From assembly GCA_020055645.1 (NCBI GenBank), contig CM034546.1, positions 32,426,001 through 32,490,000 of the forward strand: 64,000 bases of DNA, given 5' to 3'. Below are positions 1 through 64,000 of the stretch, piece after piece (within the stretch, counting starts at the first letter, position 1; every line of letters begins with the position of its first letter). Both the position numbers and the translations under genes were made by a program. The notes beneath the pieces were generated by a model. The model was not told the DNA's origin and ran no database searches. It saw only the letters and a list, made by a program, of their open reading frames with translations. The stretch comes from Tomocerus qinae. Lineage: Eukaryota; Arthropoda; Collembola; Entomobryomorpha; Tomoceridae.

Positions 1-2256
1 AATATTTTTGCGGTTTCAATACATTTCGCTGTCATTTCAAAAGTTTTCACCATTTATTAACAAGTGTAATTGTCACATTATTATCGTGAGCAGATAGATA
101 CGTAACATTTTACATTATCGGAGTATATAATTTAAGATCAACTTTTTACAGCAAATTCCCTAAGGATCTGACAAGTTTATTACATACAAGAACTGTTTAC
201 AAAAATTGTAAAAAGCATTTTACATTTTCGTTTTAGTATAATTAGTGATACTTTATTGCTAAGTAGTTGGTAAATGGTAAGAAAGTAAAACAAGAAAAAG
301 AAGTATTTTTAGCATTGAAATAAAGAAGACAAAGTGTGTGACAAACCTTCTTGTATTCAGTCTAATTACAATTTTGACCTCTTTGGAATGCTTACATGTA
401 AGTAAGAGTGAGTTGGATTAATATATCAATTATATATGTACATGTCATTATACAATTAATATCACTATGTCAATTGTAAGTACATGTAAGTATTTTGTAG
501 CCTGAAAATGTAAAATTATTAAAGTATTTATTTAGTTGCAAAAGTAGAAGTATCAATGAGGAGTCTGGATGAGTGAAAAGTCTTGGTCTAGCTCACTCTA
601 CGATGGGGATGAACCACCCGACCCGGGTAGACTACTGTGCATCTACCTGGACGATCTTCGCCCTAAAAACCTATATTATAACCTTCAAAATTAAAATACA
701 CCTAGCAATTGGCCACTTCTGAAATGAGGATTTCAATTTAAAACACCTAAAATTAAATCCGCCAACCTGGGAGGAAAGTTTAGGAGTAAATCCTAAATGT
801 CTTCTTTTTCACAATATATTGTAATGTTCTAATTTGTCTGATTTATGCAATGCTCATTTTTAGAAATTATGACTCCCAAATCCAATTTCAAGAGACACGC
901 CCTTTCCTTAAATATTCGTATTTTCAGAAACCCAAAATTTTGATTTTAATCAATCAATCTTACATGAAAGTACATTGACAGTGAACAACTCGGTTTAAAT
1001 TATGTCTGGTTAGTTAAAAGTCAAAAGTTTTGCTTTTTTGAGAGTACGAATATCCTAGGCTTTTTGCATATTTTATCTGATCTGTCAAAACTTCGAATAA
1101 AACATAAAAATTATTTTTAGAATATTTTTAATATTTATCGCTTTTAAGGACCTTGTGAATTGGGCGTCTTGACTGGCTGCAATTTCTTTGTTCAATTACT
1201 TTTTACATTTAATGACCTTAGAGACCTTTTCCTTGCCTATTGTCCAAATCTTAAAATGGCTTTCATTTTGCCTTCTCTTGTTTGCAATCTTTTTTGGCAG
1301 TGGAGATACTGCCAATTCTCTTCTGCATTTTGAAATATTGATGTTTTAATTCTGGAATTATTTTTCTTTTGCAAAGCTGGCTTTTACTTGTACTTTACGA
1401 TAATATACTCAGTATGTCTGACTATACATGACTCTACTATACACATTCTTTTATACCTGACGATCTTTCGTTCTGCCGTCAATAAATTCTTTTCCACTCT
1501 TTCACGATTTGAGCATCAGATGCTTTCCGATAAAAACTTTTCGGGTGATCTGTCTTTCTTATTGTTTATAGCCTCGAAAATTTGAATTGTATGTATTGTA
1601 TGTAAAACATGTATGTGGAATGTAAATCATGAAAACACATTTACGGGAATCTCTCTGGGGTAACATTAATGTCAGCAATCGTATACATACAACAAATATT
1701 AAAATCCCATTTAACAATAATTGACCTAGCGAATTTTCCCCTGTCCTGTGATAAATGAGAAGTAATCTCGTTTTAAATTTCTATTTGTCATTGTTATGTA
1801 ATAATAAATAAATTCAATATTCAATCATTAGAGGTTGTTCTTTTAATCTAATATTATGTGCTATAAAATTTTTGAACGTCCTTTTTGGAAAGTGAAGGAT
1901 AAATAAGCTTACGACTTTACTTCCGACTTAATATCACCATATTTCATGTAACATTACCATTTGAATCTAATTCATTGTATTTGCATGTATAATCTGAAAA
2001 ATGTCTTTCGATAGCAATCGTCTGCAAATCTTACTGATGAAACAGATTGAAAAATCAAATGAGAAATAAAATTCAGAATCAAATTTTATTTTATTTTAAA
2101 GATTAAATAAATGTTGAGAAAACATTTTCTTCATGTTGAATATTCCCAAATTAAAGGATTCTAAATAATGTGGCATAAGTGGTATAAAAGTAATAAAATG
2201 TAATGAAGACGTAAGGCGTAAACTGTAGGATTTTGGTAAGCCCCTGCTTGTATTCA
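1..2256. other. AT-rich intergenic region, no gene seen
   Basis: No open frame here has coding character or plausible splice sites. The left part is AT-rich single-copy-looking DNA. A less AT-rich patch lies at about 590-660. The right edge (about 2085-2256) is the 3' flank of the photolyase gene on the minus strand, with AATAAA-type poly(A) signals read on that strand near 2085-2100. Confidence 0.6.
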
Positions 2257-4241
2257 CTACACCTTTTTCCTTTTGGATTTTGAAAACAGCTTATTAAAGC
2301 CTGATTTTGCTGATGACCCGCCTTGTTCGTGATCTTCATCAAATTCTCCATCACCATCATTTTCTAGATCCCCCTTTCTTTTCACCACGTCGTTAGATGC
2401 AGCTTTTTTGTTTTGATAAAATTCTCCCATTCGTTTTAAGTTGATTTTGACTATGGCTTCATGGTCCACAATTCTATGTGGATAATCTACACCAACTATG
2501 CAGCCTGCTGATTTTTGGACACTTAAAGGAGCTTTCCAGGGTTCATAAATATGTCCTTTTGGATACTTTGACAGCTGGGGAACATATTTCCTAAAAACAA
2601 TGAAAAATAGTGTTAGATTTTAACTAGATATATGCAGTTCAAAAAAAATTTTTTTATTTACCTGATGTAATCGCCATTGGGATCTGTTTTCATTCCAAAC
2701 TTGACAGGGCTATAAACTCTGAAATATTGGTGAAAAAACGCGCTTGCACTTAGCCACATCCAGTTGCCAGCGTTGAGATAGACATCAGCATCCAACAGCC
2801 ACTCTTCGAACACTTCCTGTCCTCTCTCCCAACTCTGCCACAAATCTCCTCGGGTTAAAAAACAAGCTACGAGCATACATAGTAAAAATCAACAAATTAA
2901 AGACATTAAAAGAAAAGTTGGTGTAAAATATTGGTCGTACTTTTTTGGTATACTTCCTTTTTTGGAAAAAAAAGATAAAATTGTAGAATAAAGGAAACTA
3001 AGCAGGATGAAAATTTTCCACTAGTAAATAAATTTGCAATTTATAAGCATTTACCTACGGCATGACGTGCTAAGTGATGAATCCAACCTTCCGTTCGTAA
3101 TTGGGTCATAATGGCGTCAATGAAGGGATAGCCAGTTCGTCCGTTTTTCCAAGCTTCGAAGAAATCTGGATTTTCGTCCCACTTGATTTGTAAACAAACA
3201 CTGTTGCCCTCGATCTGGGTGAAATTAGGAGTGGCAGCTCCCACAAGATAATAAAACTCTCTCCAGTACAATTGCCCTAGAAGTGAGACGGGTGGTCGGG
3301 TTTTCTGCGTCTTCTCGAACTTCATCAAATGCTCGTAAAATAGTCTGGCGGAGAGACAACCGAATTTCAAGTAGGGACTAAGAACTGTAGTTGACGGTTG
3401 GAGAGAGTTCGGGGAAGTGTTCGGTTTGGCAAAGTTTTCTACATAAGATTTAGAGGAAACCGAATTCTTCAATCTTTCCAAGGCTGCTGTTTCTCCTCCT
3501 GGGAAAAGGAGTTTTCCTAATTCTGATTCTTCCACGTGAAGCTCTTGCAATGTTGGAGGGTCGTACTTTGGGGATAACAGCAAGGGATCATTTACAGTAA
3601 CTGAGTATTTACAAGTTGGTAAAGATTTTGGAGGCTTTCCAGCTTTAGAAACAATATCTAGAAACTTTTGCATGGTTTTAGGAGCAATGTTGTTGTTTTT
3701 CTGAAGTAATCTGCAGAAAGACAATTAGATTAAAACAGGACAAGTATAATGAATACAAATTGATTGTGTTGTTTGAATTAAGGTTATCCGTCACTTACAC
3801 TGAAGGTTCGTAAAGTGTGTGAGACCAAGATCCCCTGATGTCAACTTTGTATTTTTCGGCCAGCTTGTATACCAACGGATCTCGTTTTCTTGAGTAAGGC
3901 TCATTGTCATGTTCGTAAGTAATTAGTTGAACATTCCAGTCTTTAAACATCTTTTCAAATTCAAGTTCTACTTGACCTCGAACAACGTACAATCTTGAAC
4001 CTATTGATTTTAAATTTTTGTCAAGGTCAACCAAGGTCTCCACCAAAAATCTGTAACGGTTTGCTCCAATTCTGTATGATTTTGGAAGCTGGTCATCCAA
4101 AATAAAAATCGGTCTTAATACAGCTGCTTTCTCCTCTGCATGTTTAATAGCAACATTTAAAGCCGGATTGTCGTGTAAACGGAGACCTTTCCGAAACCAG
4201 TGAATGACAACAGGCGGTGAGGCTTTGACAGATTTCGACAT
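2257..4241 (-). CDS. phr6-4: (6-4) photolyase / animal cryptochrome family protein
   Basis: Four exons on the minus strand: 4241-3799, 3710-3055, 2866-2662 and 2590-2257, with phases that join cleanly into 545 codons, the usual family length. The N-terminal photolyase alpha/beta domain starts with [15 protein letters not shown]. The C-terminal FAD-binding half shows the [10 protein letters not shown] block, [17 protein letters not shown], then HHLARHAV across the exon 2/3 junction and [12 protein letters not shown] across the exon 3/4 junction. Both histidines of the HxxxH pair needed for (6-4) repair (H354/H358 in the Xenopus enzyme) are present in HLARH. RPIFILD and IGANRYRFL resemble insect (6-4) photolyase more than type II CRY, and the C-terminal tail is short, acidic then basic (KSKRKK, possible nuclear signal). 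The expected role is light-driven repair of UV (6-4) photoproducts in the nucleus with FAD. A type II cryptochrome clock function cannot be excluded from sequence alone. Confidence 0.9.
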
Positions 4242-5467
4242 TATTTTGAAATTTTATAAGATATGACAGTATGAAAATAAGAATTATTTTATGATTATAT
4301 CTTGGTCATGGGTATCAGGTCAGACCACTGATGACTGATCACTGATGGAACAGTTTTTGCTTTGATTGCCACACAGGATGTTATCTGAAAGAAAGAAATC
4401 AAACATTTGTTAAAAGAAATTGATCAAACAAAACTATAGAATTAATATTCAGCAATTATTTATTGAATGGCTACATTCTACATAATTTTTAAAGTGTTAG
4501 AATACCCGCGGAAGGAAAAAATATCAAAACAACGAAAAACCTGAAAAACATTTTGTAATTGAAGTAAGATCCCGCTAAAATCCCATTTTCATTTTTTAGA
4601 TGCTCAGTAGCTTGAAGTATAATAAATTGTCTCTTTTGTCTCAAAATAAAATCTTATAGGTCCCCAATGCTAGAAAATGAGAATGGAAATGAAATTTATG
4701 AAAGATTTTGGGGCCGTGGAGTGTGGAAGCACAAACAAAATAAACACAATTTTTTCACATATACAAAGAAAAAAATCTTTGATTTTCAAAGATTTTAAAT
4801 TAAATGATTGAAAGATGACACGGGAAAGTTGTCAGAATCTATTTATTTATGCCAATCAAATACAGAAATGATTACTAAGCATTATAATATTATTATAATT
4901 GTTTGTCAAAAGACATAATAATCGTAGTTTGGGGAATTAATTGTATCAATATTTCTCCAAGGTAGGGTTTTGCAGTCTATAAGAGACCCAAGATCTTTGA
5001 AGCCATCATAACTATGACTATAACTCAAACATATGCATGCCATTTGTTTATAGACATTTTAATAAGAGTTCACACATAGACCCATTCACACATTTGTCCC
5101 ATAGACTCATAGACCCATTCATATCAAGCCTGGGGGCAGGCTGATTCTTTGATTGATTTGCTGCCCCCTCCCCCCGGTGTCCAAGAAATAATATTTTCTC
5201 GAAATACCAAAAAATCTTTGTGATTTTGTGATTTTTAGGCAATTTTTCTCATTTTCGACAAAAGAGCCGAAATCTTTAGGCCAGGCGAATACACCTAATA
5301 CATGTAGCTTTATAATTTACTTGACCCCTCCAAAACCTACTTATAAATACTGTACTGCTTCATATTAAGAAGTTGGGTCAATCTCGTCAACAAAGATGGG
5401 ATATTTTCCGTTGTCCCCATAGGAATAGATATTATATTTTATGGTTATTATTATTCGTTGTCTTTGT
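4242..5467. other. 5' flank of photolyase gene and intergenic AT-rich DNA
   Basis: A possible 5'-UTR splice acceptor (tttctttcag read on the minus strand, near 4390) lies just upstream of the photolyase start. No other gene is seen. The short frames here are not supported. Confidence 0.45.
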
Positions 5468-5475
5468 CCCTAGTC

Positions 5476-6205
5476 CATAGATGTAAACATCCCATCCTTT
5501 TTACCCAACATCCCCATCCCATCCACCATCCCATCCGGATGTTTGGATGGGCTGGAAGGGATGGAGACAATTTCTTGGATGTTGATGATGGGCTGGATGG
5601 GATGGGTAAAGTAGCTTGGATGTTGGTGATGGGCTGGATGGGATGGTTTAGCTTATTTGGATGTTTGCGATGGGCTGCGGAAGGGATGGTTTAGCCTATT
5701 TGGATGTTGATGATGGGCTGGATGGGATGGTTTAGCTTATTTGGATGTTGGTGATGGGCTGGATGGGATGGTTTCGCTTATTTGGATGTTGGTGATGGGC
5801 GGCGGATGGGATGGTTTAGCCTATTTGGATGTTGATGATGGGCTGGATGGGATGGTTTAGCTTATTTGGATGTTGGTGATGGGCTGGATGGGATGGTTTA
5901 GCTTATTTGGATGTTGGTGATGGGCGGCGGATGGGATGGTTTAGCCTATTTGGATGTTGATGATGGGCTGGATGGGATGGTTTAGCTTATTTGGATGTTG
6001 GTGATGGGCTGGATGGGATGGTTTAGCTTATTTTGGATGTTGGTGATGGGCGGCGGATGGGATGGTTTAGCTTATTTGGATGTTGGTGATGGGCGGCGGA
6101 TGGGATGGTTCAGCTTATTTGGATGTTGGTGATGGGCTGGATGGGATGGGGTCGGATGTCCCATCTTTTGGAGTATGGGATGTTTACCTACAACTTACAT
6201 CTATG
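5476..6205. mobile_element. hAT-like non-autonomous element filled with a minisatellite
   Basis: The ends are an 11-bp inverted repeat, CATAGATGTAA on the left and TTACATCTATG on the right. It is flanked by an exact 8-bp direct repeat ccctagtc at 5468-5475 and 6206-6213, as expected for a hAT-type target-site duplication. A second inner inverted pair (GTAAACATCCCAT / ATGGGATGTTTAC) lies just inside each end. The interior is almost entirely a tandem minisatellite and no transposase is present. Assignment to hAT rests on the 8-bp duplication and is therefore moderate. Confidence 0.75.
5540..6150. repeat. 41-bp minisatellite, about 14 copies
   Basis: The unit is about 41 bp, roughly tttagcttatttggatgttg followed by gtgatgggctggatgggatgg. 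Fourteen ggatgtt starts can be counted, spaced 40-43 bp apart. Two variants interleave: ...ggctggatggg and ...ggcggcggatggg. Purines and G are strongly enriched on the plus strand. The open frames across it are by-products of the repeat, not a gene. Confidence 0.9.
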
Positions 6206-6533
6206 CCCTAGTCCCTAACAATAGTCACATCAGTCACCGTCACTGCTGCACCGCACATTTCACCATTTTGACCTTCACTGTCTGCGAAAATAATCTACAT
6301 TTTCTCCTCTCGAAATAAGGAGAGGAGTGAAAATCTACAAGTTCAAAGTTGGTGTCGATTTCGATTTTCTGGCAATCTTCGACTTTTCGGGGATTTATAA
6401 TTAAAATGCATTTTACCAAATTCAATAATATAATGGAATTTTGTAAGTAGTTTGGAATTTTAGAAGAGCCAATCGGAGGTTTTGCTTCTTAAAAAATTGC
6501 TGGAATAAACCGTGACCAACATAGCATGTCCAG

Positions 6534-7029
6534 ATTTGGCAATTTGGCCTGCAAGCGGTGTTTGCTGCGCTGGCTCTATTGATTTTAGTATTAGGACATA
6601 TCAGGTATATCAATCATCACGACCTACCGGGGTCATACTGGCTGTTCCTAGTGTGTTATTCATCTTTGCTTGTGCTCTGCTCATCCAAGCACGTATCCAG
6701 AGGGGGGGCCGGGGGGGTCCGGGCCCCCCTAAGCTACCAAAAAAAGACGATTTTTTTGTCAATAAAGGTTAAAATTCCAAAAAATTTTCGCGCTTTGCGC
6801 GAAAATGCCATAATTTTACTAATATATTTTCGTGTGCCCCCCTAGGACAAATTCCTGGATACGTGCTTGTGCTCATCGCCTACATTTTCGTTGACTCACG
6901 ACAATTTAAGAAAATCCTTTTGATATGCTACCTTGTCCTTATTGTCCTCTGTGGTGCGAACTTTGTAGTCTGGGAAGGTAGATACGATCATTGCAGTGCG
7001 TACCCTAAATACAATAGGGACAATAAATG
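6534..7029 (+). pseudogene. Membrane-protein gene fragment disrupted by a MITE
   Basis: Two coding exons can be seen. The first is 6534-6604, after an acceptor at tgtccag and before a gtatat donor; it encodes a hydrophobic helix with VFAALALLILVLGH. A 47-bp intron follows (6605-6651). The second exon starts at 6652 (VLFIFACALLI), is interrupted at 6686-6877 by a MITE plus one target copy, and resumes in the same frame at 6878 (AYIFVDSRQFKKILL, then CYLVLIVLCGANFVVW). It ends at 7029 before a strong gtaaga donor. Three hydrophobic stretches suggest a multi-span membrane protein; the family is not recognised. With the insertion in place the frame stops at about 6772. No further exons could be identified with confidence on either side. 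Confidence 0.65.
6686..6869. mobile_element. hAT-like MITE, copy A
   Basis: A 184-bp element with a perfect 15-bp inverted repeat (CAAGCACGTATCCAG / CTGGATACGTGCTTG). It is flanked by an exact 8-bp duplication tgctcatc at 6678-6685 and 6870-6877. G-runs sit next to the left end and C-runs next to the right end. The centre carries a self-complementary cgcgctttgcgcg core. A second complete copy is at 42642-42830. Confidence 0.9.
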
Positions 7030-7397
7030 GTAAGAGGGGATAGACAACCATTGTGGTTAAAATGTAACTGAACTTTATTCGTAAAAATTTAGTAAGAAAG
7101 TGCATTTACTACAATTTATGAATTATTGGGGACATGGCCATAATATGGCCACAATTAATACTATTTAGTACTGAAGAGCATCACACGCCTTTACTGATAA
7201 GCTAAAAACGATTACTCAAGTATGAACATAGATAGTTATTAAAGAATTATTATAACACAATTAGCACATATTGCTATCAACTATTGTTGTTTTATTAGCA
7301 CACCAAGGTCAAATAAGATATTAACACATAGAAAGAAAATTTGGAAAATATTTATTGATTAAGGGAAAACTGTAAACTATTATAAGAATCCGAGTGT
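7030..7397. other. Short intergenic spacer
   Basis: AT-rich DNA between the broken membrane-protein exon (plus strand) and the stop codon of the receptor kinase (minus strand). No continuation exon of the membrane protein was recognised here. Confidence 0.5.
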
Positions 7398-10300
7398 TTA
7401 TTTTTTTGTGCCCATTACTAGGACTAAAAAATAATTTGCCGCATCTTCAGGCGTAGGTCGATCGTTTGGATTTTCCATCCAGCATTGCAGCATATATTCA
7501 TATCTTCAAAAATACAATTTTAATAATCCAAATTAGCAAATATTATAGCAATAGCAATAATTCAATATGTAATTGTAAGGACTGTGATACTAGCGTTATA
7601 TTGATTAAGTGGAATTTTTGTATTCTAGTACGCCTTTCCCAAATCTCGACATTTTTTTCAGGTTAGCATGATTGTCGAACCAAGTTAAATCCAATAAATT
7701 TTTAAATGCTGTTATTAACATAGTTTACATTTTATCATTAGCGTGTTTCGGTTTTTGCACTCTCATGTTTTTTCCGAGCTCATCCACAAATTCCACAGTC
7801 CAAGACAGCCCTGGGTAAGGAACATCCCCCAGAGAAAAAATTTCCCAAGCAGTGATTCCGAACGACCAGACGTCAGATTGGATGGAAAATGTCAAATGAC
7901 GAAGAGACTCAATTGCCATCCAACGCCAAGGTAGAGGTTCCTGTCGGGAATTCAAAAGGATGGCATTTATTTCCCAATAACTTCCCTTTAGACGCCAGGA
8001 AAGCTTTTAGGAGATAATTTCAGAAATTTTACTTGGTTCTTCTTAACGTAATCTTGGTAATCGTAAAGCTTTCTTGAAAGTCCAAAGTCAGTCAGTTTGA
8101 CAACATCTTTATCAAACAACAGCACATTCCTTGCAGCCAAGTCACCATGAATTATCTACAAAATATAATTAAAAGTGTCCTTCCCTATAAACTTCCCTTC
8201 GCTTTGAGTTGATTAATTCAAATTCTTTTTGTACTTTTTTTGAACTTAAATGCTGTAATCCATTTGCTATCTGATAAGTCCAGTTGATTAAGTTGCATAA
8301 TGTCAACCTGTTTTTGGAATTCCTTGGTGAATTAAAGCTTCTGCATTAAACAAGAAAATAAATAAGCACTAGAGTTTCTTTAACTTTGGAAATGTATTTC
8401 AGCTCCTAAAATAATGTTTTTCAAATTAATAAATTACGAAATGTTAACTTTACTTGTCGTCACTATTGTGGCTTTCTTCATTTGCGTCACTGGAATTTAT
8501 AACTGAATTCCGTAAATAATTCTGCAAATTTCCTAAATGACACAGCTCAACGAATAAATACACCACACCTATTTAAAGACATTCAAAGCATTTTAAATAT
8601 TAAAATGGCATTCTTTACCGCCTTGTCATGAACTTCAAAATTGTATGTAAAAAAACGCGTAACCTTTTTTTAATTCTGTAGTATATGCTCCGATTAAGTT
8701 CGTTATATTTGGATGTCGACCCAAGTGGATAAGAATTTTTATTTCGGACAGAAGAGATATCAAATATCGTTTGTCTGCATCGGGTTTTATGCTTTTTACA
8801 GCCACCTGAGTTCCATTGACAAATCCACTGTACACAATCCCAAAGGCGCCACTCCCCAAAACGTTGTCTTTGTCTTCAAATTAAATTGTATTACATTCAA
8901 ACCGTGTAATCCAAAATTAAAAATGTTACACCAACCAATTTTGTAGTTGTCATCTATTTCAAAAGATGAATCATACGGCCGGCTATTTGGGTCCTCTAGG
9001 TAATTGTTTGGTTCTGTAATCCCTCGTTTGAAATCCTGGATTTCTTTTCTTGTAAGACCTTTCTGTTTTGATTTAAAATGAGACCAAATATGCAATATAT
9101 AAATTCATAGAAACTGACTAAAATTAACCATTAATTGGATTAACGTAACGTTGACGCAAATTTTAAGTTGTAAAAAACATTGAGACTTGTCCTGTAAAAT
9201 TCAAAACTGCAATACAAAATGAACCCCTCCGCCTCCTATTATTAGATACGTGCTTGTAACACAACACCCGTATTTTTTTTTAATTTTTTAATTTTCCACT
9301 AGTAATTTTTCAGTATTGTGTCATGGAAAATGATGCAAAAGTATTTCTGCTTACTATTTTTCTCCTACTGGATATTAAAAATGCAGTTGCGACACAGAGT
9401 AGAATAATAAGTATGACCACTGCAGTAATCCATCCGCTCGAACTCGTAGCAATTACAACGGTGTCTCTTTGATTATCTATATTATAAGTTTACGTATATG
9501 TATAAGAAACGTTAAATAATGAAAAACTGCTTAGAAATATACAAATCTCCAAATGAGTACCTGATTCTGCATAATTTTTGACGTCAATGGTCGTGTTTTT
9601 ACGAGTGCTGTTCAGGGCGTAAGTGATGGTTCGAAGAAGTGGATAAGTAACATTGTTACAATTTCCTCGAAAGTCGTCACCATCAATTGATTGAGCCATA
9701 ATTCCTTTCAGTCCAAATCGATTTGCAGTTTTAACCTTTTCATAAATGCTTTGAGGATTCTCAAAACTTATCCATGATGTACCGGATTTCATAAAAGGAA
9801 CTTTTGCTCTGTTGTCCCAATAAGTTTTCCATTTTCTCAAGCATATCTATTTAGAGGAGTAAATATACATGTTTATATCAGTCTGCTCGGTAGTTTGCTT
9901 AAATAGATAAATAAACAAAAATCGTCGCTCACAAGATTTCGGACATTTAAGACCCACCGTCAAAATTTTTTGTTTATTTATAAAAGTTTGTAAAAGTATC
10001 ATAATATTTTGATTTTTTTGGTTTTTATGATTTCTTTATTATTTGAAATTTTAAAAAATTGGCCTGTTGGGGAATGAAAATATTGTGCTAAAATTGTTAC
10101 TATGAAAATTAAACTCGTAAATTTACAATTTCCTTCAAAAACTCTCCCTGTGCGTTTACAGCTAATTCACTTGCAACTTAGTCTGGGGTCGGAATCGGAA
10201 TTTAGCACCTCACTACAGCACCTCACTCCATTTTCCCCTCAACAACCTCTTAGCATAAATTGGCACAACAAAGTATGATACACCGAATTGATACCTTTGG

Positions 10301-13300
10301 TACCCTTTGGTATACAAAGTGTACAGTTTTATGCTAAGGGGAAGGGGAGGTTTTTAAATTAAAATTAGCTAGTATCTAAGGTCATTTTCAAAAACTCCGA
10401 CTCGTGATTCTCTTATTATGAAATAATAAGAATAGAATACAGGAAGTCTTGATTATTGCAACTGACTCTTCGAAAAACAAAGCAATTTATAGGACAAAAT
10501 CAGTAATTCCACTCCTAAAGCGGGGATGGAAAATATTTTAGACAATGGGAACACCAGTCAAAGCTGCTATTTAGTGTTCTGTGGGAACACCTTTGCAATC
10601 GTCAATACAACGTTGTATTCACTCAGTAATTGAAACGATTCCCAAGTTATTTTCTGAAAATCAAAATCCAGATTAAATTGTCGTATCCATTGTAATTAAG
10701 CAACAATTAAAAATATGAATCTTTCCGCATTAACAACATTTAACGGTAAAATATATTTAGATATGTCAGTGATTGTTGTGTGGAAAAATCGCCATAATGT
10801 TCAAAGTAACTGTGAAATTAGGATTTTTCTGCTATTTATACGAAAAAGTTTGCTTGCCTTTAAATGTAGGTTCATCTCGTTTCAATGATTAACTTTTCAG
10901 GAATTTAATATCTGCAGTTATCATCGCTCGCACTCTAAGTCTAGTTGGTATTGATACTAGTGTGTATCTAGTGTTTTAGGCAAGTTGTAGGGTTGTTACA
11001 AGAAAATTAGCGGTAAACGCACGGGGAGAGTTTTTGAAGGAAATTGTAAATTTACGAGTTTAATTTATATCTTGGTATCTAAATAATGCCTTGTTTTCGA
11101 GTTTTTCTGGTATTCTCACCGTATATTTTTCCAGGTTTTTCCCTGTTATATTTTTTATTTTATTGTTTTTCTTGATATATCTGGTTATAATTTATCATAT
11201 AACTACGAACTACAAAAGCTTAAACCAGATTATGAATATTTTAAAATGATTTATGTAGGTTACAATACCAGCAATGCATCACACGACAATGTACAGTACT
11301 CGAGTAAAGTTGTCATTTCCGAAATATTTATCCATTTTAAAATATGCTATTTTATCTTTATAAATTTAATAATTTTATTTTTTATTGGGGGCTGCCGCCC
11401 CAAACCCCTGCTTGGGGGACATAAATAGTTGGTATCCTTGTAGTTAGTAAAACACGAGCCAGCAAAGCGTAAATGTTTGTATTAGTAAAGTGGTAATGAG
11501 CATTGAAGATATGCATGCCCATTACAATTTGACATTTTCGATACCTGGAATCGCACTTAATGGTAATTTTTATCCATCCCTGAAATTTTCCTCATTGTTT
11601 ATTTGTTACAATCCCTGTAAGTACCCTCAAGCCTAATATATTTTCCATCCCTGGAATTGTTATCAGTACTCAGTATTTGCATTGAGATGTGAATGTAACA
11701 GGGATTATTGGGAATGGGAATACTACGTAACAGGAATAAATGCATTTAAATCCGACTTGAGATGATACCAGCCAATGAGCCAATTCAGTGCACTCCGTAC
11801 TTCGTATCTACGGAGATTGAATTAGGAAATGGAATGTTTTACAGTGTATTCCTAGTTCCATGAGTCTTTCCAGTACCCAATGACTATGACTATGATGCAT
11901 TGCACTAAGTAGCCAAGGAGATAAATTGGTGACCAAACAATTTCAAAATTCATTCTTCCGGTTCCTACGGCTAAAGTTGGCACCGGAAAGCTGATGTTGA
12001 CCTGGATCGCAACTCACCGACGAATGCTTTATCTTTTCGGTATCTTGCATTATTTCACAGAAATTACTAGTTTACGAGAAATCGGAGCTGACAAAATTTG
12101 AACGAGTACCTAATCGCATACTAGTGGTGAAACCACACATTGCCCTTCGGGCAATGCGCTGCCTGCTTTGCAGTTTCTCCCCGTATAAAAAATAACTGCA
12201 TAATATACTTGGTGTTTGACAAATAAATGTCGAAATAGGGTAAGGGAAACTATTTTATTAGGAATTACCACGTTGTACGTAGAGAAATTAAACCGAGCAG
12301 TTGGATTAATAGTGCTATTAAATCCAAATAGAGGAGCGTCTGCGTTGACAAGTTCATATTCTTGTCCAAAGAAAGAAATAGCTAAAATCAACGTATTTGG
12401 ATTTGCTCCCATCGTCTCCAGCAAAAATTTCAAATTGTCACTTATGTTCTCGTCATCTCTCTGTAGGGAAAACAAAGGGGCGTTGTGTCCAGAAGTTCCA
12501 TCTCCAGCGCGATGAAAGTCGAATCCTTTTAAGAAAACAAAATCGACAATTCGGCTATGCTGAACGACAGATTGAAATGTAGTTGAAATCGCCCTTCTCC
12601 TCTTGATATCGATCTCTGTTGCCAAGAGAAGTCCTTCTTTTTCAAATTCCTTCTTTGTCTCCTGATGAAATAGTAAATTAGATGGAAATTATAAATATGT
12701 CATAGTTAAAATAACATTATAAACAATAAAGCCACCGATGTTTTTTTAAGTGAGCTTTTAAACCAGTCATTTCTATTATAATGTACAATATTATAGTAAT
12801 TGGCCTGGTAGCCAAAAATTCCATCAACTATCACCTACCTACATATCACCTAACCTAAACTAACCTAAGGTAGAAGATGAAAAGATGAAGGTGACAGAAA
12901 GACGGCAAGTGTAAATGATATAGGAGTGATATATGTATAGAATAATATCCAAAACATGTACTACAATTATTTGAAAATTAATTATTAATGTTATACATTG
13001 TAGGCCATTTTATTCAGCCAGCCACAATAAACCATTGCCTTTACAGTGGCCTTTACAGTGGCTAGCCAATAATCATAAGATTGAACATGGTACCTGAAGT
13101 AGTTCTGTGTAGCCCCCTCGCACATGTTCACTTTTGTCTTCATAAAAGGTCGAACTAAAATACAGTCCATTAATACCCGCATCTCTGAATACAATATAAA
13201 GTAAAATCCTCCAATTAGATTAACTTAAAACGATGAAATAATATTAAATAATATGTTGCCCAGTTATATATAGCACAAGTTTGTTGGTTGTGGTTTCATG

Positions 13301-14908
13301 ATGAAGTGAGTTAAGACGTAGATTTACTATTTCTTCTACATACCTCAAACTCGATATCATATTCTTTATAAACGTGTTTCTATTTCTTGATCGTCCTGTC
13401 AGTTTTCTGATGAAATAGTTTCTGTCCTCGCCAAGGAAATTGAATAGAGTGATATCTGCTAGAGTCTTCAAATGAGGAAACTTGGCCACAATTACTTCAT
13501 ACTGTTTGATATCTACAATACAATTTAGCTGTCGTTTGAATCAGACTTAAAGAAACCAATTATTGAACTCATTCGGAACCACCACAATGCTAACGTATTA
13601 CTTGCACCCTAAGTTAGTACACATACACTTATTTTGGTATATTATAAGTACTTATTATTTGTATTAAGATTACAGATAACCGAGACTTTTTCTTTAAATA
13701 TTTAATATTGTTTTGTATGCCATTAACTTTTAAGGCGCAATGTATGTTGCTCATCAGTTCATCATTTCATTTAACATTTATATTATTATTATTATTACCT
13801 GTTACATTTTCCAAAGTGAAATTCTTAGAGACGAAAAAGTAGCTATACACTACATACGTGCAAAGATTTCCATCAAAAGAGTTGACAAATTCGGATACAT
13901 TATAGTCAACTCCTTTGAGTTTGCCCTCGAAGAATATCTTACATACAACGACACTATCATGACTGGAAATGGCTAGAAATACACCAAAAACGCATTATAT
14001 TTCGGTAGCTTCAATTAGGAAGTTTAAAACTCAATATCAAAATTGTTTTGTGAAACAAAATAAAACTGAATAATCACAACGAGTATAAAATTATTTTTAC
14101 TACAAGAATATTCGCAACAATCAGCAATAATGTCCAAAAACTGCAAACTATATTTCTATGTTTTGTTCAAAAAATAATGTTAGATTTTTGTGTCATGAGT
14201 ATTTCTTGTAAGATTGAATATTTACTTACACCAGGAAACAAAAAAGTACTCCTTTTTTACAAAAATGGTAAAAGGTACTACTTTTTCTTAAAAAAGCAGC
14301 CCTTTTGACCTTTATTACCTCATTTACATGTAAAGTGTAAGCAAATAGGGTACCCTGATACTTGATACATCAAAAAAAGTAAAATGGCAAAAAAGAACTG
14401 CTTTTATAAAACGTAACTCCTACATTTTTTATAAAAAAGGCAAAAGGTGGCTTTTTGTTCCCTAATTTACACTATAATTTAAAGTATTACTGAGGAAACA
14501 CAAACTTACAATAAATTTTTAATGCGACATGAGTTAAATCAAATACTGGTTCTATCGATATTGGTCCATTTTGATCAGCGTCTGTAAAATGAATAAAATG
14601 TTATCATCCTTACAACATTTTAAAATTCTTTTCCTAATACCAAATGCCAAATGATACCATTTTGGCAAAAGAATTTCGTTCGATAGTTTCTGTAACTGAT
14701 AATGTTCACAGTAAAACGTTATAAAAATCATGCAGCTCTTTATTTAAAATGACATTAATTTTAACTTAAAATTAATTGACTGCAATATAGATTTTTAAAT
14801 TATTACTAAAAGGAAATAAAAAATTCTCTTACCTGTTGGGTAGGCAATTAACGTTCCCCCTGAAAGTGTAGTTAGTATAAATACAAAAGGGCACACCTTA
14901 ACACTCAT
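7398..14908 (-). CDS. Receptor tyrosine kinase with a degenerate GH18 chitinase ectodomain
   Basis: Fifteen exons join in phase to 791 residues: 14908-14833, 14581-14510, 13972-13799, 13512-13344, 13184-13094, 12661-12269, 9846-9561, 9476-9355, 9062-8936, 8867-8664, 8568-8454, 8340-8235, 8155-8033, 7940-7729, 7503-7398. Residues 1-23 look like a signal peptide. Residues about 45-415 follow the GH18 fold: VVCKIFFEG (strand 1), [43 protein letters not shown], and [16 protein letters not shown]. The DGxDxDxE motif is replaced (N169, Y172, S174, T176). One membrane span lies at about 436-455, followed by RRK. The kinase has loop GSGAFG (508-513), K528, E545, HGD (648-650), DFG (668-670), activation tyrosines Y676/Y678/Y681, and [19 protein letters not shown] and a short kinase insert resemble VEGFR/PDGFR/FGFR-type kinases. 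The exon 10 donor (gttacg) is the weakest junction. Confidence 0.85.
10107..11065. mobile_element. Inverted-repeat transposon in the large receptor-kinase intron
   Basis: The outer 53 bp at 10107-10159 and 11013-11065 are inverted copies with a single difference (starting AATTAAACTCGTAAATTTAC on the left). Weaker complementarity continues about 20 bp further inward. A second short inverted pair around cttagcataaa / tttatgctaag lies near 10251-10340. No transposase frame and no clear target duplication were seen. Confidence 0.65.
11380..12100. repeat. Diverged dispersed repeat, sister of 22655-23110
   Basis: A gggggctgccgccccaaacccc-type start, a tatctacgga(g/a)a(t/c)tgaatt block and a ttcacagaaatt / tttacagaaatt block occur in the same order here and at 22655-23110. 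This suggests two old copies of one element. Boundaries are uncertain. Confidence 0.35.
14232..14470. mobile_element. Possible MITE in receptor-kinase intron 2
   Basis: Imperfect inverted ends aggaaacaaaaaagtac and ctttttgttccct bound an A-run-rich segment. No convincing target-site duplication was found. Confidence 0.35.
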
Positions 14909-16599
14909 GGCTTAATGGCTTGTACAAATCTATTAGTGGAAACTAACTGTGCACTATAAGAGGAAATTCAATTATGTTTAACTTATACTGGAGGATCTAC
15001 TGACGACTGTGACGACTGTCTATAAACAAATAATGTATGAGCCTACATTATGTCAAACAAACTTTTACAAAGTTAATGCGAATAAATAGAAGCCATGACT
15101 GACTGAAAATAATAAAAGCTACAAAAATAGAAAATAAGATAAGGACCAAGAAACCTACTAGACAATAACAGAAAATGATGTCATTTTCCCTCTAATTCTC
15201 AGCCAAAATATTTGTTGTGGTTTGCCGCTAATCTGACTAATGTACATGTAGTTTCGTATATTCCCCATTCCCCTTCGTATAAACTTTATTTGGCCACTGG
15301 GAAATAAGAAAAGTGCAAAGTGATAACTGATATCTCTTCGTTTGCGGACTTTTTTTAGGTATTTCACCCAATTTTTCCCAAATTTCTTGCAGTATATTTG
15401 TTTCCCACATTTCTGAAATGAAAAATTTCTTTAATTTCATATACAAAACCAATGAAACCATGTATATAGAGTTTAAGACATATACCGAGTGCTACAACTT
15501 GTAATCCTTCACATGACTAAACAAAAAATATTGAATGACTCAACGGGTCGTGTTATGTCGACGTCGCTCTTTAAGCTGTTCAGTCAGCTATGTAGGAATC
15601 AAGGACTTATTAAGGGGGGATGCTAGGCCCTGCTAGGGTGCTGTAGCATCCCCTTAATTTCCCAAAAACCCACTGGATATTTTCTCAAAATTAATAAAAA
15701 GTATTTTTATGAATAAGAAAATTCTTGTCTTATGTTCAAGCACCCCCTAAATTTGTGTTGTGGATACGCCCTTGATAGGCATAGTATGATATTTATGTTT
15801 ATAAATACACTTTCTCACTCTAATTTTTACTAGCATCAGTTATTTATCTATAGATGTCGGAAAGGTAGGAAAATCATTTCTTTTATTGTTGTAATGTTCA
15901 CAAATGTCTTTTGTCATCAAGCACTTGTTTAGATAGGGACCGGGGGTACGGCATCATCATCATCTTGATTATCCCCTTAGATTATTGAAAAATTCTATAG
16001 TACAAAATTCGGCAAGACTTTTCGTGGCTCTAGTGTTTTCTTTCTCACACACAACAGAGAATGAGACGAGTTTTTCAATTCCCATGCATTTCTCCCATGT
16101 ATTAATCCATTAAAAATATACCATACATCACAATCGCAATTGACATTGTAATATTATGGCGAATATTATTTAAGCATTTTCTTTGATTACTTAATTACAT
16201 TAAAATTTACAATATAATATTTGATAGTTTTTCACTCCGAGTCATATTATTATAAAATATCGTCATAAATACACAATCTTATAATATTTAAAAAATTAAT
16301 GGGGGTAAGTGCGACTAATTTACTGACTCGTAACGTAAGAGTAACAGACCAGCATCTTAGCTTGCCCAATAGTAATGATGAGACAAACTCAGCGCGGATT
16401 TGGCGAATGTTCAATTTTCTGCCGCGCCGAGTTTTGAGTGGCCAAAGATTATAAAAATTTAGTTCATGAATTTCATTTTCAAAGGCACTTTTAAACGCCT
16501 TTTGTTAGTTTAAAGTTTGGGGATGAGGCGGAAATATTTTTTGGCTTAACTCCTTAAATACTATGTTCACATCGTCTTCCCCAATTGGGCGAAAAGTCA
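14909..16599. other. Intergenic region between divergent genes
   Basis: This interval separates the receptor kinase start (minus strand) from the ZAD gene (plus strand) and should hold both promoters. It contains one old MITE (15600-15774) and otherwise AT-rich DNA. No further gene is seen. Confidence 0.5.
15600..15774. mobile_element. Old hAT-like MITE, related to copies A and B
   Basis: The left end caagg and right end ggatacgcccttg match the orientation and core of the CAAGCACGTATCC family. G-runs follow the left end and C-runs precede the right end. The adjacent octamers gtaggaat and ataggcat match at 6 of 8 positions, consistent with a decayed 8-bp duplication. Confidence 0.5.
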
Positions 16600-16619
16600 A
16601 CACACCAACCAACCAGCTG

Positions 16620-16895
16620 ACAAAATTTCGATTTACAATGCAAATGCAAACAATGAATAAGCAGAAGCAGCACTGAAATATTCTGAGAAACTTCTATCCG
16701 CATTCAACCGTTTGTTTTGTTTCTAACATTTAACATTGACAATTAGTGAATCCCACCAGCAACAGTCATCAGTGTTATCGACTGCTGATTCAAGTTCATC
16801 GCCTTCTACTAACATCTAAGGTAACTACCATTCTTTCTTGTCGGTCAACTATTTGGATTGTCATAAAAATTAAAATCTTTGTGTTGATTTTCCAG
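16620..16895 (+). other. 5'-UTR exon and intron of the ZAD gene
   Basis: A consensus donor (ctaag/gtaact) at 16821 and an acceptor (gattttccag) ending at 16895 delimit a 75-bp intron just before the ATG at 16913. The start of transcription is not visible. Confidence 0.55.
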
Positions 16896-16912
16896 CTTAG
16901 AATCCGTCAGCA

Positions 16913-19900
16913 ATGGCGAAGCAGTCTGCAGGGTCCCGCCAGAACTGTTTGTTCTGTTTACATCCAACCGAATCAAATTGCAAAGATACTCAAGACGGCT
17001 CCACAGTTGTTTACCGAGATGTTTTTGAATGTAGCAAAGATCTTCTGAAAGACAAAATAAATTATTCAGAATGGATTTACTCAGAAGATAATTTGTCTCC
17101 ACTCTGTCGCCAATGCTTCAAATCTTCAGAAGAAATGTATGAAGTAAGCAAAAAGCTTATGGAACTTAAGAAAACGTTGGATGAGTTGGTGGAAAAACTA
17201 ACCTTAGAAATAAATGATCGGCTATCAAAAATGAACGAAAATGAAGAACTAGGAATAATAAAAGTGGAAAAAGATGAAGTTGTTGAAGATGATGTCTATG
17301 CTATTGATGATGAAGATGATTATTGTCAACAAAAGTCAGAAAGCAGTACTAGTATCGGTTATCTTGATTCGGATGTCGATGAAAAAGAAGATCCATTGAA
17401 CTTGGATTGCATCAATGAAATAGTAGATGACGAATCTGTTGGACTAGACGAAGGATCTGTTGAACTCCCGGAAGTATATTTACATTGTAAGCTAAAAATA
17501 ACCATTAAACACTTTTATTAATATTAACCTGGTGACATAACCATTATAAACAATAATAAGGAACTACATAAAAGTTTAATGAAGAGCTTATACTAATATA
17601 ATTTTACGTTTCGTTTTTTCGTTATCGTAAATATTAAGAAAACTATTGTTAATTTAATATACTATTGGCTTGAATGGTATATGGCTTTGCATTGACTTCC
17701 TCATACCATGGCAATTTTTCAATTTTTCTGAATACAAACAAATGATATCTAATTTTTAGAAGTTTCTTTTCTTTTTTTACATAATTTCTAAAAGCAATAC
17801 TAAACGAATAAGAAACTTTTACGAAACATTTAAGTAATATACCAAATGTTGTCCTTTGAGAAAATAATTAATAGCTACTTCTGTGCGCTTTGAAATTTTC
17901 AGCCACTGAAAATCTGTTGGAGACTGACAAGCTAAAGAACTGCAAATCTTCACAAAACGGAAAATTAGCATCGATTCAACTCCCACGTGTAGTTTTACAT
18001 AGTAAGAGGTCTATTTTTAGTTCTTTTTTGATGATCGATGTACGTTTAAGTACTTAACCGCGCTGGCTGTTTTTCTTTTTAGGACTGGACCTGGAAAAGT
18101 ACAACCCTGCTATAACCCAATATCAAGGGAAATCCGCTTTAGGCAAACGAAAGGCGGCAGTGACAGCTGTAGATAATATACGAAAATATACAAATGTAAA
18201 AATAGCTAGTTCCAAACAGTTATCAGCCGACTATACTCCTTCCACAGACGTGAGGTTAGATATTTAATTTATAATGATGAAAGTATTAACCTACACTAAT
18301 GATGTAAATAAGTGCAATACTAAAATTGTTGATACGTATGCGAATAATGCGCTGGTTAGCCAGACCACTATCATTACAAATCTCTATTTTTATGCAAAAT
18401 TGACCAATGTGTCATTGTTGAAGACTAGCATTGGTCAATGTTTCATTTCTATTAACATGTAAATGTAACTATTTATGCCAATTATATTCTAACTATATTT
18501 CAAATAATAGCTAATATATAAATAATCGGTTAATGAATTTTGCAAACCAAAAATTACTTACAGGTGTAAATTATAACTAAGTAATGAATTGATTAAAATT
18601 AATTTATTTTGATATTTACAACTTTGAGTAATAGTCTGATGTAATTATTTCTACATTTGCAGAAATATTTCGAGTGGACAACCTTCAGGAATAGTAATTG
18701 GAAATCCAATAAATGTAATTGCTGTTCCTCTTATGGGACAAGAATTGACGAATTTAGTTTGCAGTATTTGCCAGGAAAATTTTATGGATCTTCAAAGTTT
18801 ACTTAATCACAAACAAGGAGGAGTATGTAAGGGAAGTGTTAGTACTCCCTCTAAAAAAGAAATATCTTCCGTCAAACGTGTTAGGAAAGTGAAGTCACTG
18901 AAGGCCAAACTGAAAATACATTGTGATGTTTGTGGAAAACCATTAATACGAAGGAAATCCGTGTTAGATCGTCACAGACTGACTCACAACGGGGAACATG
19001 AAAAACCATTCAAATGCTCGTCTTGTGAAAAAGGTTTCAATCAGAAATTCATTCTGGAAGAACATTTTTTAACTTATCATTCAGAAGAGTTCCCAAACGA
19101 GTGTAAAGTTTGTGGGAAAAAATGGAAAACAAAAACAAAATTACTTTCGCATATGAAAAGTCATTCTTCAAAAGGTCGTTACAGTTGTCCTATTTGTAAA
19201 GCAAGTTTTAAAAGCAGTTATAAAATGGAAGCACATAAAAATGGCCACGAGAGAAAAATATACACATGTAGTTTCTGTTCAAAAAACTATCCATCCGAGA
19301 TGAGTCTGAAGACACACAAAAGAATATACCATGGCAGGAGGCAAGACTATGTTTGTGATCATGAAGATTGTTCAAAAACTTTTAAGTTCCGCAGTCAACT
19401 TGTACTTCATTGTGCCAGGACCCATGGTGAAGAAATACAGGGTCAATTTGAATGTCCCAAGTGCCCAAAAAGACTTAATAGCAGCGCAGGATTGAGATGC
19501 CATATGAAATTGCATGGAGAAAAGCAATTTCAATGTACCGCTTGTGGAAAAACATATGCTTCGGCACATTCTTTAAAAAAGCATTCCCTCGTTCATCAAG
19601 AAGGAGAATTTGTATGCAGTATTTGTGGGAAGATAATGAGTACCCAGATAAAATTGTGGTCCCATAAGACACGGATGCATCGTTTGGCAAATTATCATAC
19701 GTGTGAGATCTGTGGATATCAATGCCAAACGAAATCCAGGTTAAAAACTCACACCGACACGGTTCACAAAAAAATTTGCAGGTACCAATGTGACATTTGC
19801 GGAATGTCATTTACTCTGGGTGCAAATTTAAGAAGACACGAAAGAGTACACAAAGCCCCTTTAGAACGGCAAAAATTTAGGTGTGAAATTTGTGGAGACA

Positions 19901-21285
19901 AATCCTTCACAGTTAGTGGAGGCTTGAAATTTCACCAGACTTTGTATCACTCAGCATACACAGAAGAAATTAGCCATTGTGACAAATGTGGAAACAAGTT
20001 TTCAAATGGATTGGAATTGTACAGACACAATCGAGTTCGTTCCACTAATCCTTCAATAACTGCCAAGAGTCAAATTCCTTACAAATGTCCTATTTGTGAA
20101 GCAACGTTTCAAATCCGTTGCGAAATGTTCCTTCATTATAGCAATGTTCATCCCACAGTAAATCTTCCTTATAAATGTGAAACCTGCCACATTGTTTTTC
20201 TTAGTCCTACCATTCTAAAACACCATGTTACGTCCAACTGTGGGAACGATGATAATCTCCCTAAAAATAATTATCCCTATAAATGTCCTTTTTGTGAAAA
20301 GCCTTACTTTGACAAACGCAATTTGGAATCACATATGAAAATTCATCATAAAAATGAACAAAATTTTGCAGAGATGCTTTCTTTTGCTACTAGTGTCTTA
20401 AATCAGCCCAAAATAGTAAGAAACAAATCGAAAGACAATAAACACCAATGTCATATTTGCGGAAAGGAGTACAGAAAGCCGGAAGACCTGAATGGTCACA
20501 TTAACACTCATACTGGAGTAAAGCCATACGTATGTGAGACATGTGGAATTAGTTACAGTAGTAAATCTAGTTTACGAAGTCATGAAAAGTTACATTGGGA
20601 AAATAAGCCTTCGTGTAATACTTGCGGGAAACAATTTGCAGGAGATCGTGAGTTACAACGTCATCAACAGTTAGTACATTTGAATGGAGAAATACTTACG
20701 TGTCCCACGTGCGAGAAAACCTTTGTAGGAAAATTTGAGTTGCAACGTCATCAACAGTCAGAACATTTGAAAGCAGAAAGACTTACGTGTCCCACTTGCG
20801 GGAAAACTTTTGCACAGTCCATTTCCTTGAAACAACATGAAAATTCAATACATTCGAATGAAAGGCCCTTCGTGTGTTCCACATGCGGAAAAACATTTGC
20901 CATACGTTCTCTTTTAAAAAGTCATGAACGAATAGTACATTCAAAAGAAAGACCTTTCATATGTGCCACTTGTGGAAAAACATTTTCAATACCAATTAAT
21001 TTGGAAATGCATGAGCGGATCCACACTGGCCAAAAAGAATTTTCATGCTCATTCTGTGGAAAAGCATTTACCATGAAAACCAACATGAAGAGACACGAGC
21101 GAACACATACAGGAGAAAAACCATATCAATGTAAATACTGTCCTAAAGCATTTGCTCACCCTACAGTATTACAAACACATCTGAGAATCCACACAGGGGA
21201 GAAACCTTATTCTTGCTCAATTTGTGGAAAGATGTTTTCAGATAGCGCCACCTTTTCTAAACATAAAAAAGTCCATAATAAATAA
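16913..21285 (+). CDS. ZAD-domain C2H2 zinc-finger protein, about 27 fingers
   Basis: Four exons: 16913-17486, 17903-18001, 18083-18254 and 18663-21285, in phases 1, 1, 2, giving 1155 residues. The N-terminus has the ZAD cysteine pairs CLFC (12-15) and CRQC (65-68). The linker is acidic (VVEDDVYAIDDEDD). The end of exon 1 (ELPEVYLH) and of exon 2 (QLPRVVLH) repeat each other. The last exon encodes about 27 C2H2 units, a few degenerate, with TGEKPY-type linkers mainly at the C-terminus. ZAD proteins are arthropod nuclear DNA-binding factors that dimerise through the ZAD. Tandem canonical fingers near the end probably give sequence-specific contact. The target is not predictable here. Confidence 0.9.
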
Positions 21286-21436
21286 AAAATGTTATTGGGA
21301 GACTTTCAAGATATATTAAATACTGAAACCAAATCATGCAAAATTCTTGTTCCTAATGTAATAATCCCAATGTAATATAATTTGGAATTACTCATTGAGT
21401 ATTTACACATGCTCAACTTTAATTCAAAAAACAATT

Positions 21437-22333
21437 TCATAGAGAGACGCAAGGAAAACCAGAAAACAAGGAAGAATAAAGTTTCTGGATAATCAGAATA
21501 TGGTGTGAATTAAAAAAACATATATGCCCCAGTCTCCCTGTTGAAATTGTTTTTGAATCATTTTTAGCATTGTGAAATCGGAAAGTGTGAGTGGAAGAAA
21601 TAGTGTGTTGTAACTTGTAATATTGTTATGTATCAAGATGTGTTAAATCGCAAATGGTCCCACTTCCACTAGATATACGAGGTAGAGACAAATGTAAGTC
21701 TCGGACTGCAAAATAGGAGTATCGTACTCATGAAAATGTGCTAATTCTCTACAATCAATTTTAATTGATTGTAGAAGTCTAAATTTTCGATTATCTCCAT
21801 CTGGTATCTGTCAAAGCCAACCTGCGAGATTCCCAGGAACTTTGGAGTTTTTGTCTTGCTTTAGCTTTTATGGGGTTACACGGCCACAATTTCCGTAATC
21901 ATCCCCATAGGGAAATTGCCACCATGGGGCGTCACACAAGCTAAGCAATAAAATAAATCAGACTGCCTGGAATTCCAAACCTATTTATTTATTTCTACTA
22001 ACCTTGGGACAAACCATTATTGTCATTTCGATTGTTTTCAGCAGACTCTAAATTTTCCGAAAGATATTCAATTTCTTTCTTATCCTGTCTGGTATTTTCA
22101 TATTTTTTAATTCATTTCAGAAGAACATTTTTGAAGGATTTTCAATATTATAATTTACAGCATTTGCTTATTAATTGTACTTTATTTATTACTTTACGTG
22201 AAAAGACGATTTTGAATTTGCAATTTCAACCGGGAGACTGGGGTATATATGTTTTTTTAATTCACACCATATTCTGATTATCCAGAAACTTTATTCTTCC
22301 TTGTTTTCTGGTTTTCCTTGCGTCTCTCTATGA
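21437..22333. repeat. Long inverted repeat, two 113-bp arms
   Basis: Arm 21437-21549 begins TCATAGAGAGACGCAAGG and arm 22221-22333 is its near-perfect reverse complement. Equal arm length and a spacer of about 670 bp suggest a non-autonomous DNA transposon. No transposase frame lies between the arms. The left arm starts about 150 bp downstream of the ZAD stop codon and may be in its 3' UTR. Confidence 0.8.
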
Positions 22334-22654
22334 GTTTTTTAAGTTTTTACTTGTTGATTTATTTTATAGTTTTAATTGTTTATATGTAATGTAGTGCTAT
22401 TGAACGTTAGGTATATGGCGGTATAAGTGAGAATATTAGGGATGTTGTACACAAAACAATATTTTTCCATTCATGGAATATTTCCCCATTTCTAAAAAAA
22501 ATTTCTGTCCCTGGAGTCTTTTTCAACCTTTAAGAAAAATATTTTATTATAAATATTTAGGTAATCCTTTTTGTCTCTGCAACCTTACCAGTGCACTGTA
22601 AATCATTTGTTCACAAAAGTATTAATAATATACTCTATCGAATGATATCAGTAT

Positions 22655-23110
22655 TTGGCTTTATGGGGGGCTCCGCCACCCAACCCCCGCTAGGGGAATG
22701 AAAGGTGAGTGTTGTGGTTGTAGTTGGTGGTACCAGCAGTAATTCAATCCTTTGGATTAGTAATATGCAAAGGTATTCAGTCACCTTGTGTATTACTATG
22801 ACAAGAGTGGATTGAGAGGATGTGATAGTGATGATACGGATTTGAAAGAGTAGTACAGTATACTACTACTTCACTACTGCACTGTATCTACGGAAACTGA
22901 ATTTGACAATTGAATTATGATAACCAAACAAGGTCACAACCGAATCTTCGGGCTCTAGCTTGAGAATCGTTCCTCCGACAGAGTTGCTGAATTAAAGCAC
23001 ACTCCGTCGAAGAATTGTTTACTAATATTGTCTCTATAATTTTTGCCCAGAAGTTTCAAGTTTTCGAGATATCCTTTACAGAAATTTTCGAACCCCCACC
23101 CAACCTCATA
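22655..23110. repeat. Diverged dispersed repeat, sister of 11380-12100
   Basis: Starts with tggggggctccgccacccaaccccc and carries tatctacggaaactgaattt and tttacagaaattttcg blocks in the same order as the 11380-12100 copy. Limits are uncertain. Confidence 0.35.
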
Positions 23111-24195
23111 CATAGGGATTGACAAATCCTGAGAGCAGTTAGCTTGCCTCGAATGTCTCCCTATGAAAAATAGTAGACAACATTTAGTTTCATAGTTATC
23201 AATGTAATGAATTCTGAAGGCACTTTAAGTGAGTTTTTCAATTTTATTTAAGTACACTTTTATACCATTTTTGACAAATTCTCCTAAGTATGTTTGAATA
23301 TTTGTTTCGACGCAAAAATAGCAAAAATAAAATTAATGTATGATCAATATAAACCATCAAAAAGTTTGTTCCATATTATTTGTTTTATAGAAACTTTGAG
23401 ACAGTAAAAAGGGATCCTACCTAATGTAGGCTAATCTAGTGATTTTTTCTACAAAATTGGAAAAAATGATTCTGCGATGTTAAATTCAGTAAATCTAAGA
23501 AAATTGAATTGATTAAAAATTAGATCCAGGTTCTCCAATTAATCTCTGTAACCAAGACATATTGAAGGGGCTATACGGACTGAGTTCCCTCTTCGAAATT
23601 CCTGAAATAGGAAGTTGTTTTTCTTAACTTTTCAAAAAATTAGATGCGATTGTCTTATTATCAGAAAAGGCGAGCCTTTTTCTAATATCTATAGTATAAC
23701 GGTTTACATAAAATTTCAACCCTCTTTGAAAATCGTTTCTGTGTGCAACGTGCATGCTGAATTGTAAAATACAGCATTTCTTAATTTCTTTATAACATCA
23801 ATTATTGATATTATGTCAAGATATATATAACAGTCTCCAACTGGATTATTCCAAAATTAAATCACAAATAGGGGCATATGAAATGATTTATTTGACAAAA
23901 AGAATAACATTTGGCGGTAATAAAAATTGAACAAACAACCGCGTAAGTTTGTATTCGTGCCGATTCGTGGATGTGGAACATAAAGTTCCACATGCACTTC
24001 TCTGACTTCTCTGATATTTTCTTTTCTGATGTCTGTGTTCTTGTTTTTCAACAACAACAAGTGTGACGAACAAAATCAATAGCACAGGTGTCACGGGCCA
24101 GGTGACTTATTCTCTTCAACTACCACTTCTTTCTTTATGGAATAACTGTTGTCAGTTGTAAGTCAAATGTTTGATTATATTATGACATAAAAACT

Positions 24196-24230
24196 GATCA
24201 CGAACAACTCAAACGAAGTTGTTCGTGATC
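24196..24230. repeat. Perfect 14-bp hairpin
   Basis: GATCACGAACAACT is followed after 7 nt by its exact reverse complement AGTTGTTCGTGATC. There is no U-run after it and no link to a gene. Confidence 0.8.
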
Positions 24231-24685
24231 TTGAGTAAACTATGCTTAAACTAAGTTAAAATTATATATTATTAATATTTCTTTAAACAGTACATAAAAT
24301 GATAAAAATAATATAATTTTTCACAGATTTATCCAAGGAATCTGTCGCAGGTATTCTCACATTTACTGGATGGAATTGTAGTTTAACGTGTAAACGTAAC
24401 AACTTGGGACAAAATATTTATCATACTAGCCTGACTTAACTTTTACATGTGCATGAATTTGTGGACAATTTATTTCCAACTGCCATCAAAACATTAGAGT
24501 GGAAGGTCATACCTGTTACCTGTGGTTTACTCTCTACTATCTATTTTTGAATCAACAGGTGGTACGGTACAGAAATGTATTTTCAATATGTCATTTGTCT
24601 TTTTATTGTCAATTTTCTGGTGACATGGTTAACAGTGTATGAAACATATTTTCAGGTAAATGTTTGCAAAGATATATCGGCCAAA

Positions 24686-25585
24686 ATGCCATTTGAATGT
24701 GAGGTTTGTAAGAAGAGTTTCTCTATGGCCAGGACTTTGACAATACATTCAAGAATCCACACCGGTGAGACACTTAAGAAGCCATTTAAATGCGACATTT
24801 GTGGTAAATGTTTTACTCTCAAGAGTTATTTGAAAGGTCATTTAAGAACCCACCCTGAAACCGAAAGTGAATTAGAAATATTAGAATGTGATATATGCCT
24901 TAAACGTTTTCAATGGCCACGTCATTTAAGAAAACATTTAGAAACTCATACAGCCGAATACCCATTCAAATGTAATGTCTGTGGGAAAAAATTTTCTCAA
25001 TCCTCGAATTTGACTTCCCATTTAAAGTCTCACACTGGCAAAAAACAATTAAAATGCGACATTTGTGGAAAATGTTTTGCTGGGCCCTGTAATTTAAAAA
25101 ACCATTTCGAAGAAACTCACAGTAGAAAAAAAGGACTAGAATGTGACATTTGTGGCAAAACATTTGCTTCGTCCACACGTCTGCAGAAGCATTTAACAAG
25201 CCACACTGACCAAAAACCATTTCAATGCGACATTTGTGGAAAAAGTTTTGCCTTATCCTATTTGAAAGAACATTTAAGATCCCATACTGGAGAAAAGCCG
25301 TTTGAATGTGACATTTGTGGAAGAAGTTTTGCCTGGCCACGTGATCTGAAAAGGCATATAAGAACCCACACTGGCGAACGACCTTATGAATGTGACGTTT
25401 GTGGTAAAAAATTTTCTCTGTCCTCGACTTTGGCAAGACATTTAAGAATCCACACTGGGGACAAACCATTTGAATGTGGCATTTGTGGTAAACGTTTTTC
25501 AAGGTCCGCTCATTTTAAAAATCATTCAACTACTCTTACACCTACGAAAACTAACTTAAAGTGCATTGAAAAAAAATCTGTATGA
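24686..25585 (+). CDS. C2H2 zinc-finger protein, 10 fingers
   Basis: The ATG at 24686 (MPFECEVCKKSF) is chosen because the open frame upstream of it encodes a hydrophobic stretch unlike a zinc-finger protein and contains an attttcag acceptor, suggesting a 5'-UTR intron. The 299 residues are almost entirely ten C2H2 fingers with TGEKPFECDICG-type linkers, spaced 27-30 residues apart. Finger 7 is one residue short (ALSYLKEH) and the last lacks its second histidine. No ZAD, BTB or SCAN domain is visible. A poly(A) signal is at 25667. Expected to be a nuclear DNA-binding protein of unknown target. Confidence 0.85.
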   Translation: MPFECEVCKKSFSMARTLTIHSRIHTGETLKKPFKCDICGKCFTLKSYLKGHLRTHPETESELEILECDICLKRFQWPRHLRKHLETHTAEYPFKCNVCGKKFSQSSNLTSHLKSHTGKKQLKCDICGKCFAGPCNLKNHFEETHSRKKGLECDICGKTFASSTRLQKHLTSHTDQKPFQCDICGKSFALSYLKEHLRSHTGEKPFECDICGRSFAWPRDLKRHIRTHTGERPYECDVCGKKFSLSSTLARHLRIHTGDKPFECGICGKRFSRSAHFKNHSTTLTPTKTNLKCIEKKSV

Positions 25586-25666
25586 TTGGATATTTCGAGG
25601 AATACATTTCAATGTTTAAGTTCAATGTTCTATTAAAACGAAATGTTTTGAAACCAAAATTTATAC

Positions 25667-25672
25667 AATAAA
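25667..25672 (+). terminator. Poly(A) signal AATAAA
   Basis: AATAAA lies 82 bp after the stop codon of the 24686-25585 zinc-finger gene, the only canonical hexamer close to it. Confidence 0.6.
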
Positions 25673-25735
25673 GTCCGTGTTCCTAGTTACGGACAGAAAT
25701 TACGACTTTCATATTCCCATTTAAATTACACATAA

Positions 25736-26008
25736 ACTTTTTTTAGGAGAATCCCTAAGGATTTGAGGCCATTGGTCCTACATTAAATGTAAAAAAGATT
25801 CGTCAAAACCTATTCTATGCAGGACATATTGAAAATTTCATATTTCTGTCTTCTACTTTAAGATATATATCTTGAAGCAGAAGACAATGTGAAATTTTCA
25901 ATATGTCCTGAATAGAGTAGGTTCCGACGAACCTTTTTTGCATTTAATGTATGGGTGTAGGACCAATGCCAATGGTCTCAGATCCTTTGGGATTCTCCTA
26001 AAAAAAGT
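25736..26008. mobile_element. Foldback element
   Basis: The two halves are inverted copies of about 120 bp each, with ends actttttttaggagaatccc and gggattctcctaaaaaaagt. The centre (taagatatatatctt) is itself palindromic. Transcribed, it would form a nearly complete hairpin. Confidence 0.85.
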
Positions 26009-26136
26009 AAAGAATTTCTTATAAAATCGGGATTGCATTTACCCTGTATGACAATTTTTGTTAATTACCTAGCAACATCCCCACTTGTGGCTGAGACAGG
26101 TAAAGGGTTTCAAAAAATATACCCTGACCGTAACTC

Positions 26137-26233
26137 CCACCAATACATGACCCGACGATTTCCACCAATACATGACCCGACGATTTCCGCCAATACATGA
26201 CCCAACGATTTCCACCAACAAGTGACTCGACAC
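26137..26233. repeat. 25-bp tandem repeat, about 4 copies
   Basis: The unit is close to ccaccaatacatgacccgac plus gattt, repeated almost four times with few changes. Confidence 0.75.
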
Positions 26234-26282
26234 CCACCCACACAATACCCGACTCCAACTAACAAGATTCCCGGGGCTTACA

Positions 26283-26352
26283 GGTCTGTCTAGTGGTCTA
26301 AAACAGCCGCTTCTCAGGCTGAGGCCTGGAGTTCGAATCTCTGGACCGCATA
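26283..26352 (+). repeat. tRNA-like sequence, probable SINE head or tRNA relic
   Basis: The segment has an A-box-like tctagtggtctaaaac, a 5-bp stem CAGCC/GGCTG with an 8-nt loop in the anticodon position, and a T-arm TGGAG-TTCGAAT-CTCTG. The acceptor stem pairs only over about 4 bp and the anticodon loop is one base too long, so a working tRNA is unlikely. Confidence 0.35.
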
Positions 26353-26539
26353 TAATATATCTCTCCGGAATGTCTGTATAAGGTAGTTTGTCTGGAGCTG
26401 AGAGAAGGAATTGTCAAAACAGTGATTCATAAAAACCACTTGTAGTATTTCTAATAAAAAACATCTATTGTAGCATGCACATACTTGCCTAGGGCTTGTC
26501 TCCTCAAATCCTGAGTTGGCATTTATTTCACATTTCAAA

Positions 26540-26820
26540 GGCTTTATCTTAAAATGTGAAATAAATAAAATTAAATAATTTGAAATAAAGAAATTATTTG
26601 AAATAAATGAAATGAAATAAATGACTATATTTCACCTTGGACAGGTGAAACAAACGACTTTATTTCACCTTATAGACGGGTGAAATGAATGACTTTATTT
26701 CACTTTGTTGTATTTATTTTATTAATTTCAATTTTCAACAAAAGCTGAAGTGAAATATTTCGCGAAATAAAGTAATTTATTTCTCTATTTATTTCAAGCG
26801 AAATATTTCACTTGCCAACC
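26540..26820. repeat. Low-complexity gaaata-rich tract
   Basis: Repeated gaaataaatgaaa and gtgaaat(a/g)aatgactttatttcac motifs fill this stretch, including several short palindromes. No gene is seen. Confidence 0.6.
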
Positions 26821-26869
26821 CTGCTCAAATCCCAACTGAGAAACTTTTATTAACGTATAAAATGTAAAA

Positions 26870-28380
26870 ATGTTTTCATCCCATACCATTTTACTATTTT
26901 TATTGTGCTCTAAATCAACCAAGCTCGGGCATATTGTGGCAAGGCATCATTTATATTACCAATATTTAGCAAGTAAAGCATTGACTTCCTTGTAGTTTAA
27001 AACTGCAAGGCCAGTTGTTCAATAAGGATTTAATTTTCTGATAGCAGTGAATGAGTAAATCAATTGTGTTGTAGTTATATACCGTCCTTTTAGAACTCTT
27101 CTTAGAACTTAGTTATAGATTCCGAACTTACACCGAGTCGAATAGAATACTTCTGAAGTTTTCCACCTAGTTGCATTTTTATTGCAGCGCTAGGATTTTT
27201 AAGCAAGGGACTGAGTTGTATTATGTTAGACTTAAACAGTCTGTAATCAAGTTCATTGGTGTAAGCTGGCTACAAGTCGAAGTCGCATATCGTCTCGTCA
27301 CCCATCCAAACATTACTCAGCAGGCAACGTAGCTTAACTCAGCTTCCAGTGGAACGCTTTGGACATTTGCTACTGTGCCCTGCCTATAAGAGGAAGGTTA
27401 CCGTGATAATTAAGTATAGATTCAAGGACCCATTTCTTTAGAACTTAGAACTACACAACAAAATGTAGTAAGAATAAACTCTAACACCATTTTTAGGTGT
27501 CTGTCAAAATGGGGTTAAATATATACATATATATATGGGTTAAATGCCAAAAGAAGCCAAAACTCATACACAGCCATGCTGGCATTCTAAAATATTGATT
27601 CTATTTTAGTTTACTGTATGTAGTACTAAAATCCAGAGGTATTGGTATTGTAGCATGGACAAATTGGGCAGCCATAGAAAACGTCTACTCAAATCTCAGG
27701 TAAAAAACTTTTTTACTTGGGAAATTAAAAAAATATTCTTCCTGTCATTTTAATATTTTCTTATGCTCGTCAACAACCAAATTACAGGATATTTGGGAAA
27801 AGCTATATTTATATTGACAATATTTAGCGGAGGAAAAATTAATTTTGTCATTTTAACTTGAAATTGGAAGGCTTCTTGTTCAATTATTTATTTATTGTTT
27901 ATTTAATATGTACCACCCTTTTAATACTCTCCGTATTTACTTTAGTTATATTATTATATCCTTTAGCCTACGTGTAGACTAGCAAACTAGCAACACTTTC
28001 CTTTCGGCAGGTTATTGCTTTCTACCAGAAATTTATATACAAGAAGGTGACCCGAGTCTGATAATCCGACAATCCGACTACTGGAAGGCAAGCATGTTAA
28101 CCGTAGGACAAGGCTTAACTTATGCTTGCACAGTCCAAGCAGCAAACCCCGGCTAAACCTGCAACAGCGCACGGATAGATGAACAACTAACGTTCGATGT
28201 AGGTTTAACCGGGGTTTTCTGCTGATTGGACTGTCCAAGCTTAAGTTAAGGTTTAAGCCTTGTACTACGGTTTATGCTTGCTGGAAAGTTAATTTTGAGC
28301 GGAAAATGGAATAATAAATTAAATTCCAGGAAAAGTTTATTTTCACAGTGCAAAAGCTGATCAATAAAGCGGAAAGCAAA
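26870..28380. repeat. Duplicated flank of gustatory receptor genes, copy 1
   Basis: This stretch matches 30395-31910 in order. Shared blocks include taacgtataaa at the start, tttattgtgctctaaat(c/a)aacc, gattttaattttctgata(g)cag(t/c)g(a)a-like text, and a final ttgagcggaaaatggaataataa ... caataaagcggaaagcaaatg just before the receptor. Each copy also contains an internal repeat of about 230 bp (here near 26895 and 27720). Confidence 0.75.
28085..28283. mobile_element. Foldback MITE upstream of the gustatory receptor
   Basis: The arms read ggcaagcatgttaaccgtag inward and the reverse complement outward near 28250-28280, with an inner pair ccccgg(c/t)taaacct. It is flanked by tggaa on both sides. 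The paralogous flank at about 31800 lacks the element (ccgactaatgaaatg), so it serves as an empty site. Confidence 0.75.
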
Positions 28381-28683
28381 TGTTTTGTCAATATAAATAA
28401 CGAAGTGACAGTTACTTACAAAGAAGCAAACCTCTGCGACAATTCGCTCCTTAAATCATCGACTAATAAAAATTACAATAAAAAAGTATTTTTCCTTTCA
28501 TATAGCATAATATTTATATTTATATATTTAGTGCAAACCACGTGCCAAAATACACCCCTTGGAGTTGTAAAAAATAACATTTTAAACATTCAGCACAATG
28601 TAATTGATTCGGTTTTGGGTGGGGCTGCTGCCGAAAAAAGAAAATCTGGACATCGAATTGCAGACCAATCGGGCGTTCTCACC

Positions 28684-30412
28684 ATGGTTAAATCGATTAC
28701 AATTGAAATATATTCATGGTATTCAAAGTGGGGAAACATTTGGGGAGGTTTACCATTTAAATGGGTACACCACTGTTCAGGTAAATATTTGGAATGGTCA
28801 ACCAATAAATGGGTCTTGCTGAAGTGGTGGCTATTTGTGCTGTATATGCACATCTATTGGTGCTACCTACTGGCCAGAGCTTTATTTGAGACAATTCATG
28901 GTGACACCATCCAAGCGTGCATAAATTACGTCTACGCATTAGCAGTAACATTACCCGTATTCGACACTCACGTCATAATATTCAAAAGAGAAGAATTGTT
29001 GACTTCGCTTAATGTCATGATTGCCACTTTCTTTAAATGGCGCAGTAAGTCCATCATTCAAATTAATTTAGTCTTTGTTGTCAACTAATTTCAATAACAG
29101 TACTATACGCACTTATGTACGGACACAATAATATACTGATGTTATTTTTATAGAACAATATTTCCAGAGGAAATATAGATACATAATTGAAGCATCGGAT
29201 GTCATTCTCTTCTTGGGGTTTCTGGTTACTGTCACTTATCCAATCGTGTTCGGATGTGGAATATTCATAATTCCATTCGATTCCTTACTCATGACATCTT
29301 TACTGGATCCTGAGGATGTCAACTACTTGGCATTCATGGTTTTGGCTTCACTTCATACCTGGTGTATGTTCTGTGCGTTTTCTTTGGCAACGTTCCATGT
29401 GGCCTCAGGACTAATTGCGAGCTCAACTGCAAAGATTGTATTTGAAGAATTAAGGTAAAATGACATTAAATCTACTGTTATTAGATGATAGAAATTTATT
29501 TAGTTAAAATGCTTAAAAATTTTCCATAAAAAATTTTGTAACGTCCGTCAGGTTTTAATACATTGGTTGAAATATTTAATAATCCGACTGTAGACTTAAA
29601 TGTAAAGGATAAAAATCAAAATTTGATTCCCAATACGACAACCAACTGTTGTTAACATATTATGGTAAATAAGCTTCCAACGTCTGACCGTATATAAACA
29701 AAACCATCAATTGAAATCCATCTCAAATTAATTATGGGTGCACTATATTGCAGCTTTGGGAGACAAACATATCGAACGAAAAATGAATGTCGAAGCATTA
29801 CCACGCTGTCCAAAATCTACAGATTGACACAAATAATTGCTGACAGCATCAACGGTATATACTCTCCACTTCTTTTCGCCTTCAACTTCCTGTTCAAGAG
29901 GCAGCTATACTTGACGAACTACCTGCTGATTCTGCACCATTCTCAATTGGGTCCATCTCTTTCCATTCTGGCTTCCTTATGGACAATCTTAATCTCTATG
30001 ATGTGGTTGGTGGTTCTCCTATTAACCTCTGATGTCTTTGAATCATGCTTCTCCTGTATTGAATCTTGGAAATATGGCTCAAATCCCGAATATTCGACAT
30101 TTGAGAAAGCTCTGTTTCGTAAATTTGTAAAATCCTGTCCAACATGTCAAATGTGTATCGGCCGATTTTCCATCATAAAGAGAAACAAAATAATTAAATT
30201 TTTCTATTCTGTTAGTTTAGGAACGATGGAATGCATCTTAACATTTCGGTAAGCTTAATAGTGTAAACTAGCTAGCTAAGTAAGCTAGGTAAGCTTAATA
30301 GTGTAAAGTTAGCTATACTTCTGGAGTTTTGATCTCTTTTTTGAATTATTAAAGGGATTCATCTTTCCTGCACAATGCAGGAGAAGATGTAACTTTAACG
30401 TATAAAAAGTGA
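28684..30412 (+). CDS. Gustatory receptor-like seven-transmembrane chemoreceptor
   Basis: Exons 28684-29044, 29154-29454, 29754-30248 and a tentative last exon 30355-30412 join in phases 1, 2, 2 to 404 residues, normal for the Gr family. The ATG at 28684 has a good context (caccatgg); the open frame continues upstream but without an ATG. The N-terminus is followed by a WSTNKWVLLKWWLFVLYMHIY first membrane helix region (shown in part), then helices LGFLVTVTYPIVFGCGIF, YLAFMVLASLHTWCMFCAF, and LSILASLWTILISMMWLVVLL, with cytosolic loop YRLTQIIADSINGIYSPLL. The C-terminal CIGRFSIIKRNKIIKFF matches the G-(R)-F-(F) region before helix 7. It should act as a ligand-gated ion channel in sensory neuron membranes. 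The last exon is the least certain part. Confidence 0.75.
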
Positions 30413-31910
30413 TAATGATTTTATATCTTATACCTATCTTAATATTTTTTATTGTGCTCTAAATAAACCTAGCTTCATAGGATATTTGTGCAAGGCGCCA
30501 TTTATATTGCCATTATTTATTTAGCAAGTAAAATATTGACTTTCTTATTGTAATTTAAAACTACAAGGCCGGCTTTTAATTAGGATCTAATTTTCTGATA
30601 GCAGCGAATGGTCAATTTTGTGTTTTGTTATATACCTTCCTTTTAGAACTCTGCTTAGCTAACTTTTCGTGACAGACATGGCAGGCAAATGTTTTGATGG
30701 TTACCATGATAATTAGGTATAAATTCAAGGAACTATTTCCTTCTTTAAGAGCCACACCACAACATGTAGTAAGTATATGAATTTCTATTCTATAACATAA
30801 TAACACCCTTTCGTCTGTCAAAAGGAGGTTAGGATTTCCAACAAAAGCCGAATCTCATAAAAAGCCATGCAACGTATTCTTAAATATTAGTAGTAATCAA
30901 AAGTAGAATCGAATCCGATTTGATTTACTTTTTTGCATCAAAACTGCGTCTGCTCATGCGCGATCAAGAAAATCGTATCGTTCTCATCGGAATTTTTCGA
31001 ATCGTCTCCTGGGACGATTTAGATTCGGATTAGAAAGATTTTGGTTGGAAAATCGCAGGTTGTAGTGTTAAAGTGCGGAATCAGCCTAACACTTTTTAGC
31101 TAAACTCAAGGCGAGTGAAATTGTTATGGGGACAATTACCATGACAATTTCACTCACCTTGGCTAAGCTGTAGAATATCATTACTTTTGTTATTGAATCG
31201 TCATAGTTGTCAAATTATTTTAATCAGAGCACTCAAAAGCTATGTTGGATTTGATCCATTTTCTTCAATCTGAATCTAAATCAAATCCGATTCGATTTTA
31301 CTTTTGATTACTACTATTGACTCCATTTTGGTTTGTTGTAATATTAAAATCCCAAGCTATGGTACCAAAAACATATTCGGAAACCCTAAACCCTCTCCCT
31401 TCAAATCCCGGGTACTTTTTTAATTGGGAAAATTAAAAATTGTTATTCTAGTTATTTTAATATTTTTTCTTATCCTCTAACTCAACCAAGTTTCTGGATA
31501 TTTGGGCAAGGGTATATGTATATGTTGCCAATATTTTGCAAATAAAGTATTGACTTTATTATTTTAACTTGAAATTGAATGCTTATAGTACGGAATTGAT
31601 TTTCTGATATCAGTGAAAGAATAAAATAGTGTTGTGAATGTGTACCATCCTTTTAATACTCTTCTTAGTTACTTTAACTATATTATAGCCTACGTAAAGC
31701 TACGTTTTAATTTTAATAGAAATACAGCATTTTTCTTTTGACAGGCTATTGCTTTCTACTATAACTACATATATACAAGCAGGTGATCCAGACTCTGTTA
31801 ATCCGACTAATGAAATGTGATCTTTGAGCGGAAAATGGAATAATAAGTTAAATCCCGGGAAAAGTTTTCCTTCATAGTGTAAAACCCAATCAATAAAGCG
31901 GAAAGCAAAT
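30395..31910. repeat. Duplicated flank of gustatory receptor genes, copy 2
   Basis: Second copy of the block at 26870-28380, starting in the 3' end of the receptor and ending with caataaagcggaaagcaaatg at about 31885-31907. It lacks the foldback found in copy 1 but has its own insertion (30888-31317). Confidence 0.75.
30888..31317. mobile_element. Inverted-repeat MITE in duplicated flank
   Basis: Ends tagtagtaatcaaaagta and tacttttgattactacta are inverted copies, and the complementarity extends about 40 bp (aatcgaatccgatttgattt). The corresponding place in copy 1 (about 27590) has no insertion. A short att repeat at the edges may be the target duplication. Confidence 0.75.
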
Positions 31911-31914
31911 GTAA

Positions 31915-32054
31915 AAAGGAAACCTTCTTTACATATTCAGTGTCCATTCAGTCTAACATTTAATTATAATAAAATTATCTTACGATTATGTACTTATGCC
32001 ATATAATATTCTGACTTATTTGCAATAGAACAATATTTCTTAAGGAAATACAGA
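31915..32054 (+). pseudogene. Relic of a second gustatory receptor gene
   Basis: After the duplicated promoter block, only a short tail of coding homology remains: an intron end ttgcaatag followed by aacaatatttcttaaggaaatacag. This matches the start of exon 2 of the intact receptor (29154 onward, aacaatatttccagaggaaatatag). The first exon and everything after this point are missing. A transposon (32063-32685) follows directly. Confidence 0.6.
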
Positions 32055-32062
32055 TATCTATA

Positions 32063-32685
32063 CAGTGTACAAAATTTACCACTTTTTAGGCTTTTTTACC
32101 ATCACAGTGGTAAAAATGCACTTAATGGTAAAAATGCATTTAATGGTAAAAATGCATTTAATGGTAAAAATAGTAAATAGCAATTGATTAGACAGATTAG
32201 TACATATACACAAGATTTACTAAACTATAAGTTTTAAAATTTCATTTTAACATTTCCAATTAGCCCCTTAAATAATTATCAAATTAATCTTATTTACTTG
32301 ATTGTTCAATGAAAGTTATAAAAAAAATGTTACTAAAACCAAGATTGCATTAGTATCACCAAATTAAAATGGATATGAAGGCAATTTAATTGCAATTAAT
32401 TTCTCAATCGGCAAATAAGGGCTATTAATGCCCACATTGGTCGAATCTAACTCTGATTGGTGAAAACTTATCAATTTGTAATAACAATCATCAGCTGCTA
32501 ACCTATTTCATACTTTGGTACCGAATTTTATTCAAAATCCAAACACGAAATTTAAACGAAACAATTTTTACCATTTTTTACCATTTTTACCACTTACCAC
32601 TACTTTGTAGGTGGTGGTATTTAACGTTAAATACCATTAAAAACCACTTACCACTGGTAAGTGGTAAATGGTATTTTGTACACTG
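32063..32685. mobile_element. hAT-like non-autonomous element
   Basis: Ends CAGTGTACAAAAT / ATTTTGTACACTG form a 13-bp inverted repeat. Exact 8-bp copies of tatctata flank it at 32055-32062 and 32686-32693. The interior is rich in ggtaaaaatg / taccattttt, with an 18-bp tandem unit (tggtaaaaatgcatttaa) repeated three times at 32112-32165 followed by a partial copy. Confidence 0.85.
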
Positions 32686-33906
32686 TATCTATAGGATATC
32701 CCGTGGAATTTTCATAATCATTATAATAATAGCTACACAAGTACCCTTTAACATCAACTTACGACTTTCAAATTTTTACTGGATGGGGACATCATAGTCA
32801 GAACCCCAAATTTCGAGTTTCAAAACGATATCTTTGATAGAAATTGTTTTACGATTTTTTGAATTTCGAATTTTAACATTGAAGGAGTGGGAGAAAACGC
32901 TCCGATTTGTCACGCTTCGTTCAAAAATTCCTCCTACAGTTTTCATCCGATATTTACCAAACTTCTTCCTGACCTACTCGACTTAATAATGAAGACGGTA
33001 GCCACTCCAGTTTTTTATATTTTTTAGTAGAAAATATTTTCCAGTGAATTTCAAAAATTTGACAAAGTACTCCTCTTTAAGCAGGCAGGCCTCCGCCATG
33101 TAAAGCGATTAGTGTCCCTTTCACCTCGAACGAGGCGACAGCAGCGGAGAACTATTAATAGCAAGGTAACGTTTATTTAGTTAGTATCATTTGGTTGTGG
33201 ATTGAATAGGTTGGCTTGACTTAGGATTGGTTAATAAAAGTAACGAGGTAGGTAGAGAATAGATAGAAATGACAAGGACGATTAAAATAGTGGTAGCTAA
33301 TTAAAATAACAGCTACTTAAAACGAAGAGATGAAAATGAGGTGAATATTTAAGATGGCGGGAACAGTAAAGAGATTATTTAAAATAACGAGATTTTTTAA
33401 AATGACGAGGTTATTTTACAAAATATTCAAATTCCTAAACTCATGAATCAAATATTAAATGATTTAATTTGTTGTTATTTGACCAAAAATGGTATGGAAG
33501 CCAAAGAGAATACGATATGATAGGATAATATACGTTACTAGTGAACCCAGCTAAGGAGCGAACCTAGCACTCAAGAGAAATTCAGCAGGGCACATATCAC
33601 AGTAATAAAAACAATTCCGAAAAAATCATCGGTATTTTCCTAATGTTAACTTTGTAAAGTATACAATATTTTATATATACTTTAATTTTCTACAGCGGTT
33701 AAAACATTAGCTGCAGCTATAACTTTCTGATCAAAAGGAAGTTCCAAAACCAAAATAATAAATGTAGATCGTAGCATCAAATACAGGGAACAATGAAAAT
33801 CGGAAGAACTTCTAATAGAAGTAACTAGGATATATAATCTAATGTACGAGTGAGCACGATGGATTTTAAACGAAATGCATGTGCAAAATATTTAAGGAAA
33901 CTTAAG

Positions 33907-33961
33907 GCCATCCCGTCCAGTCCAATCCATCACCAACATCCAAAAAAGTAAACCATTCCAT
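33907..33961 (-). repeat. Orphan monomer of the 41-bp minisatellite
   Basis: Reads ccatcccgtccagtcc then atccatcaccaacatcc and aaaccattcca, which is the reverse complement of the 5540-6150 unit with a few changes and small insertions. Confidence 0.65.
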
Positions 33962-34120
33962 GACGACCATCCAGGCTATACTATACACATACATTCAGCC
34001 CATCATCAATACCCAAACAATTAATCCCATTCCTGGTAAAAATGAATACATATTGATTGGTACGTAATAGATTAGTATTTGATGCAATTTAGTTTTATGT
34101 CGGCTTCGGCTAGCTGGAAC

Positions 34121-34562
34121 TTCGGGCTCGGGTAGGTGGACCTTCGGCTTTGGGCGGGTAGCTGGACCTTCGGCTTCGAGTAGCTGGACCTTCGGCTTCG
34201 AGTAGCTGGATCTTCGGCTTCGAGTAGCTGGATCTTCGGCTTCGAGTAGCTGGATCTTCGGCTTCGAGTAGCTGGACCTTCGGCTTCGAGTAGCTGGACC
34301 TTCGGCTTCGAGTAGCTGGACCTTCGGCTTCGAGTAGCTGGATCTTCGGCTTCGAGTAGCTGGATCTTCGGCTTCGAGTAGCTGGATCTTCGGCTTCGAG
34401 TAGCTGGATCTTCGGCTTCGAGTAGCTGGACCTTCGGCTTCGAGTAGCTGGATCTTCGGCTTCGAGTAGCTGGATCTTCGGCTTCGAGTAGCTGGACTTC
34501 GGCTTCGAGTAGCTGGACCTTTGGCTTTGAATAGCTGGACATTCGGCTTCGGGTAGCTGGAC
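34121..34562. repeat. 22-bp minisatellite, about 20 copies
   Basis: The unit is cttcggcttcgagtagctgg plus a(c/t). Because 22 is not a multiple of three and the unit has no stop on the minus strand, two minus frames stay open for 150-210 codons with a 22-residue period. The last base of the unit alternates C or T in blocks along the array. Confidence 0.9.
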
Positions 34563-35432
34563 TTTAGTCGGAACTCTTTATTACGCTCACACTCTTTTAT
34601 ACGAGGAAGGTGTAGTTGCAGTTCCACCTGAAACTTTGAACTTATCGCAGGAATTTAAAACAGAACACCTTGATTATTGTAACGGAGCGCCAATGAATCT
34701 AAAACTTTTAAAATCCAGCTGACCGGAGACACAAACAAACACATTGCATTTTTGATTTTCTTGTAAATTTTACATACTGCAGAATTGCAGCTCTGGTAAT
34801 TACTCTTGATTCTGGTGAACAAGTCAACGTAACAACTTGAGTGAAGTTGTCACCTCTTTGTTCATTTGGGAATTTCGGACATCAGTTTCCGATTCGATTT
34901 ATTTCTACATACAAACTGTGCTTGAAGAAGCTGGTATTTAACCATCAATTTTCAAATGTTTCATTTTTACTATCAAATCTACTATTGTGTTAAAATTAAA
35001 GAAATTATCTAGGGTTGAATCTAAGATATCGGATCTTGCCCATTTATTACTGACTCGGGTCTTTCTTTTTTACCTCAAAAAGTTACTCTGAAAATTTGAC
35101 AATCTATCTCTACTTCAAAGTAAAGCATTCGAAAGTTATCGTTGATCGTATACACATACAGAGATTTCCAGACAGACAGTGACAGATACAGCAACTATTC
35201 AAAGTAGTTATGCTTTGATTGAATAAGCTCGCTAAGTCTAATTGGACTTACAACAAAATCAAATATTCGGTTACGAGATTTTTAGTTGTTAGCACAACGT
35301 CTAACAGTCTAAGTCAGACGGCTAACAGATTATAAAAGAATTAAGAGAGAGACCGACAAAATTATAAATTTAAAAATAATTTAGCGATTATTTGTGATTT
35401 AATACCAAAATTTCAATTTTATCTTTTTAAAG

Positions 35433-35576
35433 ATGTCGAGACTGAAGACAGGATACGGTGCCCCTTCCATCTTAGACGCCGCCCTGGAAATGTATTTGCA
35501 GATTATTTCTGTCTTTGAATTTGAATATGTATCCCTTCTCCACAAGTCCACAGAGACCGACGACGGACAGAAGTAA
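35433..35576 (+). CDS. Small open frame of unknown function, 47 codons
   Basis: ATG at 35433 opens a 47-residue frame starting MSRLKTGYGAPSILDAALEM. It lies 200 bp upstream of the zinc-finger gene at 35777 and has a less AT-biased composition than its surroundings. It could be an upstream frame, an exon of an unseen gene or chance. No homology is recognised. Confidence 0.25.
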   Translation: MSRLKTGYGAPSILDAALEMYLQIISVFEFEYVSLLHKSTETDDGQK

Positions 35577-35776
35577 CCACATCTCGGAAGTTAGTGTTAT
35601 GGCACAGAAAATATTTCCCCCGAAAATATATTACATATTTTAAGTATCTGTTGGTACCCAAATATCTCAGATCTATCCCTACTTTTGCCTGTAAAAAGAT
35701 AAACGTGACACTTCTTGTAAAGTTTATCAGAATATCATTAACCTCATAAATCGTACATAAATCTACGCCAATTAAA

Positions 35777-36658
35777 ATGGCAAATAAAACTAGTGAAGAG
35801 CCTTTTGAAAATGGTTTTAGCAGTTTTCTAAGTCACGGAAATACGACAGATCGATTTTCTCATCAATGTGATATTTGTGGCGAGAGTTTTTTGTATCATT
35901 CGGATTTAACTAACCATTTTGAAGTTCATAGTAGCCTAAACCTTTACAAATGTTTCCTTTGTGGCAAACACTTCGCAAACAAAGATGTATTAAAGAGACA
36001 TATGGATGGACACAGCATTGGCATTGACAAATATGAATGTGACATTTGCGGAAAACTTTTTCTACAGTCCGTTCTTTTAAGGAATCATCAAGAAGGCTTT
36101 CACTCAATTGAAAGGCCTTACAAGTGTGATATTTGTGGAAAAACCTTTACTCGTCTCTATAACGTAGACAGACATAAATCTAAATGCAACCCCGCTGGAC
36201 AGGGCAAAGCGTTTGTATATGACGTTAATAGAGAAGAAAAAGTAAGTACAGATGAACCAAAGACCCATGTCAATGTCACAGACGATAACCTATTTAAATG
36301 TGAAATTTGTGCCGAAACTTACCATAAACTTTGTGCTTTAAAAAAGCATATGAAAATTCACAGTGAACGTAATTCTTTTGAGTGTGAAATTTGCAAGAAA
36401 ATTGTTTCTTGTCGATGGGATTTGAAAGAACATAAAAAGATGCATGTTGGTGACAAGCCCTTTGAATGCGAAATTTGCAAGAAAGCTTTTTCACGACCCA
36501 ATCACTTAGATCAACACATGATTTCACATATTGGCAAAGGGGAGAATGAATGTGACATTTGTGGGAAAACTTTTACAAAAAGAAAATACTTAAATAGACA
36601 TATTAATGTGCACATTAAAGACAAAGATCTGTTTAATGATAATAAATTTGTATATTAA
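35777..36658 (+). CDS. C2H2 zinc-finger protein, 8 fingers
   Basis: A single open exon of 293 residues with ATG at 35777 (aaaatgg context). Eight C2H2 units occur in two groups of four: fingers 1-4 at about residues 30-140, and 5-8 at about 174-282. They are separated by a charged linker of about 35 residues. Finger 4 ends in HxxxC rather than HxxxH (DRHKSKC). The FECEICKK and ECDICGKTF starts resemble those of the 24686-25585 gene, so the two may be distant duplicates. A poly(A) signal is at 36766. Confidence 0.85.
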   Translation: MANKTSEEPFENGFSSFLSHGNTTDRFSHQCDICGESFLYHSDLTNHFEVHSSLNLYKCFLCGKHFANKDVLKRHMDGHSIGIDKYECDICGKLFLQSVLLRNHQEGFHSIERPYKCDICGKTFTRLYNVDRHKSKCNPAGQGKAFVYDVNREEKVSTDEPKTHVNVTDDNLFKCEICAETYHKLCALKKHMKIHSERNSFECEICKKIVSCRWDLKEHKKMHVGDKPFECEICKKAFSRPNHLDQHMISHIGKGENECDICGKTFTKRKYLNRHINVHIKDKDLFNDNKFVY

Positions 36659-36765
36659 AATATTTGTACTTTTTTATGTGCTATTTGCCAATTTGCTATA
36701 TAATTAATTTTTCATGAATTATGTAAATATTTCATGTACAAAATAGTACCTACCAAGAAAGCCAC

Positions 36766-36771
36766 AATAAA
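36766..36771 (+). terminator. Poly(A) signal AATAAA
   Basis: AATAAA lies 108 bp after the stop codon of the 35777-36658 zinc-finger gene. Confidence 0.6.
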
Positions 36772-37042
36772 TAACATCTCAAAAATTTGAAACTTGGTTA
36801 TTTTTACTTGTTTTTATTTTTATGTCATTTAATGTATAAACCAACAAAATATAAACTGTTAATTTTATCATTTAATTCTATAATGTCATAACATGGCTAT
36901 TTCATATACTATACTTTGTTAATTCATCAATCTTTCATTTAATTAATTATTTCAAAATAGTCAACAACTGGAAGTACAAAGACAAAAATAGAGGAACAAA
37001 AAATGATAACTATCAAAAGTTTTAGTAATTTATATTTCTGGA
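36772..37042. other. Short convergent intergenic region
   Basis: AT-rich spacer between the 3' ends of two convergent zinc-finger genes. Nothing else is seen. Confidence 0.5.
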
Positions 37043-38707
37043 TTACAGTCTATGTCTTTTCAGGTGATTAATTAAGGCAGTTTTGTTCCAACAAGTTACA
37101 AAGCACAAATGGCATTGATTTTCATCATACTCAACTTTAATCTCTGTTTTCACAACGACTTCTTTTGTACTTTCAATTGGCATCAAGTTACATTTACTGG
37201 AATTTCCAGTATTGTTAACCTGCTCAGAGTGATTAGTTAAATTAATCATATTTTCAGGTACCTGGATAGGAACATTTGATTTGAGCTTAGATTCGTTGGC
37301 ATCGCTTTCTGTAAGAATATCAGAAGAAATAACTACTGATGGTACATCTCCGACAAAAAGTTTCGGTGTCTGTTCCACGTCGCAGTTAGTAGCCTCAGGG
37401 CCGTTTGTGAGTTCAATTCCTGAAGGTTCTTCTGATTGATTGTTTAAACCTTCCCCGTTTAATTGGGTCGTCAGTTCGTCCGTGCATGTAAAAACCTTTT
37501 CTGTTTCTTCTGTCAATGATTCATCTGATTGTTCGTTTAGCTCTTCCTGATTTGATTCCTGATTCAGTTCATTATTGAATGTAGGAGAATACCTTGGGTT
37601 TTCAGTCAAAGGCTCTTGTACTTTATATTGGCAGTTTAATTCTTCCAGCTTTGATTGCTCATTTAGATCATTATTGCATGTATGAGAATTCCCTGAGTTT
37701 TCGGTCAAAGGAAGTTCTGGTTCTGAATGATTGTTTAACTCTTCCAGATTTGATTGCTCATTCACCTCATTATTGAATGTATGAGAATTTCCTGAGTTTT
37801 TAGTCATGGGGTCCTGCAATTGATTTTGTTCGTTTAACTCTTCCTGATTTGGTTGGTCATTCAGTTCATTATTGAATGTATGAGATTCCTCTGAATTTTC
37901 AGTCATAGGCTCTTGTGGTTGATATTGATCGTTTAAATATTCCTGCTTCGAATGCTCATTTAGTTTATTATTAAATGTATGAGAATTTCCTGATTTTTCA
38001 GTCAAAGGCTCTTGTAATTGATATTGGCCGTTTAACTCCTCCTGATTTAATTGGGCATTCGGTTCATTATTGAATGTATGAGAATTCCCCGGGTTTTCAG
38101 TCATATTCTGTTCTGGTTCTGATTGATTGTTCAACTCTTCCTGATTTGATTGGGCATTCGGATCATTATTGAATGTATGAGAATTTCCTAGGTTTTCAGT
38201 CATATTCTGTTCTGGTTCTGATTGATTGTTCAACTCTTCTTGATTTAATTGCTCGTTCAGTTCATTATTGCATGTATGAGAATTCTCTTCTGAGTTTTCA
38301 GTCAAAGGCAGTTCTGGTTCTGATTGATTGTTTAACTCTTCCTGATTTAATTGGGCATTCCGTTCACTACTGCTTGTAAGAGATCTCATACAAGTTTTTC
38401 TTGGCAAAGGCTCTTGAGATTCTTTCTTCAATGTTTTCGGGGATTTATTCTTAGCACTGTTTGTGCATGTAGAGTTATTGACTTCCACCTGTAAATTCGG
38501 CTCAAGTGACAACCTTTTAATTACTACATAAGGGAGTGTGACCATACTTTCTGAATTTGGGTGTTTCTTGCTCTTTTTGGTAGGCACAGTCGTTGTCGTT
38601 GGTTTGCTGGGTGACTTTTCACACGCTCTCCCTTTGGTAGTAGAATTATCTGTATCAGGTTTCTTTGAATGTTCAGCACCACCGCAACAACTATTTTTAA
38701 AAGACAT
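37043..38707 (-). CDS. Repeat-rich protein with one C-terminal C2H2 finger
   Basis: Open frame of 554 residues. After a basic, Ser/Thr/Lys-rich start, residues about 115-425 are nine to ten tandem units of about 33 residues of the form NxQxNQEELNNQSEPE..., TEN.GNSHTFNN. They are rich in N, E and Q and probably disordered or helical. The C-terminus has one finger, CHLCFVTCWNKTALINHLKRH. The ATG at 38707 overlaps a possible acceptor (ttaaaaatag, exon start 38690). An upstream donor at 38900 (gtatgg) in the next gene has the matching phase, so this may be the last exon of the 38882-39891 gene, giving about 838 residues. Function unknown; the finger suggests a nuclear role. Confidence 0.7.
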   Translation of the reverse strand: MSFKNSCCGGAEHSKKPDTDNSTTKGRACEKSPSKPTTTTVPTKKSKKHPNSESMVTLPYVVIKRLSLEPNLQVEVNNSTCTNSAKNKSPKTLKKESQEPLPRKTCMRSLTSSSERNAQLNQEELNNQSEPELPLTENSEENSHTCNNELNEQLNQEELNNQSEPEQNMTENLGNSHTFNNDPNAQSNQEELNNQSEPEQNMTENPGNSHTFNNEPNAQLNQEELNGQYQLQEPLTEKSGNSHTFNNKLNEHSKQEYLNDQYQPQEPMTENSEESHTFNNELNDQPNQEELNEQNQLQDPMTKNSGNSHTFNNEVNEQSNLEELNNHSEPELPLTENSGNSHTCNNDLNEQSKLEELNCQYKVQEPLTENPRYSPTFNNELNQESNQEELNEQSDESLTEETEKVFTCTDELTTQLNGEGLNNQSEEPSGIELTNGPEATNCDVEQTPKLFVGDVPSVVISSDILTESDANESKLKSNVPIQVPENMINLTNHSEQVNNTGNSSKCNLMPIESTKEVVVKTEIKVEYDENQCHLCFVTCWNKTALINHLKRHRL

Positions 38708-38859
38708 TGATTAATATCATTATCGGCAATTTTGTGACATAATTATATTACATCATATTTATTGGATGCTGCGATGTATTGAAAGGATTAAAAGTCCGAC
38801 AAAATGTGAAAAACGTTTTGAATATAGATCATGGAAACCAACTAGTGCATATATATCAT

Positions 38860-38865
38860 TTTATT
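38860..38865 (-). terminator. Poly(A) signal AATAAA (minus strand)
   Basis: tttatt on the plus strand is AATAAA on the minus strand, 16 bp past the stop at 38882. It supports the shorter version of the 38882-39891 gene. Confidence 0.45.
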
Positions 38866-38881
38866 TTTGAGAGTATTTTAA

Positions 38882-39891
38882 TTAAAAAATATATCCATAC
38901 TTCCAAACGCAGCTTTTGTTCCACACTCGACGATTTTTGATTCTCTCCGACGGGGATCGCATAATTACAGTCCCTTTTCCACTTTCATCATTTGCATTCT
39001 GTTCAGCAGTCTTTTGAGTAGTGGTGGCTTCTTGACTCCTACAATATAAATAAGATTTATTTATCATTTTATAGTCTTTATTGAAAAACGAAAGAATTTA
39101 GTACTTAGCGAAATATTTAGTATTGTACACCATTTAGTTGTATAAAAATTATTATGTTACCCAATCAAACTGGTGTGGGGTTTTGGGTTGTTGTCCACAT
39201 TTTTCAAACTGTTGTTTAACTGTTCTGCGCAATCTTTATGTCGATTTTGGTGCAAATGGTTGAATAAAGCTGAACGACTATCAAAAACTAGGGGACAAGA
39301 AGGGCAAAATAGTTCCTTATACGGTTTCCTTCCTTTTTCTCCTCCTCCTTCTTTTGAGCAATTTCCTAGAGACATTCTCGAGACTTTTGGGAGATCTTTC
39401 GCCTTACATTTTCCAGTGTGGTTGCCAAAAGTCAGTTTGTAATTGGTTCCAAAGTTGCATTTGTCACAATTATACAGGAATGTATCTTTGTGATGATTCT
39501 GTCTATGATTATCCAATAAGTATTTGTAGTTGAATGCTTTTTGGCAAAGAGAGCACTTGAAGGAATTGGGATTCAGATGCATAAATCTCATATGATTATA
39601 CAAACTGGTATAGCCAGCAAAGATTTTTCCGCATTTAGAACAGCTGTTTGCTGAGGACGACCCTTTAAATAGTTCTTCTTTCGACAAATAAGGTTGATTT
39701 CGAGTCTGCTCTATCTGCACCGGTGACATAGACAATTCTTCTGGACTTAATCGTTTTAAACGTATTTGAGGAACTAGGGAATATGTGACTCTTATTACCC
39801 TTTTTCGACCTGCCATTTTTGATGTGCCTTGTTTACTGTTCGCTCTAGAATCACATTTGGCCTTGTCCACTTTTCTTTTTCTTGGTGCCAT
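38882..39891 (-). CDS. C2H2 zinc-finger protein, 4 fingers
   Basis: Two exons, 39891-39161 and 39038-38882, join in phase 2 (donor gtaaca, acceptor atattgtag) to 295 residues. The N-terminus is strongly basic (MAPRKRKVDKAK, AGRKRV; likely nuclear signals). Four C2H2 units follow: CSKCGKIFAGYTSLYNHMRFMH, CSLCQKAF, CDKCNFGTNYKLTFGNHTGKC with terminal Cys, and CPSCPLVFDSRSALFNHLHQNRH. The wide CxxC-x12-HxxxxH spacing is like insect nuclear regulators. An alternative donor at 38900 would splice into the 37043-38707 frame. Confidence 0.75.
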
Positions 39892-41549
39892 TTTAAATAC
39901 TAAAAATACATCTGAGATCCACCTACAACGTATTCAAATCCTTGGGAAGCGGTCCAGCAATCCAACAAGTGTAGATCGTCTGAAAAGAAACAAATTGTCA
40001 TAAGTGTCAAGTACATTACGGGTTTTTCTTATGTAGAAATAAGAAAACTAGTAACAAAAATAATCGTTCTTGTTTTGCTATTTCAAAAAGAAAAAATCGG
40101 TTGCATGAAGGGTAAAGGAATTATTAAATGTGAAGCAGTTTTTAATGCACAATTTTTCAGATTCTAGTGCTATGACAAATAATTTTTACAATAATAAATC
40201 ATAAACCTTCTTGATTATTTTATATCAAATGTCTGAAATAATTGATAAAACGGACAAATTCCTTTACTTTTTACCAGTGAACAAAATCATAAAGAAAATT
40301 TCATTTTGGGAATGTTGAATGTGGCTGTTGTGAACTGTGCGAACACTAAGACGCAACGAGGTTTTTTATATAAATTTGGCCCATACGTTTGTGTTAAAAC
40401 TAATTAAATCGTATTCTTGTAACTCTTTTTTTAAAGAACATACACTTCAAACAAAACGCCTAGTTTCACACCTCAAACGGGGATGAAGCAATTTTTATCG
40501 TTTCTATTAAGTGTCGTTAATTAATGCATTTGACGTGCATTAAATCCGTCTGGCGAACGAAAATATTGTCCCCCGTCTACTTCAAAAACAACCGTCACCC
40601 ATATTGCATTATAAACAAAAAACAATAACAAATATTTATGTTCACCATTCACAATAGAAATTCAAAATTGAAGCTAGAGGTCATCTCAATCACAGTGGTC
40701 AGTGGTAAAAGTACAACAATATGTGACATCTAATCACTTTTTTAAACTGATGAAGTCAGTTTTAAAGTTAAAATTCGTAAAACATTAAATACAATAAAAA
40801 TCTGATTAGTCAATATTTATGTTATGTTTTGTTATGGGTTACCTTTGACCTGACTGAACAGTAGAGTAGTTGACAGACGATGACAGCTTGTCTAACATTC
40901 AAAGACTATGACGACAGGAAGAACAAATTGAAGATTGAAAATTGAAATTTTGAATTTGGAAAAATACAGCTGTAGCTGTCTGTTAGTGTGTAAAGCAGCA
41001 GCTCCAGCACGTGTGTACACGTACTACGTACATCTACCTACGTACATAGATTGAGATTACAGAAACCGCGCGTTGGAGAAGTTTGTTTGTAATTTAAAGT
41101 TCCTACTTTATTTCGGGCTATTTTATAGTAGTTTGGAATATCATGTAGCCCCGGTAATAAGGTGAAAGAAAATTCATGGCCTATTATTCTACTAAGACTA
41201 AAAATATTATGAGTTTTTGCATTTGCATTTCGGATAATCATTATATTAAAAGTTCCGTATTGTATTAGAATTCGATTTCGGAGGGGTCAATGACGCCATA
41301 CACCTAGATGTATAAGGGATATTCACGCGAAGGATTTTTGGCTTATTTTTTCTAAAATGAGTCGAAAATAATCTAAAAATCTCATAAAATCGCGCGAAGC
41401 GAGACATTTTTTGGTATTTTGGGAAAAAAATTCCCTCAGATGTTTTGCTAAATTACTCATCTCGATCTTTTTCAATATTGGTTTTCTTTTATGTTAAAAA
41501 ATCTCAGGTGCTAGAACAGTATCAGCATAATAAATCGGAGCATTCATAA

Positions 41550-42314
41550 TACCGTAATAATCGAAATAATTCTCGATACGCGGAATTATTTTTGAAACAG
41601 TCAATGTTTAAATGTTTATTTGATTTTCGGTGGAAATAAAAAAGGTTTCATAAAAATGAATTTAGATTGTCATCAATTGAAGACAGTGATATATCCATCG
41701 GATCATTTAGATTAGATCGAGGTCAATGTCTTGTTCGTCCGTAGTCAGAAAAATGTCATTCTCCTGGATCTAGGGCTGTGCATGTACTGCTGCCGTAGCA
41801 TTTCCCTCTCTTCATTACAATCCTTGCCTGGTTTGAAGGCCGTAATGAAATTGTCCTGACTTCCATTCACGTTTATTATTAGCCTTGATTTTAAAATCCT
41901 TTCTTGACACGTAGGAGGTACCAGCAGGAGTAAAAAATACACGTTATTTCCCTGTTTCTGCCATTTCAGATGTGATTGCAGATTGCAACTAAACTACCAT
42001 CATGCCAGATACCTAGAACACAAGAACTCTCAAGGCGATGTTCTTACTTCTTTAGTACACATCCACTTATCTATCTACGTTTAGGTTCCTTTTACCTACA
42101 TTTACATATCCCATATTTACATATCAAAATTTACATACAATTTGTCTACATTAACAAACATACACAAGTGTAGGTACGCGGAATTATTTCGATACGCGGA
42201 ATTATTACCAATAACGGCCAAAACAGCGAAGTAAAATCGAAGTAATTCCGCGTACGCGTAACTATTTCGGTATGCGGAATTAAAAAAAAAAAAAATTATA
42301 TCGATTATTACTGT
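41550..42314. mobile_element. Inverted-repeat element with nested cgcggaatta motifs
   Basis: Left end taccgtaataatcga and right end tcgattattactgta are inverted copies with one difference. Just inside, gatacgcggaattattt and its reverse complement recur several times (41575, 42175-42200, 42240-42290). No transposase is present. Confidence 0.65.
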
Positions 42315-42641
42315 ATTTGATAATTTTTGATTAATAATTAAGAGAATAATATACGGATCTTAGTCCATCATAAAGTAGACGCAGCCATAGCAAACCATAA
42401 ATATGATTGCCAATGACAATTAAAAGATACTGAGACTTCGACTTGAAAACTTTGGCTTCATTGTATGAGATTTATGGCAAGAAACGAACTTTAATTTAGG
42501 TAAAGAGTAGGAAAAGGCCATCTTCATTTTGTTGGAAGGGAGGTCTGCTCTTATTTGCAGTTCTTTAAAAATAATTCTAGATTTGCATCCGCTAGTCTTC
42601 TGAGCCCAAGTGAGAGGACTATCTTGTGGGAGTGGGAACGA

Positions 42642-42830
42642 CCAAGCACGTATTTAGTAGGGGGGCGGGGGGGGGCGCAGCGCCCCCCCTAAATCTAAGA
42701 AAAAGAGAATTTTTTTCTCAAAAATGGCCTAAAATTGAAAAATTTTTTCGCGCTTCGCGCGAATATGTCTTATTTTTAGTATAATCATTGCTTCCGCCCC
42801 CCCTTGAACAAATTTCTAGATACGTGCCTG
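42642..42830. mobile_element. hAT-like MITE, copy B
   Basis: A 189-bp copy of the 6686-6869 element with ends CAAGCACGTATTTAG and CTAGATACGTGCCTG, and an exact 8-bp duplication ggaacgac at 42634-42641 and 42831-42838. It shares the poly-G and poly-C shoulders and the cgcgcttcgcgcg core. Confidence 0.9.
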
Positions 42831-42859
42831 GGAACGACTCATCTCAATTTTTAAATCAG

Positions 42860-43290
42860 TAAAGAAGTCCTTCCTATAACTCCTCTCAATCACGTGACCA
42901 TTTAAAAAGTCCTCTCAAAGTCATCCCCAATCTCAGACATACGAAATATAAAATCCTCTCATAAGTCACATGACTGTTAATTAAGTCCTCTCAAAGTCCT
43001 CTGACACTCACCATAGACCCGAACACATGAGAGATAAGTGCTCCCTTGTAAAAGTCCTCTCAAGTCCTCCCAATCGGCAGTCACGTGACTGATTACTATA
43101 AAGTCCTCTCGAAGTTCTCCGAAAGTCAGCCGTGCAAAATAAAGTCATCGTAAAAATTCTCTCGTGGCCGTTAATACAGTCTTCCCAAAATCCATAGGGG
43201 ATATTTAAGTCCTCTATTAGTCCTCTGCAAACGTAAAATACGAGTCAGAGACTAATCTCACATTTACTCATCCCAAAATAAGTCCTCTCG
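42860..43290. repeat. Diverged tandem repeats carrying CACGTG boxes
   Basis: aagtcctctcaaagtcctc-type text recurs about ten times. Interspersed are tcacgtgacc (42893), gtcacatgact (42967) and gtcacgtgactg (43080). It lies 0.5-0.9 kb upstream of the F-box gene. Confidence 0.6.
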
Positions 43291-43775
43291 CTTGCCCATC
43301 GCTGCTGGCAGGCTTGTACATAGGTGCTGTCTTTAGTTGGATAATGGATAGAATTCTTAGTTTCAGCTATAGTCTCACATCGACACTCTTCGACATTTTA
43401 CTCTTTAGTTAGTTCATTTGTTTAAAATATTACCTTCATTTTTCGAGTTTTTAATCTAAGTCTAAGTTATGCTATCTCAGGAGTAATTTATTATGTACAT
43501 TTTAAGCAATCTTAATATCTTATTCCAAGCCCAAAATCAACAAATAACCTATCAACAAAATTATCCCAATGCCCCAATTGTGCAAAGAGATCAACTTTGT
43601 TGATAGATTGTAGAGTGGCAATTTAAATTTACTCTAATCCTGCCTTGAAATTCCTTAAAATCATTATTTGCAATTTCAAATTTTCAATTTTACTTGTCGT
43701 TATGTTAATCTCTCCCTAGTCGAGTCGCTCGAAGTTTATTAATCATAAACAGATGAAGTTTATAATTATGTAAAA

Positions 43776-46333
43776 ATGGAAACACGGCCTTTGAGGAAAG
43801 TCACTATCTATAAAGAACTGGAAAAATTAGCAATAATTATCCAACATGTTTTTGAACGAGGATGGATCACAGAGGCTGAGAGAAAAAATGTGGTAAGTAA
43901 AGCAAATTCAATCCAAAATAAGATTTTAATATCAAAAAATGTTAATATACAGAAGAAATTGGTATGAGATTGTGAATTATAATCATTATAATTTTATAGG
44001 AGGCGAGAAAAAATCTCAAGGACAAAAAGGTGGAAATATATGAACTGATAAAAAATTTAAAGGATTTCCAAAACGCTGCCAGGCTGTTATGTGCTATCAG
44101 GTGTATCAAAGAAGACGATGATACAGTTGATGGAAACACGGATACCAAGGGAGAAAGCCAAAGAAGCCAAGAAGAAAATATGCAAGAAAATTTTATATCA
44201 AAGTATTCGTCATTGTTGATTGATCAGGGGCTTATATCTCTCGAGGAAAATAAATTATTTGTAAGTCTCGCTTTTAAAATTGAAAATCAAAAAAAACAGA
44301 ATCAAAATTGCAGATGTAGTTAGTCTTAACATCTCATAATCGTTACATGAAAAATTATAATTTTGTTTATAATAATATTTGCAGTTGAGTACAAAAATGA
44401 AGAATAAAAGGTTTAAAACAGAAAAGGGCTGCAGAATGAGAAATGCGCCCATTCAAAATAATCGGAACCCACTGGAACAAAGTCCTGTAAGTTTTATATA
44501 GTATCTTAAAATTACTAACAATTCCCATAACATAATGGTTTCTATTTTTCATGTCTTAAAATGACAAAGAACCGTTGTTGTCGTATATATTGCAGCGTAC
44601 TCCAAAATAACAATTTGTCAACACATTTAACTTATAAACCTATCTTTGACTCCAATCATTAGAAAAATTATATTAATTGATGCAAAATGATTTTATGTAA
44701 CTAATTTAATGTATCAAATTTATAAATAAAGTATTGTAATTGCATTTTACAGGTAATCAGATGCCTATTTGGTTTCCTCAGTCTTAAGGACATTAAAATT
44801 TGTCGTGCAGTCAGCAAGGAATGGAGAAATATCGGAAATTCTTATCTGCGACTTCGATCAGCCATTAAATTTTGTAACTATCATCGTGTTTCTTCTAAGT
44901 TTTTGGAATTAATTGAAAGTGGTTCAAGTAGACAACCCTTCCATGCGTTTCGAATTTTCGGTTGGCGTCAATACCCTTGGTCTGATGTACAATTAACCGA
45001 ATTTTTTGACAGTCAGCAAGAAGGAATACGCGAATTACATCTAGAGCATTTATATTTGAACACGACGACTGGAAATAAAATTAGCACTCAAGACATTACT
45101 CCGTGGATTTCCAGAACGCCTATGGTCAAACTAGCGAACAACTACAATACCAAATTGATCATAAACCAATTGGACACGACGGAAACTCAAGAAGGGTTAA
45201 CAGTAATGAAAGTTCCATTGGAACTGTTAACGCATATCAAAGACATTTCCTTAAAATTGTGCTCTGTGCATCTTAAGGATGGACTGAAAATTTGTCCAGT
45301 CAATTTAGACTTGAATAGCTTAAAGTTCTACCAAGAAGGAAATTCAATACCCAACATTGTAATTAATGACATCATATGCTTTTCGAAAATTAAGACGCTT
45401 AAATTAAATGTGAACAGTCAATACACAAGAGGGTTAACAGGTGTAAGTTTGGATTTGCAAGGAAATGAAAAATTGGATTTGGAGGAGCTTACTTTATTAA
45501 AGGTGGCACTTTTGAACTGGGAAACCTGTGATTGGAAAGTACACAAATTAAACTTGTGCGGAATACCATTTGTGGAAAAGACAAGGATGGAAATAACCGA
45601 ATTTGTATTTCAAACGCGATTTTATGACGAAGAACCTTTTGATTTGTTTGCTCTACCAGATACAATTGAGAAACTGTCAATGAATAGTGACAATAATGTC
45701 ATATGTACTGGTCGTATAAATCTACCGAGACTGAAATTCCTGCATATTGACATCCGAGATAATCCTGCTATTATTTCTCACTTTAGACAATGCCCAGCCT
45801 TGATTGAAATGGTTGTAGAAGGTTCTAGTGATATGCAATTGCAGCTAAAACCGACGTGGATTCCTCAGAGTGTACGAATTCTTAAATTGGTTGACATGGC
45901 CTTAAATTCACAAGAAGGTCCCCAATTGTGTCTCAAAAAGCTCGTTTTAAAAAACTACTCCTTCAATTCAACCAAAGAAATGATGACGAATAGTATTCAA
46001 ATTGATTGTTTAGTTTTAATTTGCCAACCTTGTTGGTTCCTCAAAGATATCTATCAAGTGAATGAGCTAGGAGTGTGTCATTCAAGTCAAACTGATGAAG
46101 TCGCATTTGTGGATTTCTTCCAACATGTAAACTCCCTCAATTCCTGCCAAAAAATTTACGTTGGTCCATTTAACAGGGACAATCCATTTAAATCCAGCCC
46201 TATGGCACGGTATGTAGACAAACAAAATAGATTTTACGTCTTTGAAAATCGAAAAGGTAAATCTATAAGGGAAGAAGAATTTAATATTGAAAGTAGTTTT
46301 CCGAATGCTTACCAATACCGTATTTTCCAATAG
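43776..46333 (+). CDS. CARD-like / F-box / leucine-rich repeat protein
   Basis: Exons 43776-43892, 44000-44260, 44385-44486 and 44753-46333, all in phase 0, give 686 residues. Residues about 10-75 resemble a CARD (YKELEKLAIIIQHVFERGWI then LKDFQNAARLLCAI), with the intron after residue 39 at the same place and phase as in the CARD of the two NB-ARC genes. A partial second unit (SLLIDQGLISLEENKLF) follows. The last exon opens with an F-box (VIRCLFGFLSLKDIKICRAV, then SKEWRNIG). The rest is LRR-like. LLNWETCDWKVHKLNL and IPFVEKTRM align with VLNWNEARWNIQSLKL and IPFVEKTKM of the 57933-62979 protein. An SCF ubiquitin-ligase substrate adaptor is the likely biochemical role; an immune or death-signalling role is inference. 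Confidence 0.75.
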
Positions 46334-47804
46334 CCTCAGTATAAAGTGATAAATCAATTTTTCGGAATATCGGAATGAAATATCTAATTATTGTTAAAGG
46401 ACATATGCATACATTAAATGTTAACTCTGAGTCTGAGATTTTACATTTCTGTTTGACCTTATTGAAATGGTCTGTGTATGAAAAAGTTAAAGTTATCATG
46501 CAAATAAACTTCTCTGGTTGGAAACTTGACTACCATGTTTTGCCACTCTTTTTGCCCAAAATATCCTGGAGATATATCTGATGCTAAAAATAACAATATC
46601 TTTAAATATTAGTTATATACTCTTGATTGAAAGTTATCAATCAATAATAAATTCATTTGATTGGATAATGCAATTTAAGTCTTTGGCTAAAATATAAACA
46701 TAGGAAAGTAATGGCATGAAAATAAATTTATTGTTCTATGAGCGTTATAAAGCTTTTTTACACAGGTAAGTAGTAAGTAGAGAGTAATTCACAATTCATA
46801 CATAAATCATGAATACTCATTTGGCACATTAATAAGGCAACATTATTTTTAAGGCACGAAGTATAGTAGATATACATGTACATCATCTTCAATCATTAAC
46901 ATTTTAAATGCAATATAAGTGTCACAAAACGAAATACAAAACCGGAATTGATTCTTATATAATGTAGCTTCTTTTACGCTAAAAAATAAATAAATATAAT
47001 TAATGACAGCAACAAACAATGAATCTAACGAAGATATTTTATATAACTACACTAACTACAGTATATGTGAATGAAGTTGTAGCGTATAAGGAGAATGTGG
47101 AAAAATAAAATGCGATTTAAATGGAATAAATAGACCAACATAATTTGTAAAGAGAGAGAAGAATTATGGCAAGTGTCGCAACTGAGTCGAATAAATTTCT
47201 AAATTGGAAGACACAACATCTTTCAATTATTCACTCACTCCCGACTCAACTAAGACTAGTTAGTTAATTGGTAAAATTATTCCGCTTCAAAACCTCTTCT
47301 CTCTTCTCCCTCTCAAGAATAATGTTTCGTTTTTGTATTGATATGGTTGAATGGAAAGCATCCATAAGTACGTCCTTTTCCAATGAAAACACCCAGCATC
47401 AATGTTTTTAATTTGTTTTTTAGTCAACAGTACTTTTAGTGTAAATCCTGCAAGCAGAGGAAAGCCATTGGACAACAAGGTCAATTGTTTGAAAATCACA
47501 CATTTGTGTGAATAAATTTGTTTGAGGAGACAAAAAAGTGCCTGAAGATGGGAGTTGAATGAGTTACTTGCAGTGGAATTTAAATGCGACTTCCGTAAAA
47601 AGGACAGAAATAGATACAATCTTGTAACCATCAACTGAAACGATAATTATTGGAATTTACTCGACGAACTAGTTTAATAAAATTTCTAAAACTCTTTCTC
47701 CTCCATTCCCCTTTCCCATCCTCCCTCCCATGGCTCCCACAAATAATAATCTGCTTTTCTGTCGACGTCACTGGAGAGCATCGAGACAACTTATTTTCAC
47801 CAAT
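46334..47804. other. Convergent 3' flanks
   Basis: Contains a poly(A) signal for the F-box gene (AATAAA at 46646-46651) and, next to 47805, the decayed former C-terminal codons of the NB-ARC gene (about 47660-47804). The remaining DNA is AT-rich with no gene. Confidence 0.55.
47660..47804 (-). pseudogene. Decayed C-terminal codons of the first NB-ARC gene
   Basis: Read in another frame this stretch gives EEIDW, a stop, then SSDVDRKADYYLWE and EKEF. These align with the intact C-terminus of the paralogue at 57933 (EIDWRW, SSHVDRKADYYFWE, GKEF). A frameshift just before 47805 placed an early stop, leaving these codons as 3' UTR. Confidence 0.7.
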
Positions 47805-50800
47805 CTATTTCTTCGACTGATACTTCTTTGTCAACTCCGTCAACTTTGGTGATGGATATGGATATGGATCCAAAACAACGAGTTCGTCTGGCTGAAAGTG
47901 ATCCAACAATTTCTTCGTTTGGTTAAAGGAGAAGTCGAATATAACGAGTTTGTCCACCCTCCTCACTCCACCAACAACTTTTGTGTGACGAAGAGGACGA
48001 TTTTTAATTTTGATGTGGGTGACACTTTTGGGCATTTGATCTACATTCACTTCTTCCATTTGATAGAAGTGTATGTGCGTCAGGTTGGCAGATCGAAAAA
48101 GAGATAAGAAGGAAGAACCGGACATCGCGGAGAGTGTCAAATATTTCAGATTTGGAAGGTCAATTGGTTCATTACAAACAACTTCTGCTCTAACTAAATC
48201 CAGTTTTTCAATTGTTTTTGGTAAACAAGAAGTATCCAAAGAAGAAAATCGAAAGTCCATCTCTTTGACTCTCATTTTCGTTTCCTCCATTAACGGAATA
48301 TACAGCAATATTAATCTTTGAATATTCCATTTGGCTACTCTCCAGTTTAACACTTTTACTTTATCTAAGAGAATATATTCTATGGAGATTTCGTCACTCA
48401 ATTCGATAGACATGTTATTGCCCCACGAACCCTCGAGGGTCAGTTTATTGATTTTGCTGAAGTCACAGAATTCGTTGACATTTGCTTCGTCCAATGCCTG
48501 TCCATTTCTGTTGAATGAGACAGATTGTAATTCCAATTCCTCTGGGGACAGTCGATCGAAAGATGAAAGATCTAATGAGCATCCCCGCAATTCAATTTTA
48601 CTTGATTCTCCTCCCAATTCCAATTCGAATGCAGACCTATCAGACTTCTTTATCAGAGCATAATTCGACCCTATCAGATCTGAATGTACTAATCGAATCA
48701 ATATACCAACAGAATCTGGGCAATAAATTACCTCGAAAATTTTTGTAGCTTCTTGTATTTCTTCCGTTTCATTTTGGTTTTCCATTCGGTATAGAATAGT
48801 CATAAAATATATTTGAAACAGTTCTCTGGACAATTCTTCTTCCAATCCCAATATTTCCATTTCCATTGAATCAAATGAATAATTTCTCCTTTCTTCCATT
48901 TCATCCTCATCCAATTCTATAAGAATTTTCAAACTTTCTTTGAAATTCTCATTCTTGGCCAAACAAATTCCATAATTAAACTCTGCCGTTTTTGTTTTCA
49001 ATTCTTCTGCAATTATTTTAGCTAATTGAACCGATTCTTTAAATCTAGTTTGTCTTAACACGTCACGTAGAATTTTAATTACGTGTGCTTCATTTCCTAT
49101 TTGTTGTCCTACTGTCAATGCTTCGTCAAACTTCCCCAAACTCAAACTGAGATAAAATAAAATTTTGCCGATCTTATTTCCCATTGCATTTTCTTTCAAG
49201 TCCAACAACTCTAAATCGTTTTCAACGTTTGTTTTAATGGTATCAACTGTCCTCAAGTATTTTAACATTGTTCCTAATATTTTTATCATAGCATTGTCTC
49301 CGGTCTCAATTCTCTCCTCCAGATGATGAAGCTCTTTCAGAATGTCCAAGCATTTCTCATTCTGCCCATTTTTATGCAGACAAACTGCGTAATTAAATTT
49401 TGTTGTTTTTGTCTTTAACTCTCTATCAATAAATTTAGCCAACTGAACTGATTCTTCAAATCTCTCTTCTACAACCAATTTCTTTAATTGTCTTTGGTCC
49501 AGTAACTCTGCTCTGACTTTAGGAAATTGTTTTTGCATTTCTTCATCCGCGTATTTGGTAAAAGGAATTAATTTGTATTCAATGAATCTCAAGCAGCCGA
49601 GAATCTTCTTCAGCGTCTCCTTCTCAGTCTTCCGTCCGTTGTGACGAATTACTTGCTGCAGAAGTCGATGGATACTCAATAAATGCATCTCATATGTTAT
49701 TTCGTTTTTACGTGTTAATTTATTTATTATCCCATCTTTATACGGAAATTCTGACACTTTTCTTGTCTTTGTTATTAAAGCAAACTTTTCCAGCAAATTT
49801 ATCGCTTCTTCTATTCCACTTGGTGGGTCGATATTTAAAATTTTCGATAGAAATAGCGATCGAATGTCATCTGGTCGAATATATCCAAATATCATTAACA
49901 TTTCGTATGCCAATTTCCCATTTTCTTGTTCAACGATCAAATCCAATGAAATTCGGATACATTCATTGATTGTCTTTTCATAGTCATCGAATGGTTTATC
50001 CAGAACATTTTCTAAATCTGTCACAGAAGTTTTTTCAATGTAATTTTGTAGATTAATTTTTTCATTGTTTAGCGCTGCAACAGTTAATTGAAGAGCCAGA
50101 GGGAGATTTCCCATCAATTGGCATATTTTCTTCAGTTGTGAATCAGTTCGCTCTATTGATTTATTCAAATTCTTGCTCAAGAAATCCAGACTTTCTTCTT
50201 CACTGAAATTGTCCAGTTCCAGATCAGATATTTTCCCAAAGCCAGTCTCAGTCCCCCATTCACGACTTCGTGACGTAATGATGCAGTAAAAGCATTCTTG
50301 ATTTTTAGGAAGGACATTTATAATTCCGTCTTTTCCTTTGTAATTTTCTGCATTGTCATAAATCCAGAGGCATTTAAATCCAGATAAAGCATCAAAGCAT
50401 TTCTTCGAAAATTCTTGAACTTTGATAAATTCTTTTCTGTTTGGTATTTCTAAATCCATGGCCAATCTATCGAACGAATTAAGGAGACTGCCTTCCCCGC
50501 AGTCTATCCAAATGATATGATCATATTGCTTTTCGTAAGTGTGTGCATACCATTTAGCCATGAGGGTTTTGCCAACTCCGCCCATACCAGAATATTTCGA
50601 CGCATCTGGGGACTCGCAAATAACGACCATTCGTTGCTCGTCTTTAGAAATTCGGTCTTGTAACTCTTCAGTTAAGAATTTCTTTCCGCATTTTCTTTTG
50701 AGAAGAGATTTTATTAGCAGCTTCTCCTCTGGCCACCATTTTTGATTTATTTTTGGATGAAAGGGTGGATATTTAGTTTCCAGCTGAAATAAATCACTTT

Positions 50801-53279
50801 CTGAAGTAATAAGAGACTGACTACTGTTGATTACTTGGAAAGCTTGTGCACAATCTCCGTTGTTTGTCTTCAGTAGTACATCTAAAAATAAATTTCTGAT
50901 TTTTCGACAATTCTTCTTTAGCAGTACAGACAAGAGCTTTTCGTTTTTTCTAGTTGAAGTAACCTCAGCATTCTGTAACCGATAAATAAATATTAAAAGA
51001 AATAAATAATTAAAAAATTGTACTGACATTCGACATATTTTTTGTATTTTACAATACATTGTGATCGTCAGTCGTATTTTATTGTTTGTTATACCAACAA
51101 GCCTTTGTAATTTGTAGTAATAATAAAATATCCATGTAAACTTACAATATCTTCGATTTCAATTGCTGAAATTATGTTCCACTGAATCAAATAGGCCACC
51201 ACTTCACTTAAGTTAGTCAGATTTTCGGTAAAAAAATTAACATTTTCTTTGAGATTGTTGGTGTTCATATTTTTATCTGCTACGTGACTATCCTAATAAT
51301 TTGTACGTAAAACGGTTAGTACAATAAATTAGCCAAAGTTATGGGGTCAAATTACTTCAATACAAAAATGTAATGTTGTACCATTTCTTTCATATCGAAT
51401 CCCGAAATAATATTTTGCCGTCCATTGTTCCGCCCAGCCATTGGCAAGTTAATCAAGTGTTCATCTATTAAACATATAAAATTTTAATTGAAAATTCGTT
51501 ATAATCAACAATTTTAGTAAGACAAATATTCCAAATGCACAAACAAATATATCCAAACAAATATAGTTGAGTAACTAAAAATCTACAAAATATATAACAC
51601 TTGCCATTTTCAATTACAGTTGATGTTCCACTGCCAGTGCCAAGATCTTTGATAATTTCCATTATGCCCTGCATTAGATTTTTGTTTTCTTGCTGAACGA
51701 CATTAACCAGAATTTCTTCTACCTTTTGTCCCATCCCTTCTACTTTTTCTACTATTCCTTCTACTTGTTTTCTTACCCCGACCACTTTCTCCCTTACCCC
51801 CTTAACTTCCTCCCCTACCCCCTCCACTTTATCCCCTACCCCCTTCACTTCCTCCCCTACCCCTTCTACTTTCTCTCCTACCCCATCCACTTTCTCCCCT
51901 AATCCCTTCACTTCCTCCCCTACCCCCTCAACTTTCTCTCCTACTCCCTCCACTTTATCTCCTACTCCCTTCACTTCCTCTCCTACTCCCTCCACTTTCT
52001 CTCCCACTCCCTCCACTTTCTCCCCTACTCCCTTCACTTCCTCCCCAACCCCCTCGACTTTTCCCCCTACCCCCTCCACTTTCTCTCCTACCCCCTCCAC
52101 TTTCTCCCCTACTCCCTTCACTTCCTCCCCAACCCCCTCGACTTTTCCCCTTATCCCCTCCACTTTCTCTCCTACTCCCTCCACTTTCTCTCCTACTCCC
52201 TCTACTTTCTCTCCTACTCCCTCCACTTTCTCTCCTACTCCCTCCACTTTCTCTCCTACTCCCTCCACTTTCTCTCCTACCCCCTCCACTTTCTCTCCTA
52301 CCCCCTCCACTTTCTCTCTTACTCCACCCACTTTCTCCCCTACCCCTTCTACCTTTTCCTTGACGTTTTCAACATCTGCTTTTGTAGAAATATCTTTCTG
52401 TTCTAAAGTCTTTACAATTTCTTGCACTCGCCTTGCAACGCCTTCATTATCAAATGTCAATTTGTACTCGTATTGATTGGAAATGTTTTCAACTGTCTTC
52501 CATTTCCCTTTGCTTTCTCTAGTTTTGTAAAACTCGTCGAATGGCCAAAGTTGTTTATACCCGTAAATTCCAGCACCGCTTCCTTTCGTCAATTCTTTAT
52601 AAATAATGTTTTCATTTTCATTTATAAGATATCCAGAAGTCTCAAATAAATCAGTCGTATTTATTTTCTTGTATTTTCCGTCATCACAGTTTTTAAATAG
52701 CACCGTCCTTCCTTTGCAAACACCTTTTCTGCTTGAGTCTCCAAACAAAATGGCATTGAAAATGAAATTCTGTGACTTGTGGAACTCTTTGGCAATGAAA
52801 TCATCGTATTCCTCAATGACATAATTTATTACTCGTTCGGTCGCATCTTCGGCCAACTTGGCCATTGCTCTCCTCCCATCCCCATCCTCATCACCATCTG
52901 CTTTAACATTTGAAAATTGATATTCGAACATCCGGAAGATTTTCACAGCAACGTCAACGAATATTTTCCTAGCCTCTTTCTTTTTCTGAGGGAGACATCT
53001 ATAAATTTTTTTTCGGTCGTCCCTGTCGAGTTTATTGTACACCTTTTGGAGAGCTTCTTCTAAAGGTTTTACCACAGTTCTTCCAAAAGGTATTAAGGCC
53101 CCTACGGCACTAGGCACTGCTTTGCTTGCTTTTTGGATAGCACCCGGTGTTGCTGTAGTTTGTCCCCCAGGATCGAAATCAGCAGACACATTTGAAAGAG
53201 TAGTCAAATAACTAGAAAAATATTTGGCGAATTCCTCCTCCAGTACCTCCAGGTCTTTTTCAGTAGTTGCATCTGGCAT
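47805..53279 (-). CDS. NLR-like protein 1: novel domain, heptads, CARD-like, NB-ARC, LRR
   Basis: Coding exons 53279-51605, 51464-51382, 51292-51146 and 50972-47805 join in phases 1, 0, 0 to 1690 residues. Exon 1 uses a GC donor (AAAATG/GCAAGT). Residues 1-325 are an unrecognised, mostly helical domain. About 30 heptads of EKVEGVG type follow (to about 545), with V at a/d spacing, a likely coiled coil. A CARD-like fold spans about 595-690 ([14 protein letters not shown] ... [17 protein letters not shown]). NB-ARC has P-loop GMGGVGKT (764-771), [20 protein letters not shown] and GNLPLAL, then a winged-helix region ([14 protein letters not shown]). Helical [18 protein letters not shown] repeats and LRR-like C-terminus ([14 protein letters not shown]) follow. 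No WD40 repeats, so it is not a simple Apaf-1/Dark. The C-terminus is about 45 residues shorter than in its paralogue through a frameshift. Confidence 0.8.
51603..51604 (-). promoter_or_regulatory. Non-canonical GC splice donor
   Basis: Exon 1 ends AAAATG followed by GCAAGT, the usual form of a GC-AG intron donor. No GT nearby keeps the phase. The paralogue has GCGAGT at the equivalent place. Confidence 0.65.
51720..52360 (-). repeat. 21-bp coding minisatellite (heptad repeats)
   Basis: Within exon 1 of NLR-like gene 1, about 30 copies of a 21-bp unit encode EKVEGVG and the variants [21 protein letters not shown]. The plus strand is pyrimidine-rich (ctcctactccctccactttc). The paralogue has only three or four units at 61985-62070. 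Confidence 0.9.
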
Positions 53280-53287
53280 TGCAGGTT

Positions 53288-53600
53288 TCTAGGAAATATT
53301 ATATTATTGAGTCAAAATTAATGAAAAACAGCGAGTAAAAGGACTTGTTTTACTAGACCGAAAAGACATTAAATTAAAATGTACCCGAACAGTTTCCAGT
53401 CTTTAAGAAATAGGAATTCGGTTACATGCGGGCAACCATATACGTCACCTGTCGAAAACATTAAGACAGAGACGACCTATCAGAAATGAATGATTATTAT
53501 TTTATTTGATCTTTTTAAAACTCACCTTCCGTAATCGGTCTTCGTTCTCAAATAATTGAAAGCCTTTTACGAGTAACAAGATATCTCGGAGCAGTTTTTC
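53288..53600 (-). other. 5'-UTR exon and intron of NLR-like gene 1
   Basis: A donor (GGAAG/GTGAG, exon end 53526) and an acceptor (atatttcctag, exon start 53288) frame a 237-bp intron just upstream of the ATG. The sequence matches that upstream of NLR-like gene 2 (exon end 63986). The intron carries part of a foldback family (about 53338-53465). Confidence 0.6.
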
Positions 53601-54187
53601 GTAAACAATAAAATTTGCAAAAAAATTGCATAATTTAAGTACAGGGTAGGAAAAAATATTATTTTACCCACATTTATATTTGAATTGTTTTGCCATTCCC
53701 TTGGAGAAATATTAAAAAACATTATACCCATTGCCATTTCCATTGCTTCGTTCAGTCAACCATATTCAAGTTCAAGCCACCCGACGGGACGAGCTAATAG
53801 AATCGCAGTCTGTCAGTCCTTTCGCTTTAAACGCATTGAATTTGAATGAACTGAGAAATACTAATGGCAGTATGCCTAATAAAAATTTTGCGGTTCTTCG
53901 CAATTTTTAGACCGTTTTAGACTCATTTTCGTCAAAAATGCTAAGATTTTCGCATAAATTTAAGATATCTATATGAAATCTTGGCCTCCCCCCGAAACCC
54001 AGTTTTGTATACGTTCAGGCTCAGAAGCTCATATGCCAAAACCTTTAATACAGACAAAACTTGATGTATATCCAAAAAAATTTACATAAATATTTGTTCA
54101 TATCGATTGGCTTTTCATTTTACTGATTGACTGGATACAATTCAGACTTCAGACAATACCTCACTGAAGGGCTAATATAAGCAATTC

Positions 54188-54468
54188 GATCCATCGAAAA
54201 ACAGAGGGAGTAGGTTTTTTTGTCAGGCGTCCCGACAGCCAAACTAAAATGAAACCGATGATTAGAATTTTCGGCTTTTACGTATTTGTCTTACCTGATA
54301 AATATTATACGGGTCTTACAGGTGACATACTTGGTTGCCCGGATGCCAACTGAGTTCCATTGAAAATTTACCGGGTAAGAGAAATACCTAAAAACCAAAA
54401 ACTCTAATCGGATTTTAGTTTGGCTGTCGGAAAAAATAACCTACCCCCTCTGTTTTTCGATCCAGGAA
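54188..54468. mobile_element. Foldback element
   Basis: Arms share atcgaaaaacagaggg(a/g)gtagg, cgacagccaaactaaaat and a (tt)acgtatttgtcttacc-type block in inverted orientation. The spacer is short, so most of the element pairs with itself. Confidence 0.8.
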
Positions 54469-54759
54469 AGATATAAATGCAATGATACAATATTAGTACT
54501 TTGTGTTGACCTAATAGTGCAAATAAATAAAAATCGCCCTAAGGTCAAATAATTTTGAAATAAACGCAGCCAAACGTCTTTAGAAAATAATGGCAATTTT
54601 GAATTTATAGCCTTCAAAAATCATTTTCTCAGACTGCATTCGTATTTCACCTCTGTCTACATCGAAAAACCCCATTGAAATACTGAAAACTAACAAATCC
54701 TAACAAGGCAAACACCTATGCAGAACTGGGTTTCGGGGGGCTAACATTTCATATAAATC

Positions 54760-55206
54760 ACGGAAAAACGGAGGATGAAAGGGCCTTTTTTTCTAGACCC
54801 GAAAGTCAAAGTAAAATGTAGCCGAAGGTTGGAAGACATAATATTATACAGTTTACAGTTATCAAGGAGTAGGACTCCGGTAACATGCGGGTAACCATAT
54901 TATGTGTAAGACCATTTATATATGGTCCAATTTGCTTACAGAATTTAGTCGCTGTACTCATGCATGGCTAGGGCGACTAAATTCTGAAGGCTTAACCGAC
55001 CCCATTTAAAAATGGATTTACACATATACGTCACCTGTTTAATACATAACGGGCAATAGACATGAAAAACCGAATTAAAAAATTGTAAAATTACTACCGG
55101 AGACATACTCCTTGATAACTGTAGGTCATGTCCCCCAACCTTCGGCTACATTTTACTTTGACTTTCGGGTCTAGAAAAAAAGACCTTTCAACCTTTTTTT
55201 TCCGTG
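54760..55206. mobile_element. Foldback element with an inner cruciform
   Basis: Outer arms read ttttttctagacccgaaagt and caaagtaaaatgtagccgaa, with exact reverse complements on the right. An inner pair cagaatttagtcgc / gcgactaaattctg lies around 54950-54985. It belongs to the same family as 63036-63310. Confidence 0.85.
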
Positions 55207-55219
55207 GTATATATATATC

Positions 55220-55380
55220 TTAAATATATATTCGCCCGTAACGAGAAAATGGGGTAAAAATTGCAAAGAATCGCGCAGAGCGAGAAATTGCTATTTTGAG
55301 AAGAAAAACCTTTTATCTTGGATTTCGGGGGCGGGCGGCGCGAGCCCGTAAAGCCCATCCCTCAATACATCTATGTCCTA
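55220..55380. repeat. Fragment of a MITE-like element with self-complementary core
   Basis: Contains tcgcgcagagcgaga and a GC-rich gggggcgggcggcgcgagcccg shoulder, similar in layout to the MITE copies A and B and to 41330-41420 (tcgcgcgaagcgagac). Ends were not resolved. Confidence 0.35.
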
Positions 55381-57173
55381 AGGTAAATTTGTCTTCATTA
55401 GGGCAGTCAAAGTAGAAATAATATTAAAGTTCTTCGTCACTCTAATTTGGGCGAGCTTTCTGATATGGCTTGTGGTGGTAAACTACGGATTGACATATTC
55501 CAATAAAAATAAATAAGTAAAATTCTGGTGTTAATAGGGGAGTGGTGCACATTATTTTCTCCCCCCGTATGTATTTTTCATAATTTTCAAATTTGTTTTC
55601 ATAGTTACTAAACTTAGTTACGAGATATCTTGTTGTTCCTAACAGGCTTTCAATTATATTTAACTTTAACTTTTCAAATGTGTTGGGTAGACATGCAAAG
55701 ATGCAAATGGCGTGTGGGTGGAGGGGTGAATCCCAAAACACTGAGACTCTCATGTCGTCACATTTCCATGATATCTAGTTAAATACAAATAAAAATAATT
55801 ATTAAGTTGTAAAATAAATAGGTTAAATGGTTAAACTTAAATTGCAGGCAACGAATGACGAGGAAGGGTACACTAATCCCGTTTCTTCAATTTAATTTTG
55901 AGAAAATGACTAATGAATGAAGAGTGCAATTGTAGGAATGAGGAATAATAAAAAACTTTATAAACCTGGTCATTTATCTCCAAAGTTTTCAAAGTTGTTT
56001 GAGAACGCCGGATTAACTGCAATAACAATTTTGGAAAACTTTCACACCTTTTTTATTTTACGTAAAGTGTTGAAAATGAGATGACATCGAGAATTTAAAA
56101 ATCTTCGTTCAACCCTGTTAATTGTTTGTGAAAATTTTGTAAATTAGAAGAATCGAGCACATGTTACAATTTACACCATATGATTCAGAGATGAATCACC
56201 CGGTCGATCATAAGAGGGAAAAATACAAGATACAAACATACTAACATGTTAATATTATACAATATTATTCGATTGTACAGCTAGCTTGGAAATAGAATTA
56301 GAAAAATAAATTTAAACAACGACATTCAACATTATCACATAGATCTAAACATTACACCATTTTTTGTCATTTCAAGGCCTGGATTGTGTATTTATTGTCC
56401 GTGCGAAAATAATTTTATTTAATTTTAACCAGGAATCAGGAACCTTTTTAATCGGATTTAGAAAATAAATTTGCCTCCAGTTTAAAAGCACTAAAAACTA
56501 TATGGTGTATGAAACCCCTATGCCATTAATCACTAATTCAGTCCATATCGTTATCAGTTTATCGCTTTCTAAATTAAAGCGTAAGCGGATTTCTGACTGC
56601 ACATTTAAAAACTAAACACTGATTCTAAATTGGAACGATATTTGGAACGCTTGTGTTATTATTTTATTATTATTAAATTGTTGATTTTAGGCGCAGAAAT
56701 GACATTTAGTTTTAAGTTGCTACTGTTGCCAATTTTTGCCTTTGTCTGCTGCCGGTCTTAAAAACAAAATGCAGTGCAGGAATATAGGTCAAATTGGCAA
56801 AAGCAAAAAACCTTAAAAATTAACCCCTGTGGATAAATTGGCAAATGACATTTTTGATCGTTAGGAGAATTTGGCAAAAAGTATGTACGGATTCTTTCGA
56901 TTGTGGCCAGTTATTGTCCTCTGATTAATAATAAGACTACAGAAATAGAATTGGCAAGTTTTTAAATAGTTTATTCTCTGAAAATATATTAGAATGCAAA
57001 TGAAAATATTATATACAAATGTATTATGGAAACTTTATTCAGAAATTGTTTTCAGAAGAAACTGAAATGAGTGAAGATGAATTTGGAAGATATAAGATAA
57101 GAATTAAAATTGCTTCAGTTTGGTCCACTCTTTGAACAGATTTTGTAACAATTTAGTAATTTTGGCGGGAGAA

Positions 57174-57270
57174 TTATATTTCATGAACTTGTTCGACAGT
57201 TTTTATGTCTTCGGCGGGTTTTAACAATAAAGTCGATTGCAATCTTTCAATTGCTGCCAATAATTGTATT
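57174..57270 (-). pseudogene. Possible 3'-terminal coding exon, copy 1
   Basis: After an acceptor (atacaaaaccag), a phase-2 exon encodes QLLAAIERLQ then TLLLKPAEDIKTVEQVHEI and a stop. No upstream exon was found. A degraded second copy lies at 57526-57622, which supports former coding function. Family unknown. Confidence 0.35.
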
Positions 57271-57525
57271 CTGGTTTTGTATATGAGAAAATGCGATTAC
57301 GACGCCAGTGCGAGTGTATTTAGTTATATGGATGAAAATGAAATAAGCTTGTATGAATTACGATAAATTTCATGTATTTTATTACCATATTTAGAAATTA
57401 ATTGCGAAGATATAGAAGGATAGAGATGAAAAAGAGAAAGATGTAAGCCATCGACTGGTCTTTATAAAAAAATATTTATTTAACACGACATTTGCCTGAA
57501 ATTTGTCTTTATGGCGGAGGAATCC

Positions 57526-57622
57526 CTATTTCAGGACCACGTCTACAAATTTGATGTCTTCGGCGGGTGTTGGCAATAAGAGTGGTTTAGTACTGTCCTT
57601 CGATTGCTGCTAATAATTTATT
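57526..57622 (-). pseudogene. Possible 3'-terminal coding exon, degraded copy 2
   Basis: Encodes LLAAIEG, then after a frameshift PLLLPTPAEDIKFVD and a stop, parallel to 57174-57270. The shared LLAAIE and PAEDIK blocks with the same stop position suggest tandem duplication of one exon. Confidence 0.35.
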
Positions 57623-57932
57623 GATTTTTTTTAAAAATGGCGTAGCGACGCGAAGATAAAATGGTTCAATTTATAGTTCATTTAATTTTCAAAGAACATA
57701 AAATTTTGCTAATCATTAAAATACAGATTTTTAGTATAAAATGTTACAAATGATTATTAAATTATTTTATTTTATGGTCATTTAAAATTTTGTAAATTAA
57801 ATTTAGGAGGATAATGGGACTTGAATAAAATAGGCAGACCAAAAGTAACCACAAAATTACTACATCAAGAAGATGAAAAGATATCTCCATGATCCAATGT
57901 CTCAACTCAAATGACAATTTATTGGAACTATG

Positions 57933-60900
57933 TTAATACAATTTCATTAACTCCATAAACTCTTTCCCCTCCATTCCCCTCCCCCTTCCTCCCTCCCAAA
58001 AATAATAATCTGCTTTTCTGTCGACGTGGCTGGAGAGAACCGAAAAATCTTCTCCGCACCAACGCCAATCTATTTCTCCGACTGCAATTCTCTTTATTTC
58101 TCTCTTCGTCAACTCAATATACTCTTTTGGTGTAAATGGATGAGACTCAACAACGAGTTCGTCTGTCTGAAAGTGACCCAACAATTCCTCCACTTTTTTA
58201 AAAGAAAAGCTGCGTAGAATGAGTTTGTCCACTCTCCTCACTCCACCAACAACTATCGTCCCACAGATTTTGATGTGGGTGAGGCTTTTGGGTATTTGAT
58301 CTAAATTCACTTCTTTCATAATATAATAGAAGTGTATGTGTGTGAGGTTGGCAGATCGGAAAGAAGACAAGAGGGAAGAATCGGACATCCCTCTCAGTGT
58401 CAAATATTTCAGATTTGGAAGGGCAATTAGATCATCACAAACAACTTCGGCTGTATCTAAATACAGTTTTTTTATTGTTGGAGGAAGACAAGAAACGTCC
58501 AAAGAAGAATAACCAAAGTTCATCTCTTTGATGTTCATTTTCGTCTTTTCCACAAATGGAATCTGCGTCAATTTTAAGCTTTGAATATTCCATCTGGCCT
58601 CATTCCAGTTCAACACTTTCACTTTATTTAACCAAAGATATTCCATGGAGATTTCGTCACTCAACTCGATAGACATTCCCGAGAGTTGCAATTTATTGAT
58701 TTTGTGGAAGTCACAGAATTCGTTGAGATTCGCCTCCTCCACTTCCCGTCCATTTCTATTGAATGAGACATATTTTAACTCCAATTCCTCTGGAGACAGT
58801 CGATCGAAAGATGAAAGATCCAATGAACATGCCCACAAGTCAATTTTACTTGATTCTCCTTCCAATTCTAATTTAATTGTGGATCTATCATAACATTCCT
58901 TTACCAGAGAATAATTGGACTTTATGAGATCAGAATGAACTAATCCGATCAAAGTGCCAAGTGAATCTGTGGAAGGCAGGACCTCGAATTTTCGCCTACT
59001 TTCCAGAAATTCTTCAATGTTTTCTCTGCTGTCCATTTTCCAATAAATAATCAACAAATGTCCCCAAATCAGATCTCTCGACAATTCTTCATTCAATCCC
59101 AACATCCCCATCTCAACGTCACCTTCAGAGTAATTTTTCGTTTCCTCCATTTCTTCCTCCTCCAATTTCTTCAGAATATCCACACTTACAATTAACTGTT
59201 CATTTCTAGCCAGGCAAATTGCGAGGTTAAATTTTGTTGCTTTAGTTTTCAACTCGTCGGCAATTATCTTTGCTAAATGTACCGATTCTTTAAATCGTCT
59301 TTGCCTTAGCATTCCACCCAGAACTTTAATTACGTGGCTCTCATCTGCCATCTTTATACCAATTTTCAACGCTTCCTCAATCTTTCTCATACCCAAATAT
59401 AGATAAAATATCGGATCTCCAATTTCCTTTTTGGTGGGTTCTTCTTTCAAGTCCATCAACTCCAAATCTATTTCGACATTTATTCGTATTTCGCCAACTG
59501 TTTTCAAATATTCTAACATCTTTCCTAACGTTTTTGCCATTTCCCCTTTAATTGGATCTATTCCTGTTTCAAGATTTAGTTCCTTCAGAATATCCAAACA
59601 TTCCTCTTCCTGTCCATTCTTATGCAGACAAATTGCATGATTGAATTTTGTAGTTTTAGTCTTCAACTCTCTATCAATAAATCTCGCCAACTGAACCGAC
59701 TCTTCGAATCTCTCTTCTTCAATCAATTTCCTCAATTGCCATTGATCGAGTAACTCTGCTTTGACTTTTGGAAATTCTTTTCTTAGATCTTCATCAGCGT
59801 ATTTGGTGAAAGGAATTAATTTGTAGTCGATGAATCCCTCGCAGCCGAGAATCTTCCTCAGCGTCTCCTTTTCAGTCTCTTGTCCGTTATAACGAATTAC
59901 TTGCTGTAGAAGTCGATGGACACTCAACGTAATCTTGATTTCAGTGCCAATCTGCACTTTCTTTTTGGCGACAAGAGAATATTTCTTTAATATTTTGATT
60001 GCTCTTCTCAACTTTTCCTCGTTATCATAATTTAATACTTTCATGAAGAATTCGACTTCTACGTCATCTGGTCCAATGTATCCAAAGATTAACAACATTT
60101 CGTTGGCTCCTTTACCGCAATTTTCCTTTAATATCAATTCTAAAGCAATCTCTACATTTTTATTGATTGTCCTTTCATAGGCATCAAATTCAACATTAAT
60201 GACTTTTTCAAATTTATTCTTCTCAAGGTAACTTTTTAAACTTATGTTTCCTCCATTCAGAGCAGCGACAGCCAACTGAAGAGCCAAAGGAAGATTTCCC
60301 AATTGACGACACAAATCTTTGAGTAAATGATCCGGTCGCTCTATTGATTCAAGTAAAGTAGATTTTAGGAATTTCAGGCCTTCTTCTCCACTGAAAATGT
60401 CCAATTCAAGATCAGATATTTTCCCGAATCCAATCTTCTCCGTTCCCCATTCACGACTTCTGGACGTAATGATACAATAAAAGGTTTTTTCGTCTTTAGG
60501 AAGGACATTTATAATTCCATCTACCCCTTTGTAATTTTCTGCATTATCATAAATCCAGAGGCATCTAAATCCTCTCAACGAATCAAAACATTTTATCGAA
60601 AAATCTTGAACTTTAACTAATTCTTTTCTGTTTGGTATTTCCAAATCTCTGGCCAGACTTTCAAAAGAGCTGAGTAAACTGCCTTCCCCGCAGTCTATCC
60701 AGAAGATGTGATCATATTTTTGTTGATAAGTGAGTGCGTACCATTTAGCAGTGAGAGTTTTGCCTAATCCTCCCATCCCAGAAAATTTGGATGCAGCTGG
60801 GGACTCGCAAATAACGACCATTCGATTCTCGTCTTTTAAAATTCGGTCTTGTAACACATCAATTACAAGCTTCTCTCCGAATTTTCTTTCGAGAAGGGAT

Positions 60901-62979
60901 TTTATTACCAACTTCTTCTCTGGCCACCACTTTTGATTGATTTTCGGGTGGAAGAGAAGATATTTAGTTTCCGTTAGACGTAAATAATTTTTTGATGGAA
61001 TAAGACAATGCACATTGTTGATTGCTTGAAAAGCTCGTATACATCGTCCATTTCTTCTCTGCAATAGTACATCTAAAAATAAACTGATTTTCCAATTATC
61101 CTTCTCTTGGAGTATAGACAAAAGCTTCGAAGTTTTTGTAGTTGTAGTAATTTCAGCATTCTGTAACCGATAAATAAATATTTAAAGAAACATTATGTAG
61201 TGACATATGACATATTTTATATTTTACAAGACATTGTGATCGTCAGTCTTGTTTTTTAAAATCACATGTCTTGTAATTTGTGATAGTGATAATAAAATAT
61301 CCATGTAAACTTACAATGTCTTCGATTTCGGTTAGGGAAATAATGTCACGCTGAATCAAATACTCCACCACTTCATTTAGGTTTGTCAGATTTTTGATAA
61401 AGAAATCAATATTTTCCTTGAGGTTGGGGTTCATATTTTTGTTTGCTACTTGACTATCCTAATAATTTGTACAGAGTAGAGTAAGTGGTTAAACAAAATA
61501 AATTAGCTAAAGTTATGGTGTCAAATTACTTTAATTAAGATAATGCAATATTTTACCATTTTCTTCATATGGATTGTCGAAATGTTTTGTTTGCCAATGT
61601 TAGGCGAAGTCGTCGGCAAGTTGGTAAAGTTTTCACCTATAAATTGATAACATTTAATTTACAGATTATTTATGAGCAAAAATATGGATTATCAGTCTAC
61701 AGAAGACCATATTAAATATAAGTATGATATCCAATTCGTAGAACAAATATAAACAAGGGAGTAAGGAAATATTGTAACATTTTTGTTAGAGACGAAAAAG
61801 TTAAACTTTTCAATTGGTTTAAATATATTTAAATAAAAATGAATAACTAAAGAAAAAAATAAAAAAAGACTCGCCATTTTCAAATGGAATTGGTTTTCCA
61901 CTACTCAGACTAAGGGCATCTTTGATAGCTTCGATGCCTAGCATTACATTTTTGTTTCCTTGCTCAACCACATTTACAAGTGTTTGAGCACCTTCTTTCA
62001 ACTTTTCCACTTTCTCTTTTATTCCCTTCACTTTCTCTCCTACCCCTTCTACCTTTTCCTTGACGTTTTCAACATCTGCTTTTGTAGAAATATCTTTCTG
62101 TTCTAAAGTCTTTACAATTTCTTGCACTCGCCTTGCAACGCCTTCATTATCAAATGTCAATTTGTACTCGTATTGATTGGAAATGTTCTCAACTGTCTTC
62201 CATTTTCCTTTGCTTTCTCTAGTTTTGTAAAACTCGTCGAATGGCCAAAGTTTTTTATACCCGTAAATTCCAGCACCGCTTCCTGTTTTCAATTCTTTAT
62301 GAATAATATTTCCATTTTCATTTACAAGATATCCAGAAGTCTCAAATAAATCAGTCGTATTTATTTTCTTGTATTTTCCATCATCACAGTTTTTAAATAG
62401 CACCGTCCTTCCTTTGCAGACGACCTTCCTTCTTGAGTCCCCAAACAAAATGGCATTGAAAATAAAATCTTGCGACTTGTGGAACTCTTTGGCAATGAAA
62501 TCATCGTATTCCTCAATGACATAATTTATTACTCGTTCGGTCGCATCTTCGGCCAACTTGGCCATTGCTCTCCTTCCATCTCCATCCTCATCACCATCTG
62601 CTTTAACATTTGAAAATTGGTATTCGAACATCCGAAAGATTTTCACAGCAACGTCAACGAATATTTTCCTAGCCTCTTTCTTTTTCTGAGGGAGACATCT
62701 ATAAATTTTTTTTCGGTCGTCCCTGTCGAGTTTATTGTACACTTTTTGGAGAGCTTCTTCTAAAGGTTTTACAACAGTTCTTCCAAAAGGTATTAAGGCC
62801 CCTACGGCACTAGGTACAGCTTTGCTTGCTTTTTGGATAGTACCCGGTGTGGCTGTTGTTTGTCCCCCAGGTTCGAAATCAGCAGATACATTTGAAAGAG
62901 TCGTCAAATAACTAGAAAAATATTTGGCGAATTCCTCCTCCAGTACCTCCAGGTCTTTTTCAGTAGTTGCATCTGGCAT
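57933..62979 (-). CDS. NLR-like protein 2: novel domain, CARD-like, NB-ARC, LRR
   Basis: Coding exons 62979-61875, 61636-61557, 61458-61315 and 61160-57933 join in phases 1, 0, 0 to 1518 residues, the same layout as gene 1 including a GC donor (AAAATG/GCGAGT). Residues 1-320 are almost identical to gene 1, but only three or four EKVEGVG-like heptads follow. The CARD-like segment (NLTNLNEVVEYLIQ ... FLDVLLQRRNGRCIRAF) spans the intron at residue 443. NB-ARC shows GMGGLGKT (571-578), [20 protein letters not shown] and GNLPLALQL, with winged-helix [14 protein letters not shown]. Helical repeats such as [14 protein letters not shown] follow. The LRR region ([25 protein letters not shown]) runs to an intact tail DRKADYYFWEGG. 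It could be a cytosolic sensor that oligomerises on ATP binding; ligand and partners are unknown. Confidence 0.82.
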
Positions 62980-63035
62980 TAGGTTTCTAGGAAATATTAT
63001 ATTGAGTCAAAATCAAGGAAAAACAGCAAGTGAAC

Positions 63036-63310
63036 GATCTTGTTTTTCTAGACCCGAAAAACAAAATTAAAATGCACATATACATCATATACAGTTTCCA
63101 CTTTCCAATCTAAAAAACCGAATTTTCAAATTTTTTAAAAATTGTTTCTGCTATTTATTAAACAGTTGACTGAGGTGACGTATATGGTTACCCACATGTT
63201 ACCGGGCGGAGTCCCATTCTTTAAAGACTGGAAACTGTATGCTATGTCTATGTCCCCCAAACTTCGGCTACATTTTACATGGACTTTAGGGTCTAGAAAA
63301 AAAGGACCTT
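63036..63310. mobile_element. Foldback element in the 5'-UTR intron of NLR-like gene 2
   Basis: Left arm tgtttttctagacccgaaaa and right arm ggactttagggtctagaaaa pair with each other and with the 54760-55206 family. tatacagtttccact and gactggaaactgtat form an inner pair. Confidence 0.7.
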
Positions 63311-63985
63311 TCCATTTCACCTTTTGTTACGTAATAACGTAATAAACGTAATAATAAATACACTATAATGGCATTAGAATAACTACATGTAAAAATAACT
63401 GAAATAACTAAAACTAATAGTTAATAAAATAGAAATTATTCATTGTAATACTTAATAACAGAGCATTTTGATAAAACCTCTCCGTAATAACCTTCTTACA
63501 ACTACAAAACTTGATCTGTTATCCTGTTAATCTCACATTAATAATTTTGACGAACTTTTAATTTTCCTGCCATCATTACTCTATTCCTAAAAACCTGAAG
63601 GATTAAAAAACGGTTGACATTATTATTTCGTGATATTATTGTGTCATGTGTTTTCACCGAAAAGAAATATTTAATTCCAAATTAGAGAAACGTAATTTCA
63701 TTTTCATATGAAATAAATTGCATGCATCATTTCGAGATTTTCAAATCTGTTTCAGCGTTTTCTAATCTGTTTCAAAATTTTCGAATTTGTTTGAGGGCTT
63801 TCGAACCTGGTCGAGCGTTTTAGAATCATTTTTAGAATCATCCCACGGACGTAATGTACTGAATATTATAATAATAGACAATTATTTTCGTTGATGTATT
63901 AATAATATCATGCAACAGTTTTATTTTTTGAAATTTGAAGTTGAAATGAATTACTTATTTTATTTGATCTTTCATTTTAGCTCAC

Positions 63986-64000
63986 TTTCCGCAATCGGTC
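63986..64000 (-). other. Partial 5'-UTR exon of NLR-like gene 2
   Basis: gaccgattgcggaaa before a gtgagc donor matches the 5'-UTR exon end of gene 1 at 53526 (gaccgattacggaag). The exon continues beyond the window. The intron to the acceptor at 62986 is about 1 kb. Confidence 0.55.

Follow-up and report, generated by a model that had tools for sequence, protein, structure and literature searches.

Does an arthropod deploy intracellular receptors built along NLR lines? To our knowledge, accounts of arthropod immunity do not usually include a diversified set of intracellular NLRs. The question is raised by two genes, A and B, that lie in one 64,000-nucleotide stretch of the genome of the springtail Tomocerus qinae (the window), and in which an earlier note saw an NLR-like architecture. 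That perception has held up: CARD and NB-ARC are detected in A and B by profile, and both C-termini carry LRR/FNIP-like repeats. The accompanying generalization, that arthropods lack NLRs except for Apaf-1/Dark, is too strong: the available text on the shrimp protein LvNLRC describes NACHT and LRRs (PMC12370184). The genome itself has arthropod traits, with 114 Chitin_bind_4 matches and a COX1 that reads under the invertebrate mitochondrial code.

Exons, CARD and N-terminal module

Both genes are read from the minus strand as four exons, with products of 1690 (A) and 1518 (B) amino acids that share one order of parts. An orphan module at the N-terminus is followed by a coiled coil, an intron-split CARD, NB-ARC and a helical solenoid, and the C-terminus is LRR/FNIP-like. 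Gene A starts at an ATG at 53279; its exon 1 (51605..53279) encodes the orphan module (residues 1 to about 300) and a heptad coiled coil; its donor is a GC, in phase 1. An 83-nt linker exon (51382..51464) follows, then exon 3 (51146..51292, with the first half of the CARD at 51146-51268) and exon 4 (47805..50972), which specifies the second half of the CARD, NB-ARC, winged helix, helical repeats, LRR and stop. Gene B repeats the plan: exon 1 (61875..62979; orphan module and a short coiled coil), exon 2 (61557..61636; 80 nt), exon 3 (61315..61458; 144 nt, CARD first half) and exon 4 (57933..61160; the same sequence of parts, from the second half of the CARD to the stop). In both genes intron 1 is GC-AG and introns 2 and 3 are GT-AG; the introns differ in length (140, 89 and 173 nt in A versus 238, 98 and 154 nt in B). 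Exons 2 and 3 (83 versus 80 and 147 versus 144 nt) differ by exactly 3 nt each, as befits coding exons.

The intron-split CARD becomes visible when these exons are joined. On the spliced sequences, Pfam CARD (PF00619, cut-off 23.9 bits) is matched at 6.4e-9 and 36.2 bits by A and at 7.9e-12 and 45.5 bits by B; the match in A covers residues 595 to 683, approximately (its second half at 50829..50972, minus strand), in agreement with the 595-690 that had been claimed for a CARD-like fold. All 13 spliced CARDs of the family that were tested, a sample of the NB-ARC family, match at E<=0.01 (of the 15 found, two were left out: the degenerate L035, and L023, which nearly duplicates L020), and the family's CARD profile matches the solved CARDs of CARD8, MDA5, RAIDD, Apaf-1, NOD1 and NLRC4. 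Judged by these profiles, A and B belong to the CARD class of the death-fold superfamily.

Is exon 1 part of the same genes? The exon phases had been taken to join the N-terminal domain to the CARD, and a single reading frame does run through the implied splice sites of both A and B. At all five NB-ARC loci where both parts were read (A, B, L034, L035 and L038), exon 1 has a usable donor in phase 1 and joins the next exon in frame. We infer that splicing follows this reading and that exon 1 belongs to A and B. Alternatively, exon 1 could stand as a gene by itself or serve as an alternative first exon; A and B proper would then start at a Met that lies in frame within the CARD exon, as the apparent CARD-only members of the family would. 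That Met is retained in A (at 51268) and in B, and the first half of the CARD opens with Met at the same place in 12 of 13 aligned CARDs (L017 is the exception). Moreover, the reading frame of exon 1 continues past its donor to a stop of its own (at 51468 in A and 61819 in B), A and B remain similar in DNA for about 60 nt into intron 1 (down to 51545 in A), and at 7 of the 17 loci that carry exon 1 the NB-ARC and LRR matches listed include none within 20 kb. At 7 of the 17, on the other hand, an NB-ARC match begins 1.1-2.8 kb away on the same strand, on the 3' side of exon 1. The in-frame phase 1 junction, with usable donor and acceptor at each locus read, also counts against separation, as do L034 and L038, where the NB exon comes directly after exon 1 and no intervening CARD was found; the NB ORF of L034 has no Met ahead of its linker. 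The residues encoded beyond the exon 1 donor are, by eye, dissimilar between A and B, while exons 2 and 3 are alike, with in-frame indels only. A separate exon 1 is, on this balance, rather improbable.

The module itself resists recognition, as the earlier note had found. Of 7998 candidates scored from a protein collection that is apparently mainly microbial, none is a homologue at E<=1, a null that does not speak to the module's presence in other arthropods, and its profile matches nothing in the PDB at E<=10. An AF2 model, from an alignment of A and B only, reaches a pLDDT of 43.8; the two copies are 96% identical in amino acid sequence. The coiled coil that follows is, in A, the product of a minisatellite (51774..52346, minus strand): 27.3 copies of a 21-bp unit coding for the heptad array V(E/K)GVGE(K/E), of which B has 2.0 copies (62008-62049). 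Pfam matches in exon 1 of A to DUF1664, Laminin, Tropomyosin and the like fall on or beside this array and are set aside as coiled-coil artefacts. In its own genome the module is matched 22 times, at 17 loci once neighbouring matches are merged by hand. One of these loci is a URGCP-type GTPase gene, L037 (E 8e-63 when L037 is kept out of the model). Its occurrence on NB-ARC genes (7 of the 17 loci) and on this GTPase marks it as a shared module, and we propose that it is an exchangeable N-terminal part carried by a minority of the NB-ARC family. (The long N-terminal region of L016, which is in one ORF with its NB-ARC, looked similar by eye; the models of the other members miss it, hhalign assigns it a probability of 3.5%, and it is not counted here.)

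The nucleotide-binding core and the repeats behind it

The NB-ARC that had been claimed for both genes is recovered above the Pfam cut-off in each, at 8.1e-12 in A (matched part 50055..50597) and 2.2e-8 in B (60222..60788), both on the minus strand. The motifs, named as we take them to correspond, are intact: P-loop, Walker B, sensor, GLPL-like and the winged-helix His, their invariance having been checked in 11 aligned members. The NB-ARC is the most conserved part of the family's proteins. The database proteins nearest to A and B in sequence are of the NB-ARC/DUF7779/TPR kind. NCBIfam FxSxx_TPR (NF040586) matches the NB part only, with 123 bits (1.5e-35) in A and 112.1 bits in B, short of its cut-off of 300, and DUF7779 is weakly matched in B (0.017, below cut-off). 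At E<=1 neither A nor B shows NACHT; of 14 other ORFs scanned, three (L020, L019 and L033) match it, all short of the cut-off. By sequence, then, the NB-ARC of A and B is closest to the DUF7779/TPR class and not to NACHT. Anti-phage models of PADLOC match no part of A, B, exon 1 or L016 at E<=0.01.

Structure prediction gives a somewhat different nearest neighbour: the modelled fold from NB-ARC to winged helix in A matches Apaf-1 and NRC1 and is likest Apaf-1, in a model that is poor across residues 662 to 823. A profile search of the PDB with the NB-to-LRR alignment returned nine chains, designed repeat proteins first, with Apaf-1, CED-4 and plant NLRs absent. Behind the winged helix of A the model places paired, TPR-like helices (48684..49667, minus strand).

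The C-terminus is of LRR type, as had been read. In A, LRR/FNIP-like repeats are placed at 47871..48623 by sequence matches and alignment; the LRR domain of B spans 57936..58877 (both minus strand), with a FNIP repeat, a repeat of LRR type, at 58266-58349. FNIP scores 25.2 bits in B (cut-off 21) and is not listed for A; at E<=0.05 it is found in seven of eight C-termini (those of A, B, an F-box ORF and five paralogues). The F-box ORF lies nearby on the opposite strand (44726..46333, plus); its F-box scores 19.6 bits, slightly below the cut-off of 20.5, and its LRR domain is common to the C-termini of A and B, at 30% identity with A over 270 amino acids (E 6e-25 and 7e-24). The LRR matches no PDB sequence at E<=1, and AF2 is confident for about the last 150 residues of the C-terminus only. 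With strands picked by eye, LxL strands are spaced 18-23 residues apart, with one gap of 31; buried positions are conserved and predicted exposed ones variable, the latter being the most variable part of the family's proteins. Diversifying selection at these exposed sites, as picked by eye, was not detected: their pN/pS, 0.70 with a bootstrap range of 0.50-1.00, is neither above 1 nor clearly different from that of the remaining LRR (0.62; 0.53-0.74). The family is under purifying selection.

Are A and B simply duplicates of the Apaf-1/Dark apoptosome component, and not receptors at all? The order of CARD and NB-ARC is identical and the predicted fold points the same way, but the sequence affinity just described does not, and a separate Apaf-1/Dark-like candidate exists elsewhere in the genome (L014, C1:106.75 Mb; NB-ARC at 2.5e-19, the top NB-ARC match, with WD40 ORFs). 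A and B have LRR/FNIP-type repeats and, as the earlier note required of an NLR-like reading, no WD40: none is listed for either at E<=1, nor in the eight C-termini at E<=0.05. This possibility we regard as very improbable.

A family, its relatives and its descent

That A and B are neighbours stands; that they form a pair set apart does not, for the related loci number at least 108. The earlier note proposed a search for further copies beyond the window. Across the genome this gives 167 or more NB-ARC loci, whatever their kind, of which at least 108 are close relatives of A; 69 of the 157 listed on C1 fall in one 11-Mb region around the window. Part of the family looks decayed. Stops interrupt 10 of the 108 scored relatives of A, the NB ORFs of L025 and L032 are without all or part of the LRR, L035 has an altered P-loop (GMCGVGKT) as well as its degenerate CARD, and the tail of gene A is itself curtailed, with about 50 residues missing that are present in 6 of 9 other aligned members. 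One further locus, L008/L021, scores 53.4 bits for NB-ARC in the genome search while hmmscan of its ORF lists no NB-ARC; its P-loop, alignment and position in the tree are those of the family.

An NB-ARC tree of 49 rows (25 from this genome, L014 not included, and 24 of 28 database proteins, four having been dropped when the P-loop pattern did not match) has several long branches, L026 among them. The CARD family forms one clade (95/86). Next to it stands a HEPN-type NB-ARC gene, also from this genome (100/99), followed by the TPR-type L027 and L028 together with one metagenome protein (98/88). Could the NB-ARC core have been acquired horizontally from bacteria, with CARD and LRR gained later? 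The FxSxx_TPR match is in keeping with this, and of the five among the 28 nearest database proteins that carry an organism name, four are bacterial (Lachnospiraceae, Streptomyces, Vibrio and Aphanothece) and one is fungal (Dactylonectria). The other 23 carry no such name, though, and the collection is seemingly poor in eukaryotes. The clade adjoins HEPN-type and TPR-type genes of its own genome, so that any transfer need not be recent. We consider a bacterial acquisition rather improbable.

Comparison with known systems places A and B between categories. In the broad sense of a nucleotide-binding domain with a C-terminal LRR-type sensor they are, by their predicted domains, NLRs; in the strict NACHT-LRR sense of animal NLRs they would not be. 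Vertebrate NLRs such as NOD1 and NLRC4 have the same order of CARD, nucleotide-binding module and LRR, but with NACHT where A and B have NB-ARC, an irregular FNIP-like LRR and the additional orphan module. The shrimp LvNLRC likewise differs in having NACHT, and the available text makes no mention of a CARD (PMC12370184). Apaf-1, Dark and CED-4 share the CARD-NB-ARC order; A and B depart from them in a helical solenoid and LRR/FNIP-type repeats in place of any listed WD40, and in large copy number. Plant NB-ARC-LRR proteins (NRC1/NRC2) carry CC, TIR or RPW8, none of which is among the Pfam families listed for the N-termini of A and B (25 of 26 families for exon 1 of A), whereas A and B have a CARD, and a solenoid between NB-ARC and LRR. 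The NB-ARC-DUF7779-TPR proteins (bacterial FxSxx_TPR and others), likest in NB-ARC and winged-helix sequence, have neither CARD nor LRR and follow NB-ARC with classical TPRs. The giant GTPase L037 shares the N-terminal module and has GTPase in place of NB-ARC, with no CARD or LRR listed.

Proposed function and meaning

We think it probable that A and B belong to a family of NLR-like (STAND) receptors of the cytosol, large and expanded within the lineage, that signal through their CARDs. In the proposed mechanism the LRR, and perhaps also the helical solenoid, would bind either a molecule from a pathogen or a host protein that has been modified; NB-ARC would then exchange ADP for ATP, and the proteins would assemble into a wheel whose clustered CARDs could recruit a CARD-bearing caspase and set off cell-death or inflammatory signalling. 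The genome offers a candidate for this partner (L039, C4:17.65 Mb), a pairing suggested by co-occurrence in one genome. (A CARD locus at C1:88.54 Mb, considered as a CARD-death adaptor, is confirmed for CARD alone.) Exon 1 and the coiled coil might have a second oligomerising or output role in the receptors that bear them.

What if these STAND proteins have nothing to do with immunity, and serve germline control of transposon or viral RNA, self/non-self recognition or scaffolding, their expansion being driven by tandem duplication? Neutral tandem duplication could produce the 11-Mb concentration of loci, and an LRR held in common with the F-box ORF may recognise host proteins for turnover. Against this stand the CARD and the CARD-caspase candidate, the centring of variability on the predicted exposed face of the LRR beside a conserved NB-ARC, and the copy of the exon 1 module on a GTPase of the URGCP type, a class that includes interferon-inducible vertebrate proteins. 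A non-immune role is accordingly unlikely, if less so than the alternatives above.

No paper linking NB-ARC with springtails or Collembola was found in the open-licence literature, and among the records listed in broader searches no title or opening of an abstract describes such a family; the available main text of a springtail genome paper mentions neither NACHT nor NLR (PMC5644144). Taking the immune reading further, there is perhaps an even chance that an arthropod lineage, independently of vertebrate NACHT-NLRs and of plant R genes, has built a CARD-NB-ARC-LRR repertoire on the scale of plants (at least 108 loci, with CARD confirmed in a sample). It would have been assembled from a DUF7779-type NB-ARC, an animal CARD and an LRR shared with F-box proteins, with the exon 1 module, common to a URGCP/VLIG-like GTPase and homogenised locally among adjacent copies, shuffled into some of the receptors as an alternative output domain. 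If so, the NB-LRR receptor would have been invented independently once more, and the parts used here would hint at their sources, a TPR-class NB-ARC and an F-box LRR. The module borne by NB-ARC receptors and a giant GTPase alike is a candidate for a new immune output domain, and the family, together with its CARD-caspase candidate, would make an inflammasome-like pathway in an arthropod directly testable.

Gene models and extent of the family

The two genes claimed by the earlier note hold up at the level of reading frames. Both lie on the minus strand, and their four exons have matching phases (A: 53279-51605, 51464-51382, 51292-51146, 50972-47805; B: 62979-61875, 61636-61557, 61458-61315, 61160-57933), and the proteins have 1690 (A) and 1518 (B) residues. 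Exons 2 and 3 each differ by 3 nt between A and B, and introns vary freely. Intron 1 has GC-AG ends in both genes; introns 2 and 3 have GT-AG. (The GC donor is at 51605/51604, GCAAGT, in A and at 61875/61874, GCGAGT, in B; the corresponding junction at three further loci of this genome, L034, L035 and L038, has a GT donor.)

The domain order of both proteins is N-terminal module, coiled coil, short linker exon, CARD (split over exons 3 and 4), NB-ARC, winged helix, helical repeats and LRR/FNIP-like repeats. Profile searches bear out the domains first read by eye: CARD at 36.2 bits in A and 45.5 in B (cut-off 23.9), NB-ARC at 45.4 and 34.1 bits (cut-off 23.5) and, for the LRR-type C-terminus, FNIP in B at 25.2 bits (cut-off 21). 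The coiled coil of A is a heptad array from a 21-bp minisatellite of 27.3 copies; B has only 2.0.

Further copies, for which the earlier note suggested a search, are plentiful: 126 NB-ARC matches, pooled with 108 hits obtained using the NB region of A, collapse to at least 167 NB-ARC loci of all kinds, which take in Apaf-1-like, HEPN-type and TPR-type genes and are not a count of CARD-plus-LRR genes. Among those listed, 157 lie on contig C1, where the stretch from 27.9 to 38.9 Mb alone holds 69. Internal stops interrupt 10 of the 108 hits listed for the A NB region. (At G000:C1:36670928-36672268 in the same 140-Mb contig, ~4 Mb away from the window, COX1 is matched over its full length, with read-through of 12 TGA codons; the match reflects either inserted mitochondrial DNA or a join made in assembly.) In the tree, the CARD family has as its nearest neighbor an NB-ARC gene at C1:68.06 Mb (L026:2757-6107, minus strand), with a HEPN_DZIP3-like N-terminus scoring 24.5 bits, below the cut-off of 27.

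Divergence between A and B is uneven: dS is low in exon 1 (0.15) and the LRR (0.33) and higher in the helical part (0.95) and NB (1.06). A 1079-bp tract, which begins ~105 nt before the ATG and ends just within the heptads, is 94% identical. This patchwork of sequence divergence points to gene conversion or segment exchange. Mean dN/dS, taken over pairs with dS <1.2, climbs from 0.20 in NB (33/45 pairs) through 0.38 in the helical part (44/45) to 0.56 in the LRR (36/45). Gene A is without its last ~50 residues; the full tail is present in six of nine other aligned members (B, L021, L029, L034, L035, L038), and DNA downstream of the A stop still resembles it, in another frame.

The exon-1 module and its attachment

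The large N-terminal domain that the earlier note did not recognize comprises ~300 residues without known relatives: the module has no informative match in Pfam (coiled-coil matches only) and none in the PDB or the protein collection searched. Within its own genome it has 22 matches, merged by hand into 17 loci. One copy is fused, within a single 1618-aa ORF (L037:2090-6943, minus strand, C1:69.18 Mb), to a URGCP-type giant GTPase (PF25683, 4.8e-66), and a model built without this copy still finds it at 8e-63. The module is therefore shared rather than peculiar to A and B.

Seven of the 17 loci have an NB-ARC match that begins 1.1-2.8 kb 3' of the module on the same strand. The remaining ten are the GTPase gene at 69.18 Mb, a locus at 7.77 Mb with an LRR match ~2.4 kb away, one at 35.86 Mb interrupted by stops (nearest NB-ARC match 14 kb off), and seven for which the listed matches include neither NB-ARC nor LRR within 20 kb. 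The exon phases said to join the N-terminal domain onward appear to do so in all five NB-ARC loci read (A, B, L034, L035, L038), where each junction is in phase 1 and both its donor and its acceptor are usable; two of the loci, L034 and L038, have the module running straight into the NB exon, and no CARD was found between. Two points weigh against the joined reading: A-B DNA similarity extends ~60 nt into intron 1, and A and B may instead start in the CARD exon, because 12 of 13 aligned CARDs have a Met as their first residue there. The joined reading is the one that the phases at the five loci favor.

CARD and LRR domains

The CARD survey covered the two window genes and L014-L038, 27 regions in all; an NB ORF fitting the P-loop pattern is present in 23. 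Of these, 15 have an upstream first-half CARD exon (~3 kb from the P-loop in L017 and L025); none was found upstream in L016, L018, L021, L027, L029, L032, L034 and L038, although the NB ORFs of L018, L021, L029 and L032 contain the second half. With L023 (a near copy of L020) and the degenerate L035 set aside, the two halves were joined in the other 13, and all 13 match PF00619 at E<=0.01; in the PDB the CARD profile finds CARD8 (8.1e-9), MDA5, RAIDD, Apaf-1 and NOD1.

A scan of eight C-termini, those of A, B, the F-box ORF and five paralogues, found FNIP in seven. Eleven LxL strands, picked by eye, follow each other at intervals of 18-23 residues, apart from a single gap of 31. Among nine members, mean identity is 0.84 at buried strand positions against 0.70 at other hydrophobic ones (p=0.017), and 0.41 at exposed positions against 0.60 at other non-hydrophobic ones (p=0.0025). 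The pN/pS ratio is 0.17 for buried positions, 0.70 for exposed, 0.62 for the rest of the LRR and 0.30 for NB; the exposed ratio is therefore not >1, nor clearly above that of the remaining LRR.

The same LRR forms the C-terminus of the neighboring F-box ORF (window 44726-46333, plus strand; 30% identity with A across 270 aa, E 6e-25). Searching the genome with this LRR gave 151 matches, the best 150 of 583 candidates scored; those listed include long NB-type ORFs and, on several chromosomes, many ORFs of ~480-534 aa, which are taken to be putative F-box-LRR genes like that in the window. (A further ORF at 33995-34654, minus strand, known from the ORF list only, is repetitive, with degenerate PATRSRRSSYSKPK-type units in overlapping frames.)

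Precedents and possible working

The premise that arthropods lack NLRs besides Apaf-1/Dark is too strong: shrimp LvNLRC is a NACHT-LRR protein studied as a viral nucleic-acid sensor (PMC12370184), and arthropod NLRs are therefore not unprecedented. A search of open-licence literature found no paper linking NB-ARC with springtails or Collembola. The genome, with 114 Chitin_bind_4 matches, is that of an arthropod. A separate Apaf-1/Dark-like candidate (L014, C1:106.75 Mb) has an NB-ARC exon (2.5e-19), the genome's best NB-ARC match among those listed, and a WD40 ORF.

The genome has 38 caspase matches. One candidate CARD-caspase (L039, C4:17.648-17.650 Mb) has joined CARD exons at 4e-9 and a caspase exon at 1.2e-24, the exons having been joined by eye. 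(Its CARD is likewise split by an intron, at a place similar to that in the NLR-like genes.) A and B may be cytosolic sensors switched by their NB-ARC; once clustered, their CARDs would recruit a CARD-caspase; we infer for them ligand binding, ATP switching, assembly, caspase recruitment and a role in immunity.
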